Positions 1 through 46,921 of a stretch of 46,921 nt of DNA are shown here, piece after piece; position 1 is the first letter of the stretch, and each line of letters opens with the position of its first letter. The position numbers were made by a program, and so were the translations under genes. The notes below the pieces were generated by a model that ran no database searches, had not been told where the DNA came from, and worked only from the letters and a program-made list of their open reading frames with translations. Source of the DNA: Thermostichus vulcanus str. 'Rupite' (GTDB lineage Bacteria; Cyanobacteriota; Cyanobacteriia; Thermostichales; Thermostichaceae); contig NZ_JAFIRA010000030.1 of assembly GCF_022848905.1 (NCBI RefSeq), positions 1 to 46,921 on the forward strand, given 5' to 3'.

Positions 1-1036
1 CATTGTGCAGGATGCTGCCAATCTTGATCGCTTCCAGAAGATCCTGGGAGTCGTTGCTGGCGGATCCGTCACAGCCAAAAGACACATTCACCCCCGCCTG
101 CCGGTATTTCAAGATGGGGGCAATGCCGCTGCCCAGGCGCAGGTTGCTCAAGGGGTTATGGACAACGGTGGATCCGGTGCGGGCCAAGATCTCGATATCC
201 GCATCGGTTAACCAAACGCAGTGGGCCAAAGAGGTTTTGTCATCTAGGTAGCCAAGCCGGTCTAGATGTTCGACGGCGCTGCAGCCGTATTTTTCCTGGG
301 CCAGCATTTGTTGGGCGCGGGTTTCCAACAGATGGGCATGACGGGGCAAGTTGTACGTTTGGCTCAGCTCCACACAGCCCTTAAACAGATCATCTGAACA
401 CAGTTGGATCCCGGTTGGGGCCACCATCAAGGAAATTCCCTCTTCCGGTCGGTGGAACTGCTGCACCGCCTCTTCTACAATTTTCAGGACTTCCGCAGTG
501 GTGAGGGGGTAAGCCTCGTGTTCCAAATCGGTGGACTCCCCGGTGGGTACCCCTGTTGACAGGGCTTGATCCTGAATCAGTGGGCCGATAAAGGCGCGGA
601 TCCCGCTTTGTCGGTAGGCTTGCACGGCTGCTTCGATGGTGGCCAGCTCTTGCCCAGGGATCAACACCAAGTGATCTACCACCGTAGTACCCCCGGTGAG
701 CAGGGTTTCCACGGCAGTGCCCAAAGCACTTAGATAGACCTTCTCGGTGTCTAGAGGTGAATATTCATGCAGTTGGGCAATCCACAGCTCCAGCGGATAG
801 GGAGGGATGATCCCCCGTTGCCACATTTCTGAGGAATGGGTGTGGGCATTCACAAAACCCGGCAAAAGCAACTTATCGCGGGCATCCAGTTCCGTGCTAG
901 TTGCCGTTCGCGTTAGCGGGACGGAGTCCTTTAAGCCTGAGCCAATCGCCGCAATTCGTTCCCCTTCGATATACACATCCACCGTTTCGTAGCCCGTGCT
1001 GGTGGGAATCAACGCATTGCGGAGGACGTAGCTCAT
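1..1036 (-). CDS. Amidohydrolase, TRZ/ATZ (SAH/cytosine deaminase-like) family, 3' end outside window
   Basis: About 345 residues are visible; the gene continues past base 1. It starts at ATG 1036. It is a metal-dependent amidohydrolase that would hydrolytically deaminate or dechlorinate a purine, pyrimidine, triazine or S-adenosylhomocysteine-type substrate in the cytoplasm. Metal-site motifs are in the family order: GFVNAHTHS (His65, His67), RHAHLLET (His233/235), SLAHCVW (His272) and GCDGSASND (Asp323). The substrate cannot be told from sequence. Residues 36-45 (KDSVPLTRTA), in the variable linker before ELDAR, are encoded by a small dispersed repeat (904-929) also found in the tnpB relic, so the gene appears to have tolerated an in-frame repeat insertion. 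The PHP gene lies upstream on the same strand, 78 bases away. Confidence 0.88.
   Translation of the reverse strand, partial: MSYVLRNALIPTSTGYETVDVYIEGERIAAIGSGLKDSVPLTRTATSTELDARDKLLLPGFVNAHTHSSEMWQRGIIPPYPLELWIAQLHEYSPLDTEKVYLSALGTAVETLLTGGTTVVDHLVLIPGQELATIEAAVQAYRQSGIRAFIGPLIQDQALSTGVPTGESTDLEHEAYPLTTAEVLKIVEEAVQQFHRPEEGISLMVAPTGIQLCSDDLFKGCVELSQTYNLPRHAHLLETRAQQMLAQEKYGCSAVEHLDRLGYLDDKTSLAHCVWLTDADIEILARTGSTVVHNPLSNLRLGSGIAPILKYRQAGVNVSFGCDGSASNDSQDLLEAIKIGSILHN
904..929. repeat. Small dispersed repeat, family A, copy 1 (inside amidohydrolase)
   Basis: A 26-base segment with core TTCGCGTTAGCGG followed by a CGGAG tail. It matches 22 of 26 positions at 13323-13348, and a diverged copy lies at 12748-12770. 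All three lie in coding sequence in frame. Confidence 0.6.
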
Positions 1037-1114
1037 GCCAGGGATCCAAAAAGGCCGCCTGTTACCTTAGCGTGTTCGAGTTAACACTGCCAAGGCAGAC
1101 ACCAGGGAAACCCC

Positions 1115-1924
1115 TCAAGCGGACACCTGAGCGTGGGCTGCTTTCAGGGCATCCAGCAGATCTAAGCTCAGGCCCATCATATTCAAATGAAACCCCGCTG
1201 GATTTGGCCCGTGGTAATCACTCCCGCCGGTCACCACCAAGTTGTGCTTCTGGGCCAGTTTCAACAGTTGCCGTTTCTGTCGCACACTGTGATCCGGGTG
1301 ATAAACCTCTAGGCCCATCAACCCCGCTCCCAACAGGGCCGCAAACGTATTCTCTAGAGGATCTCCCCGAAACAGTCCCGGATGTGCCCACACCGGCACC
1401 GCTCCGCAGGAGCGCAACAGTTGGATCCCTTCCAGGGCACTGAACTTTTCGTAGGGAACAAAGGCTGGGCCATCGTCCCCCAAGAAACGCTCAAAGGCTT
1501 CGCAGGCATTGCGCACATGACCGGCTCTCACCAAAGCTTGTGCCAAATGGGGCCGACCCGGGGCAATCGGGGTGTTTGGCATTGGGATCGGGTAACCCAG
1601 TTCTGTGAGGCGCTGCACCATGGCCTCGGCGCGTCGGATCCGCCCTTGGCGACGCTTTTCTAGAGGTGGGGTGAGTTGCTCTCGCCGGGGATAAAACCCC
1701 AACAGGTGCAAAGACCGCCCCTGCCAAACGGTACTCAACTCCACTGCCGGGACAATCTCAACGGCCCAACGGGATCCTGCCTCAACCGCTTCATCCCAAC
1801 CGGCCAGAGTGTCGTGATCGGAAATGGCTAGGGCTTTCACACCAGCACGAGCAGCTGCTTCCACCAATTGTGACGGACTCAGGGATCCATCCGAACAGGT
1901 GGTGTGGCAGTGCAGCTCCAGCAT
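1115..1924 (-). CDS. PHP-domain phosphoesterase (RNase AM / YciV-TrpH type)
   Basis: 269 residues. I chose the start at ATG 1924, where the protein begins MLELHCHTTCSDG, because a longer frame would run back through tsf. Polymerase-and-histidinol-phosphatase fold: HxH metal motif at residues 5 and 7, then SDHDTLAGW, a PAVELS segment, WAHPG and GSDYHG, together the usual trinuclear metal ligands. Relatives hydrolyse 3',5'-nucleoside bisphosphates or trim RNA 5' ends; which applies here is not visible. Only 13 bases separate it from the tsf stop on the same strand, so co-transcription with the ribosomal/EF-Ts genes is plausible. Confidence 0.85.
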   Translation of the reverse strand: MLELHCHTTCSDGSLSPSQLVEAAARAGVKALAISDHDTLAGWDEAVEAGSRWAVEIVPAVELSTVWQGRSLHLLGFYPRREQLTPPLEKRRQGRIRRAEAMVQRLTELGYPIPMPNTPIAPGRPHLAQALVRAGHVRNACEAFERFLGDDGPAFVPYEKFSALEGIQLLRSCGAVPVWAHPGLFRGDPLENTFAALLGAGLMGLEVYHPDHSVRQKRQLLKLAQKHNLVVTGGSDYHGPNPAGFHLNMMGLSLDLLDALKAAHAQVSA

Positions 1925-1937
1925 GGGCTTATTTTTT

Positions 1938-2726
<789 letters not shown>

Positions 2727-2908
2727 GAGGGTTCCTCAAGTCTCACATCGTACAAACAAGGGGTGACAAAAAAAGTGTGGCCGGATCAGAGGTCAAGCTC
2801 AGGGGTAAATTGTGAACCTATATGTCAAGGATACAGGCTTCTGGGTAGGGAGCAGGCAGGGATATCCACAGTTGGTAGCAGGGATCCCTGCCCAGTAGCA
2901 TCTAGGGC

Positions 2909-3706
2909 TTACTCTGTCTCGTCTGAGTCTCCCTCTTCATCTTCGTCCAGGTCATCCAGACCATCCTCATCGAGATCCATGGCACCTTCGTAGTCGAACT
3001 CATCCTCTTCGCTGATGTCGAGCTGTCCGTGCCGCCCTTCGTAGATGGCATCGGCCAACTTACCCACGATCAGCTTGATGGCACGAATGGCATCGTCATT
3101 GGACGGAATGAACACATCGCTGAGATCCGGGTCACAGTTGGTGTCCAATAGAGAGATGATCGGGATATTGAGTTTGATACACTCCTGGATGGCATTGGCT
3201 TCCCGCCGTTGATCCACGATGATCACGGCATCCGGGAGCTTGCGCATGGTTTTGATGCCACCCAGGTATTTCTCCAATTTGACCAATTCCCGCTTTAGCC
3301 GAGCAGATTCCTGTTTCGGCAAGCGATCCATCATGCCGCTGCTCTGCATTTCCTCGATTTCTTTGAGGCGGTCGATGCGGGTTCTGATGGTGGCCCAGTT
3401 GGTGAGCATACCTCCCAACCAGCGTTGGTTGACAAAATAACTACCGCAGCGGCGGGCTTCTTGGGCAATGATCCCAGCGGCTTGCCGTTTGGTGCCAATG
3501 AACAGGAACCGCCACCCTTTGTCGGCAGCATCCCGCACATATTCGTAGGCTTCGTTGAGGTAACGGGCTGTCTGCACCAAATCAATGATGTGGATGCCGT
3601 TCCGTTCTGTAAAGATGTAGGGCCGCATCTTCGGGTTCCAACGGCTGGCTTTGTGGCCAAAATGAACCCCTGCCTCCAATAGCTGAGGCAAACTGACTAC
3701 GCTCAT
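2909..3706 (-). CDS. rpsB: 30S ribosomal protein S2
   Basis: 265 residues; small-subunit ribosomal protein. The start is ATG 3706 ([19 protein letters not shown]), the family's standard N-terminus; an upstream in-frame extension to 3763 is not conserved-looking. [24 protein letters not shown] and the [16 protein letters not shown] segment are diagnostic. The last ~45 residues are a strongly acidic Asp/Glu tail ([10 protein letters not shown] onward), an extension beyond the core S2 fold. Followed by tsf. Divergent from the tRNA-Pro gene. Confidence 0.98.
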
Positions 3707-3907
3707 GAATGTGTGATCTCCTGCGGGTTGGCCTCCGCCCGAACGGATCCCGGTTAAGGACACCCGATGGTTCAGGCGTGTGATTTTTTAACAGCTTAAC
3801 TAAGCTAGCATGTCTCTCACGGGATCCCGCAATTTGGGGTTAACGCCTGTTGGGATCTGGTGCTAGACTAGCGAAGCACTTCTAGAGTTTTCTCTTGTTA
3901 AGTGCAT

Positions 3908-3981
3908 CGGGGCGTAGCGCAGCTTGGTAGCGCACCACTTTGGGGTAGTGGGGGTCGAAGGTTCAAATCCTTTCGCTCCGA
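3908..3981 (+). tRNA. tRNA-Pro (anticodon GGG)
   Basis: A complete cloverleaf can be folded by eye. Acceptor stem CGGGGCG pairs with CGCTCCG (one G-T), anticodon stem CCACT/AGTGG closes the loop TTGGGGT with anticodon GGG at 3942-3944, and the T arm reads GGTTCAAATCC. The discriminator is A3981 and CCA is not encoded. The last 23 bases of the tRNA plus 40 bases downstream are repeated at 6014-6076, marking it as the attachment target of the island that follows. Confidence 0.95.
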
Positions 3982-4021
3982 TAGGTAGAGATAGCAAATC
4001 ACCGGAAGCCTGCTTTCTGAG
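3959..4021 (+). repeat. Direct repeat copy 1 (attL-like, overlaps tRNA 3' end)
   Basis: 63 bases from the tRNA T arm through the sequence AAGCCTGCTTTCTGAG. Copy 2 differs at one position inside the tRNA part (TTTCGCTCCG here, TTTTGCTCCG there). After this copy the potential terminator hairpin is spoiled (GACGG instead of CAGG). Confidence 0.85.
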
Positions 4022-4478
4022 ACGGTTTCAGCAGCTTCTTCCTCCTTCTGGGAGGGCTGGTTTAGCCCCGTGAAGGTGACGATTTTGGCCTCAGGGTCTC
4101 CCTAAAACCCTCCCCAAACCACCACTTAAGGCTGGAAGCCCTCTAGAGTTAAGTGAGTGGGTGGGCTTAGGTAAACGTAGTCCTGAAAGCCTTGCTGGTC
4201 AACACGCTGATGATTTAGGGCTGCCCAACACCAACCCCTACCCTACTCCATCCCGCCACCAGCAGCTCGGGAGTCCTTGTCTTCTGGCAGTTCTGTCAGA
4301 ATAAGAATTCCTTTGGTTTTTGCTTAAGATTCATAGATTTTCGTCTATTGACCTTTCTTGAGTGTTTGAGGGAGAAGGTAAGTTGCTTCGCCTAGATCTT
4401 TGAATAGAATTCAGCTATTTTGCTGATGAACTTTTCAACAGATATCATTAAAATGCAGGAAACTGACTGAGATGAGCA
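4022..4478. other. Island left arm, no gene recognised
   Basis: 457 bases between the repeat and the first cargo gene. The first ~250 bases are moderately GC-rich and the remainder turns AT-rich toward 4479. I see no convincing frame on either strand, no integrase, and no strong hairpin with a T tract. It may be a decayed gene or regulatory DNA. Confidence 0.4.
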
Positions 4479-5324
4479 ATGATTTGGAAGATCAGCAAGA
4501 TATTAGGCAAATCTGCTTATCGGGGAATCAAGTTTGCGAAAAATATTAGTCGTACAGCAGACATCATTCAATCTGTCGGAGAATTAATCCCTGATTTTTC
4601 TCTGTTTGAAAATTTCGATGAGCCTTATTTGCAGCCTGTCCAACCTAAGATAGATCAAGACGAAGCTCTAATTTTTGTTAATGGTTTTCTAACTGAAAAT
4701 GAAATACAACCTCAAGATAATCACTTGTTCTGGAGAGCTGTGAGAAAAGCGGGTTGGAGAGGCTCACTGTACCACCTTTGGTGGGATGCTTCTAACCCCA
4801 TGAATTTTGTGATGTCAACATCCCTACTGGGTGTTGGATTACTTCTACATTGGGAAGCCCATGAGAAGAAGGCAAAGACGGTTGGTTTGAAATATACCTA
4901 TCCAATGTTATCAGTGCTGCCTGAGAAAAAGATAACCATCATTGGTTTTTCCTTGGGTGCAAGAATTGCTTACTACACGATGCAGGCTTGGCCTCATCAT
5001 GACAGACGACTCAAGGATATTGTACTTTTGGGTGGTGCTGTCAGGAGAGGAGCAAGTAAGAACTGGAGCGAACATGTAGAAAAACTAAGTGGGAAATTAG
5101 TCAATATCTATAATGAAGAAGATTTAGTGCTTAACTTTCTTTTTAAGACTGCCTCACTGAATAGAAGTCCATGTGGTATTAAGCCGATAAAGGAGTTTCA
5201 TCCAAAGATTGAAAATCTCAATGCAACACATTTGATTGGCTCATTAGGGCATGGTTATACATCCTATCTTCCACACTTGCAAAGATTGCTTGAGCAGAAA
5301 CTAGATTGGAAAAATCTAAGGTGA
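4479..5324 (+). CDS. Alpha/beta-hydrolase fold protein, DUF726-like (island cargo)
   Basis: 281 residues starting at ATG 4479. A nucleophile elbow, IIGFSLGARIAYY (Ser158), a strand with ILFVNGF-like character (LIFVNGFLTEN, residues 64-73), an acid candidate in NEEDLVLNF (Asp215) and a late GHGY histidine (His258) form a plausible Ser-Asp-His triad. The NGF...GFSLGAR...LLGGAV pattern resembles the DUF726/TMCO4-type lipase-like family. Substrate unknown. A hydrophobic patch (STSLLGVGLLLHW) could associate with membranes. AT-rich codon use (many AAA, TTT, ATT) contrasts with the host genes. It is followed 14 bases later by a second gene with a strong ribosome-binding site; the two probably form a unit. 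Confidence 0.65.
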   Translation: MIWKISKILGKSAYRGIKFAKNISRTADIIQSVGELIPDFSLFENFDEPYLQPVQPKIDQDEALIFVNGFLTENEIQPQDNHLFWRAVRKAGWRGSLYHLWWDASNPMNFVMSTSLLGVGLLLHWEAHEKKAKTVGLKYTYPMLSVLPEKKITIIGFSLGARIAYYTMQAWPHHDRRLKDIVLLGGAVRRGASKNWSEHVEKLSGKLVNIYNEEDLVLNFLFKTASLNRSPCGIKPIKEFHPKIENLNATHLIGSLGHGYTSYLPHLQRLLEQKLDWKNLR

Positions 5325-5338
5325 AAGGAGGAGAATTT

Positions 5339-5818
5339 ATGTCAATTGCTGGGATTGCCGTTTCTACTCTATCAGAACTTTATGAGAGAGCGGAGGGTAG
5401 ACATAAATATCCAGAAGGATTGGAAGGAAACCTCCTGAGATTTTTCCTCAGTTTCAAAAAGGCTTTTGATAACAAGAATGAAAGAACTTTAAGTCATCTT
5501 ATTTCAAATCGTTACTACAGCTCGTCTTTTGTGAACAAGAATAAGAAAGATCTTGTCAATTACTTTGGTAGAGTGTTTGATCAACTACCCTTCTTTATTT
5601 ATCCAAATCTGGAGATAGAGATTTGTACAGAGCCTGATATTGTTGAAGGAAATTTGATTTATTTGGTTATTATGGCGTTTATCAATCTTGAGATCTTTGC
5701 CATTCCTGTTGATATATCAAGGTTTCCACTGGGAACAGATGGCAGAATTGGAATTCTATTGGAGAAAGATCCTGCTTCCGGTGTATTCAGAATTGTTAAT
5801 ATGGAAGCTTTAGATTAA
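5339..5818 (+). CDS. Unknown protein, possible NTF2-like fold (island cargo)
   Basis: 159 residues. ATG 5339 is chosen because AAGGAGGAG (5325-5333) sits six bases upstream; an earlier in-frame TTG at 5306 inside the previous gene lacks such a site. I do not recognise a named family. The pattern of an N-terminal helix pair (LLRFFLSFKKAFDNKN), a NRYYSSSFVNKNKKDLVNYF segment and four later beta-like hydrophobic strands is compatible with an NTF2/SnoaL-type cone (inference). No signal peptide, no cysteine cluster. Same composition as its neighbour and translationally close to it. Confidence 0.6.
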   Translation: MSIAGIAVSTLSELYERAEGRHKYPEGLEGNLLRFFLSFKKAFDNKNERTLSHLISNRYYSSSFVNKNKKDLVNYFGRVFDQLPFFIYPNLEIEICTEPDIVEGNLIYLVIMAFINLEIFAIPVDISRFPLGTDGRIGILLEKDPASGVFRIVNMEALD

Positions 5819-5823
5819 TCAAG

Positions 5824-5953
5824 TTACAGCCCCTTCGCGGGTTTACTACAACAACTGTTGTGTCCTTACCCCATTTTGAAAGGGCTCCGGGGATTCCCCC
5901 GTGCTAGGTGACTAGCGGTCGCGCTAGCGTGCTCTTGGCGCAAAGGGCTGTAA
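5824..5953. repeat. Possible miniature inverted-repeat element
   Basis: TTACAGCCCCTT at 5824-5835 is matched in inverse by AAAGGGCTGTAA at 5942-5953 (11 of 12). The ~106-base interior has a small hairpin (ACAACA...TGTTGT) and GC-rich palindromic bits (GGTCGCGCTAGCG). There is no coding frame. The 11-base end TTACAGCCCTT recurs alone at 15338-15348. Confidence 0.35.
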
Positions 5954-6013
5954 GGGAAATTTTAATGCGAGTGTACGTCTGGCCGTGGGAGAGACGTTCC
6001 GAAAACCTTACAG

Positions 6014-6076
6014 AGGTTCAAATCCTTTTGCTCCGATAGGTAGAGATAGCAAATCACCGGAAGCCTGCTTTCTGAG
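6014..6076 (+). repeat. Direct repeat copy 2 (attR-like, truncated tRNA-Pro 3' end)
   Basis: Carries the last 25 bases of tRNA-Pro with one C-to-T change, then 38 bases identical to the flank of the intact tRNA. No 5' part of a tRNA precedes it, so it is a displaced 3' end, as left by site-specific integration into a tRNA gene. Confidence 0.85.
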
Positions 6077-6084
6077 CAGGTTTT
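6064..6084 (+). terminator. Rho-independent terminator, displaced from tRNA-Pro
   Basis: CCTGCT-TTCTG-AGCAGG followed by TTTT. The matching position after the intact tRNA (4005-4025) is mutated in the second arm. This suggests that the distal copy is the original downstream flank of the tRNA gene. Confidence 0.7.
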
Positions 6085-6119
6085 AGTAGCTGAGTCAAAG
6101 ACTTGTTTTGCCCGATTTC

Positions 6120-7142
6120 TTACTGCCCTGTCTCCCCAATCATCGAGACATCCAACTTAGAGCGGATATACTCCCCGGCTTGTACAGGGGCATAACGAGG
6201 GGGATGGTTCTCATCTTGGCAAGTGGGCAAACACTCGATCCAAGCATCATCGCGGGGGGCCGTAAAGTAAACCAAGGATAGACGGCGGCTGGAGCCAAAA
6301 GCTTCTCTGGGTGGGTTCACCACCCGATGTAAGGTAGAGCGCCAACGGTCGTTCGTCCAACGGGCCAACAAATCGCCAACGTTGATGACAAACGAGTTGG
6401 GAACGGCCTGCACGTCAATCCACTCCTCGGACTTGGAGTACACCTGTAGCCCACCGGGCGCCCCATCTTGCCGCAGAAGGGTAAAGCCGCCGTAGTCAGA
6501 GTGAGCGCCGTAGCGCAACTGCCCTGGAAGCGGTTCCACTTCTTGTTCGGGATAATGCACAGCCCGCAGGACTCCCCCTTTCCCTTCCATAAAGGGTAGA
6601 AAATAGGTTTCTGGTAAGTCTAAGGCCAGGGCGCTGATGCGCATTAAGGTTTCAGTAAGCCGCAGTAACGCTGCATCGTAGGCGAGCAAGGCGGCCCGCA
6701 GTCCCGCTGGATGAGTGGGCCAAAGGTTGCCAGAATCGGGATCCAATCCTGCCTGAGGCCGTTGCGGATCTTCCCGAAACAGGTCGTTAAACACCAAGGC
6801 TTCGCAGAGATCGTAGGGAACTTCGGCTCCACGGGTAGCAGCCACACTTTCAATACCAATTGGCAGATACCCCCGATTTTTCACTCGATCTGGAATCGCT
6901 GCCTGCATTTTCTGTTCTAGGGGCAGATCATAAAAAGCCAGCACGCTTTCATAGGCAGTTTGAATGAGGGCTTCCGGGATCCCGTGCCCTGTAACGATCA
7001 CAAATCCCACCTGCTCTAGGGCGGCCCCAAACGCCTTGGCTACCCCCAACGGATCTGTACCCTCCCGAAAAGGCGTCAAGTCCAGACAGGGGATCCCTTG
7101 CTGTTGAGAGTGGACAGGGTGCAGAGATGAGATTAAGGACAT
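6120..7142 (-). CDS. 2-oxoglutarate/Fe(II) oxygenase, isopenicillin N synthase-like
   Basis: 340 residues with the start at ATG 7142 (MSLISSLHPVHSQQQGIP). An open frame continues upstream to a GTG at 7259, abutting the permease stop, so the exact start is uncertain. An N-terminal DIOX_N-type region (CLDLTPFREG... GFVIVTGHGIPE) precedes the double-stranded beta-helix. Iron ligands are visible in AHSDYGGFT (His214, Asp216) and TLHRVV (His272), and the 2-oxoglutarate Arg/Ser in RLSLVYF (Arg287, Ser289). Such enzymes couple 2OG decarboxylation to hydroxylation or ring formation; substrate unknown. It lies downstream of the ABC permease on the same strand and ends just beyond the tRNA-Pro island. 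Confidence 0.85.
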   Translation of the reverse strand: MSLISSLHPVHSQQQGIPCLDLTPFREGTDPLGVAKAFGAALEQVGFVIVTGHGIPEALIQTAYESVLAFYDLPLEQKMQAAIPDRVKNRGYLPIGIESVAATRGAEVPYDLCEALVFNDLFREDPQRPQAGLDPDSGNLWPTHPAGLRAALLAYDAALLRLTETLMRISALALDLPETYFLPFMEGKGGVLRAVHYPEQEVEPLPGQLRYGAHSDYGGFTLLRQDGAPGGLQVYSKSEEWIDVQAVPNSFVINVGDLLARWTNDRWRSTLHRVVNPPREAFGSSRRLSLVYFTAPRDDAWIECLPTCQDENHPPRYAPVQAGEYIRSKLDVSMIGETGQ

Positions 7143-7259
7143 TGCGGATCGGGATTCTTTGGCAAAAGCATTTCCCACATTACAAAAAGGGACGAACCCG
7201 CGGTTGTGTGAGCTGATACTGGCCATTGCGGACTTTTGGGGGAAGGGATGCGGATGCAC

Positions 7260-8066
7260 TCAGCTAAACAAGCGCCGAGCCAACTGCCGGTGGGCCAAAG
7301 CCCCCACCCCCATCATCAACAGGATCATCCAAGCCAATTCCAGCAGCCACAGATTCGGCAACCCCAGTGGCCAACGCACCAGATCCACCAAACTGGAGAG
7401 AGGTAAAAAGCTGGCTACCCAGTTCAGGGCAACCGGCAGGTTATCCCGCGGGAAATAGGTGCCACACAACACAAACATTGGCACCACCAGGGTAAAGATC
7501 GGCACGTTCACCTGATCCACTGTCACCACCAGTCCGGCTGTCAGCAACCCCATCGCGGCGAACACCAAGCTGCCCAAGGCCAAAATCGGCAGGGATCCCA
7601 ACAACCCCTGCAGGGGGTAAAGGCCAACCACCACCGTCACCAACCCCGTGACCATGCCAGAAATAAAACCACGGGTAGCCGCCCAAAACCAATCCCCCAG
7701 AAACACCTGAGTGTAGCTGAGGGGAGCGGTGAGGAGAGCATGCCAGGTACGCTGATAGTTGAGGCGAATGAAGCTGCCGTAGGCCCCTTCAAAAAAAGCC
7801 TGGAAAAGGATGGCCACCGCGATCATGCCCGGCGCAATAAATTGTAGATACGTGGCGGGCTGCCCCAAGTACACCAGCTCCCCGACCAAAGGAGTGAGGC
7901 CAAATCCAAACGCCAGCAGATAGACCAAAGGCTCGGTAACTGGGGGTAAGAAGTTCACCAGCCAGGTTTTGCGATAAACCTCCGCATGACGACGCCAGAC
8001 AGAATAGATGCCCCAGGGATCCGGCAGAGCAAAGGGTTTCATGGGTTGAGCCAAAAATGTATCCAC
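7260..8066 (-). CDS. ABC-2 type transporter permease (NodJ/DrrB-like)
   Basis: 268 residues from GTG 8066; ATG 8042 is an alternative start. Six hydrophobic segments with the ABC-2 signature: WLVNFLPPVTEPLVYLLAFGFGL at the start, the LLTAPLSYTQVFLGD loop, then VPMFVLCGTYFPRDNLP near residues 195-215. It would form the membrane part of an exporter for a polysaccharide, lipid or drug-like molecule. No ATPase gene is adjacent, so its partner must be encoded elsewhere. Confidence 0.85.
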   Translation of the reverse strand: MDTFLAQPMKPFALPDPWGIYSVWRRHAEVYRKTWLVNFLPPVTEPLVYLLAFGFGLTPLVGELVYLGQPATYLQFIAPGMIAVAILFQAFFEGAYGSFIRLNYQRTWHALLTAPLSYTQVFLGDWFWAATRGFISGMVTGLVTVVVGLYPLQGLLGSLPILALGSLVFAAMGLLTAGLVVTVDQVNVPIFTLVVPMFVLCGTYFPRDNLPVALNWVASFLPLSSLVDLVRWPLGLPNLWLLELAWMILLMMGVGALAHRQLARRLFS

Positions 8067-8163
8067 TGCCTCAGTTGTACAGCACTCCCCCGCCCCTTCC
8101 GGGGTTGGATCCCACAGTTTTGACTGCCGTGAGCTGCCAATGTTGGGTCTGGCGGAGTGTCAA

Positions 8164-8370
8164 CTAGGCGGATTCGCTCATCAGAACCAAACTATCGGAG
8201 CCAGAGACCACGTGACCTTCCGCTAGGGCTTGTCGCAATTGTTTTAACTTCTGCAACTCCGTACTGCTATATTGCTGGCGCATCAACAGGATATCCAGAT
8301 GCCGCTGCTGCCGGTGAGTCAACACCCGTGTTTGAAAGACTTCGTCGATAATAGCCTGCATACTTTCCAT
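8164..8370 (-). CDS. Small conserved-type protein, paralogue of the next gene
   Basis: 68 residues from ATG 8370 (MESMQAIIDEVF). Its pattern hhhTxxQxxxhxxLhxxQxYSxxEhxxhxxLxxALxEGxV is shared with the protein at 8516-8710 (LT-R-Q, LL-Q--YS--, L--AL-EG-V), so the two are tandem paralogues. It is predicted all-helical and soluble. I recognise it only as a type of small cyanobacterial hypothetical. The in-frame extension to 8493 lacks counterpart residues in the paralogue and is not preferred. Confidence 0.6.
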   Translation of the reverse strand: MESMQAIIDEVFQTRVLTHRQQRHLDILLMRQQYSSTELQKLKQLRQALAEGHVVSGSDSLVLMSESA

Positions 8371-8515
8371 GTGGAGATCCGCCCCAACCGGGAACTGTAT
8401 TTTCAGTATGGAATTTGGGGTATCCTTTGGCCTTGGCGGTTGTACGGATGTTGATCTAAGCGATTTGGCGTATTTTTCTGCAACAACCTCCAAGAAATGA
8501 CCTAAGTAGAAACCC

Positions 8516-8710
8516 TTAGGCAGCGTAGCTGACGATGCGCGGTTCAGCCTGTACCTGCCCCTCGAGCAAGGCGAGCGTCAGCTGATCGATGGCATCTAGG
8601 TCGAGTTCACTGTAAAGTTGCTGCCAGAGCAGGTGGTTGATTTGGGATTCTTGCTCACGGGTCAAGTAGGCTCGCTGTAGAGCAGATTCGACAATCAGGC
8701 GGATAGACAT
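8516..8710 (-). CDS. Small conserved-type protein, paralogue of the previous gene
   Basis: 64 residues from ATG 8710 (MSIRLIVESALQRAYLT). Helical, acidic C-terminal half, with YSELDLDAIDQLTLALLEGQVQ-like spacing matching the protein at 8164-8370. Function unknown. The pair lies alone between the permease and the divergent GNAT gene, which starts at 8857. Confidence 0.65.
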   Translation of the reverse strand: MSIRLIVESALQRAYLTREQESQINHLLWQQLYSELDLDAIDQLTLALLEGQVQAEPRIVSYAA

Positions 8711-8856
8711 GGTCGTGGTGGAATTCAACTGTCCCTATTGGACTCGATGGGAGTGGGGTGGGGCAGTGATATCGGTCAGTCTGTGATCCCAATCAGGCTT
8801 GTCTATAACAGGGATATGCCTGACTACAATCAGATAGGATTTACTGCTTGTCCTGA

Positions 8857-9336
8857 ATGCAGATTGAGATTCGCCCGGTGGAAAACTCCGATAGTGCTGC
8901 TTTGCTCCACATCTTAGAAGTGGTCTTTGCCGAATATCCGGGTTGTGTGTTGGATCTAGAGGAAGTTCCCGAGTTGCTTCAGCCAGCCACCGCTTTTGCC
9001 CATCTCGGAGGCTCCCTGTGGGTGGCACAACAGGAGGAGCAGGTGGTGGGGTGTGTGGGGATGGTTCCCACCGAAACGCCAGAGCGAATGGAATTAAAAA
9101 AGCTTTACACCCTCCCAAGGGTGCGTGGCAAGGGTTTGGGGCGGCGGCTCATTGAACAGGTGGAAGCAGAAGCCCGACACCAGCAGGCAAAGTACGTCCA
9201 TCTCTGGACAGATACCCGCTTCACCACAGCCCATCGAGTCTATGAACGGCTAGGCTACGCACGGCTGCCCGAAACCCGCAAGCTCTATGACCGCAGCAAC
9301 TCGGTGGAGTATCACTACGAAAAGCGCCTGCGTTAG
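8857..9336 (+). CDS. GNAT-family N-acetyltransferase
   Basis: 159 residues from ATG 8857. Classic GNAT layout: IEIRPVENSD at the N-terminus, VVGCVGMVP (strand 4), KKLYTLPRVRGKGLGRRLIEQV with the acetyl-CoA pyrophosphate loop R-G-K-G-L-G near residue 90, and TAHRVYERLGYARLPET, the usual C-terminal Tyr/Gly region. It would acetylate an amine of a small molecule or protein; the target is not deducible. Its TAG stop is two bases before the ATG of the DAO oxidase, so the two are an operon. Confidence 0.88.
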   Translation: MQIEIRPVENSDSAALLHILEVVFAEYPGCVLDLEEVPELLQPATAFAHLGGSLWVAQQEEQVVGCVGMVPTETPERMELKKLYTLPRVRGKGLGRRLIEQVEAEARHQQAKYVHLWTDTRFTTAHRVYERLGYARLPETRKLYDRSNSVEYHYEKRLR

Positions 9337-9338
9337 GG

Positions 9339-10481
9339 ATGCCGCCTTTGAACTGTGATGTGGTGGTGATTGGCTGCGGGGTAGTGGGTTGTGCCATTGC
9401 CTATGAGCTGGCTGTTGCTGGCCTATCGGTCATTGGAATAGATGCCGGGGATCCGGCGGCAGGCTCTACGGGAGCAGCCCTAGGGGTATTGGTGGGAATC
9501 TCTAGCCAGCAGCCCAGTGGGGATGTGGTGAATTTGCGTCTCAAAAGCCTGGAGCGGTTTGATCCCTTAATTGCCCGATTGGAGGCAGATCTGGGCCGCA
9601 GCTTGCCGGTGAATCGACGGGGCCTGCTGCAGTTGCTCAAGGAGGGAGAAGCGGAGACTTGGCAGGCCACGCTTCTGGCCCGTCAGGCGGCTGGCTATCC
9701 CCTGCACCTGTTAAGCCCTTCCGAGGTGGGATCCCTGCAGCCAGGGTTGCGAACGGATCGGGTTGGGGCGATTTTCTCCCCTCAGGATCGGCAAATCCAA
9801 CCCAAGCTCCTGACCCAGGCCCTGTTCGAGGCCGCCCAACGACAGGGGGCCCGCTTCTTCTTTCATCAGCCTGTACAGCGGTTTAAGCGCAGTCCGGATC
9901 CCCCCTTTCGTGTCCACGTTGTCTACACCCCAGATCTCACCCTCTCGGCTGGGCAGGTGGTTCTCGCTGCCGGGTTGGGGAGTTCACCGCTGGCGGATGA
10001 GCTGGGTCTGCGGGTACCCCTACAAGCCGTGAAAGGACAAGCGCTGCGAATCAAAGCTCCCAACCTCTTGCTGGGGCCGGTGATCACCGATGAAGATTTG
10101 CATTTGGTGCCCTTGGGGGATGGATCCCTGTGGGTAGGGGCAACGGTGGAGTTCCATGCCCCGCAGCCTCAGCCAACGCTGCTGGCGTTACAGGATGTGC
10201 TGGCTCGTGCCATTGCGCTTTGTCCAGCTCTAGCAGAAGCCACCCTCATGGAGCACTGGGCAGGCCAACGTCCCCGACCTGCAGGCCAAAGGGCCCCCAT
10301 TCTGGGGTTTGCTCCAGGTTATACCAATCTCTGCTTGGCAACAGGCCATTATCGCAATGGGGTGTTGCTGGCTCCCATTACTGCTGCCATTACGCGGGAT
10401 TTGCTGCTGAAGGGGGAAACAGAGTTGTGTGATCTGGAGCAATTCACTCTGAGAAAGAGGGAAGAGGCAAGCCCCCTTTAG
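9339..10481 (+). CDS. FAD-dependent oxidoreductase, DAO family (glycine oxidase/ThiO-like)
   Basis: 380 residues. A Rossmann FAD motif (VVIGCGVVGCAIAYELA, residues 9-25) with acidic strand end GIDAGDP; a second FAD region VLAAGLGSS; a C-terminal GHYRNGVLLAP motif characteristic of glycine/sarcosine oxidase relatives. Such enzymes oxidise amino acids to imino acids with O2. ThiO in thiamine synthesis is one option, but no thiazole-synthase gene adjoins, so I leave it unnamed. Cotranscribed with the GNAT gene. Its 3' end overlaps the convergent alpha/beta hydrolase by 38 bases. Confidence 0.85.
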   Translation: MPPLNCDVVVIGCGVVGCAIAYELAVAGLSVIGIDAGDPAAGSTGAALGVLVGISSQQPSGDVVNLRLKSLERFDPLIARLEADLGRSLPVNRRGLLQLLKEGEAETWQATLLARQAAGYPLHLLSPSEVGSLQPGLRTDRVGAIFSPQDRQIQPKLLTQALFEAAQRQGARFFFHQPVQRFKRSPDPPFRVHVVYTPDLTLSAGQVVLAAGLGSSPLADELGLRVPLQAVKGQALRIKAPNLLLGPVITDEDLHLVPLGDGSLWVGATVEFHAPQPQPTLLALQDVLARAIALCPALAEATLMEHWAGQRPRPAGQRAPILGFAPGYTNLCLATGHYRNGVLLAPITAAITRDLLLKGETELCDLEQFTLRKREEASPL

Positions 10482-11478
10482 GTTGCTGACTTTGTTGTTG
10501 ATATCTCGCTGTTGTCTTCTTGATAGCGTTCGTTGTTGAAATCGAGGTTGAGATCGAGGTCAGGAACTCTTGAATCAAAGGTAAAACTGACTCAGCATGA
10601 AAGGCAGGGATGGCATGACTGGCTGCAGGCAGGATTTTGAGCTGCGCCTCAGGGATCCGCTCCGCATAGGTTTGGCAGTGCCAGAGGGGAATCGTGTCAT
10701 CCTCTTCCGCCGCAATCACCAGTGTTGGGGCTTGAATGCGATGGATCTGATTTTCAACGGTATCGACGGCATCTTCCGGACGCAGACGGTGCAACAGAAA
10801 TTGTCGAGCGACTGGCTGCTGGCGCAGGGATCCCCGTAACCAGAGGATTTGAGCCAGTCGATCCTCCTGATGCCACCAGCGGGCCAGAGGGATAGCCGCC
10901 TGCAAAAGTCTATCCACCCAAGGGGTTTCCCACAGCAAAGGCCGCAAATGGTTATACCGCCCCACAAAGCTATCGTCGCGGATCCCGGCAGGAGCCAACA
11001 AAACCAATCCCTGTAATGGGTAGCGCACCCCATAGGCCGCCCCCACCCATCCCCCAAAGGAATGGCCCACCAGCACCAGCGAGGATAAGCCCAACGCCTG
11101 CACAAAACCCCGCACAAACTCCACTTCTGCAGCAATGTCGTAGCGCAAAGCCGGTTGGCTCGACTGACCAAACCCCAACAAATCCAGGGCAATACAACGG
11201 TAATCGGATCCCAACCGTTGCATGATTGGCCACCAGTTGGCATGGGTAGCCATAAAGCCGTGCAGAAATAGCACCGGCATCCCGGATCCCCACTCTCGGT
11301 AAGCCGCCCAGCAGGACTCTGCACCTGGAATGTTCAATCCATCCAGTTTCACCCGCTGCAGCGGGATCCCTTGAATATCAGCTCGTAACTCCGCTAGGCG
11401 CCGTGCTAGAGGCAGCCGTTCCATCAACTCTTGCATTGCTCTTGCCGAGTGCTCAGCCCTGTTTATGCGATTAGCCAT
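10444..11478 (-). CDS. Alpha/beta hydrolase
   Basis: 344 residues. An oxyanion-type LFLHGF strand (70-75), nucleophile elbow VGHSFGGW (Ser140), acid in AAEEDDT (Asp260/261) and ASHAIP (His288) form a complete catalytic triad. A cap region with Trp-rich segments (WETPWVDR, RWWHQED) follows residue 170. The C-terminal ~35 residues are low-complexity Ser/Thr/Gln and overlap the 3' end of the convergent DAO gene. It may be an esterase, haloperoxidase-like or carotenoid/chlorophyll-related hydrolase; the sequence does not decide. The rbcR stop lies 18 bases upstream on the same strand. Confidence 0.88.
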   Translation of the reverse strand: MANRINRAEHSARAMQELMERLPLARRLAELRADIQGIPLQRVKLDGLNIPGAESCWAAYREWGSGMPVLFLHGFMATHANWWPIMQRLGSDYRCIALDLLGFGQSSQPALRYDIAAEVEFVRGFVQALGLSSLVLVGHSFGGWVGAAYGVRYPLQGLVLLAPAGIRDDSFVGRYNHLRPLLWETPWVDRLLQAAIPLARWWHQEDRLAQILWLRGSLRQQPVARQFLLHRLRPEDAVDTVENQIHRIQAPTLVIAAEEDDTIPLWHCQTYAERIPEAQLKILPAASHAIPAFHAESVLPLIQEFLTSISTSISTTNAIKKTTARYQQQSQQPKGGLPLPSFSE

Positions 11479-11496
11479 CTCTTCTTCAGATCAACT

Positions 11497-12444
11497 TCAG
11501 ATCAACTGCAAATGGGGAGGAGGCGTTTTCAGCCAGTCTTGACGCGTCAGTAGCCCCTGCCGGAACCCAGTGGCCGCCTGCGATTGGTACCGCTCCGGGT
11601 TAAAGGCCAACCAAAGGGTACGCCGCACCTGTAACCCTTCTACCGACAGCTTCTGCAGCCGCCCCTGTTCCAGATCGGATCCCACTGCCACCACCGACAA
11701 AAAGGCCACCCCCAAGCCCGCCTGCACAGCATTTTTGATCGCTTCGATGGAGCTGAGTTCCAGTTGCACATCCAGTTCAGAAGGATTGATACCGTGACGA
11801 TCCAACACCCGGTCAATGGTCTGGCGAGTGGAAGAGTGGGGATCCAGGGTGATAAACGGTAAAGTCAATAGATCCGCAATGGAGAGGGAATGGATGGCCG
11901 AACTAGGGGAACTAACCAAGACATATTCATCCTCCGCCAGGGCAGTCACCTTCAGGTTTTTTTGCAAATCAAACGGGATCTCACCCCCGACAATTGCCAC
12001 ATCCAATTGCCCTTCCGCCAGCTTCTGGGCAATCCGCCGGGTGGATTGCACCAACAATTGCACCGAAATGTGGGGATAGCTGCGGTGATACTGAGCAATC
12101 AAAGAAGGCATCACATAGGTACCTACCGTTTGGCTGGCCCCCAAAACCAGGTGCCCCCGCCGCATATCCTGTAGATCCGCCAGGGCTTGGGTGGTTTCCC
12201 GACACAACTTGAGAATGCGCTCGCCATACTGCACCAGAATTTGCCCTGCATCCGTCAACTGCACTTTGCGCCCGCCCCGGTCAAACAGCACAACCCCCAA
12301 CTGTCGCTCCAGGTTTTGGATCTGCAGACTGACGGCAGGCTGGGAGACAAACAAACTATCGGCAGCACGGCGAAAACTGCCCTGCTGAGCAATCGCCCGC
12401 ACAATGAGTAACTGATCCAAAGTAAACGGCAATTCATCCGCCAT
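11497..12444 (-). CDS. rbcR: LysR-family regulator, RbcR-type
   Basis: 315 residues from ATG 12444, with GGAG seven bases upstream. The N-terminal winged HTH (FTLDQLLIVRAIAQQGSFRR, then AADSLFVSQPAVSLQIQNLE) is very close to cyanobacterial RbcR/CbbR, and the effector domain begins at RGHLVLGASQTVGTYVMPSL, the family's hallmark. RbcR proteins control Rubisco and carbon-fixation genes; close paralogues (NdhR, CmpR) control inorganic-carbon uptake, so the exact regulon is inferred. No carbon-fixation gene lies next to it. It is transcribed toward the alpha/beta hydrolase. Confidence 0.85.
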   Translation of the reverse strand: MADELPFTLDQLLIVRAIAQQGSFRRAADSLFVSQPAVSLQIQNLERQLGVVLFDRGGRKVQLTDAGQILVQYGERILKLCRETTQALADLQDMRRGHLVLGASQTVGTYVMPSLIAQYHRSYPHISVQLLVQSTRRIAQKLAEGQLDVAIVGGEIPFDLQKNLKVTALAEDEYVLVSSPSSAIHSLSIADLLTLPFITLDPHSSTRQTIDRVLDRHGINPSELDVQLELSSIEAIKNAVQAGLGVAFLSVVAVGSDLEQGRLQKLSVEGLQVRRTLWLAFNPERYQSQAATGFRQGLLTRQDWLKTPPPHLQLI

Positions 12445-12617
12445 AGGGAACTCCAAAAACCACTGCGGGATCCCTGGCAACTCTCCAAGCGACACAACAG
12501 CCTATGGTTCGTAGATTAATTGGTCTGGTCTTAGCAATATGTTTCGACAACCCAGCTTAGCCCGCCCCTGAGAACCCGTATCAGATCATCATAGATAAGC
12601 AAGAGTCCGTAAACTAC

Positions 12618-12637
12618 CCGACGCTATGCCTACGGCA
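12618..12637 (+). repeat. Small dispersed repeat, family C, copy 1
   Basis: CCGACGCTATGCCTACGGCA, matched 19 of 20 at 14013-14032 in the same orientation. The two copies bracket the tnpB relic. The hairpin CGCTAGG-CGAACAC-CCTAGCG (12638-12658) follows directly and spans the tnpB stop codon. Confidence 0.55.
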
Positions 12638-12747
12638 CGCTAGGCGAACACCCTAGCGGGTAGAGCGCGGGCTTTCAGTAGCCCTCCAGTTATCTGGCAA
12701 AATAACCAGGAACCTCCAGGGCGGTTTACGAGCGCCCCGATTGCTTG

Positions 12748-12770
12748 GTCGCGCCAGCGGTGCGGAGCAC
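12748..12770. repeat. Small dispersed repeat, family A, copy 3 (in tnpB)
   Basis: GTCGCGCCAGCGG then TGCGGAGCAC; about 20 of 23 positions match the copy at 13323-13348. Lies in frame near the TnpB C-terminus. Confidence 0.45.
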
Positions 12771-12957
12771 GAATATTCTTGGCACCGTTAAAGTCCGCAT
12801 CCCCATGCCAACCACAATGCCCACACTGGAACTGCTTACCACTCCGATACGACTGGCCGGGATCAGGATGAATGTGCAGGCAGCAGTGGCAGGTTTGGCT
12901 GGTGTATCTAGGATCCACAAACACAACCCTGACCCCAGACCGCAACGCCTTGTAGCC

Positions 12958-12987
12958 GATGACCCTCCGGGTCGTCCGGAGGACGAT
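12958..12987. repeat. Small dispersed palindromic repeat, family B, copy 1 (in tnpB)
   Basis: 30 bases built on the hairpin CCTCCGG-GTCGT-CCGGAGG. It is matched at 29 of 30 positions at 30714-30743. Here it encodes VLRTTRRVIG within TnpB. Confidence 0.7.
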
Positions 12988-13322
12988 AAACAACCTCAAC
13001 TGGTGGAACGCCCAACTGTTACTGCGTCTGCGCTCGGTCTTGTTGCGAGGCTGTTGATTCGTCCGTTCCCGGATCCCTGTCAAATCTTCCAGTGCAATGC
13101 TGGCAGAAAGGGCTTCGGCGGCTTCAACGATGCGTTTGGAAACGTTGTGGTTGACCCAACTTTGGAACCGACGCTCACGGCCAGACAGCTGTTGCAGCAG
13201 TTGACGGCATCGCCGCCTAGAACTGCGTGTGCCCTTACTAGCCTTGTGCTGGAGCTTGGCTCTCAAGTCGGCAAAGTGGTCACGAACCTTAGTTATGTCC
13301 TTTCCATTCCAGTGCTGTCCCT

Positions 13323-13348
13323 CCGTTCGCGTTAGCGGTGCGGAGCAC
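13323..13348. repeat. Small dispersed repeat, family A, copy 2 (in tnpB)
   Basis: Shares 22 of 26 positions with 904-929. It encodes the APLTRTE stretch lying between the GVDLGRTDIA motif and WNGKDI, where TnpB relatives usually have only a short turn. Confidence 0.6.
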
Positions 13349-13908
13349 TGTGTGTGAGCAATATCCGTCCGCCCCAAATCCACCCCCAAAACCTTATCCC
13401 CGCCTTGCGGCTCGGGTGGCTTGGACTCCAAGCAAACCTGGATGTAGTAGGAGCCGTCTCGCCGTTTGACCAGGGTTGCGGACTTGGGGTGAGAACCGGC
13501 CAGCATTCCTCTTTGGTAGTTGCCGATGGCCAGCCCAAACCGCTCACGACCCTCAACGGTAGTGAGCGAAACCGTCCAGTCCTTCTCCCGAAACGAGAAA
13601 ATCCGAGCGTCGTAGGTTACAAAGCTAGCTTTGAACCCTTTGACCGGACGGTTCTTGCGCTTAGCAGCTGTGCGAGACCCTGCAACTCGACGGCACACCT
13701 GTTGAGCCAAGTTGCTCGACAAGCCAAAACGAGCACGAATCTCGTAATAGCAAAGGGATTGCAGCTTGACCGCGTTGGCTATCTTCTCTGGCGTGTTCTG
13801 GTTCACCCAGTTCAGCGCTTGCCCAAAAGCATCCAATGTCGCATCTAGTTTTGTGGCTTGCGACTAGGACACCTTCAGCTTACAGGAGATAGTCAGGACT
13901 TGGTTCAT

Positions 13909-14493
13909 AGTCCTATTGTATCTCATCAGAACAGGGCTGCCTGTATGTTCGTTCTACCGGAGCACGTTAGATTCTTGTCCGGCTCCGTTCCTGTGCCAGA
14001 CTCGCATTCCTCCCGATGCTATGCCTACGGCAGAGCGCGGGGCTCCTGCTCCTTTAGCTGAGAAAACTGCTCGATGCTGCCCTGATAGTCTAGCTCCAGC
14101 GTTTGCTCGATATCCGAACGGCCAAAACAGAAAAAAACCCCATCGGAAGCCATTTTTGAAGAGATGGGATGTCCACATGAAGAGCCGCATTTGAGCGCCA
14201 ATTGCCCCGGTCAACTCGTAAAATAGACAGGGACTTGCAGCTCCACAAATCGGAAGCCTTGGGTTAACTGTACCCCTGGCCCGACACAGGCCCTTAGGGA
14301 TCCCAGCTGATGGAATCGCTCCCCAGGGGAAATGAGGAGGGTCTCATTTAGAGAAAGTTTAGAGAAAGCAAATGCTCCCGAAACCCCCGATGTAAGGGAT
14401 CCCAGTCAGAACTGGGGAGTTGTTTCAGCCTGTTGTTGAGGACTTGGCTCACGGGCACGCCAGCGATCCTAGCTTTGTACTTTGAGCTTAACC
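13909..14493. other. Non-coding stretch after the tnpB relic
   Basis: 585 bases without a supportable gene. It holds the second family C repeat (14013-14032) and scattered GGGATCCC sites. Open frames here lack starts, ribosome sites and coding-like composition. It may contain the transposon's left end, which I could not delimit. Confidence 0.4.
14013..14032 (+). repeat. Small dispersed repeat, family C, copy 2
   Basis: CCGATGCTATGCCTACGGCA; one mismatch to 12618-12637. Both copies are followed within 30 bases by AGAGCGCGGG. Confidence 0.55.
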
Positions 14494-15141
14494 CTAGCGA
14501 GGGCCATAGGTTGTCCAGTAGCCGCGCCCTTGTCTTTCTCCTGCGCTGGCCGCTTCGGAGAGGATGGTGCCGTACTTTAGGCCATCGGTTTGGGGCGACA
14601 ACCGGCCATGCCCCAAAAACAACATTTCCTGATTGATGAGGGTATTGGCTTGCCAAACGTAGGCGGGCAGTGTTGGGGCAGGGGCTAAGGCCGGATCCAA
14701 CTCCAAAAACACCTCACGACCCAGCAAAGAAGTCTGCAAGTATTGACCGGCATTGTAGACAGCCAGAGGGGTTTCTTCCCGCAACTCCGTCCAGTTGGGG
14801 TTAATCTGGTCCGGCAAAGGATCAATCCCGATCAGTTGCACCAACCGCAAAGTCAAATCCCCCTCGATCTGGACAAGTAGGGTGTTGTAGTTAACCACCC
14901 GAATCACTTCCGCTCGTTTTAGGGTGCGCAGATCCGGGCGTGCCACCAACGTTAAGGCCCAACTGGGCAAAGCTGAGAATATCAGGGGCAGAGCCAGCAG
15001 GCTTCCCCATTTGACAAGACTCCGTCCTACGGATGGGATCAGGGATTTACGGCGAGGGGAAGCAGGGACGGAACGCAGGGATTTTTGCATCATGGACTTC
15101 ACCCGTTGCATGGCAGATTTGGCAATAGTCGTGCTTCGCAT
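14494..15141 (-). CDS. Exported protein with degenerate staphylococcal-nuclease fold
   Basis: 215 residues from ATG 15141; a GTG at 15195 would add 18. A basic N-terminus and hydrophobic segment (LLALPLIFSALPSWA) form a signal peptide with cleavage likely after SWA. The mature part follows the SNase pattern (EVIRVVNYNTLLVQ, LRLVQLIGID, AYVWQANTLINQEML, GHGRLS). However, the catalytic Asp-Thr-Pro-Glu stretch reads DPLPDQ and the usual Gly-Arg before AYVW reads PTLP, so the glutamate and second arginine of active nuclease are missing. Probably a non-catalytic relative. It lies downstream of lpxD on the same strand with a 237-base gap. Confidence 0.7.
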   Translation of the reverse strand: MRSTTIAKSAMQRVKSMMQKSLRSVPASPRRKSLIPSVGRSLVKWGSLLALPLIFSALPSWALTLVARPDLRTLKRAEVIRVVNYNTLLVQIEGDLTLRLVQLIGIDPLPDQINPNWTELREETPLAVYNAGQYLQTSLLGREVFLELDPALAPAPTLPAYVWQANTLINQEMLFLGHGRLSPQTDGLKYGTILSEAASAGERQGRGYWTTYGPR

Positions 15142-15378
15142 GGTTGACTCTGAGATCTCACACCGCCCTGACACCGCAGCCCACTGAGTTTCCACCGCGC
15201 GGGATCCGGCTCACCTGCCGTCACTTTACAAAAAACTTGAGCGGATGGGTCAGAGTGGCCTCATTTTCAGCTGAGGGAGCAGACCCGGGTTCAAAAGCCC
15301 TTATGCGCGAGGAAGGGGTTCGAGACGGTGAGTTGGGTTACAGCCCTTGAATGCCCCGCAGTCGCGTGTCGCGTAGCA

Positions 15379-16434
15379 TTAGGGATCCTGCTTAAGGTCC
15401 CGGTCAAGGCCCAACCGATCTTCCAGTTCCGCCACACGGGCTTGCAATTTGCGTAAGCTGCGTTGCAAATCCGGCAGGTGCCGCAGGGCCGCCATGCTTT
15501 TTCGCCATTCGGATACCGGCTGATGGGGATAACCGGCCACCGTTTGCCCCGCCGGAATATCACTGGTGACACCCGTCTGGGCCGCAACCCGCACTCCATC
15601 CCCAATCTCGAGATGCCCTGCCAAGCCGGATTGTCCCGCCAAAATGACATGGTGACCCAGCTTCGTACCCCCGGCAAGGCCCACCTGCGCGATGATCACA
15701 CAGTCAGGGCCGGTCTTGACCCCATGGCCAATTTGCACCAGGTTGTCGATTTTGCTGCCTCGGCCAATGCGGGTTTCCCCCACCGCCGCCCGGTCAATGG
15801 TGGTGTTGCTGCCCACATCCACACCGTCTTCCAGCACCACCCGTCCTGCCTGTAACATCCGTCGCCAAGAGCCATCCGCCAGAGGAATATGACCGAAGCC
15901 ATCGTCCCCAATGACGGCCCCACTGTGAATCAGGCAGTCATCCCCAATTTCCGTGCGCTCGTGAATGACGCAGTTGGCGAACAGTTGACAACGGGATCCA
16001 ATCTGCACCTGCGGGTAAATCGTCACGTTGGCATGAATTTGCGTATGGTCGCCAATCTTTGCCCCCGCCATCACCACCACGTTCGCCCCAATCGCCACCC
16101 CTTCCCCCAGTTGCACACTCTCATCGATCACGGCTGTGGGATGGATCCCAGCCGGAGCCCGATAGGGTTGGTAGAACAGCTCGATCGCTTGGGCAAACAA
16201 CAGCCGCGGATCCCGGCCCCGCAGACAGGGGAGCGGGCGTGGCAAAGGGGTGGATTCTGCCACAATTACGGCACTGGCTTGGGTTTGCTCCAACAGGGGC
16301 AGGTAACGGGCCTCGCTCACAAAGCTCAACTCCCCTACCTGAGCCTCGGCCAAGCTGGCCACCCCGTGGATCTCCAGATGGGGATCCCCTTCATAGGTGC
16401 ATCCCAGCTTTTGGGCGATCTCCTGTAGCTGCAT
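15379..16434 (-). CDS. lpxD: UDP-3-O-acylglucosamine N-acyltransferase
   Basis: 351 residues; transfers an acyl chain from acyl-ACP to the glucosamine amine in lipid A synthesis, a cytoplasmic trimer. The N-terminal uridine-binding domain (MQLQEIAQKLGCTYEGDPHL... GELSFV) is followed by a long left-handed beta-helix of hexapeptide repeats (VIDESVQLGEGVAIGANVVV and so on). DNLVQIGHGV carries the catalytic His237. The C-terminus is a coiled helix (LQRSLRKLQARVAELEDRL). 24 bases downstream of the DUF4330 gene, same strand. Confidence 0.93.
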   Translation of the reverse strand: MQLQEIAQKLGCTYEGDPHLEIHGVASLAEAQVGELSFVSEARYLPLLEQTQASAVIVAESTPLPRPLPCLRGRDPRLLFAQAIELFYQPYRAPAGIHPTAVIDESVQLGEGVAIGANVVVMAGAKIGDHTQIHANVTIYPQVQIGSRCQLFANCVIHERTEIGDDCLIHSGAVIGDDGFGHIPLADGSWRRMLQAGRVVLEDGVDVGSNTTIDRAAVGETRIGRGSKIDNLVQIGHGVKTGPDCVIIAQVGLAGGTKLGHHVILAGQSGLAGHLEIGDGVRVAAQTGVTSDIPAGQTVAGYPHQPVSEWRKSMAALRHLPDLQRSLRKLQARVAELEDRLGLDRDLKQDP

Positions 16435-16458
16435 CGCGTTTCACACCGAAAGGGATCC

Positions 16459-16977
16459 CTAAGATTGCAGCAGCCGTACCTCCATGACGGTGCCGCGCAG
16501 GTTGTAGTCAAAGGTTTCTAACTCCAGCGGAACACCGATTTTGACGCGGTTGTTGCCCAAAACGATGCCACTGTCGGTACGCTGGCCGCGCCCTCGCAAG
16601 GTCAAGACCAAATCGAGGCGATAGGCTTCTGGATCCGGCAAATTCTGGACGCGACCATCCGGGAAGACCATCGGCACGGTCCGGCTGACATTCTCTACCC
16701 GCACCACTTCCACCTGACCATAGGGCTGGTTACGGATGATCAAATCGGCTTTATGCCCAGCCTGAAAAGGTTCCATGGAACGGCTGCTGATCCCGCGCAC
16801 GATCATGTCCACTTCCACCGGTACAGGGGATCCCCCGCCCACCTGCACCACGCTGCCCGCCTGCCGACCCGGGAAAAACAGAACGGCCGCAATCGCCACT
16901 ACCACAATCACCAGCGCCCCCAGATCCAGTAGGCTCACCCTGCCAAAAAGTCGCCCCTGCCCGTCAATCACCTGCAT
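16459..16977 (-). CDS. DUF4330-domain membrane-anchored protein
   Basis: 172 residues from ATG 16977 (MQVIDGQGRLFGRVSLLDLG), the normal start of this family. One transmembrane helix (ALVIVVVAIAAVLFF, ~22-36) anchors a periplasmic beta-rich domain (VEVDMIVRGISSRSMEPFQAG onward). Function unknown; DUF4330 is widespread in cyanobacteria. Its position between the beta-propeller gene and lpxD suggests an envelope role (inference). Confidence 0.85.
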   Translation of the reverse strand: MQVIDGQGRLFGRVSLLDLGALVIVVVAIAAVLFFPGRQAGSVVQVGGGSPVPVEVDMIVRGISSRSMEPFQAGHKADLIIRNQPYGQVEVVRVENVSRTVPMVFPDGRVQNLPDPEAYRLDLVLTLRGRGQRTDSGIVLGNNRVKIGVPLELETFDYNLRGTVMEVRLLQS

Positions 16978-17055
16978 TGTGACTTCCCTCGAACACACTG
17001 CTTCGATTCTAGGCAGGTTTGCCCCCATTCCCAACCGGGGGTTACCCCTGTTTCC

Positions 17056-18519
17056 CTACGGGATCCAAGCCAGCATGCTACTGCCCAGAGGCAGGCGACG
17101 ACGGCTGCTGGGAATCGGTAGTCCATCTTCCACATCCAACAACCATACTTGCGAACTGGCAATCGCCTGCCCAGTACGGCTGAGGGGGGCCAAGGGATCC
17201 GGCAACCCCTGAAAAGGTTCCAGTAGGGTATAGGCCAAGGTGCGCCCATCCGGGGCAAGGCTGAAATCCAAGCCAATCGGATACTCTGCCCGAACCACCT
17301 CTGTCTGGCGGCCCTCTTCCCAATCGATTGCCAATAGCCGCGGGGACTCGGTATAGGTCTCTGGGTCGATCTCATTCACCAGGCCGTAAAATACAGGCGC
17401 TGTCGTGGAGAATGCCCCCACCCCAATCGAGCCTTCTGCCACCCAAATCTCTTGGCTATTGCCGGTGTTGCTGACGATCCAAAGGCTACGGGTATAGTCG
17501 GGGTTGAAGCGCAGCAGCGCCCCGAAGGCTCCATCCGGTCGAATCGCCAAGGTTTGGCCAAACTGGGCCAGGAAACTCTCTGCCGCTGCCCGCGGATGCA
17601 AAGGGACGATCCCCACCCCACGTCCCTGAGAGATCAAGAGACTGCTCTCGTCTGGGCTGATTAAGAAGTCTCCCCCCACAGCTGTATCCAGATCCAAGCG
17701 CTGAAACGGATCCCGGTGAGTTTCTTGGATCCACAGTTGCGTTTCCACCAAACCAGAGGGATCCCGTTGCAGGGGCATCCGTTCTGCGACCACCAGTTCT
17801 CCGGTTGGCGAAACTTGGAAGCGCAAATTTTGGTAGCCTTGATGGTCTAGCAGCAACTCCGCGGTCTGATCCTCCAGGTTAAGGCGATACAGATCCTGGT
17901 GTTGAATCCCTGTTTCCGTCGCAAAATAGTAGACATACCGGCCATCAGCACTGGGCTGCATTTGTGTTACTTTCATCCCGGCTGGGGTGAGCAGCGTCGT
18001 GGAGTGGGTTTCTAGGTTGAACAAAAACAGTCGCCCTGCCTGGGGTGGCTCCGTGCCAATTCCCAGCAACTGCCGATCCGGGGTGCGAAATTCTCCCTCA
18101 AACGGACGGGACATCGGCTGGCCCCGTTCATCTTGAGCCGCTTGCAACTGCACCCGGTAGGTTTGGCCGTAGGGGGCAGGTTCCGTCAACGTCCAAAAGA
18201 AGCGGCGTCCCAATTTGCGCATCCGCCCCGGCAAGGGGGGCTGGATCTGCAGGTGGGCCTCAACACTGTCGGGATCCATCGGGCGGTTGAAGGTGAGCAC
18301 CATTTGCAAATCACGGGATCCCACCCGTTGCTGTTGCCAGTTAAAATCCCGCACGTAGGGAGCCGTATGGTTGCCCAGCAAAAACAGGATGATCCCAACC
18401 ATCAGACTGCCAAAGGTAATGCCTGCAACCCAGCGATCCAGCGGTTGGGAAAACCAATGGGCGGGCCAGAGAGAGCTTGAGGCAGGGATCCGGTTCATGT
18501 CTATTCTGGACTCACTCAT
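17056..18519 (-). CDS. Membrane-anchored protein with Ig-like domain and beta-propeller
   Basis: 487 residues. One transmembrane helix at ~32-50 (AGITFGSLMVGIILFLLG), an SbsA-type Ig-like domain (LQMVLTFNRPMDPDSVEAHL, ~70-145) and then TolB/WD40-like propeller blades with PSADGRYVYYFA, SPDESSLLIS, RPDGAFGALL and APDGRTLAYTLL signatures. Probably a periplasmic scaffold or sensor; no catalytic motif seen. It overlaps the upstream TIGR03943 gene by eight bases, so the pair is translationally coupled. Confidence 0.75.
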   Translation of the reverse strand: MSESRIDMNRIPASSSLWPAHWFSQPLDRWVAGITFGSLMVGIILFLLGNHTAPYVRDFNWQQQRVGSRDLQMVLTFNRPMDPDSVEAHLQIQPPLPGRMRKLGRRFFWTLTEPAPYGQTYRVQLQAAQDERGQPMSRPFEGEFRTPDRQLLGIGTEPPQAGRLFLFNLETHSTTLLTPAGMKVTQMQPSADGRYVYYFATETGIQHQDLYRLNLEDQTAELLLDHQGYQNLRFQVSPTGELVVAERMPLQRDPSGLVETQLWIQETHRDPFQRLDLDTAVGGDFLISPDESSLLISQGRGVGIVPLHPRAAAESFLAQFGQTLAIRPDGAFGALLRFNPDYTRSLWIVSNTGNSQEIWVAEGSIGVGAFSTTAPVFYGLVNEIDPETYTESPRLLAIDWEEGRQTEVVRAEYPIGLDFSLAPDGRTLAYTLLEPFQGLPDPLAPLSRTGQAIASSQVWLLDVEDGLPIPSSRRRLPLGSSMLAWIP

Positions 18520-19414
18520 CTGCGTAGGGATTCACCGGCACCGGCAGCGGCTCAATCCGCTCCGCCACAATCACCAGCTGTGATGTGCCATTCCGTTGCT
18601 CTATCGCCATTCTCCCTTCCAGGCGCAACCAACTGTCGGTGGCGAGATCTTCAGCCCCTGGCCACAGCACCGGCAGACCCACAGGGTAGGCATCGGCAGC
18701 GCAACAACTGACCAAAAAGCGGGCAATGACGAAATGATCCGGTCGTTCGTCGGGAATGACAAACCCCTGCACCTGCACCGGCTGATCCACATAGTTGTAG
18801 GGATCCGGATAGACATCCAAGGTGCGCACCCAATCCAACAAGGTGCGCTGGCGGGGATCGATCTTGGGGCGAAACGCTTGCGGCTGGCTGCGGGACACCC
18901 CCAGATAGGGGGATACCCCCCGGTTCAGGGCCGTCTGGCTAGAAAGAGGCTGGGGCTCGATCCAGAATCCCAAAAGGGCTGTCAAAAGCAATAACCCTGC
19001 CCCTAGCCTTGGCCCCAGCAACGAGGAATGGGTTTCGGGCATGGCAGCTTTGGCGCCCCGCCAACGACCCATCCCCAGTCCCAGCAGGCATAGCCCTGCC
19101 AACAGCGCCACGTTCACGTAGTTGGGATTGATCAGCATTAACAGGGTGCCCCGCCAGCGGTAAACCACCAACAGGAGCCCAAGCAGGATCAGCCCCGCCG
19201 CCTCCCAATAGGCCGTGTTCCCCCACAGCAGCAGCCTTCTGAGTGGCGATAAAAGCGGGTTTACTAAAGCCTGGCGAGGCAAGTCGCTGCTGCCGCGCAC
19301 CCCTGTTGGAAGGGCACGCATGGGCTGGGCGGAGCGCAGATAGGACTTTTGCTCTGGATCCCCGTTCAGAACCCTATCGCTGGCATATTCGGAGCCAGAA
19401 CGGTCTTCGGGCAT
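18512..19414 (-). CDS. TIGR03943/YcgQ-like membrane protein
   Basis: 300 residues. Two hydrophobic segments (WEAAGLILLGLLLVVY and VNVALLAGLCLLGLGM) and a third around 140-155, then a soluble C-terminal domain with VQGFVIPDE, FVIARFLVSCCAADAYPVGL and RLEGRM, the conserved Cys-Cys signature of the YcgQ/DUF1980 family. In other bacteria YcgQ pairs with a YcgR permease of unknown substrate; no such partner is adjacent here. First gene of the minus-strand cluster that runs through lpxD. Confidence 0.82.
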   Translation of the reverse strand: MPEDRSGSEYASDRVLNGDPEQKSYLRSAQPMRALPTGVRGSSDLPRQALVNPLLSPLRRLLLWGNTAYWEAAGLILLGLLLVVYRWRGTLLMLINPNYVNVALLAGLCLLGLGMGRWRGAKAAMPETHSSLLGPRLGAGLLLLTALLGFWIEPQPLSSQTALNRGVSPYLGVSRSQPQAFRPKIDPRQRTLLDWVRTLDVYPDPYNYVDQPVQVQGFVIPDERPDHFVIARFLVSCCAADAYPVGLPVLWPGAEDLATDSWLRLEGRMAIEQRNGTSQLVIVAERIEPLPVPVNPYADE

Positions 19415-19498
19415 AGGTTACAGCTTCTTCACACAACTCTGAACCTAAGTTTAACGAATCCCCTAGCAGCGAGTGGCTGTGTTTAGGGTGGGGCCGTT

Positions 19499-20032
19499 GT
19501 GAGGGTCATTAAATCAATGACGAAACAAGCCGGCAAGTTGTTCCCACTCTTGGACATGAGTTCTATCGGTGTAGTGGTGATGGCCTTGGGTCTGTTAACC
19601 TGTGCTTCTCCCCCAAGTTGGGCCAGCACGGGATCCCTTCAGCAAACCCTGACGGCAGAACAAGCCCATCAGCACTACCGCCTTGCCCTCCACTTTTGGG
19701 GCCGTCAACAGGGAGCGACCCTCAACGAAACCCTCTACGCTCAGGGAGCCCAGATTGGAGAACGCTACTGTACTGCCCGTCGGGAAGGCACCTCCCACCA
19801 AGACTGGATCTCCCAAACCCTGAGTGCTCTTGCGGCTACTCCGAATCTGTCGGTGGCGCAAATGCAGGGGATCGCCCAGTTTACAGGGGCTGCCATCTTG
19901 GCCTATGCTCCTTACCACTGCCCGGAGCAGAGTTTACCCTTGAATCAGGCGGAGGTGGGGCTGCCAGATCGGGTCGCGCCAGCGTTGCCTAGCGGACAAA
20001 ACTCTGGTGCGCTAACCCAGCCTGCCCCCTGA
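19499..20032 (+). CDS. Exported hypothetical protein
   Basis: 177 residues from GTG 19499; ATG 19517 is equally possible. Signal peptide (VVVMALGLLTCASPPSWAS) with a likely cleavage after SWA. The mature part is helical with two cysteines (GERYC, YHCPEQ) about 65 residues apart that could form a disulfide. I do not recognise a family. The next gene starts 26 bases later on the same strand. Confidence 0.6.
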   Translation: MRVIKSMTKQAGKLFPLLDMSSIGVVVMALGLLTCASPPSWASTGSLQQTLTAEQAHQHYRLALHFWGRQQGATLNETLYAQGAQIGERYCTARREGTSHQDWISQTLSALAATPNLSVAQMQGIAQFTGAAILAYAPYHCPEQSLPLNQAEVGLPDRVAPALPSGQNSGALTQPAP

Positions 20033-20057
20033 CCCCTCTCGGAGGATCCCTGGTCCT

Positions 20058-20630
20058 ATGGCTGCTGCTCCCCTCACCCCTCACCTTCTGGAGAATGAGA
20101 GCTTCTACGAAAATGCCCTGTGTTGGTTGGGGCGACCCCAAGAAGCCTATCGACTCTTGAGCGAGGCGGTTTTCCCGTCTGTGTCCTCCTGGGTGCGAGG
20201 GGAGGTCGATAGCCACTCTTTTAACCACTGGCAGCCGGAGGATGTGCGCACCTTCCTCTATCCGGTGGTGGCCCTGGGGGAGCACGAAACCCTCGTTTTA
20301 TCCAGTGAAGCCCTGCTTCTCTGTGGCATCGGTAACTATTACAACCCCTGCGATCTGGCCATTGTCGTGTTTGTGCAGCAACCCCAGGAGCTCTTTAGCC
20401 AACTGATGCAGCGCATTCGACGGGCCGAAGCCATCATCAGTCGAGGGCCGGATGTGCGCATGCTCTCGGAACAGGTCAACCTCGCCAAGCGGGGGCGTGA
20501 CTATATCAACACCAAGTATCTGGTTTGGCCCTACGCCCTTTCGGGTGCCGCTCAGGATACTCTGATCAAGCAAGGGATCAGCATTATCCGCCTTTCCCCC
20601 CAAGAGGCCGCGCTACCGTTTGCGGACTAA
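20058..20630 (+). CDS. Hypothetical protein, cyanobacterial type
   Basis: 190 residues from ATG 20058. Soluble, mixed alpha/beta, with conserved-looking WQPEDVRTFLYPVVALGEHE, GIGNYYNPCDLAIVVFV and ISRGPDVRMLSEQVN. No catalytic motif recognised, no membrane segment. Codon use and GGATCC content match the core genome. It lies between an exported protein and the APH/P-loop kinase, all on the plus strand; a functional link is not evident. Confidence 0.65.
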   Translation: MAAAPLTPHLLENESFYENALCWLGRPQEAYRLLSEAVFPSVSSWVRGEVDSHSFNHWQPEDVRTFLYPVVALGEHETLVLSSEALLLCGIGNYYNPCDLAIVVFVQQPQELFSQLMQRIRRAEAIISRGPDVRMLSEQVNLAKRGRDYINTKYLVWPYALSGAAQDTLIKQGISIIRLSPQEAALPFAD

Positions 20631-20677
20631 AGGCTGCTGCCCCCCGTGTTGATGTCCCCTGAGTTCTGGGTGCCTTC

Positions 20678-22336
20678 ATGACCGATGCCCGTTTGCCGCC
20701 GTTGATCCAAGCGATGTTGGATCCCGCCTTTTACCCTCATCCGGTACAGGCCCCTATTCAGCTGATTCAAACCCACATTTCCTACATTCTTCTGACGGGG
20801 GACTATGCCTACAAGGTGAAGAAGCCTCTCGATTTTGGGTTCTTGAATTTCACCACGCTCCAACAACGGCAACACTTTTGTCAGGAAGAACTGCGCATGA
20901 ATCAGCGGGGTGCCCCTGGCCTTTACCTGGAGGTCTTGCCCATTACCCAAGCCAACGGTCACTTTCAATTAAATGGCTTGCCGGGATCCGGAGACTGTGT
21001 GGAATATGCTCTGAAAATGCGGCAATTCCCTCAGGAGAGCCTGCTGAGCAACTTATTTGCCCGGGGAGAACTGACATCCGCCCTGATGGAAGAACTGGGG
21101 CGTGTAGTTGCAGCTTTCCATGCTCAAACGGAGACCAACGACTACATCCGCAGCTTTGGTCAGCCGGAACGGATCCGGGAAGCCTTTGATGAAAACTACC
21201 GGCAAACCCAACGCTACATCGGTGGGCCCCAAACCGTCCAGCAATATCAAGAGACCCAAGCCTATACGGATCGGTTTTTTGCCGAACGACGGGATCTGTT
21301 TCAACAACGGCTGGATCAAGACCGCATACGGGAGTGCCACGGTGACCTGCACCTGCGCAATATCTGCCTGTGGGAAGGCAAACTCTTTCTCTTCGATTGC
21401 ATCGAGTTTAACGAGCCCTTCCGCTTTGTGGATGTCATGTACGATGTCTCCTATGCGGTGATGGATCTGGATGCCTGCCACCGCCCCGATTTGGGGAATG
21501 CCTATCTGAATACCTACCTGGAAGAAACGGGCGATTGGGAAGGCTTAAAGGTTTTGCCAATTTACCTAAACCGACAGGCGTATGTGCGGGCCAAGGTGAC
21601 GTCTTTTTTGCTGGATGATCCAACGGCTGCGGAGGATATCAAGGCAGAAGCCTTCAAAACGGCGGCCCAGTATTACCGTCTGGCTTGGGAGTATACCTGC
21701 CCCAAACAAGGGCAGTTGTTGATCATGTCGGGGTTATCGGGATCCGGCAAAAGTACCGTGGCCCGCTACCTGGCTCGTCAAAAGGGGGCAATCCACATCC
21801 GCTCCGATGCGGTGCGCAAGCATTTGGCCGGGATCCCGTTGCGGGAACGGGGCGGGCCGCAGGTCTACACGCCGGAGATGACCGCCAAAACCTATCAGCG
21901 CCTGGTTCAACTGGGAACGGAGCTGGCGCAGGAGGGCTATACCGTCATTCTCGACGCTAAGTTTGACCGCCAGGATCTGCGGGGAATGGCGATTGCCCAG
22001 GCCCAAATCCGGGGGATCCCGCTACGCATCCTCCACTGCTATGCTCCCACAGCCATCCTCCAAGAACGGTTACAACGGCGGGCCAGCAGCCAAACCCGTG
22101 CGGAATCGGTTTCGTCAACGCAGGCGAGTTGGGTGGTTGGGGATCTGGTCTATGCTCCAGATATTGCCGATGCCACCGCCGATATGCTCTCCAAACAGCA
22201 AGTGCATTGGCAGGATTTTGCGGAATCGGAACGACCGTTTGTGACTGCTGTGGATACCAGCCAGGATTGGCCAGCTCAACTGAAAACCCTTTCAGTCGCC
22301 ACTCAAACAGTGCAAAGTCAAGAGAATTGTGAATGA
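20678..22336 (+). CDS. Two-domain kinase: APH-like phosphotransferase fused to P-loop kinase
   Basis: 552 residues. The N-terminal half is an aminoglycoside-phosphotransferase/choline-kinase fold: VKKPLDFGFLNF (Lys), Brenner motif ECHGDLHLRNI and LFDCIEFNEPFRFVDV (metal Asp). The C-terminal half begins LLIMSGLSGSGKSTVARYLA (Walker A near residue 352), followed by IHIRSDAVRKHLAG and VILDAKFDRQDLRG, like gluconate/Zeta-type kinases. This fusion is known as a bifunctional APH/ATP-binding family; natural substrate unknown. Confidence 0.85.
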   Translation: MTDARLPPLIQAMLDPAFYPHPVQAPIQLIQTHISYILLTGDYAYKVKKPLDFGFLNFTTLQQRQHFCQEELRMNQRGAPGLYLEVLPITQANGHFQLNGLPGSGDCVEYALKMRQFPQESLLSNLFARGELTSALMEELGRVVAAFHAQTETNDYIRSFGQPERIREAFDENYRQTQRYIGGPQTVQQYQETQAYTDRFFAERRDLFQQRLDQDRIRECHGDLHLRNICLWEGKLFLFDCIEFNEPFRFVDVMYDVSYAVMDLDACHRPDLGNAYLNTYLEETGDWEGLKVLPIYLNRQAYVRAKVTSFLLDDPTAAEDIKAEAFKTAAQYYRLAWEYTCPKQGQLLIMSGLSGSGKSTVARYLARQKGAIHIRSDAVRKHLAGIPLRERGGPQVYTPEMTAKTYQRLVQLGTELAQEGYTVILDAKFDRQDLRGMAIAQAQIRGIPLRILHCYAPTAILQERLQRRASSQTRAESVSSTQASWVVGDLVYAPDIADATADMLSKQQVHWQDFAESERPFVTAVDTSQDWPAQLKTLSVATQTVQSQENCE

Positions 22337-22497
22337 TCGAGGCGGATTTTGCTGTTTCCGTGTTAGATGGTGCAGTTAGAGAGTAGCAGCAGGGCTTTCT
22401 CTGCAGGGATCCCGGTTGAAGGTGGAGCTTTCGGGTAAACCACTCGGCTGCTCCAGGGTGATGAGTTCAGAGGCTGCTTAAGGCGGGAGAACCAACG

Positions 22498-23184
22498 GTG
22501 AGTGATGTAACGTCTGACGATCTGCGGTTAATGCTCCTGTTTGAAGGATTTTCACCTGAGGTGCTGGAGCCGATAGCCAGCCAGATGTCATTGCGCTCTC
22601 ATCCGGTGAACCAGGCTATCTTGCTGCAAAATGACTGGGGTAATGCCGTTTATTTCATCCTGGAAGGTTGGGTTAAAATTCGCACCCACGATCTGGAGGG
22701 CCGCGAGATTACCCTGACCATTCTCGGCCCTGGAGAAATCTTCGGCGAAATGGCCGCTTTGGATGAAGTGCCTCGTTCTACCGATGTTATGGCCTTAACA
22801 GCCACTAAGGTCAGTTGTTTGTCAGCCCAGCATTTTCTGGCTTTTTTGGCTTCGGATCCCCAGGTTGGCATCCGTCTGGCTCAGTTGATGTCCCGTCGTT
22901 TGCGCCAGATCAATCGTCGCCTACAACTGCGAGAGGCCAACAGTACTGCCCGTGTTGCCGATGTATTGCTGTTTTTGGCCGAATCCCGGGGGCGAGTCAG
23001 TCGGGCTGGGGTGGAGATCCCCAATTTGCCCCACCGTGAGTTGAGCAGTTTGAGTGGTTTGGCTCGGGAAACGGTAACCCGTGTCCTCTCCAAGCTGGAA
23101 CAGGAGGAGCTGATCCAACGGGATCGCAATCGGGATATCCTCTGCATTCCCCAGATGGATCTGCTGGAGAAACTGATCGGCTAA
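22498..23184 (+). CDS. Crp/Fnr-family transcription regulator
   Basis: 228 residues from GTG 22498, with GGGAG nine bases upstream. The cyclic-nucleotide-binding jelly roll has the phosphate-binding cassette FGEMAALDEVPRSTDV, with Glu and Arg-Ser as in cAMP-binding CRP, so cAMP binding is plausible. The long C-helix (IGIRLAQLMSRRLRQINRR-like) leads to an HTH_CRP domain (ELSSLSGLARETVTRVLSKL). No Fe-S cysteines, so not FNR. It could be a SyCRP-type global regulator; targets not deducible. Confidence 0.88.
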   Translation: MSDVTSDDLRLMLLFEGFSPEVLEPIASQMSLRSHPVNQAILLQNDWGNAVYFILEGWVKIRTHDLEGREITLTILGPGEIFGEMAALDEVPRSTDVMALTATKVSCLSAQHFLAFLASDPQVGIRLAQLMSRRLRQINRRLQLREANSTARVADVLLFLAESRGRVSRAGVEIPNLPHRELSSLSGLARETVTRVLSKLEQEELIQRDRNRDILCIPQMDLLEKLIG

Positions 23185-23249
23185 TCTCCTATCTCCTATC
23201 ACCGCCAAGTGCTGTCGCACTGTGGCGAGAGTACCCCAGAGAGTGAAAG

Positions 23250-23923
23250 ATGGATCCAGATCTAGCTTCTCCCCAGAGTGTCCCTGGACACAGGAGCCCA
23301 GCGACAGGTCGTTCTCGTCCTCTGGTAACCTTGGCCCTAACCTTCGGCATCCTAACCGGATTGGGGATCGGGGGCTACACGTTGCTGCAGCGGCTACGGC
23401 TGCAAATGCACCGGGATCTGATTAACTATCGGCACACTGCTTTTTCTGACTTCGGTTATGGAGACAGCGCCGAGTTTGACCCGGGCCCAACCGACCGCTG
23501 GTTTCCGCTCACCTACCCGGTGCTAGCCCGTTGGGGGGGATCCGCCGATCCAGTACGCAGCAGCTATGCCTTTCAAACCTTGCAGGGCCACGGTTTACCC
23601 TACAGCTACCCGGTTTTCCAGCCGCTGTGGGAGAAGATGCCAGCTTATTTGATATTCCCCTGCCCGACTATGCGGATCCCAGCAGCCCTAGCTACCGCTA
23701 CTTTCTCCAAGCGAAGGCCCTGCAAGATTGGTACGCACGACAAGCGATCCATTCTGGAAATGAGTTGCTGGCCCGCTTCCCGCGTAGCCGCTATGCCGGA
23801 GATGTGCTGATGTGTTTGTACAGTCTGACGGGAGATGTGGCTTTTCTCCAACGGTTGCTGGCGCAGTTTCCCGAGAGTGATCGCGCCTTGGAGGCGGAGT
23901 TTACCCTGCAAGGGGGATCCTGA
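23250..23923 (+). pseudogene. TPR/outer-membrane-assembly-like protein, frameshifted
   Basis: One protein is split over two frames. Frame one (from ATG 23250) gives a cytoplasmic N-terminus, a membrane helix (LVTLALTFGILTGLGIGGYTLL) and a segment ending FQPLWEK. The natural continuation, ASLFDIPLPDYADPSSPSY to EFTLQGGS at 23923, lies in the -1 frame from about 23630. The switch near GGGAGAAGATG looks like loss of one base; no classical slippery heptamer is present. The C-terminal part (NELLARFPRSRYAGDVLM, LAQFPESDRALEAEF) is helical-repeat-like. It is either a true pseudogene or a sequence error. Confidence 0.65.
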
Positions 23924-24153
23924 GGGTTCACTCCTTAATTATTTCCTTATTATTTTGGTTTTAGATTTTTAGATGGGCACCCTAGTTTTAGATGGGCGCC
24001 TTAGTCTTCATGGAAGCTTCATGGAAGGCAGATAGAGGTATTCTTGAGTGAGGATATTCTTGGTAAATCCACTGAAGAAAAAACTGAAGAAAAACTTTTG
24101 TTGACCTATCTGGGTTAGCCCTGGTTTGAGTCTTGTTGGGTCATGATGGTTCG

Positions 24154-24654
24154 ATGGATCCCGCCACCTTCCTGGAACGCTATGGGTTTGAACTGGATCA
24201 GCAATCCGGCCAAGTTTGGGTGGAGCGCTGGAGCAAAGTGTTCCCAACTCGGTGGATCCCGGCGGCCCTCTTAGAATCTCTCTACCAAGGCCGGTACAAG
24301 GCCACCTCTGTCGAACACATCCTGCGCCTTTGGCAACGACGGGGCTGTCCTCGCATCACCTTTCCACCCGAAATGAGCCAATCTCTGTGGCAAGAACAAC
24401 AGGAGCTGATCCGTTCCTTGGCGCTGGCGGCTCACACAGCCATACCCCGGCCTTATTCCCCCCTATCGCCGCAGATCCCTTCCCCCATTGCCACGGGATC
24501 CCTGTTTTCTCCAGAATCGGCCATTTCCCTGAATGTATTGCTGGGACAATTGCAGGAGCTTTCCCCTAAGCTACGCCACCTGCTCAGCCCATCGGCATCC
24601 CCTCAACCCAATGCTCACCCTCAACCGTTGGGTGTTGACCCCCCAGAGCCTTAA
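24154..24654 (+). CDS. Conserved cyanobacterial hypothetical protein
   Basis: 166 residues from ATG 24154 (MDPATFLERYGFEL). The core WSKVFPTRWIPAALLESLYQGRYKATSVEHIL followed by LWQRRG is, as I recall, a signature of a cyanobacteria-only family (relatives read EALYQGRYKAVSVEQIL). It is an HTH-like helical core of unknown function, with a proline-rich C-terminus. The MoaB-like gene follows 13 bases later. Confidence 0.7.
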   Translation: MDPATFLERYGFELDQQSGQVWVERWSKVFPTRWIPAALLESLYQGRYKATSVEHILRLWQRRGCPRITFPPEMSQSLWQEQQELIRSLALAAHTAIPRPYSPLSPQIPSPIATGSLFSPESAISLNVLLGQLQELSPKLRHLLSPSASPQPNAHPQPLGVDPPEP

Positions 24655-24667
24655 GGGATCCCTTTCT

Positions 24668-25186
24668 ATGTCTTCTTTTGTGTCTTCCTCTGATCTGGAT
24701 TTGTTGGATCTGAATTCATTGCCCTGCGGGGTGATCACCGTCAGCGATACCCGTACCATCGCAACCGATTCCAGTGGCCAGTTGATCTGTAGGGCTTTGC
24801 AAGAGGCGGGCCATCAGGTGAGCCAATACCAAATCCTCAAAGATGAGCCGGAAGCGATTCGGCAACTCGTCCAGGATTGGGCCGGATCCCTGCCGGTCAT
24901 CCTGTTAAATGGTGGAACGGGCATTGCCCCCCGCGACACCACCTACGATGCCATTGAGAGCTTACTGGAAAAAACTTTGCCGGGTTTTGGGGAGATCTTC
25001 CGCTACCTAAGCTACACCCAAGTTGGCAGTCGGGCCATCGCCTCGCGGGCCATTGCCGGGATCCATGGCAAAGCCCTCATTTTTTCCATGCCTGGCTCAA
25101 CGGCAGCAGTGCAACTGGCCATAGAAAAACTAATCCTGCCGGAGCTTCCCCACCTCGTCAAGCAAATGTACCAAGGCAAACATTAA
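24668..25186 (+). CDS. moaB: MoaB/MogA-family molybdopterin protein
   Basis: 172 residues from ATG 24668. MoCF-biosynthesis fold: CGVITVSDTR, DSSGQLI, LNGGTGIAPRDTTYDAI (pterin-binding GGTG) and FSMPGSTAAVQLAIEKLILPEL. MoaB/MogA proteins adenylylate molybdopterin before metal insertion; MoaB members are sometimes inactive, and sequence alone does not separate them. No other molybdenum-cofactor gene is in the window. Convergent with metK. Confidence 0.9.
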   Translation: MSSFVSSSDLDLLDLNSLPCGVITVSDTRTIATDSSGQLICRALQEAGHQVSQYQILKDEPEAIRQLVQDWAGSLPVILLNGGTGIAPRDTTYDAIESLLEKTLPGFGEIFRYLSYTQVGSRAIASRAIAGIHGKALIFSMPGSTAAVQLAIEKLILPELPHLVKQMYQGKH

Positions 25187-25297
25187 GTTTGATAAACGGA
25201 TTAAGCAAGAACAGGGATCCCAACCTAGACCCAAGGCAGTGGGCGGTTAGGGATCCCCAATTCCTATCTAGGCAACATCTAGTAGAAAAATATCTAG

Positions 25298-25348
25298 AGA
25301 TGTATCTAGAAATAGATGTATCTAGAAATGATAGATGTATCTAGAAAT
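25298..25348. repeat. Three near-tandem copies of a 16-base unit
   Basis: AGATGTATCTAGAAAT occurs at 25298-25313, 25314-25329 and 25333-25348 (a GAT spacer before the third). They lie between the convergent moaB-like and metK stops, eleven bases from the metK stop. ATCTAGAT-like palindromes inside could fold. Confidence 0.8.
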
Positions 25349-25359
25349 GCCAGCAAGGC

Positions 25360-26607
25360 TTAAGCAACCACAGAAAGGGCTTCCTCTTGCAACAGAGCAG
25401 CTTTGTCGGTGCGCTCCCAGGGCAGATCCAAATGAGTTTGGCCAAAGTGTCCATAGGCAGCCACGTTTTGATAGAAACGGCCTCCCCGTTGCTGGGGCAA
25501 CTCCCGCAGTTGGAACTGAGCCAGGATGGCTGCCGGCCTGAGGTCGAAATGGCGCTGTACCAAGCGCAGCAGTTCTTCATCAGAAATGCGCCCTGTACCA
25601 AAGGTTTCTACCAAAATGTTGATCGGGCGAGCCACCCCAATTGCGTAACTGACCTGCACCTCACACTTTTGGGCTAGCCCCGCGGCAACAATGTTTTTGG
25701 CCACGTAGCGGGCAGCATAGGCAGCACTGCGATCCACCTTGGTGGGATCCTTGCCGGAAAAGGCACCGCCCCCATGACGAGAGTAGCCCCCATAAGTATC
25801 GACGATGATCTTGCGCCCGGTTAAGCCCGCATCCCCCTGGGGGCCACCGATGACAAACTTGCCGGTGGGATTGGTCAGAAAACGGGTGTTGCCGTCCGGT
25901 CTAACCGTCAACTCCTTAAAAACCGGTGTGACCACAGCGTCCCAAAGGTCAGCTCGAATCCGTTCTTGCACCGCAGCATCGTCGGTAATCGATCCAATGG
26001 TTGGGGTGTGCTGAGTGGAAATGAGCAGCGTGTGGATCCCGACCGGGCGACCGCCCTCGTAGGCAACCGTCACCTGAGTTTTCCCATCGGGGCGTAGGTA
26101 GGGCAGGGTACCGTTTTTGCGAACTGTAGCCAGTTGGCGGCTAAGACGATGGGCCAGACTAATCGGCAAGGGCATCAACTCCGGGGTTTCATCGCAGGCA
26201 AAGCCAAACATCAAGCCCTGATCCCCAGCCCCAACCGAGTCGAAGTGATCTTCTTGGGATCCGCGATTTTCCAAAGCGACGTTCACCCCTTGGGCAATGT
26301 CCGGGGACTGTTCATCGAACGCCACCAAGACGGCACAACTTTCGGAGCAAAACCCATTTTTGGCGTCGGTATAGCCAATTTCCGCCACCTTTTCCCGCAC
26401 CAAGCGAGTGAAGTTGACCTGCGCTTGTGAGGTGATCTCGCCCGTTAGGATCACCAAGCCGGTGTTGACCACCACTTCTGCTGCCACCCGACTGAAGGGA
26501 TCCGCCGTCAAGAGAGCATCGAGGATGGTATCAGAGATCTGATCACAAATCTTATCGGGGTGCCCTTCCGTCACCGACTCAGAGGAAAACAAAAACGACT
26601 TGGACAA
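25360..26607 (-). CDS. metK: S-adenosylmethionine synthase
   Basis: 415 residues; makes SAM from methionine and ATP, cytoplasmic tetramer. The start is TTG 26607 ([19 protein letters not shown]): the family N-terminus begins here and AAGGAGAAG lies five bases upstream, while no in-frame ATG fits. Signatures: [47 protein letters not shown]. Downstream of a SAM-I riboswitch, so it should be feedback-controlled by its product. Confidence 0.96.
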
Positions 26608-26764
26608 CGGACTTCTCCTTGATGAAAGATGAAAAACGATACTGACCCGTTCGTTCCCCATCCGCTGGAGAGATGAAGGTTGCTGTGGATCCCTCGAACC
26701 CGCAGGGGCTAGAGGACTGACCTAGACCTATCAGTGCTGTAGGAGCCGCTAAAGGGTGAATTTA

Positions 26765-26794
26765 CCAAGAAAACCCCTCACACCCGAGGGATCC
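26765..26794 (-). terminator. Riboswitch expression-platform terminator
   Basis: On the minus strand ATCCCTC-GGGTGT-GAGGGGT followed by TTTCTT; 5 Watson-Crick pairs extended by A-T and a wobble. Located 20 bases after the riboswitch P1 stem and ~160 bases before the metK start. Confidence 0.6.
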
Positions 26795-26814
26795 ACCTTG
26801 AAAAAACTCTTTTC

Positions 26815-26924
26815 CTTTATCTTTCGGTTACTGACTAACCGCAGGAGTTAGCACCGTAGCGGAGACTTCCGCCGGGTTGCCGCAGCTTCATTGGGCCTGA
26901 TCCCTCAGTCTGCTCTGGATAAAG
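26815..26924 (-). promoter_or_regulatory. SAM-I (S-box) riboswitch upstream of metK
   Basis: Read on the minus strand, P1 is formed by CTTTATC (26924-26918) and GATAAAG (26821-26815). Between them are the S-box core elements in order: CAGAG, GAGGGA, GGCCCAATGAAGC, GCGGCAACC, and GGTGCTAACTCC preceding a GC run. These are the conserved SAM-binding and kink-turn/pseudoknot segments of the SAM-I class, directly upstream of the SAM synthase gene. Confidence 0.92.
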
Positions 26925-26939
26925 AACGGAACTAAGGCT

Positions 26940-26970
26940 ATGTTACCCCTAATACTCGGCAATCTGTCAA
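26940..26970 (-). promoter_or_regulatory. Sigma-70-type promoter of the metK leader
   Basis: TTGACA (26970-26965) and TAACAT (26945-26940) with a 19-base spacer on the minus strand. The predicted start, about 26932, falls a few bases before riboswitch helix P1. Confidence 0.6.
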
Positions 26971-27097
26971 ACAACTGTCGAACGGGGCACCTTACCTGCA
27001 CGGCGAAACGGTGTCAGAGGTGGGTAGGGTTGGGGGGTGCTATTTTGCGATGTTGCACCTTCTCACAAATCCTTGAACAAGGATCAGCTTGCGCCCC

Positions 27098-27466
27098 TCA
27101 GCCAAACAGCCCCCGGAACCAATCGGTGTCCCGCGCCGCATTGAGAAACACAAACCCAGTTAATCCCAGTGGGAAGAGAATGCCGATGAACCCCACTGCA
27201 CCCAGCCCCCAAGCCAGGCGATGTCGATAATTTTTGCCCTCCGGGCTACGCACATCTCCAGCAGAAGCCGTGAGCATGGAACCCAGAGCAGCCAACAGGG
27301 ATCCCCCCAAGCCAGTCAAATAACTGGGCACCAGCCAGGGCTCCAGGTCAGCAGTCGTGGTGACTTCGATGCGGGGCAAGACTTGAAAACAACCTACCGC
27401 CAGCACTGCCCAGATGAAGCAGTAGATCAGCAGGCTATCTCTAAAGACGGCAGCCGGTTCTTTCAT
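27098..27466 (-). CDS. Small integral membrane protein, unknown
   Basis: 122 residues from ATG 27466. Three hydrophobic segments: SLLIYCFIWAVLAVGCFQVL, PSYLTGLGGSLLAALGSML and GLGAVGFIGILFPLGLTGFVF. A loop SPEGKNYRHR lies between the second and third. It might be a small photosystem-assembly or transport accessory protein, but I recognise no specific family. Divergent from cobO (80 bases between its start and the chosen cobO start). Confidence 0.65.
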   Translation of the reverse strand: MKEPAAVFRDSLLIYCFIWAVLAVGCFQVLPRIEVTTTADLEPWLVPSYLTGLGGSLLAALGSMLTASAGDVRSPEGKNYRHRLAWGLGAVGFIGILFPLGLTGFVFLNAARDTDWFRGLFG

Positions 27467-27546
27467 AGGCTCAACCCGATAGGATGAGGACGGTCTGCTG
27501 TGTGCGATCTCGCGATCTTAAGTTCTTTCAGCCAATCACCTCAATT

Positions 27547-28251
27547 ATGTCTCAACTGCCGTGGTCTTCTTCTGGATCCAACTCAGCAACAACCTCAACA
27601 GAACTGGCAATCGAGCCTGAATCCCTAATGGATCAAAACCGGCGACACCAACAAAAAATGCAGCAACGGCAGCAGGTGCAACGGCAGCGCCTAGCGGGGA
27701 TGCGGGACAACAAAGGGTTGATCATCGTGCATACTGGCCAGGGCAAAGGCAAGAGCACAGCCGCCTTCGGCATGATCTTTCGGGCACTGGGGCAGGGACT
27801 CTCGGTGGCAGTGGTGCAATTTATTAAGGGGGCCTGGGATCCGGGAGAGGCCAAGTTGTTACGAAAATTAGCCAATCAAAGCTCACAGGGGTGGGGGCAG
27901 ATTGCCTTTCATGCCATGGGGGAGGGCTTTACCTGGGAAACACAGGATCGGGAGCGGGACATAGCCCATGCAGAGGCCGCTTGGGAAAAGGGGCGCGAAT
28001 TGTTCACCCGTGGGGAGTTTCAGTTGGTGCTTTTGGATGAGATCAATGTGGCCCTGAAGTTGGGGTATTTGCGGGTGGAACAGGTTTTGGCAGGGCTAGC
28101 GGAGAAACCGCAGCATGTCCATGTGATCTTGACGGGGCGCGGGGCACCTGAGCCGTTGATTGAGCGGGCGGATTTGGTGACGGAAATGAAACTGATTAAG
28201 CACCCCTTCCGTGAGCAGGGGATCAAAGCCCAAGTTGGGGTTGAGTTTTAA
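27547..28251 (+). CDS. cobO: Cob(I)yrinic acid a,c-diamide adenosyltransferase
   Basis: 234 residues from ATG 27547. Adds the adenosyl group to cobalt in cobalamin synthesis, using ATP. CobO/BtuR family: P-loop HTGQGKGKSTAAFG (64-71), VVQFIKGAWDPGE, LVLLDEINVALKLGYL and VILTGRGAPEPLIE with the terminal TEMKLIKHPF. A ~50-residue Gln/Arg-rich N-terminus precedes the core, as in the long form of the family. 36 bases upstream of cobB on the same strand, an obvious pathway operon. Confidence 0.95.
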   Translation: MSQLPWSSSGSNSATTSTELAIEPESLMDQNRRHQQKMQQRQQVQRQRLAGMRDNKGLIIVHTGQGKGKSTAAFGMIFRALGQGLSVAVVQFIKGAWDPGEAKLLRKLANQSSQGWGQIAFHAMGEGFTWETQDRERDIAHAEAAWEKGRELFTRGEFQLVLLDEINVALKLGYLRVEQVLAGLAEKPQHVHVILTGRGAPEPLIERADLVTEMKLIKHPFREQGIKAQVGVEF

Positions 28252-28287
28252 CGCCATCGGTAACTCCACAAGGCGGGATCCAAAATC

Positions 28288-29706
28288 ATGGCAATTCTGC
28301 TGGCGGCGGCAGCCAGTGGCAGTGGCAAAACCACCCTCACTCTGGCTCTTTTGGCGGCTCTCAAACGGCAGGGCCTGCGGATGCAATCTTTCAAGGTGGG
28401 GCCAGACTACATCGACCCGATGTTTCATACGGCGGTGACCGGGATCCCCTGCCGCAATTTGGATCCCTTCTTAACGGATGAAGCCTTTGTGCAGCGCTGT
28501 TTTCGCCACCATTGTCAGGGACGGGATGGCGCTGTGGTGGAAGGGGTGATGGGTTTGTTCGACGGACGCGCAGCGGGATCCCCCTGTGTCCCAGAGCGGG
28601 ATCAGGTATCTGCGGATTCGGTCTGCATCACCGATTTTGCCAGTAGCGCCCATGTGGCGCGCCTGTTGGGGATCCCGGTGGTACTGGTGATCGATAGCCG
28701 GGGCATGGGGGCAACGGTGGCGGCTTTGCTCTATGGGTTGAGCCGTTTTGATCCCCGCCTCACCCTGGCCGGGGTGATCTTGAACCGGGTGGCCTCAGAG
28801 CGCCATGGGCAGATTTTGCAACAGGCCGTGGCTTCCCTGGGGATCCCGGTCTTGGGCCAATTCCCCCGCTGTGAGGAGTTGCAGTTGCCCAGCCGACATC
28901 TGGGGTTGGTGCCCGTAGAAGAACTACCAGCCTTTTCTCAGTGGCAGGCCGCTTGGGCCGACCTGGCAGAGCAGTATCTGGATTGGGATCAGCTTTTGCC
29001 CTTGATCCGACCGATCCCGCCGGCGGTTGGGGAGCTGTGGCCAGGGATCCCCTCGCTACCTAGTCCAGTGCGGGTAGCAGTGGCCCGGGATGCGGCTTTT
29101 AACTTTTACTACGCCGACAATCTGGATTTGCTTAGGGTTTGCGGGGCGGAAGTGGTGGAGTATTCCCCTTTGCAGGAAGGGCTGTTTCCGCCGGATCCCT
29201 GTGCCGGGGTGTTGCTGGGGGGAGGGTTCCCAGAACTATGGGCGGATCCCTTATCCCACAAGATCGGCCAACATCCGATCCCGCCCGCCCACCCACCCCT
29301 CTATGCCGAGTGTGGCGGCCTGATGGTGCTGGGAGAATCCCTTACGGATTTCCAGGGGGAAACTCATCCGATGGCAGGACTGTTGCCGTTGCAAGTGAGC
29401 ATGGATGGAAAACTGTGTTTGGGCTACCGGGAGGCCACTGTTTTGCGCTCAACTCTACTGGCCCAAGCTGGGGAGCGCCTACGGGGACATGAATTTCACC
29501 GCTCTCGCAGCTGGCCAGCTCCTGCCAACCCGGTCTACACCTGGGGATCCCTGGGTCAACCTCAGTCGGAAGGATGGGCCACGGCACGGATTCACGCTTC
29601 CTATTTACATCTGCACTGGGGATCCCGTCCTGACCTAGCCCTGAAATTATTACAGAACTTCTTAAGACTCTCGACAGGAGAGCCCTGCGCTCGCCAACCT
29701 TCCTAA
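28288..29706 (+). CDS. cobB: Cobyrinate a,c-diamide synthase (CbiA/CobB)
   Basis: 472 residues. It amidates the a and c side chains of (hydrogeno)cobyrinate with glutamine and ATP. The N-terminal dethiobiotin-synthetase-like ATPase half has AASGSGKTTLTLALL (P-loop) and FKVGPDYIDPMFH. The C-terminal class I glutamine amidotransferase half has LLGGGFPELWA and the cysteine nucleophile in YAECGGLMVLGE, with a late HASYLHLHW histidine. Ten GGATCC hexamers fall within the gene. Follows cobO. Whether CbiA or CobB naming applies depends on the cobalt-insertion route, not visible here. Confidence 0.95.
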   Translation: MAILLAAAASGSGKTTLTLALLAALKRQGLRMQSFKVGPDYIDPMFHTAVTGIPCRNLDPFLTDEAFVQRCFRHHCQGRDGAVVEGVMGLFDGRAAGSPCVPERDQVSADSVCITDFASSAHVARLLGIPVVLVIDSRGMGATVAALLYGLSRFDPRLTLAGVILNRVASERHGQILQQAVASLGIPVLGQFPRCEELQLPSRHLGLVPVEELPAFSQWQAAWADLAEQYLDWDQLLPLIRPIPPAVGELWPGIPSLPSPVRVAVARDAAFNFYYADNLDLLRVCGAEVVEYSPLQEGLFPPDPCAGVLLGGGFPELWADPLSHKIGQHPIPPAHPPLYAECGGLMVLGESLTDFQGETHPMAGLLPLQVSMDGKLCLGYREATVLRSTLLAQAGERLRGHEFHRSRSWPAPANPVYTWGSLGQPQSEGWATARIHASYLHLHWGSRPDLALKLLQNFLRLSTGEPCARQPS

Positions 29707-29715
29707 AAAACAGTC

Positions 29716-30984
29716 CTAGAAAACCGTCCCATCGCTGAGCAGTTGGATTGGGGGTATGGCACCGGGTCTCAGCTGTGCCGCCAGGGTTCGTCCTGCTGTC
29801 CAGGTTCCTCCTTGCAAGATCTTGACCAAGGGCAATTCTTGAGGAGAACAACCGAGTTTTTCCCGAATCAGGGTGGCCACCTGATCCAGCAGGATCACTG
29901 TCAAAGCCCGCCATTCCACAATCACCGTCGAACCCGGAGGATAAGGCTGCTGGGCGATCTCCGGCTGTTTGAGTTGGATCACCCCCAAATCCACAAACAA
30001 GCCGCCATTACGGTATTCCGCCAAGCCCGTCAGCTCCTCCAATCCCTCAATCGGGATCCCCTCCTGTTGCAAGGGTTCCAGCAGGGAATAGGTCATCCAC
30101 TGGGACAACTTGTGAAAAGGCACCCAATCGCTTCCCACCTCCGTTTGGGGCAAGTGCGGATAGGGCCAGACATCCCCCAACGGGATCCCTGCCAACGAAA
30201 CCCGACCGGGCCAAATGGAGCCAAACCCTGCCAACACGGCTCGTAAGACCTGTGCTGCCTGGATCCCACCCTGGAGGCTCTCGGGTTGGATCGCTTCCCA
30301 CAATCGGCCCGGACGGGGGAAATCGGCTCCAAACCGCTGCGGTTGGGCCCGTAAAGCTCGCGCCAGCCGTTGCAACAGGTGCCAGCGCCCTTCTAACCCC
30401 AGCAGGGGATTTTCGGATCCCACCTGAAAAGCGGCAGCTAGATCCGCCAGAGTAATGCGCTCTAACCCAGCCGCATCCACCTGCAAAGGAAACTGGGGAT
30501 CGCTAGAAAGCCCGCCCCGCCAGAACCAATCGAAGCTGGCCAGCGCCAACCCCTCCGAACGACCCACCCTTTGGCCACTGTCGGGATCCCGATAAACCCA
30601 GGCGGAACCCGCTCCAGCATCCAACAATACGCTGAGCACGGTGAGATCCCACTTGCACCGCAACCGCTGCTGCAAATCCAGGTCTTTTAATCGATTTTCC
30701 AGACGGGCTAAGCGATGACCCTCCGCGTCGTCCGGAGGACGATCCCCGGATCCCACCTGAAAATGTCGCCAGCGGCTGTGGAAGGGAATGTCTCCGCTGG
30801 GATAGTGGGTCTGCATCGTGGTGAGCACGTAGTCCGCCACGGATCCCAGTCGGTTGAGATCCAACTGAAAGTGCTCCGATTCATCCGCTAAAACCCGCTC
30901 GAATAGCAGCTTACAGCGATCCCGAATCGCTTGGGGCGTGTGGAAATAAGCCACGCGTTTTTCCAAATCAACACCGGTCAGCAT
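29716..30984 (-). CDS. DUF1688 protein (URC4/urg3 family)
   Basis: 422 residues from ATG 30984 (MLTGVDLEKRVAYFHTPQAI). The family signature is strong: PQAIRDRCKLLFERV, YPSGDIPFHSRWRHFQVG, LLDAGAGSAWVY, GLALASFDWFWRGGLS and the C-terminal VEWRALTVILLD. Fungal URC4/Urg3 is required for a non-classical uracil catabolic route; the biochemical step is not known to me. Residues ~81-91 (GDRPPDDAEGH region) are encoded by a family B dispersed repeat, another in-frame insertion. The small gene at 31001-31270 lies 16 bases upstream. Divergent from a MocR-type regulator. Confidence 0.85.
   Translation of the reverse strand: MLTGVDLEKRVAYFHTPQAIRDRCKLLFERVLADESEHFQLDLNRLGSVADYVLTTMQTHYPSGDIPFHSRWRHFQVGSGDRPPDDAEGHRLARLENRLKDLDLQQRLRCKWDLTVLSVLLDAGAGSAWVYRDPDSGQRVGRSEGLALASFDWFWRGGLSSDPQFPLQVDAAGLERITLADLAAAFQVGSENPLLGLEGRWHLLQRLARALRAQPQRFGADFPRPGRLWEAIQPESLQGGIQAAQVLRAVLAGFGSIWPGRVSLAGIPLGDVWPYPHLPQTEVGSDWVPFHKLSQWMTYSLLEPLQQEGIPIEGLEELTGLAEYRNGGLFVDLGVIQLKQPEIAQQPYPPGSTVIVEWRALTVILLDQVATLIREKLGCSPQELPLVKILQGGTWTAGRTLAAQLRPGAIPPIQLLSDGTVF
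30714..30743. repeat. Small dispersed palindromic repeat, family B, copy 2 (in DUF1688 gene)
   Basis: 29 of 30 bases match the copy at 12958-12987 (CTCCGCGTCG here, CTCCGGGTCG there). Translated in a different context from TnpB. Confidence 0.7.
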
Positions 30985-31000
30985 CGAGGGTTTCCTTCGG

Positions 31001-31270
31001 CTAACGTCTGAGATGGTAGTAGTGGCGCTCCACCCACTGCCGCACCTGATCTTCTTCGCTGAGGGTGATCTGTTCCTGCCCATAGCGAATCTCCCAAACC
31101 CAACGGCCAGAGGGATCCCGTCGTCGCCAAATTTTAGGATCTTCACTGGGGGCAAATTGCGCCACTAGGGCCTTCAGAACAGTACGGGCCAGGTGGGCCA
31201 GTTTTTGCCGACGGGGGGAGAGATCCGCAGCGGTAATCTGGCGGCTACTGGGAATCAAAAGGTGTTGCAT
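31001..31270 (-). CDS. Small hypothetical protein upstream of the DUF1688 gene
   Basis: 89 residues. Basic, helical N-terminal half (LAHLARTVLKALVAQF) and a C-terminal part with WRRRDPSGRWVWEIRYG and EEDQVRQWVERHYY. No recognised family. The 16-base gap to the DUF1688 start implies one transcript, so it may act with that protein. Confidence 0.6.
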   Translation of the reverse strand: MQHLLIPSSRQITAADLSPRRQKLAHLARTVLKALVAQFAPSEDPKIWRRRDPSGRWVWEIRYGQEQITLSEEDQVRQWVERHYYHLRR

Positions 31271-31463
31271 CGGTCGGTTCCAAACGCGGCTTTCCCCACT
31301 CTCGGCGATGGACTAAGGCTTGTGTAGATACAGTTTGCACTCTTTTGGCTAGACCAGTTCTCAGGTCTGACAACTGTACTGGTGAACTGGCTGGTAACTG
31401 TACCGCTGGGATCCGGGCAGGGATCGTATAGGCTGCAGCTAAGGTTTTGAGCTGAGAGTGGCT

Positions 31464-32930
31464 ATGCGCATTCTGCTTGATCGGGACTCTTCGCAACCGA
31501 TGTATCTGCAGATTCAGGATCGTCTGCAAGCCCTGATCCAGTCGGGATCCCTGTTGCCAGGAGAACGGTTGCCCTCCATTCGCACCTTGGCCAAAACTCT
31601 ACAGGTGAACAAATTGACGGTGATCGAAGCCTACGATCGGCTGTTGGCCCAGGGGTTGATCCACGCCCGCCAGGGATCCGGCTACTTTGTCGATCCGGTT
31701 GGGATCCCGGCCCCCAGCAAACCGAGTGGCTTTGAGCCCGCGCAGGATGTGGTGCTCTGCGAAACCCAGTCCAACCGTCCATTTGCCATTTATGCCCGTT
31801 CCATCCAGGCCAAACAACAACCGGGGGTGATCGATCTCAGCTGTGCCTTGCCGCAAAATCCCCCCAACGATTTGGCCCGCATTGTTCGCCGGGTTTCCAA
31901 CGACAGCGACAGCATCTTTTCCTACGATGCCATTGAGGGGCAGAGCCGCCTGCGACACCAGATCGCCAACCTCGTTCTGCAATTGGGACTAGAAGCCAGT
32001 GCTGACGAAATTTTAATTGTGAATGGGGCGATGCAGGGTCTGTCTTTGGCGATGCGGCATCACCTACAACCGGGGGATTGGGTGGTGGTGGAGAGCCCAA
32101 CCTTTTTTAGTACACAAGCCCTTCTGGAGCAACTGGGCTGCCGCTTGATCGGGATCCCAATGGATCGAGAAGGCATGAATCTCGACCTGCTAGAGCGCTA
32201 CCTGCAAAGCCATCGCCCTAAATTGATCTACACCATCAGTTCTCTGCATAATCCTACCGGCCTAACTACCCACATCTCCCACCGGCAACAGCTGCTGCAC
32301 CTTGCGGCTCAGTACCATTGCCCGATTTTGGAAGACAACGCCTATGAAGCCCTGCATTTTGGATCCGCTCCACCTCCCCTCAAAGCCCTAGATAGCGAGG
32401 GCCTAGTCACCTATGTGGGCACCTTTTCCAAAACTCTGTCGCCTGGCTTACGGGTTGGCTACTTGGTGGTGCCGCCTTCCCAATACCCGGCGCTGCTAGA
32501 GCAGCGTTACTTGACGGATATTCACACGGCTTCTCTGCCCCAAGCGGTGGTAAGCGAATACTTGGCCCATGGTCACTATCGTCGCCATCTGCAACAGGTA
32601 CGGGCGCAACTGCTGCAAAATCGTAACCAAATGCTCTGCGCACTGGAAACCCATTTCCCGGAGGAAGCTCGCTGGACGATCCCGGAAGGGGGCATGTACC
32701 TCTGGGTGCAACTGCCGGAACACTACCGCTTTCAGATGCAAAAGCTAGCGCAACAGGCGCGGGCTGCCGATGTGTTGGTGCTGGAGGGATCCGCCTTTTT
32801 CCCCGATGGGGTAGGGTATCCGGCTTTGCGACTATCCTTTGCCAATGTTGTCCCGGAGATGATCGAAGTGGGGGTTGCAAGAGTGGGATCCCTGCTGAAA
32901 ACGCGGCATGAATCAGTCCAGTTCACATGA
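31464..32930 (+). CDS. MocR/PdxR-type GntR regulator with aminotransferase domain
   Basis: 488 residues from ATG 31464 (a GTG six bases earlier is in frame). N-terminal GntR winged HTH: LPSIRTLAKTLQVNKLTVIEAY then GLIHARQGSGYFV. Class I aminotransferase-like C-terminal domain with LHNPTGL, ILEDNAYEALHF and the PLP lysine in GTFSKTLSPGLRVGYL. MocR proteins sense PLP or a PLP-linked amino compound. Divergent position makes the DUF1688 operon a natural target (inference). One alternative is PdxR-like control of vitamin B6 genes, none of which are adjacent. Confidence 0.88.
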   Translation: MRILLDRDSSQPMYLQIQDRLQALIQSGSLLPGERLPSIRTLAKTLQVNKLTVIEAYDRLLAQGLIHARQGSGYFVDPVGIPAPSKPSGFEPAQDVVLCETQSNRPFAIYARSIQAKQQPGVIDLSCALPQNPPNDLARIVRRVSNDSDSIFSYDAIEGQSRLRHQIANLVLQLGLEASADEILIVNGAMQGLSLAMRHHLQPGDWVVVESPTFFSTQALLEQLGCRLIGIPMDREGMNLDLLERYLQSHRPKLIYTISSLHNPTGLTTHISHRQQLLHLAAQYHCPILEDNAYEALHFGSAPPPLKALDSEGLVTYVGTFSKTLSPGLRVGYLVVPPSQYPALLEQRYLTDIHTASLPQAVVSEYLAHGHYRRHLQQVRAQLLQNRNQMLCALETHFPEEARWTIPEGGMYLWVQLPEHYRFQMQKLAQQARAADVLVLEGSAFFPDGVGYPALRLSFANVVPEMIEVGVARVGSLLKTRHESVQFT

Positions 32931-33104
32931 ACGGAAGGCTTGGCATCTTTGGGTTGGGTATTCGGTAGCACAGCCAGAACGACGGATGGATTAAGTTCTC
33001 TGAAGGGAATGTCAAAAAATCAGAAGGGCAATCCGCAATTCTCAGGTCATCCGGCAATCTTCGGGGTGAAATAGAGGTGAGCATTCTCTGCAAGGGATCC
33101 GACC

Positions 33105-33644
33105 ATGATGGATGTGGCTCAGCTGCTTGCCAAGTATCAAGAAGGGGAGCGGGAATTTCCTTTGGCGGATCTGCGCCGGGCCGATCTGCGGGGAGCCGAT
33201 CTGCGGGACATTAACCTGCACCGGGCCAATTTGTCGAGGGCAGATCTGAGCGGAGCCAACCTGACCGGGGCTAATCTGCGCCGGGCCATCCTGATCGAAG
33301 CTAAGTTGTCAGAAGCCGATCTCAGCCATGCCGACCTGCGGCGAGCCAGTCTCGACTATGCCCAATTGCAAAAGGCCACCCTCGCCAACACCAACCTGAT
33401 GTGGGCCACCCTCAACGAGGCGGATCTCAGAGAAGCCAATCTACAACAGGGATCCCTGCAACGGGCGGTGCTCAAGCGAGCCAACCTCAGCCACTGTCAA
33501 TTGCAATCTGCAGATCTGATCAGCGCCGATTTGTCAGGGGCTAATCTGACGGCGGCCAACCTGACGCACGCTCACCTGAACTTGGCGGAACTGAACCAAG
33601 TCATCTTCCAGAACACCACCATGCCCGACGGCAGCCTGCGCTAA
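33105..33644 (+). CDS. Pentapeptide-repeat protein
   Basis: 179 residues; about 28 tandem A(D/N)LXX repeats from residue ~20 to the end (ADLRRADLRGADLRDINL and so on) forming a right-handed quadrilateral beta-helix. The N-terminal 19 residues (MMDVAQLLAKYQEGEREFP) form the usual short capping helix. Such proteins are abundant in cyanobacteria; no partner domain indicates the role. The truncated hisZ copy begins just downstream. Confidence 0.9.
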   Translation: MMDVAQLLAKYQEGEREFPLADLRRADLRGADLRDINLHRANLSRADLSGANLTGANLRRAILIEAKLSEADLSHADLRRASLDYAQLQKATLANTNLMWATLNEADLREANLQQGSLQRAVLKRANLSHCQLQSADLISADLSGANLTAANLTHAHLNLAELNQVIFQNTTMPDGSLR

Positions 33645-33660
33645 AACGGGTGCTCCCAGG

Positions 33661-34579
33661 CTTCAATATTCCTCTTGTATAGTACTTGTATAGTACAAGT
33701 CGGATTTGGTATTCAGCAGCACTTTAGTTGAAATTCAAGGTGGTGAGGTGAAAGCTGCCATCCGCTTGTACCCAAGCAACCTCCGGGATCCGACATTGAC
33801 GGGCATAGGCTTCCACCTCTTCTGGGGAGCGATCCAGCAATTCCAGTTCCACGGGCTCAGACTGTCTCCACTGGGCCGCTAAAGCCAGCGCCTGCGGGAT
33901 CCCTGCCGGCACCAAAGGAACCACCAACCGTCGGCAACCGCTCCCATCCGGTTTATGGGCAGGAGGCAAGAGCCGGAGCAGGGTATCGGGTAGCAGCGTA
34001 AAGCCGATCCCGGCCTGTTCTGCCTGATGAGGGCTGTAGAGAGCATACAGCCGATCGTAGCGGCCTCCTAAGCCCACGACCTCGCCACCCACCACCGCCT
34101 GAAAGACAATGCCCGTATAGTAAGCCAAGGTTTGAACCAGGCTCAGATCCAACACCACCTGCACCTGTTGCTCCTGCAAGACCTGGCAAAGTTGTTGCAA
34201 ATCGCGCAACCGATCGGCTGGCACAGGCAACTGCGCCAACTGTGGCAAAACCCGACTGGGCTGGCCCCGCAGCGCCAAAATCTGGGATCCAATCTGGCGG
34301 GCTGCTTCCGGTAAGGGTGCTGACTCCAGATAGACATAATCCAATTGGGCAATGGCTCGTCGAACCGCCGCTTGGGCAGTGGGGGCAATGGGGCTAAGCA
34401 AACTTTCGGTGAGACTCACATCCCCCAACAACAGCGTCCAATCGGGGATCCCGTTCCCGCCTTCCCTTGTGTGCCCGAAGGGGGTAGCAGCGCCCTGACC
34501 GACGGAACGAATACAATCGGCCAGCAGCAGCAGGATCTCGGCATCCGCCAGCCAACCCCCAGCCCCGATCAGCTCCACC
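33661..34579. repeat. Direct duplication of hisZ 3' region, copy 1 (truncated)
   Basis: 919 bases matching 42699-43620 with a 3-base gap and about 24 substitutions counted by eye in the coding part. The left end is 17 bases after the pentapeptide gene, the right end 3 bases before the IS630 terminus. Confidence 0.93.
33724..34579 (-). pseudogene. hisZ: Truncated hisZ copy (C-terminal ~285 residues)
   Basis: Encodes the C-terminal two thirds of HisZ from VELIGAGGW onward, identical to the intact protein except at about four positions (LLL/TLL, HTR/HAS and LYA/LHA). It lacks the motif-2 half and has no start or ribosome site of its own. About 19 of the 24 base differences from the intact copy are synonymous, so the fragment diverged while still part of a working gene. 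It is cut where the IS630 element begins. Confidence 0.9.
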
Positions 34580-34610
34580 TGTTATAGTCAATTCAAACAA
34601 GAATGAGACG

Positions 34611-35093
34611 CTAGCAAGCACAGTAGTTCCGAATCACTTCATCAATAGAAGTTCCAATGTCGGCATGCATCCTTGCCCTCTTGAGAGCACTAAAATCATG
34701 CTCTATGTCATTTAGATCCGGAGAGTACCTGGGCAGAAAGACTACCTCATGTCCCCCAGCTTCCACCAACTCCTTTATCCTACCCTTACAATGAATTGGT
34801 GCATTATCCATAATTAAAACAGATGGCCTCTCCAAGCTCGGTATGAAGTATCGCTCCAGCCACCCTTCAAATCCTTCTGCATTTAAGCTGCCTTGAAAAA
34901 GCATAGGTGCTATCCAGTCCTTCTTCTTTTTCCTCCTACCTGCCACTAGGCTCTCTTGCTTCCCTTGCTTCTCTCCATAAACTTTTTTCCCTCTCTTTGC
35001 CCAAGCATAAACACAAGTACATATCTCATCAAAACTCGTCTCGTCAATATAAACTAAGCTATCACTGCCATATTTCCGTATGAACTCCCGCAA
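34611..35093 (-). CDS. IS630 transposase, DDE catalytic part
   Basis: 160 residues from the internal methionine (MREFIRKYGSDSLVYIDETSF). DDE_3 catalytic residues: Asp in YIDETSF, Asp in LIMDNAPIHCKG, and Glu in RYSPDLNDIEHDFSALKR. The frame extends upstream without a stop back to the A8 tract (35148-35155), giving KELRYRERDWQERIKYYRV, the natural join to the N-terminal frame. It is therefore probably expressed as a fusion by frameshifting or transcript slippage rather than from this methionine. Confidence 0.88.
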   Translation of the reverse strand: MREFIRKYGSDSLVYIDETSFDEICTCVYAWAKRGKKVYGEKQGKQESLVAGRRKKKKDWIAPMLFQGSLNAEGFEGWLERYFIPSLERPSVLIMDNAPIHCKGRIKELVEAGGHEVVFLPRYSPDLNDIEHDFSALKRARMHADIGTSIDEVIRNYCAC

Positions 35094-35448
35094 GACCCTG
35101 TAGTACTTGATTCTCTCTTGCCAGTCTCGTTCTCGATACCTTAACTCTTTTTTTTCGCGTTATTTTCATCTGCTTGAGAGCATAATGAATAGCACTCGGT
35201 TGAACGCCGAACTTCTCAGCTCTGTCCTTTAACTTAGCTTCTGGGTACTGCTCCACATGTTCTTTTAGGGCAGCCCAGCTCATTTTTCGCTCCCGTCTTT
35301 TGACCACGGTTGGGCTGAGGTCTTCTCGGCCTAGCCAGCGATAAATAGTTGCACGACTGACGTCGTAGAGCTGGGCAGCTTTCGTTGGACTGCCCCCTTC
35401 CTCAACATACTTTACAACTCTCTCCCTCAAGTCTAAGCTGTAGCTCAT
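35062..35448 (-). CDS. IS630 transposase, N-terminal HTH part
   Basis: 128 residues. Tandem HTH DNA-binding region: YSLDLRERVVKYVEEGGSPT, KAAQLYDVSRATIYRWLGRE, and WAALKEHVEQYPEAKLKDRA with VQPSAIHYALKQM. After KITRKK (the A8 tract) the frame degenerates into SRTRLARENQVLQGL; the proper continuation lies one base forward in the overlapping frame. Confidence 0.85.
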   Translation of the reverse strand: MSYSLDLRERVVKYVEEGGSPTKAAQLYDVSRATIYRWLGREDLSPTVVKRRERKMSWAALKEHVEQYPEAKLKDRAEKFGVQPSAIHYALKQMKITRKKRVKVSRTRLARENQVLQGLAGVHTEIWQ

Positions 35449-35628
35449 GAAGCTCCCTCCAACAGGTTATATCCACGCCATCTTACCCTCAATGTTGTCT
35501 CACTCCCAACTGAATCGACTATAAGTGCTAGCAGTACATCCCTTTGCTAAAATGGTGAAGCTGGTGGTGAAACAAGAATTTCCAAACCCTAGGATCTGCT
35601 ACAGAAAAGTGATTGAGAAAGCAAGTAA

Positions 35629-35675
35629 GAGGACTGAAAATCCTCGTGTCACCAGTTCAAGTCTGGTTCCTGGCA
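35629..35675 (+). pseudogene. tRNA-Phe (GAA) 3' half, truncated
   Basis: Anticodon arm GAGGA-CTGAAAA-TCCTC (anticodon GAA 35636-35638), variable loop GTGTC, T arm ACCAG-TTCAAGT-CTGGT and acceptor strand TCCTGGC plus discriminator A. The 5' acceptor and D arm are absent: no GCCAGGA precedes. Such a 3' half is the usual remnant of integration into a tRNA gene. It lies at the left boundary of the catabolic operon. Confidence 0.85.
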
Positions 35676-35729
35676 TCGAATACAACCTTGATTCCGATCC
35701 CAGCAGTGGGCATCCTGCCGGGATCCGGG

Positions 35730-35837
35730 TCAGTGGGCCTTCAGGGGCAGATTTTCCACACTGGTGGTGACCGCGTCGGCGGCCAGCAGAGGGTAGGTGC
35801 TCACCGAGCGATACATGGCCTGCAGCTCAGTGGCCAA
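35730..35837 (-). CDS. Possible small ORF downstream of dioxygenase alpha
   Basis: 35 codons from TTG 35837 (overlapping the alpha-subunit stop by 11 bases) or fewer from an internal ATG at 35816. It reads ATELQAMYRSVSTYPLLAAD and on to NLPLKAH. The composition looks protein-like. It may be a small translationally coupled protein, or a frameshifted C-terminus. No family recognised. Confidence 0.3.
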   Translation of the reverse strand: MATELQAMYRSVSTYPLLAADAVTTSVENLPLKAH

Positions 35838-37116
35838 CGGCCCGCCGCACCCGCAGGGGAACGGGATCCCGCATCAGTCGTTTCCACTCTTGCCAATAGG
35901 CTCGAATCGGAGCTTCGCTGGCAATCGAGCCTGTGACCCGGCCCCATTCATCCTCTCGATCCCCCGCTTGATCCCCCCGGCTGATATCCAGCCACTCCTC
36001 CTCAGGGATCCCTAGCCCCTCCTGAATCCGCTCAAAGATCGCCAGATCATCCGGGGTGCCAAAGCTGACGAAATCCTCCTCCACCCGTAACCGCAGCAGG
36101 TTGATCTCCTCCGGCCCATCCTCCACCACCGCCAGGTAGAGGGTGATGCGGGTGCGATCCACCGCCAGGGGCTCCACCACCATTAGCTGGTTACCCACCA
36201 ATATCAAATTGGGAAAGAGGCTGAGGTTAACCATGTTGCCGGTGGCCAGCTCCAGCAGTTGGGGTGGGTGCTGAACTCGTAGGGATCCCTCCAAGGCCTC
36301 GCGGGTAGGCAGTTGTCGCATGGTTGACCACGGCCCCTCCGGGATCCCAGGTCGTTGATCCACCACACAATGGCCGTGATCCAGGGTTTGGCTGACCATC
36401 GGGGTATTGGCCGGATTGCGGGCCAGAACGGTCTCCGTGTGGGCCTGGTGACCCAATTGGTTGTAGGAGCGGTGGGCAAAGGTGGCATGGATCCCATCGG
36501 CAGCATTGTCCCACAGCAGCTTCCAGTTGCCCGCAAACTCTAGCCGAACCGGGGAGTCCAGCAGTCGGATGGTGCCGTTGGGATGGCGATTGAGGTGCTG
36601 ATCCAGCCAGGGCAACGCCGCTCCGAGCCAGTTCACCAGCTCCAGTGGCTCTGCGGCCAGGGTGCCAAAGATCAAGCCCCGATAGGTCTCCACCCGCAGC
36701 TGGCCTAGATGAAACGACCCCTTGCGGGGGTTGGCGTAGCTGTCGGCCACAGGCAGATTGCGCAGGTGACCATCCAGGTCAAAACACCAGCCGTGATAGG
36801 GACAGGTCAGGCGCTTGCTACATCCTTTCTCTGCTGTGACCAGGAGGGTGCCACGGTGGGTGCATCGGTTGAACAGGCCATGAATCTGGCCATCCCGCCC
36901 CCGCGTCAGCAGGATAGGGCGACGACCCATCGTCCGGCGCACAAAGGAGCCTGGCTGAGGAATCTCGCTGTTGTGCCCCAAGTAGATCCACGTCCCCCCG
37001 AAGATGCGCTCCATCTCCAGCTCAAATAGGGCAGGATCCGTATAGAGATGACGATGTACCCGATCCGACTGGATCAACCTGTCAAAATCAGGAGGATTGG
37101 CGGCGGGAAAAACCAT
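35827..37116 (-). CDS. Ring-hydroxylating dioxygenase alpha subunit (Rieske)
   Basis: 429 residues. It would insert O2 into an aromatic or heteroaromatic ring, or demethylate, with electrons arriving through a Rieske cluster. Cluster ligands: RCTHRG (Cys85, His87) and CPYHGW (Cys105, His108). Catalytic-domain iron site: DNAADGIHATFAHRSY (bridging Asp207, ligands His210 and His215), with FGTPDDLAIFERIQEGL supplying the late Asp region. The pattern fits the alpha subunit of a two-component alpha/beta enzyme, and a beta gene is immediately upstream. No ferredoxin or reductase gene is in the operon, so electrons must come from elsewhere, conceivably photosynthetic ferredoxin. Confidence 0.93.
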   Translation of the reverse strand: MVFPAANPPDFDRLIQSDRVHRHLYTDPALFELEMERIFGGTWIYLGHNSEIPQPGSFVRRTMGRRPILLTRGRDGQIHGLFNRCTHRGTLLVTAEKGCSKRLTCPYHGWCFDLDGHLRNLPVADSYANPRKGSFHLGQLRVETYRGLIFGTLAAEPLELVNWLGAALPWLDQHLNRHPNGTIRLLDSPVRLEFAGNWKLLWDNAADGIHATFAHRSYNQLGHQAHTETVLARNPANTPMVSQTLDHGHCVVDQRPGIPEGPWSTMRQLPTREALEGSLRVQHPPQLLELATGNMVNLSLFPNLILVGNQLMVVEPLAVDRTRITLYLAVVEDGPEEINLLRLRVEEDFVSFGTPDDLAIFERIQEGLGIPEEEWLDISRGDQAGDREDEWGRVTGSIASEAPIRAYWQEWKRLMRDPVPLRVRRAVGH

Positions 37117-37194
37117 GGCGAGAGTCCGGGAACAGGTTTGTTTCTTTTGGAAGCGTCTGATGGAACCGAGGAACCACTAGGGGGGCTGCAAAGC

Positions 37195-37818
37195 CTACAG
37201 CAGCCAGCCCAAATGCTGGGATCCCCGGGCGAGCTCGGGAATCAGCAGGGTTTTGCGGAGTATCTGGAACCCTGCAACAGTTGGCCCCTCAGGGGTTGCT
37301 CCCTCAGCTATGAGGCGCAAGCGGTGGATCTGACGGGCCACCACCTGGCGGGGCTGGGATCCCGCAACCACCTGCAGGATTAGGGTACTGCTGGCCACTA
37401 TGGTTCCTTCGGCAAGGTCCTTGTGGGGGTGCTCCCAGGCTTCGACACTGGTGATAGCCCGTACCATCTCGGGCAGGGGCTGGATCCCCCAGGCATAGGG
37501 ATCCCTAAGCCGCCAGACCCGCTCCTGCAATCGTCGCCAATCGTCCAAAAATAGGGCCTGATCTGTGCCTGGGTGACTGTCCCGCCGCAACGGGATCCAG
37601 TACCAACCCTGGGGATCCCAGAGCTGGAGCCAGCGTTCAAAATGCCCCGCATCCAACAGGCGGGCTTCCAGGGCCAAAAAGCGCTCTACGTCTGCCACAA
37701 GAGCCTGAGGGGTGGCCAGAGGTGCCGACAGCACCCAATCCCGCTCAGCGGCCAGGTCATCGTAGAGGGCCTTAACCCCCTCAAGCCCCCGTTGAGCCGA
37801 GAGGTGTGCAGCACTCAT
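37195..37818 (-). CDS. Ring-hydroxylating dioxygenase beta subunit
   Basis: 207 residues; NTF2-like small subunit that builds the alpha3beta3 hexamer. VADVERFLALEARLLDAGHF, WLQLWDPQGWYWIPLRRDS, RVWRLRDPYAWGIQPLPEMV and the C-terminal FQILRKTLLIPE follow the family's order. ATG 37818 overlaps the permease stop in ATGA. The alpha start lies 78 bases downstream. Confidence 0.9.
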   Translation of the reverse strand: MSAAHLSAQRGLEGVKALYDDLAAERDWVLSAPLATPQALVADVERFLALEARLLDAGHFERWLQLWDPQGWYWIPLRRDSHPGTDQALFLDDWRRLQERVWRLRDPYAWGIQPLPEMVRAITSVEAWEHPHKDLAEGTIVASSTLILQVVAGSQPRQVVARQIHRLRLIAEGATPEGPTVAGFQILRKTLLIPELARGSQHLGWLL

Positions 37819-39404
37819 CCCACCACCTGCTCAGGGGCCACCTGCGACAACACCAACCGTTCTAACCCGACCACCAGGCTGTACCCCGCCACCGAGACCG
37901 CCGTCAGCAGCACCACCGCGCTCCACAACAAACCGTAGTTGCTGGTGGAGTAGGTGAGGGCCATCAGATTGCCGATGCCGGTGCCGGTGGCCAGCCATTC
38001 TGCCACGGTTGCCGCCAGCACCGCAGTGGGCACCGCGATGCGAGCCCCAGCAAAGAAGGCGGGCAATGCCGCCGGGAGACGGGCCAAGACCAGGATCCTC
38101 AACCGACCGGCGGCAAAGGTGTTGAACACATCCACCACCTGGCCCGGCACCTGCCGCAACCCCTGGGCACAGGCGATCAAGGTGGGGAAAAAGGTCATCA
38201 CCGCCACCAGCGTGATTAAGCTGGCTCCGCCTCGGCCTAGGAGGATGATCACCAGCGGGGCCGTGGTGATGATGGGCACCGAACGTAGGGCAATGGCCAC
38301 GGGCATCACCCCCCGCCGCACCCACGGGAACAGCTCAAAGACACAGGCCGTGAGCAAGCCCACCATCAGGCCGACAAAATAGCCTGGCAGCGTCACCCCT
38401 AGGGTGGATCCCAGAGCCTGGAATACTTGCTCTCGATGGGATCTAGCGTTGGCATGGGTGACCAGAAACTCCCAGACATCCCCCGGTCGCTTGGCGAAGA
38501 AACGGTTCAAATTGAGCCAATCCATGCTGATCTGCCACATCAGCAGAATCAGCAGACCCGTCAAGGCCGCCATCCCCAAAGAGATCCATAGTGTTGCGGC
38601 TGAGGGCTTGCGGTTGGGTCGGGCCGTCAGCAGAAGAGGAGGGGTGCCCGGAGAGAGCCACCGCCCAAACGCCACCGCCAGACCATAAACCGCGATTGAA
38701 GCCACCGTTGCTAGGCTGGCTACCGTCCACGTGGCCACCACATCCAGCGACCGGATCCCTTGGATCACCAGCACCCCCATGCCCCGTTCGGCCCCGGTAA
38801 ATTCCCCCACCATCGCCCCTAGCACCGCCGCTGGCGCCGCCACCTGCAACCCCGCCACCAAATAGGGCACCGCCGCTCGGGCCCGCACATACCGCAGCAT
38901 CGCCAGTCGGCCCCGACCATAGCTGGCCACCAGATCGGCCCAACTGGCGGGAATGGCCCGCAGTCCCACCACCAAGGACACAAAGGTGGTGTAGTAGACC
39001 GCCAGGGCCGCCAGGGTAATTTGTGGGCCATCGGAGGTGCCAAAGATCACCCGCAGCACCGGCCCTGTGGCCACCAGCGGCAGACAAAACACCACCAGGG
39101 CCAGGTTTTGGATCAATCGCTCGCTCACGGGAAACAAGGCCACCAGCATGGCCAACAGCATGGCCGCCCCATTGCCGTACAGGAAGCCCCAAGACGCCTC
39201 CCGCAGGGTGACCAGTAGGGCCCGAGCATATAGGTCGGAGCGACTGGCCAACCGATCCACAATGGCGCTGGGGGCCGCCAAAATATAGCGTTCCGATAGC
39301 AAAAGCCGAACCAGCAGCTCCCAGGCCACCAGCAAGCCCCCAACGATGAGCAGGCTGTTCACCCCGATCAGTGTCCCTCTTGCCCCAGGCCCAAGCCGGT
39401 TCAC
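37815..39404 (-). CDS. ABC permease, two SsuC/TauC-type domains fused
   Basis: 529 residues, about twice the normal permease. Each half carries its own membrane bundle and EAA-type loop: SYGRGRLAMLRYVRARAAVP in the first half and TFAAGRLRILVLARLPAALP in the second. A linker at ~255-275 (LTARPNRKPSAAT) joins them. One polypeptide would thus supply both membrane halves of the importer. Start GTG 39404 overlaps the ATPase stop by four bases; its stop overlaps the beta-subunit start. Confidence 0.92.
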   Translation of the reverse strand: MNRLGPGARGTLIGVNSLLIVGGLLVAWELLVRLLLSERYILAAPSAIVDRLASRSDLYARALLVTLREASWGFLYGNGAAMLLAMLVALFPVSERLIQNLALVVFCLPLVATGPVLRVIFGTSDGPQITLAALAVYYTTFVSLVVGLRAIPASWADLVASYGRGRLAMLRYVRARAAVPYLVAGLQVAAPAAVLGAMVGEFTGAERGMGVLVIQGIRSLDVVATWTVASLATVASIAVYGLAVAFGRWLSPGTPPLLLTARPNRKPSAATLWISLGMAALTGLLILLMWQISMDWLNLNRFFAKRPGDVWEFLVTHANARSHREQVFQALGSTLGVTLPGYFVGLMVGLLTACVFELFPWVRRGVMPVAIALRSVPIITTAPLVIILLGRGGASLITLVAVMTFFPTLIACAQGLRQVPGQVVDVFNTFAAGRLRILVLARLPAALPAFFAGARIAVPTAVLAATVAEWLATGTGIGNLMALTYSTSNYGLLWSAVVLLTAVSVAGYSLVVGLERLVLSQVAPEQVVG

Positions 39405-40231
39405 CGCTGCACCTCCAACACCTGCTCCAGCCCCAATGCCTCTGAGACGTGAGCGACTAGGTGATGAAACTCCGGAGAGCGCAAAATCTGAGCCTGCCGG
39501 GGGCGAGGCAACGTCACCGGGATCCGAGCCACGATCCGGCCTGGCCTCACGCTCATCACCAGGATCTCATCGGCCAACAGCACCGCCTCATCGATGGAGT
39601 GGGTGACCAACAGGGCCGTCGTCCCCCGGTTTTCCCAGAGGCGGGGCAACTCCAGATTCAGCCGTCGTCGGGTTAGCTCATCCACCGCCCCAAAGGGCTC
39701 ATCCAACAACAACAGTCGAGGCTGGGTGATCAGACAGCGGGCAATGGCCGCCCGTTGCCGCATTCCTCCCGACAATTCTGCCGGTTTGGCCCGTTCAAAT
39801 CCCTCCAAGCCCACCCGCGCCAACAGCTCCCGGATCCCAGCTCGATCCACCGGCTGCTGGGCTAGGGTTTGGGCCAGAGCCACGTTGGACTCCACGCTGC
39901 GCCAGGGCAGCAACGAGGGATCCTGAAAAGCCACGGCGATCTCCCCTCGCTTTTTCACCACAGCCGGGGGCTGGCCATCGATCAACACCTCGCCGCTGGA
40001 GAGGGTTTCCAGACCTGCGATCGCCCTTAGCAGAGTGGATTTGCCACAGCCGGATGGCCCCACCAATGCCGTCAGGGATCCCGGCTGTAGCCGCAGATTG
40101 ATATCCGCCAGGGCTGGCACCCGAGTTGGCCCCCAGCCAAAGATCTTGCTGCCCTCCACCACCCGCACCTCTGGGGGCTGGATGGCCCTGGGATCCCTGA
40201 GGTTGGCCCTAGATGGTAGATTGACCGCCAT
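39401..40231 (-). CDS. ABC importer ATPase (SsuB/TauB/NrtD-like)
   Basis: 276 residues. Walker A GPSGCGKST, Q-loop FQDPSLLPWR, signature LSGGMRQR, Walker B LLLLDEPFGAVDE and switch LVTHSIDEA are complete, so the ATPase should be active. The DEPFGAVD and PWRSVESNV variants are those of taurine/nitrate/alkanesulfonate/thiamine-precursor importers. Its ATG lies 23 bases inside the 3' end of the binding-protein gene. Confidence 0.95.
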   Translation of the reverse strand: MAVNLPSRANLRDPRAIQPPEVRVVEGSKIFGWGPTRVPALADINLRLQPGSLTALVGPSGCGKSTLLRAIAGLETLSSGEVLIDGQPPAVVKKRGEIAVAFQDPSLLPWRSVESNVALAQTLAQQPVDRAGIRELLARVGLEGFERAKPAELSGGMRQRAAIARCLITQPRLLLLDEPFGAVDELTRRRLNLELPRLWENRGTTALLVTHSIDEAVLLADEILVMSVRPGRIVARIPVTLPRPRQAQILRSPEFHHLVAHVSEALGLEQVLEVQR

Positions 40232-41228
40232 AGATTTCTTCTAAAATTGAGCGATCCCAGAGGGCTGGGGTGACCTCCTTCCCCAGCAGGTTGAGGGTCT
40301 CCACATTGGCGGCCACCGTCTCGTCAGTAAACCAGCCAAAGCCATTCTGGTCGGTCAAATCCGAGAACATCAGCTTCAGTTGTTCGCTGGCTTGTAGCTT
40401 CTGGGTTTCTAGATCCAGTCCTGCATCTGGGAACAGCTCCAGCGTCAACTCCGCTGCCGCATCCGTGTCGGCTCGATAGTCCTGCCAGCCGCGAATCTCC
40501 CCGCGCAGCAGGCCAATCACCTCCCCACGACGGGTTTTTAGGCTCTCTTCTAGAACAATGTAGGTCTGGCTGTGGACGGTGTAGCCGTAGTCGGCCATCA
40601 ACATGGTGACGTTGTCGATCCCCTGGACGGTCATGGCCACGGGCAGATCCGTGAGCCAGCACAGCAGGCAGTCCACCTCTCCATTCACCAAGGGGGCCGC
40701 ATCGTACTGGGTGGGGATGATGGTGATCTGGTCGATGTCCACATTGTTGAGGGTGCAGAGGGTCTGCAACACGGGGGTGTTGGCGATGGCCATGCCGATG
40801 CTCTTGCCCTCCAGATCCTTGGGCTCGTTGACCGGGTTGTCCGGCAGCGAGGCGATGGTGAAGGGGTTGTTTTGCATCGCCACGGCGATGATCTTGAAGG
40901 GAGCCCCCTGTGAGACCGCAGCAGCCGTGTAGTCTGCCGCCGAAATGCCCATCAATGCGGTGCCACTGACAACGGGTGGCTCGACGGGAGCGTTGGGGCC
41001 GCCGGGCACCAGGCTTACTTCTAACCCCTCTTCAGCCCAGTAGCCTTTGTCCTGAGCGATGTAGCTGCCGCCAAACTGCACCGAGTGCAGCCAGGAAAGC
41101 TGAAAGCCCACCGAGATGGCAGCCCGGGCATCGGGAGTGCGCAGCAATGGGGAGCCAGCCACAAGCGCACCACCAGCCCCCAAGAGTTTGATGGCGCTGC
41201 GGCGAGAGACGGAATGAGGCTTAAACAT
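40209..41228 (-). CDS. ABC substrate-binding protein, NMT1/SsuA type, Tat-exported
   Basis: 339 residues from ATG 41228. Twin-arginine signal VSRRSAIKLLGAGGALVAGS with cleavage likely near ARA, then the SsuA/THI5-like domain: VGFQLSWLHSVQFGGSYIAQ, GYWAEEGLEVSLVPGG, GISAADYTAAAVSQGAPFKI and EPKDLEGKSIGMAIAN. Family ligands include sulfonates, nitrate, HMP/thiamine precursors and aromatic acids; the LSW-LHS-QFGG start is closest to the pyrimidine/aromatic-type members as I recall them. It delivers the ligand to the fused permease. Confidence 0.92.
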   Translation of the reverse strand: MFKPHSVSRRSAIKLLGAGGALVAGSPLLRTPDARAAISVGFQLSWLHSVQFGGSYIAQDKGYWAEEGLEVSLVPGGPNAPVEPPVVSGTALMGISAADYTAAAVSQGAPFKIIAVAMQNNPFTIASLPDNPVNEPKDLEGKSIGMAIANTPVLQTLCTLNNVDIDQITIIPTQYDAAPLVNGEVDCLLCWLTDLPVAMTVQGIDNVTMLMADYGYTVHSQTYIVLEESLKTRRGEVIGLLRGEIRGWQDYRADTDAAAELTLELFPDAGLDLETQKLQASEQLKLMFSDLTDQNGFGWFTDETVAANVETLNLLGKEVTPALWDRSILEEIYGGQSTI

Positions 41229-41310
41229 CAACCACGCTTGAGACAGGAACAACAAAGCTCACTGTTCAAACGGTGCCTCAACTGGGAGGTGGATTCTGTA
41301 CCTGTAGCTA

Positions 41311-42117
41311 CTACTCCTGCCAAAAGGCCGCCACAGGCCAAGCTCGCTCCACAATGTGGGTCTCGGGATGAGCGTAGCGAATGGAAATGCGCCGGAAGGG
41401 ATGGGGACAGGCTTTGCCTCCTGCATGGAGCGTGCGAGAGTCCAGAATCATCACATCCCCGGGCTCGAAGGGGGGGGCAAGAATGTTGACCTCTGGCCCC
41501 AGCCTGCTGTTTGCAAGATCTCCATCAATATCAGGGACGGGAGCAAGCGTGTCTCCTGCGGCGGTCAACGTGGCCTCCGCCGCCGAAAATTCAACGGGGG
41601 CAAAAAGAGGCCCGCGATGGGATCCCACCACAGCCCGTAATCCCTGCCCCGCCAGGACAGGATCCAATGGGATCCAGAAGGTCAAGAACCAGGGCTCCAG
41701 CGGGTGATAGGGGTGATCCTGATGCCAGGGGCTAAGAGTTTGGGCTCTTGCCTCCGAGTAGAAAAACTGATCTTCTAGCAAGACAACGGAATCGGTGCCA
41801 AAGATACTGGCAGCCAATTGGGGCAGGATCCCTTCGGTTACCACCTGGGTCAGGGTTGCATCCTCAGGCCAGCGAAATAAATCGCTTTGAACCACGGGCA
41901 GACCGACTGGAGACAGTGTCCGAAAATGCGGCCCCGGCTTGGCCCGTAAATGATCAATCGCTCGAATTAAGGCAGTACACAGGTTGGGCTCAAGGATCCC
42001 TGAGAGCACCGCCACGCCATCCCGGGCGATCTGCTGAGACAGATGAGGGTCTGGACGGGGGGATATCTCCAGAAGCTTCATGGCAGATTTGAGCTGGAGT
42101 CGGGTGGGTAACGCCAT
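41311..42117 (-). CDS. Phytanoyl-CoA dioxygenase (PhyH)-family oxygenase
   Basis: 268 residues from ATG 42117; ATG 42081 is an alternative. Fe(II)/2OG double-stranded beta-helix with WHQDHPYHP (His132, Asp134), distal DSRTLHAGG (His231) and FRRISIRY (Arg for 2OG). A second, chemically distinct oxygenase next to the Rieske pair suggests two oxidation steps, for example hydroxylation or dealkylation of the same imported compound (inference). 82 bases upstream of the binding-protein start. Confidence 0.85.
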   Translation of the reverse strand: MALPTRLQLKSAMKLLEISPRPDPHLSQQIARDGVAVLSGILEPNLCTALIRAIDHLRAKPGPHFRTLSPVGLPVVQSDLFRWPEDATLTQVVTEGILPQLAASIFGTDSVVLLEDQFFYSEARAQTLSPWHQDHPYHPLEPWFLTFWIPLDPVLAGQGLRAVVGSHRGPLFAPVEFSAAEATLTAAGDTLAPVPDIDGDLANSRLGPEVNILAPPFEPGDVMILDSRTLHAGGKACPHPFRRISIRYAHPETHIVERAWPVAAFWQE

Positions 42118-42161
42118 CAGCAGGATCCTTAGCAGCTGCCGTGAAGTTGGCTATCGGCGGT

Positions 42162-42590
42162 CTACTGGGGGGAGGACTGTCTCTCTAGTCTCAGCACCCC
42201 CAGTTGCTCGTAGACCGACAGGCCATCCCACATCGACCAACATTCTACAAAGCGGCCCTCCGACAGACGCAGCAAATCGATGCCCGTCATGGTGATTCGC
42301 TTGTGAGTGGCGGGAATATCGTCGTAGGTATCTACGTGTAGGCCGCTTGTGGACCAGTGCAACACCACCATATCCCCTTCGCTGACGAGGTGATGGATCT
42401 GGGTCTCCACCTCCCGAAATGCCTTGAAATAGCGTTCTACATCGGCTTTGACCACATCAATCCCATTGCCATCAAAGCCGGTCATGTGAACTTCGGCTGT
42501 GGGTAGCCAGTAGTCCTCAACTGCGCTCAGATCCCCTTTGGCCCAGAGACGGGTATGGTACTCGCGAACGATATCGGCATTGGTGACCAT
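42162..42590 (-). CDS. SnoaL-like NTF2-fold protein
   Basis: 142 residues from ATG 42590 (MVTNADIVREYHTRLWAKGD). SnoaL/ester-cyclase pattern: DLSAVEDYWLPTAEVHMTGF, VERYFKAFREVETQIHHLV, DMVVLHWSTSGLHVDTY and ITMTGIDLLRLSEGRFVECW. Such folds serve as isomerases, dehydratases or hydrolases of cyclic intermediates. It is the first gene of the seven-gene minus-strand operon; the promoter must lie in 42591-42698 or further upstream. Confidence 0.82.
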   Translation of the reverse strand: MVTNADIVREYHTRLWAKGDLSAVEDYWLPTAEVHMTGFDGNGIDVVKADVERYFKAFREVETQIHHLVSEGDMVVLHWSTSGLHVDTYDDIPATHKRITMTGIDLLRLSEGRFVECWSMWDGLSVYEQLGVLRLERQSSPQ

Positions 42591-42698
42591 GTTAGTTAGG
42601 GATCCCTCTAGTGGCCTGTATGGATAGGGTGGCACGCTCCCCGTGTAACCGGCATTGATTCAGCAACGAAGGGAGTATCAAGGGGCTTCGCGGTGCAT

Positions 42699-43620
42699 CT
42701 TCAATATCCCTCAATTTGTATAGTACTTGTATGGTACAAGTCGGATTTGGTATTCAGCAGCACTTTAGTTGAAATTCAAGGTGGTGAGGTGAAAGCTGCC
42801 ATCCGCTTGTACCCAAGCAACCTCCGGGATCCGGCATTGACGGGCATAGGCTTCCACCTCTTCTGGGGAGCGATCCAGCAATTCCAGTTCCACGGGCTCA
42901 GACTGTCTCCACTGGGCCGCTAAAGCCAGCGCCTGCGGGATCCCTGCCGGTACCAAAGGAACCACCAACCGTCGGCAACCGCTCCCATCCGGTTTATGGG
43001 CAGGGGGCAAGAGCCGGAGCAGGGTATCGGGTAGCAGCGTAAAGCCGATCCCGGCCTGTTCTGCCTGATGAGGGCTGTAGAGAGCATGCAGCCGATCGTA
43101 GCGGCCTCCCAAGCCCACGACTTCGCCACCCACCACCGCCTGAAAAACGATGCCCGTGTAGTAAGCCAAGGTTTGAACCAGGCTCAGATCCAGCACCACT
43201 TGCACCTGTTGCTCCTGCAAAACTTGGCAAAGTTGTTGCAAATCGCGCAACCGATCGGCTGGCACGGGCAACTGCGCCAACTGTGGCAAAACACGGCTGG
43301 GCTGGCCCCGCAGCGCTAAAATCTGGGATCCAATCTGGCGAGCTGCTTCCGGTAAGGGTGCTGACTCCAGATAGACATAATCCAATTGGGCAATGGCGCG
43401 TCGAACTGCCGCTTGGGCAGTGGGGGCAATGGGGCTAAGCAAACTTTCGGTGAGACTCACATCCCCCAACAACAGCGTCCAATCGGGGATCCCGTTCCCG
43501 CCTTCGCTTGCGTGCCCGAAGGGGGTAGCAGCGCCCTGACCGACGGAACGAATACAATCGGCCAGCAGCGTCAGGATCTCGGCATCCGCCAGCCAACCCC
43601 CAGCCCCGATCAGCTCCACC
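42699..43620. repeat. Direct duplication of hisZ 3' region, copy 2 (in intact gene)
   Basis: Counterpart of 33661-34579. Both copies carry, just past the hisZ stop, the palindrome ACTTGTA-N3-TACAAGT (42725-42741 here, 33684-33700 in copy 1). Confidence 0.93.
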
Positions 43621-44042
43621 CCCGACTGGAAAAATTCCTGCCCACTGCTGGATCCCTCCTCCCGCTGGCTGTTGCGAAAAACGCTGCCATGGTAGTAAAG
43701 CCGCAAAGGCAAGGGCCCAGAAGAGAGACGAGTTGCCGCTGCCCGCACAATGGAAGCGGTCAGTTCTGGGCGCAACCCCAGCATCGTCCCTTCGCTATCC
43801 CGCAGTTGCAGTACAGACTCCGCCTGGATGGATCCCCCGGCCAGCAGCGTTTCCAACCGTTCTAGAGTAGGGGTAATGATGCGCTGATAGCCATAGCGCT
43901 GGAACACCTGGCTCAGTTGAGACTCCAACCATTCCCGCCGCTGGACCTCACGCGGCAAGAAATCCCGAGCGCCGCTGGGTGGCCGCAAGCTGCTGGGGCT
44001 GGTGGGGGATCCCACGGCTAGGCGGGAGTCTGCATCGTACAC
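42765..44042 (-). CDS. hisZ: ATP phosphoribosyltransferase regulatory subunit
   Basis: 425 residues from GTG 44042. HisS-like fold without tRNA-synthetase function; it pairs with short-form HisG for the first step of histidine synthesis. The N-terminus PPSGARDFLPREVQRREWLE, motif-2 LRLYYHGSVFRNSQREEG and late LGGRYDRL and GIGFTLLPDTLL resemble HisRS, but the protein has no C-terminal anticodon-binding length. Lies 30 bases downstream of the nicotinamidase-like gene, same strand. Its 3' two thirds are duplicated at 33661-34579. Confidence 0.9.
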   Translation of the reverse strand: MYDADSRLAVGSPTSPSSLRPPSGARDFLPREVQRREWLESQLSQVFQRYGYQRIITPTLERLETLLAGGSIQAESVLQLRDSEGTMLGLRPELTASIVRAAATRLSSGPLPLRLYYHGSVFRNSQREEGSSSGQEFFQSGVELIGAGGWLADAEILTLLADCIRSVGQGAATPFGHASEGGNGIPDWTLLLGDVSLTESLLSPIAPTAQAAVRRAIAQLDYVYLESAPLPEAARQIGSQILALRGQPSRVLPQLAQLPVPADRLRDLQQLCQVLQEQQVQVVLDLSLVQTLAYYTGIVFQAVVGGEVVGLGGRYDRLHALYSPHQAEQAGIGFTLLPDTLLRLLPPAHKPDGSGCRRLVVPLVPAGIPQALALAAQWRQSEPVELELLDRSPEEVEAYARQCRIPEVAWVQADGSFHLTTLNFN

Positions 44043-44072
44043 GGTTACGCTCTGGCACGCTGTCCTGCCGCA

Positions 44073-45182
44073 TCATAGCGGATGTTGGGTTGGTGCAGCG
44101 CTCCCAGAATCCCGAGGGAAATCAGGCCAGTCCTCCATGGGATCGGTGGAGCGTACCCGGTGCATCCCTGCTGCCGCAAACGTGGCAAAGGCCGCTTCCG
44201 CCTGCTCGCTAAAATCCACCACCCCTGGGATCACCACCGCCGAGGTGCAATCTTCCAAAAGGTAGATCTTCTGGGCCAGCTTCGGATCTTGGGTCTGGAT
44301 TTCCTGCAGGAGATCACTCACCGTCCAGGCTACACAGTGACTTTTGGCTTGACCCGCGACGATCAACGCATCAAACCCCAGCAAATAGCGAATCAGCGGA
44401 TCGTTTTTTTCGTCGATGGGATCCCCTTCTGGCCCAGTCAAAACTTCCGGGCTGAGCACCGAATAGTTCTCTGTCAGGGGGTTGGCCCCTTTCAGTTCCA
44501 AACTGGCCTGGCTATGACGAGCCAAACTGTGGAAGAAAATCGCCTCCTCCACCGCCGGCACCAAGGCATGGCCAATACCCCCCAACATGGAGTGGTAGGG
44601 CCAGACGATAAGAGGATACTTCCCGCCCTGCTCCAGTTGCTCCGCATAGTGGAGGGCATGAGCCTGGAGAGCAGTTAGATCTCCTTGGGTGAGGCTGGCA
44701 GCCACAGCGGGATTGACCTGCCAGCGACCGGAGCGAATGTCGGCCACCGAGATCGCGGTTGCCGGTTGCGGATGGGATCCCTGCCCATCCACCCAAAAGA
44801 TCGGGTGGAAGATCTGCATGGCCGTATGGGTATCGAGGGTGGGAATGATTTGGGTGATCCGGGCCAGGTTGCGGTAAATGAACTGGCAAAGGCGCTGATT
44901 GTCCTCCACCGCCCCCAGTCCAGAGCTGCCGGCGACAAACAATTCAAACCCCGGAATACAAAAGGTATTCTGCACATCGATCAGCAGCAAGCCTACCCGT
45001 ACCCGATCCGTAGCCGCCGCAGGGATCCCGTGCTGCCTGGCCCAAGCCTCAGCTTCCGCCGCCCGGTGTTGGTAAGGCACACGCCACACTTCTCCCACCC
45101 GCTCAACCTGAAAGTGGGGGGGTAAGGGTAAGGTTCCGGCAGGGGGGGTATCAGCGGTTAACCCCTGTACAGTGGTGATCAT
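44073..45182 (-). CDS. Isochorismatase-superfamily hydrolase, nicotinamidase-like
   Basis: 369 residues from ATG 45182; long for the superfamily (~200), with an extra ~60-residue N-terminus. [14 protein letters not shown] (Asp69), [12 protein letters not shown] (Asp117, His119, His126) and [12 protein letters not shown] (nucleophile Cys) match the nicotinamidase triad and metal site. The divergent partner is nicotinate phosphoribosyltransferase, so conversion of nicotinamide to nicotinate in NAD salvage is the likely job. A palindrome shared with the pncB promoter (45237-45259) lies 55 bases upstream. Confidence 0.82.
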
Positions 45183-45236
45183 GGTGTTTGTCTGCAGTGG
45201 TGTCTGTTGGCTAAAGCGTCGGAGTGCAAGACTTTA

Positions 45237-45259
45237 TTTATGGTTATTTTTACTATAAA
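45237..45259. promoter_or_regulatory. Candidate NAD-regulon operator, copy 1
   Basis: TTTATGGT-TATTTTT-ACTATAAA: inverted arms (7 of 8 complementary) with a 7-base centre, upstream of the nicotinamidase-like gene. Same arms and spacing as copy 2. Confidence 0.6.
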
Positions 45260-45382
45260 TGGCATGACTGGGGTTGTCCAGTCAGTGGAAATCATCTCTG
45301 CAAGGGATCCGAGCTGAAAAGGTTGAAATCTTTCTGTGCAGGCATTGATTTGAAGTAGGGATCCCCTGACAGCTGTACTTGA

Positions 45383-45403
45383 TTATGGTAGATTTTACTA
45401 TAA
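45383..45403. promoter_or_regulatory. Candidate NAD-regulon operator, copy 2
   Basis: TTATGGT-AGATTTT-ACTATAA, 30 bases before the pncB start. The arms are identical to copy 1, including the G that breaks perfect symmetry; only the centre differs. Confidence 0.6.
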
Positions 45404-45433
45404 ATAGATCGCCTTCTCCCCTGAGGTTGCCTC

Positions 45434-46813
45434 ATGTTGGCCCCTGATTTTTCGTCGCTGCAGCCCCAAGACTATGGTCTGCTGACGGACTTGTACCAGT
45501 TCACCATGGCCGCTTGCTATGTAGGGGAGGGCCTAGAGTCTCAGCCGGCAGCTTTCGAGCTATTTGTGCGTCGGCTGCCCCCCGACTACGGTTACTTGAT
45601 CGCCATGGGCCTCACCCAAGCGGTGGAGTACCTGCAGCAGCTGCACTTTACCCCAGAGTCTTTGCAGGCGTTGCGGGACACGGGGATTTTTGCCGACGCG
45701 CCGGAGCGGTTCTGGAGTTTACTGGAACAGTGCCGGTTTCAGGGGGATGTCTGGGCGGTGCCCGAGGGATCCGCCATATTTGCCAACCAACCTCTGGTGC
45801 GCATCGAAGCACCTTTGTGGCAGGCGCAACTGGTGGAAACTTACTTGTTGGCCACCTTTAACTACCAAACCCTGATCGCCACCAAAGCGGCACGCATGCG
45901 GGATGCGGCAGGAGATGAAGCGATTTTGCTGGAGTTTGGTACACGGCGAGCCTTTGGTCCCCAAGCGGGGTTGTGGGCAGCACGAGCCTCTCTAGCAGCA
46001 GGGTTTAACGCCACCTCCAATGTGTTGGCGGCCCTGAAATTGGGTCGAAAACCGGCAGGCACGATGGCCCATTCCCTGGTGATGGCGATTGCCGCTCTGT
46101 CTGGGGATGAAACCCATGCCTTTCAGTCTTTTCAGCGCTACTTTCCTCAGGCGGCTTTGCTCATCGACACCTACGATCCGATTCAGGGGGCGCGTACCGC
46201 GGCGCGGCTGTTTGCGGCAGACAGTCCCGACCAGCTGGGATCCCGGGGGGAGTTTGGCGGTGTGCGTATCGACTCCGGGGATTTAGAAGATCTGTCTCGC
46301 CAGGTGAAACAAATCTTGCCCCAGGGATCCCCAGTGTTTGTGAGCGGGGATTTGGATGAGTACGAAATTGAACGGCTACATCGCTCTCAGGCCCCGATTA
46401 GCGGCTATGGGGTCGGCACCCGCTTGGTCAGTGGGGAAGGGGTGAATGGGGTGTATAAGTTGGTGGAAATTAACAGCATCCCGGTGGCCAAAGCGTCCTT
46501 TGCCAAGGCAACCCTTCCAGGTCGTAAGCAGATCTTCCGCGGCCCCAACTCCGATTGGCTCGGTCAAGCAGAGGAACCTCCACCTCCCGGCTGTGAACCG
46601 TTGTTGCGCAAAGTGATGCAGGCGGGGGTGCTCCTGGATCCCTTGCCGGACTTGGAGACCATCGCCCACACCAGCCGAGCCTCGGTGATCCGACTTCCAG
46701 ATGGTGTGCGGCAATTGCGTCAGCCGGATCCCTGGCCGATGAGCCTGACCGAGGCTTTGCAACAGGTGAAAGATTCAAACCCTACGACAGGAACCTTACG
46801 AAAACCAGCGTAA
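45434..46813 (+). CDS. pncB: Nicotinate phosphoribosyltransferase
   Basis: 459 residues; joins nicotinate and PRPP to give nicotinate mononucleotide. DYGLLTDLYQFTMAACY start, FELFVRRLPPDYGYLIAMGL, EFGTRRAFGPQAG, LKLGRKPAGTMAHSLVM, IDTYDPIQGA and GGVRIDSGDLEDLSRQV are diagnostic of the NAPRTase family, whose conserved histidine lies in AHSLVM. The start is ATG 45434. A strong hairpin follows two bases after the stop. Confidence 0.96.
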   Translation: MLAPDFSSLQPQDYGLLTDLYQFTMAACYVGEGLESQPAAFELFVRRLPPDYGYLIAMGLTQAVEYLQQLHFTPESLQALRDTGIFADAPERFWSLLEQCRFQGDVWAVPEGSAIFANQPLVRIEAPLWQAQLVETYLLATFNYQTLIATKAARMRDAAGDEAILLEFGTRRAFGPQAGLWAARASLAAGFNATSNVLAALKLGRKPAGTMAHSLVMAIAALSGDETHAFQSFQRYFPQAALLIDTYDPIQGARTAARLFAADSPDQLGSRGEFGGVRIDSGDLEDLSRQVKQILPQGSPVFVSGDLDEYEIERLHRSQAPISGYGVGTRLVSGEGVNGVYKLVEINSIPVAKASFAKATLPGRKQIFRGPNSDWLGQAEEPPPPGCEPLLRKVMQAGVLLDPLPDLETIAHTSRASVIRLPDGVRQLRQPDPWPMSLTEALQQVKDSNPTTGTLRKPA

Positions 46814-46815
46814 AG

Positions 46816-46836
46816 CCCCCGGTTTCTAACCGGGGG
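46816..46836. terminator. Strong hairpin after pncB
   Basis: CCCCCGGTT-TCT-AACCGGGGG, a perfect 9-base-pair stem. No T tract follows on the plus strand (ATATAAG), so it may act as a processing or end structure rather than a classical terminator. Confidence 0.55.
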
Positions 46837-46849
46837 ATATAAGCGCACA

Positions 46850-46867
46850 GGCTGAATTGATTCAGCC
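46850..46867. repeat. Second hairpin after pncB
   Basis: GGCTGAAT-TG-ATTCAGCC, perfect 8-base-pair stem, 13 bases after the first. Two adjacent hairpins resemble the subterminal structures of IS200/IS605-type elements, but the window ends before this can be tested. Confidence 0.45.
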
Positions 46868-46921
46868 GTGGTGTGGGTCGTTGATGTATTCCAACACCTT
46901 TCCAACCGAATGCCGATAATG

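Follow-up and report, generated by a model that had tools for sequence, protein, structure and literature searches.

A two-gene islet without an integrase at a tRNA-Pro(GGG) gene of Thermostichus vulcanus, probably a decayed tRNA-site island

What is the AT-rich DNA that follows the tRNA-Pro(GGG) gene of Thermostichus vulcanus str. 'Rupite', how could it have arrived there, and is it able to move? An earlier note on this DNA had described a tRNA-bounded island of about 2 kb that carries two genes and no integrase, and had proposed that it may be a satellite, or defense cargo, mobilized in trans. We followed up these proposals in the window, the whole stretch of 46,921 nucleotides that was analyzed, which is contig C30 of a 3.72-Mb assembly (120 contigs; completeness estimate, 99.99%). 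Below, "the islet" denotes the DNA bracketed by the repeat.

The repeat and the DNA between its copies

The 63-base direct repeat that the earlier note placed at the T arm of the tRNA was confirmed. It starts inside the T arm (position 3959), and its copies at 3959-4021 and 6014-6076, which lie 2,055 bp apart, are identical at 62 of 63 positions; the mismatch (C3974 versus T) is a C-to-T change of the right copy that sits in the acceptor part. Extended to 3959-4036 and 6014-6091, the repeat is 78 nt long at 94% identity (Table 1). The whole genome holds two copies, both of which bracket the islet; searches of the rest of the genome and of viral contigs for the attachment sequence found no others. 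In the left repeat the terminator hairpin is damaged (GAGACGG instead of GAGCAGG), and the hairpin of the right copy matches, in an alignment, the tRNA-Pro terminators of three relatives (G003, G006, and G007). The sequence downstream of tRNA-Pro in G007 likewise gave a local score of 66 with the right copy versus 52 with the left copy, whose match stops earlier. Such differences between the copies are expected if the right copy were the displaced original tRNA end of the host and the left copy had been carried in by the islet.

Table 1. Features of the islet and its borders in the window
Feature	Position	Strand	Basis
tRNA-Pro(GGG), complete, 3' end restored by the islet	3907..3982	+	ARAGORN
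attL-like left repeat: tRNA T arm and acceptor 3' end, then a further 54 nt	3959..4036	+	
Gene-less leader, GC 0.48 over 3983-4441	3983..4478		
ORF1, 281 aa, predicted DUF726-type alpha/beta serine hydrolase, nucleophile elbow GFSLGA	4479..5324	+	Pfam, family alignment
ORF2, 159 aa, NTF2-like model	5339..5818	+	
MITE-like dispersed repeat, inverted ends TTACAGCCC...GGGCTGTAA	5824..5953 (approx.)		
attR-like right repeat: displaced tRNA 3' fragment, one mutation (C to T), native tail	6014..6091	+	
Intact tRNA terminator AAGCCTGC-TTTCTGA-GCAGGTTTT	6061..6084	+	Fold; alignment with G003, G006, G007

The bracketed DNA is 38% GC, compared with 57% for the host, and its AT richness, already reported, holds against a local background: the GC content is 0.379 over 4442-5821, whereas windows of 1,380 bp elsewhere in the window have a mean of 0.571 (SD, 0.028; minimum, 0.482). 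The tetranucleotide distance of the gene-bearing part is 0.69, and the maximum elsewhere in the window is 0.44. The claim that the interval is devoid of GGATCC was also correct; this hexamer occurs 165 times in the window and is missing between 3822 and 6739, which is the longest gap, the second-longest being 1,429 bp.

The islet contains two tightly spaced genes, in agreement with the earlier description, and ∼460 bp of noncoding DNA at its left, beside the tRNA. Recombinase searches of the interval were empty, so that the reported absence of an integrase stands, and no integrase remnants beyond chance were detected in the islet, leader included. When the islet was used as a query, 41 further matches were obtained in this genome, nearly all of them to the MITE-like repeat behind the two genes. 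Related sequences number ∼40 in this genome, whereas G003 has a few and the other congeners very few, a recent lineage-specific expansion. The host DNA to the right of the right repeat carries a gene (6120-7259) that by eye resembles 2OG-Fe(II) oxygenases. Farther along the window, a HisZ-like gene is accompanied, ∼9 kb from the full gene, by a second, truncated copy of its downstream part (33724-34578 and 42765-44042). The truncated copy adjoins an IS630-like transposase ORF (34611-35093), and ABC transporter and dioxygenase-like genes occupy the DNA between the two copies (35827-42635).

The same tRNA gene in relatives and the search for a helper integrase

Is the islet a fixture of this locus? 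All five congeners share with the window a colinear block that runs from rpsB to tRNA-Pro, and the similarity ends at the tRNA 3' end or no more than 13 bases past it. None of the five has the islet behind tRNA-Pro. Each of them has DNA there that differs from that of the window, with one neighbor in common between G004 and G005; in G002 (L053), an array of short repeats (TTTCCAATTTATAGGGATCCCC...GGGGAC) lies directly downstream of the tRNA. Because the right flank of the islet is located elsewhere in the congeners and gene order in the genus is too scrambled, no empty site joining both flanks was found among them. The search of relatives for empty tRNA-Pro sites, which the earlier note had suggested, thus showed the islet to be absent from the five congeners but gave no two-flank junction. 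The earlier note had also named what would speak against an island, namely, the same two genes fixed at this locus in all relatives with a composition like that of the host; the genes are not fixed there, and the composition is not host-like. The description as a tRNA-bounded island without an integrase is supported by three findings: a 3' fragment of the tRNA has been displaced, the composition is foreign, and five congeners lack the islet.

Family member G006 carries a truncated tyrosine integrase (Pfam, 2.7e-14; PHROG integrase, 8.8e-22) that starts ∼100 nt past its copy of this tRNA gene, and a homologue of this integrase is near tRNA-Pro in G011. On sequence grounds, these integrase remains and their homologue mark the tRNA as an integrase target. 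A G007 protein behind tRNA-Pro, with an integrase-like start, was dropped as a candidate after searches gave no confirmation.

Could a helper integrase act on the islet from elsewhere? The earlier note had suggested one with the same attachment sequence in this genome, which was looked for and not found. The genome has one tyrosine recombinase, a core gene present in eight of eight family genomes and 87 to 96% identical within the genus, and a search for serine recombinases found none. A resident helper is unlikely on these grounds; a visiting helper is conceivable. When the islet DNA and both proteins were compared with phages, plasmids, and viral contigs, the matches were confined to tRNAs and to distant proteins of the DUF726 type on plasmids of Vibrio and Halocatena; neither protein matched phage records or viral contigs, and no close plasmid relatives of the DNA or the proteins were found. 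PADLOC gave no match in the islet. These results give no support to the remaining proposals of the earlier note: a satellite nature, given the empty phage and viral searches; defense cargo, given the PADLOC result; and mobilization in trans, given the lack of a third attachment copy and a recombinase complement limited to the core gene.

The two cargo genes

ORF1 belongs to the DUF726 family (Pfam PF05277), with an E value of 1.4e-18 and 67.4 bits compared to a gathering cutoff of 22.6; it also matches Abhydrolase_2 (2.8e-5). The likeness is to the C-terminal half of the family, but ORF1 lacks the long N-terminal part of a 609-aa cyanobacterial member (G026). In the alignment, GFSLGA and further blocks are invariant in five family homologues of ORF1, and a late His is conserved. 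ORF1 is most likely an esterase or lipase that would work at membranes. Of 291 genomes sampled from the class, 9 have homologues of ORF1. These are chromosomal in two congeners, and in G001 and G004 they sit after a gene that looks flavodiiron-like by eye. The GC3 of ORF1 is 0.36, compared to 0.55 for the congener homologues (G001 and G004) and 0.37 to 0.39 for those of G006 and G007; the latter two have the highest identity to ORF1 (71 to 72%), and their DNA is more AT-rich. This pattern fits a putative recent arrival of ORF1 from an AT-rich source. A gene tree of seven sequences gave no clear placement of ORF1 outside the genus.

Elsewhere in the genus this type of hydrolase appears to be in the process of loss, since the G001 (JA-3-3Ab) homologue is truncated without its late His and that of G002 is interrupted by stop codons. 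The G001 copy, which lies in the segment 12969-14883 of L045, ends early and adjoins a two-part IS630-like transposase; the His that it lost is kept in four other homologues.

ORF2 follows ORF1 after a gap of 14 nt in an operon-like arrangement. We placed its start not at 5306 but at 5339, behind a strong Shine-Dalgarno sequence (AAAGGAGGAG) that lies just past the ORF1 stop. Searches of Pfam, NCBIfam, PHROG, and PADLOC gave it no significant match, and homologues are rare, occurring in 5 genomes of a sample of 291 and in 7 of another of 386, counting that of the window itself; in the neighborhoods inspected, no ORF2 homologue had one of ORF1 next to it. AlphaFold gave a pLDDT of 42 from an input of five sequences, a model that was not used, and a mean pLDDT of 79 from seven sequences. 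The second model had 379 PDB matches at an E value of ≤0.001, the best of which were NTF2/cystatin-like, with TM-scores of only 0.3 to 0.7. By this fold test the modeled ORF2 is NTF2/cystatin-like, and the protein may be a small NTF2-fold partner or helper of the hydrolase.

In G006 (L082, 4431-6819), a GTPase with a DUF697-like tail is immediately upstream of the ORF1 homologue, and in G470 (L092, 4203-5958), a similar DUF697-type GTPase adjoins the ORF2 homologue; the likeness between the two GTPases was judged by eye. Because such GTPases adjoin homologues of both genes, they hint faintly that the ORF1 and ORF2 families are tied to a common membrane-associated process. It is a long shot that the hydrolase and the NTF2-like protein work as a pair within a membrane module of cyanobacteria that includes a DUF697-type GTPase, and that this pair spreads as a minimal integrase-less cassette moved by visiting tRNA-Pro integrases.

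Origin, mobility, and kinship of the islet

The repeat and the single displaced fragment are in the correct order and orientation for a tRNA-site insertion, and they support the explanation that we hold to be probable: a small tRNA-Pro island that entered by a tyrosine recombinase, with an integrase that was lost or acted in trans, and that has since become a probably immobile two-gene remnant. Entry would have been site specific, at the 3' part of the tRNA-Pro(GGG) gene, and the crossover would have fallen within the T arm or close to it. The anatomy shows that the tRNA gene was restored by a copy of the tRNA end that the islet brought along, and that the old 3' end of the host, together with its terminator, was shifted 2,055 bp downstream. 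The integrase would then have been deleted, or it would have acted in trans at entry and since disappeared; because no integrase remnant is seen in the islet, we only infer its loss. What was left over would be a two-gene operon of a predicted DUF726-type serine hydrolase and a presumed NTF2-fold partner, behind which the MITE-like repeat would have inserted afterwards. With the integrase lost, or trans-acting and no longer present, the islet is probably immobile now.

How much DNA arrived is a separate question. Rather than entering as a 2-kb unit, the islet may be what survives, two genes and both ends, of a larger tRNA-Pro island that was mostly deleted, a reading to which we give somewhat less than an even chance. 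The noncoding leader next to the tRNA occupies the usual place of an integrase, and integrase remains are present behind tRNA-Pro in a related genus; however, there is no trace of other island genes, and with one genome this reading is inseparable from the best explanation. As it is a sub-case of the latter, their probabilities overlap and do not add to one. Continued mobility, in which an integrase of another element (a phage, an ICE, or a tRNA-Pro island) moves the islet in trans as a cis-mobilizable or minimal satellite-like element, is unlikely. Its attachment-like repeats are nearly intact, at 62 of 63 positions, and tRNA-Pro is accompanied by integrase remains in G006 and by a tyrosine integrase homologue in G011, but the sole integrase-type gene of this genome is the core recombinase, the attachment site has no further copy in the genome, and no kin DNA or protein was found in phages or viral contigs and none close in plasmids. 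The MITE-like insertion and the mutations in the repeat further suggest that the islet has been resident for some time.

It is equally worth asking whether anything was inserted at all. In a much-shuffled genome, a local rearrangement or duplication could have put a copy of the tRNA tail at an unrelated breakpoint, which would be in keeping with congeners that all differ downstream of the tRNA, with the scrambled gene order, and with ORF1 homologues that are chromosomal in two congeners. We consider this improbable: the fragment starts exactly in the T arm and is found downstream of the tRNA without a change of orientation, and it bounds DNA that is clearly different in composition on both sides. 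That ORF1 and ORF2 form an anti-phage or toxin-antitoxin module is very unlikely. Closely coupled, uncharacterized genes in a tRNA-site islet would suit such a module, as would an ORF2 relative that in one genome lies near a pair resembling HigB-HigA by eye; against this, PADLOC gave no match, and in other genomes the homologues mostly stand alone on the chromosome, next to housekeeping genes.

Which known elements does the islet resemble? Islander defines a tRNA island by a complete tRNA, a displaced 3' fragment, an interval of 2 to 200 kb, and an integrase gene inside (PMC4383910). The islet has a complete tRNA, a displaced fragment that lies downstream and is oriented like the tRNA, and foreign DNA between them, and its 2,055 bp from repeat to repeat fall within that range, but no integrase gene lies in the interval. 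CIMEs have kept attL and attR, have lost integration and transfer genes, and are mobilized via an element integrated in tandem (PMC5704250). The islet is alike in keeping both attachment sites without integration and transfer genes, yet it shows no evidence of ICE or IME ancestry and is accompanied by no tandem element, further attachment copy, or non-core integrase. Tycheposons, tRNA-associated cargo islands first known from cyanobacteria (PMC10872708, PMC11389934), are delimited by a tRNA border, a tyrosine recombinase, and a length of 4 to 200 kb (PMC10872708). The islet shares the tRNA-associated cargo, but it is 2 kb long and has no tyrosine recombinase, and tycheposons are marine and belong to another lineage. 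Phage satellites of the PICI/PICMI type differ from the islet, which has no integrase, no regulatory or packaging genes, and no phage-associated relatives, and known anti-phage systems differ in that the islet matches no PADLOC model.

On the best reading, the islet is tRNA targeted and ordinary, its integrase lost or never present. The finding is real but ordinary: a minimal and probably decayed islet at a tRNA site, which most resembles either an Islander-type island that lacks its integrase or a CIME. It illustrates cleanly and on a small scale how foreign cargo remains at a tRNA gene once the integrase is gone, and that integrase-based island finders overlook such cases. Its value lies more in the uncharacterized cargo than in the island, with ORF2 as the founder of a small sequence family that has no Pfam entry.
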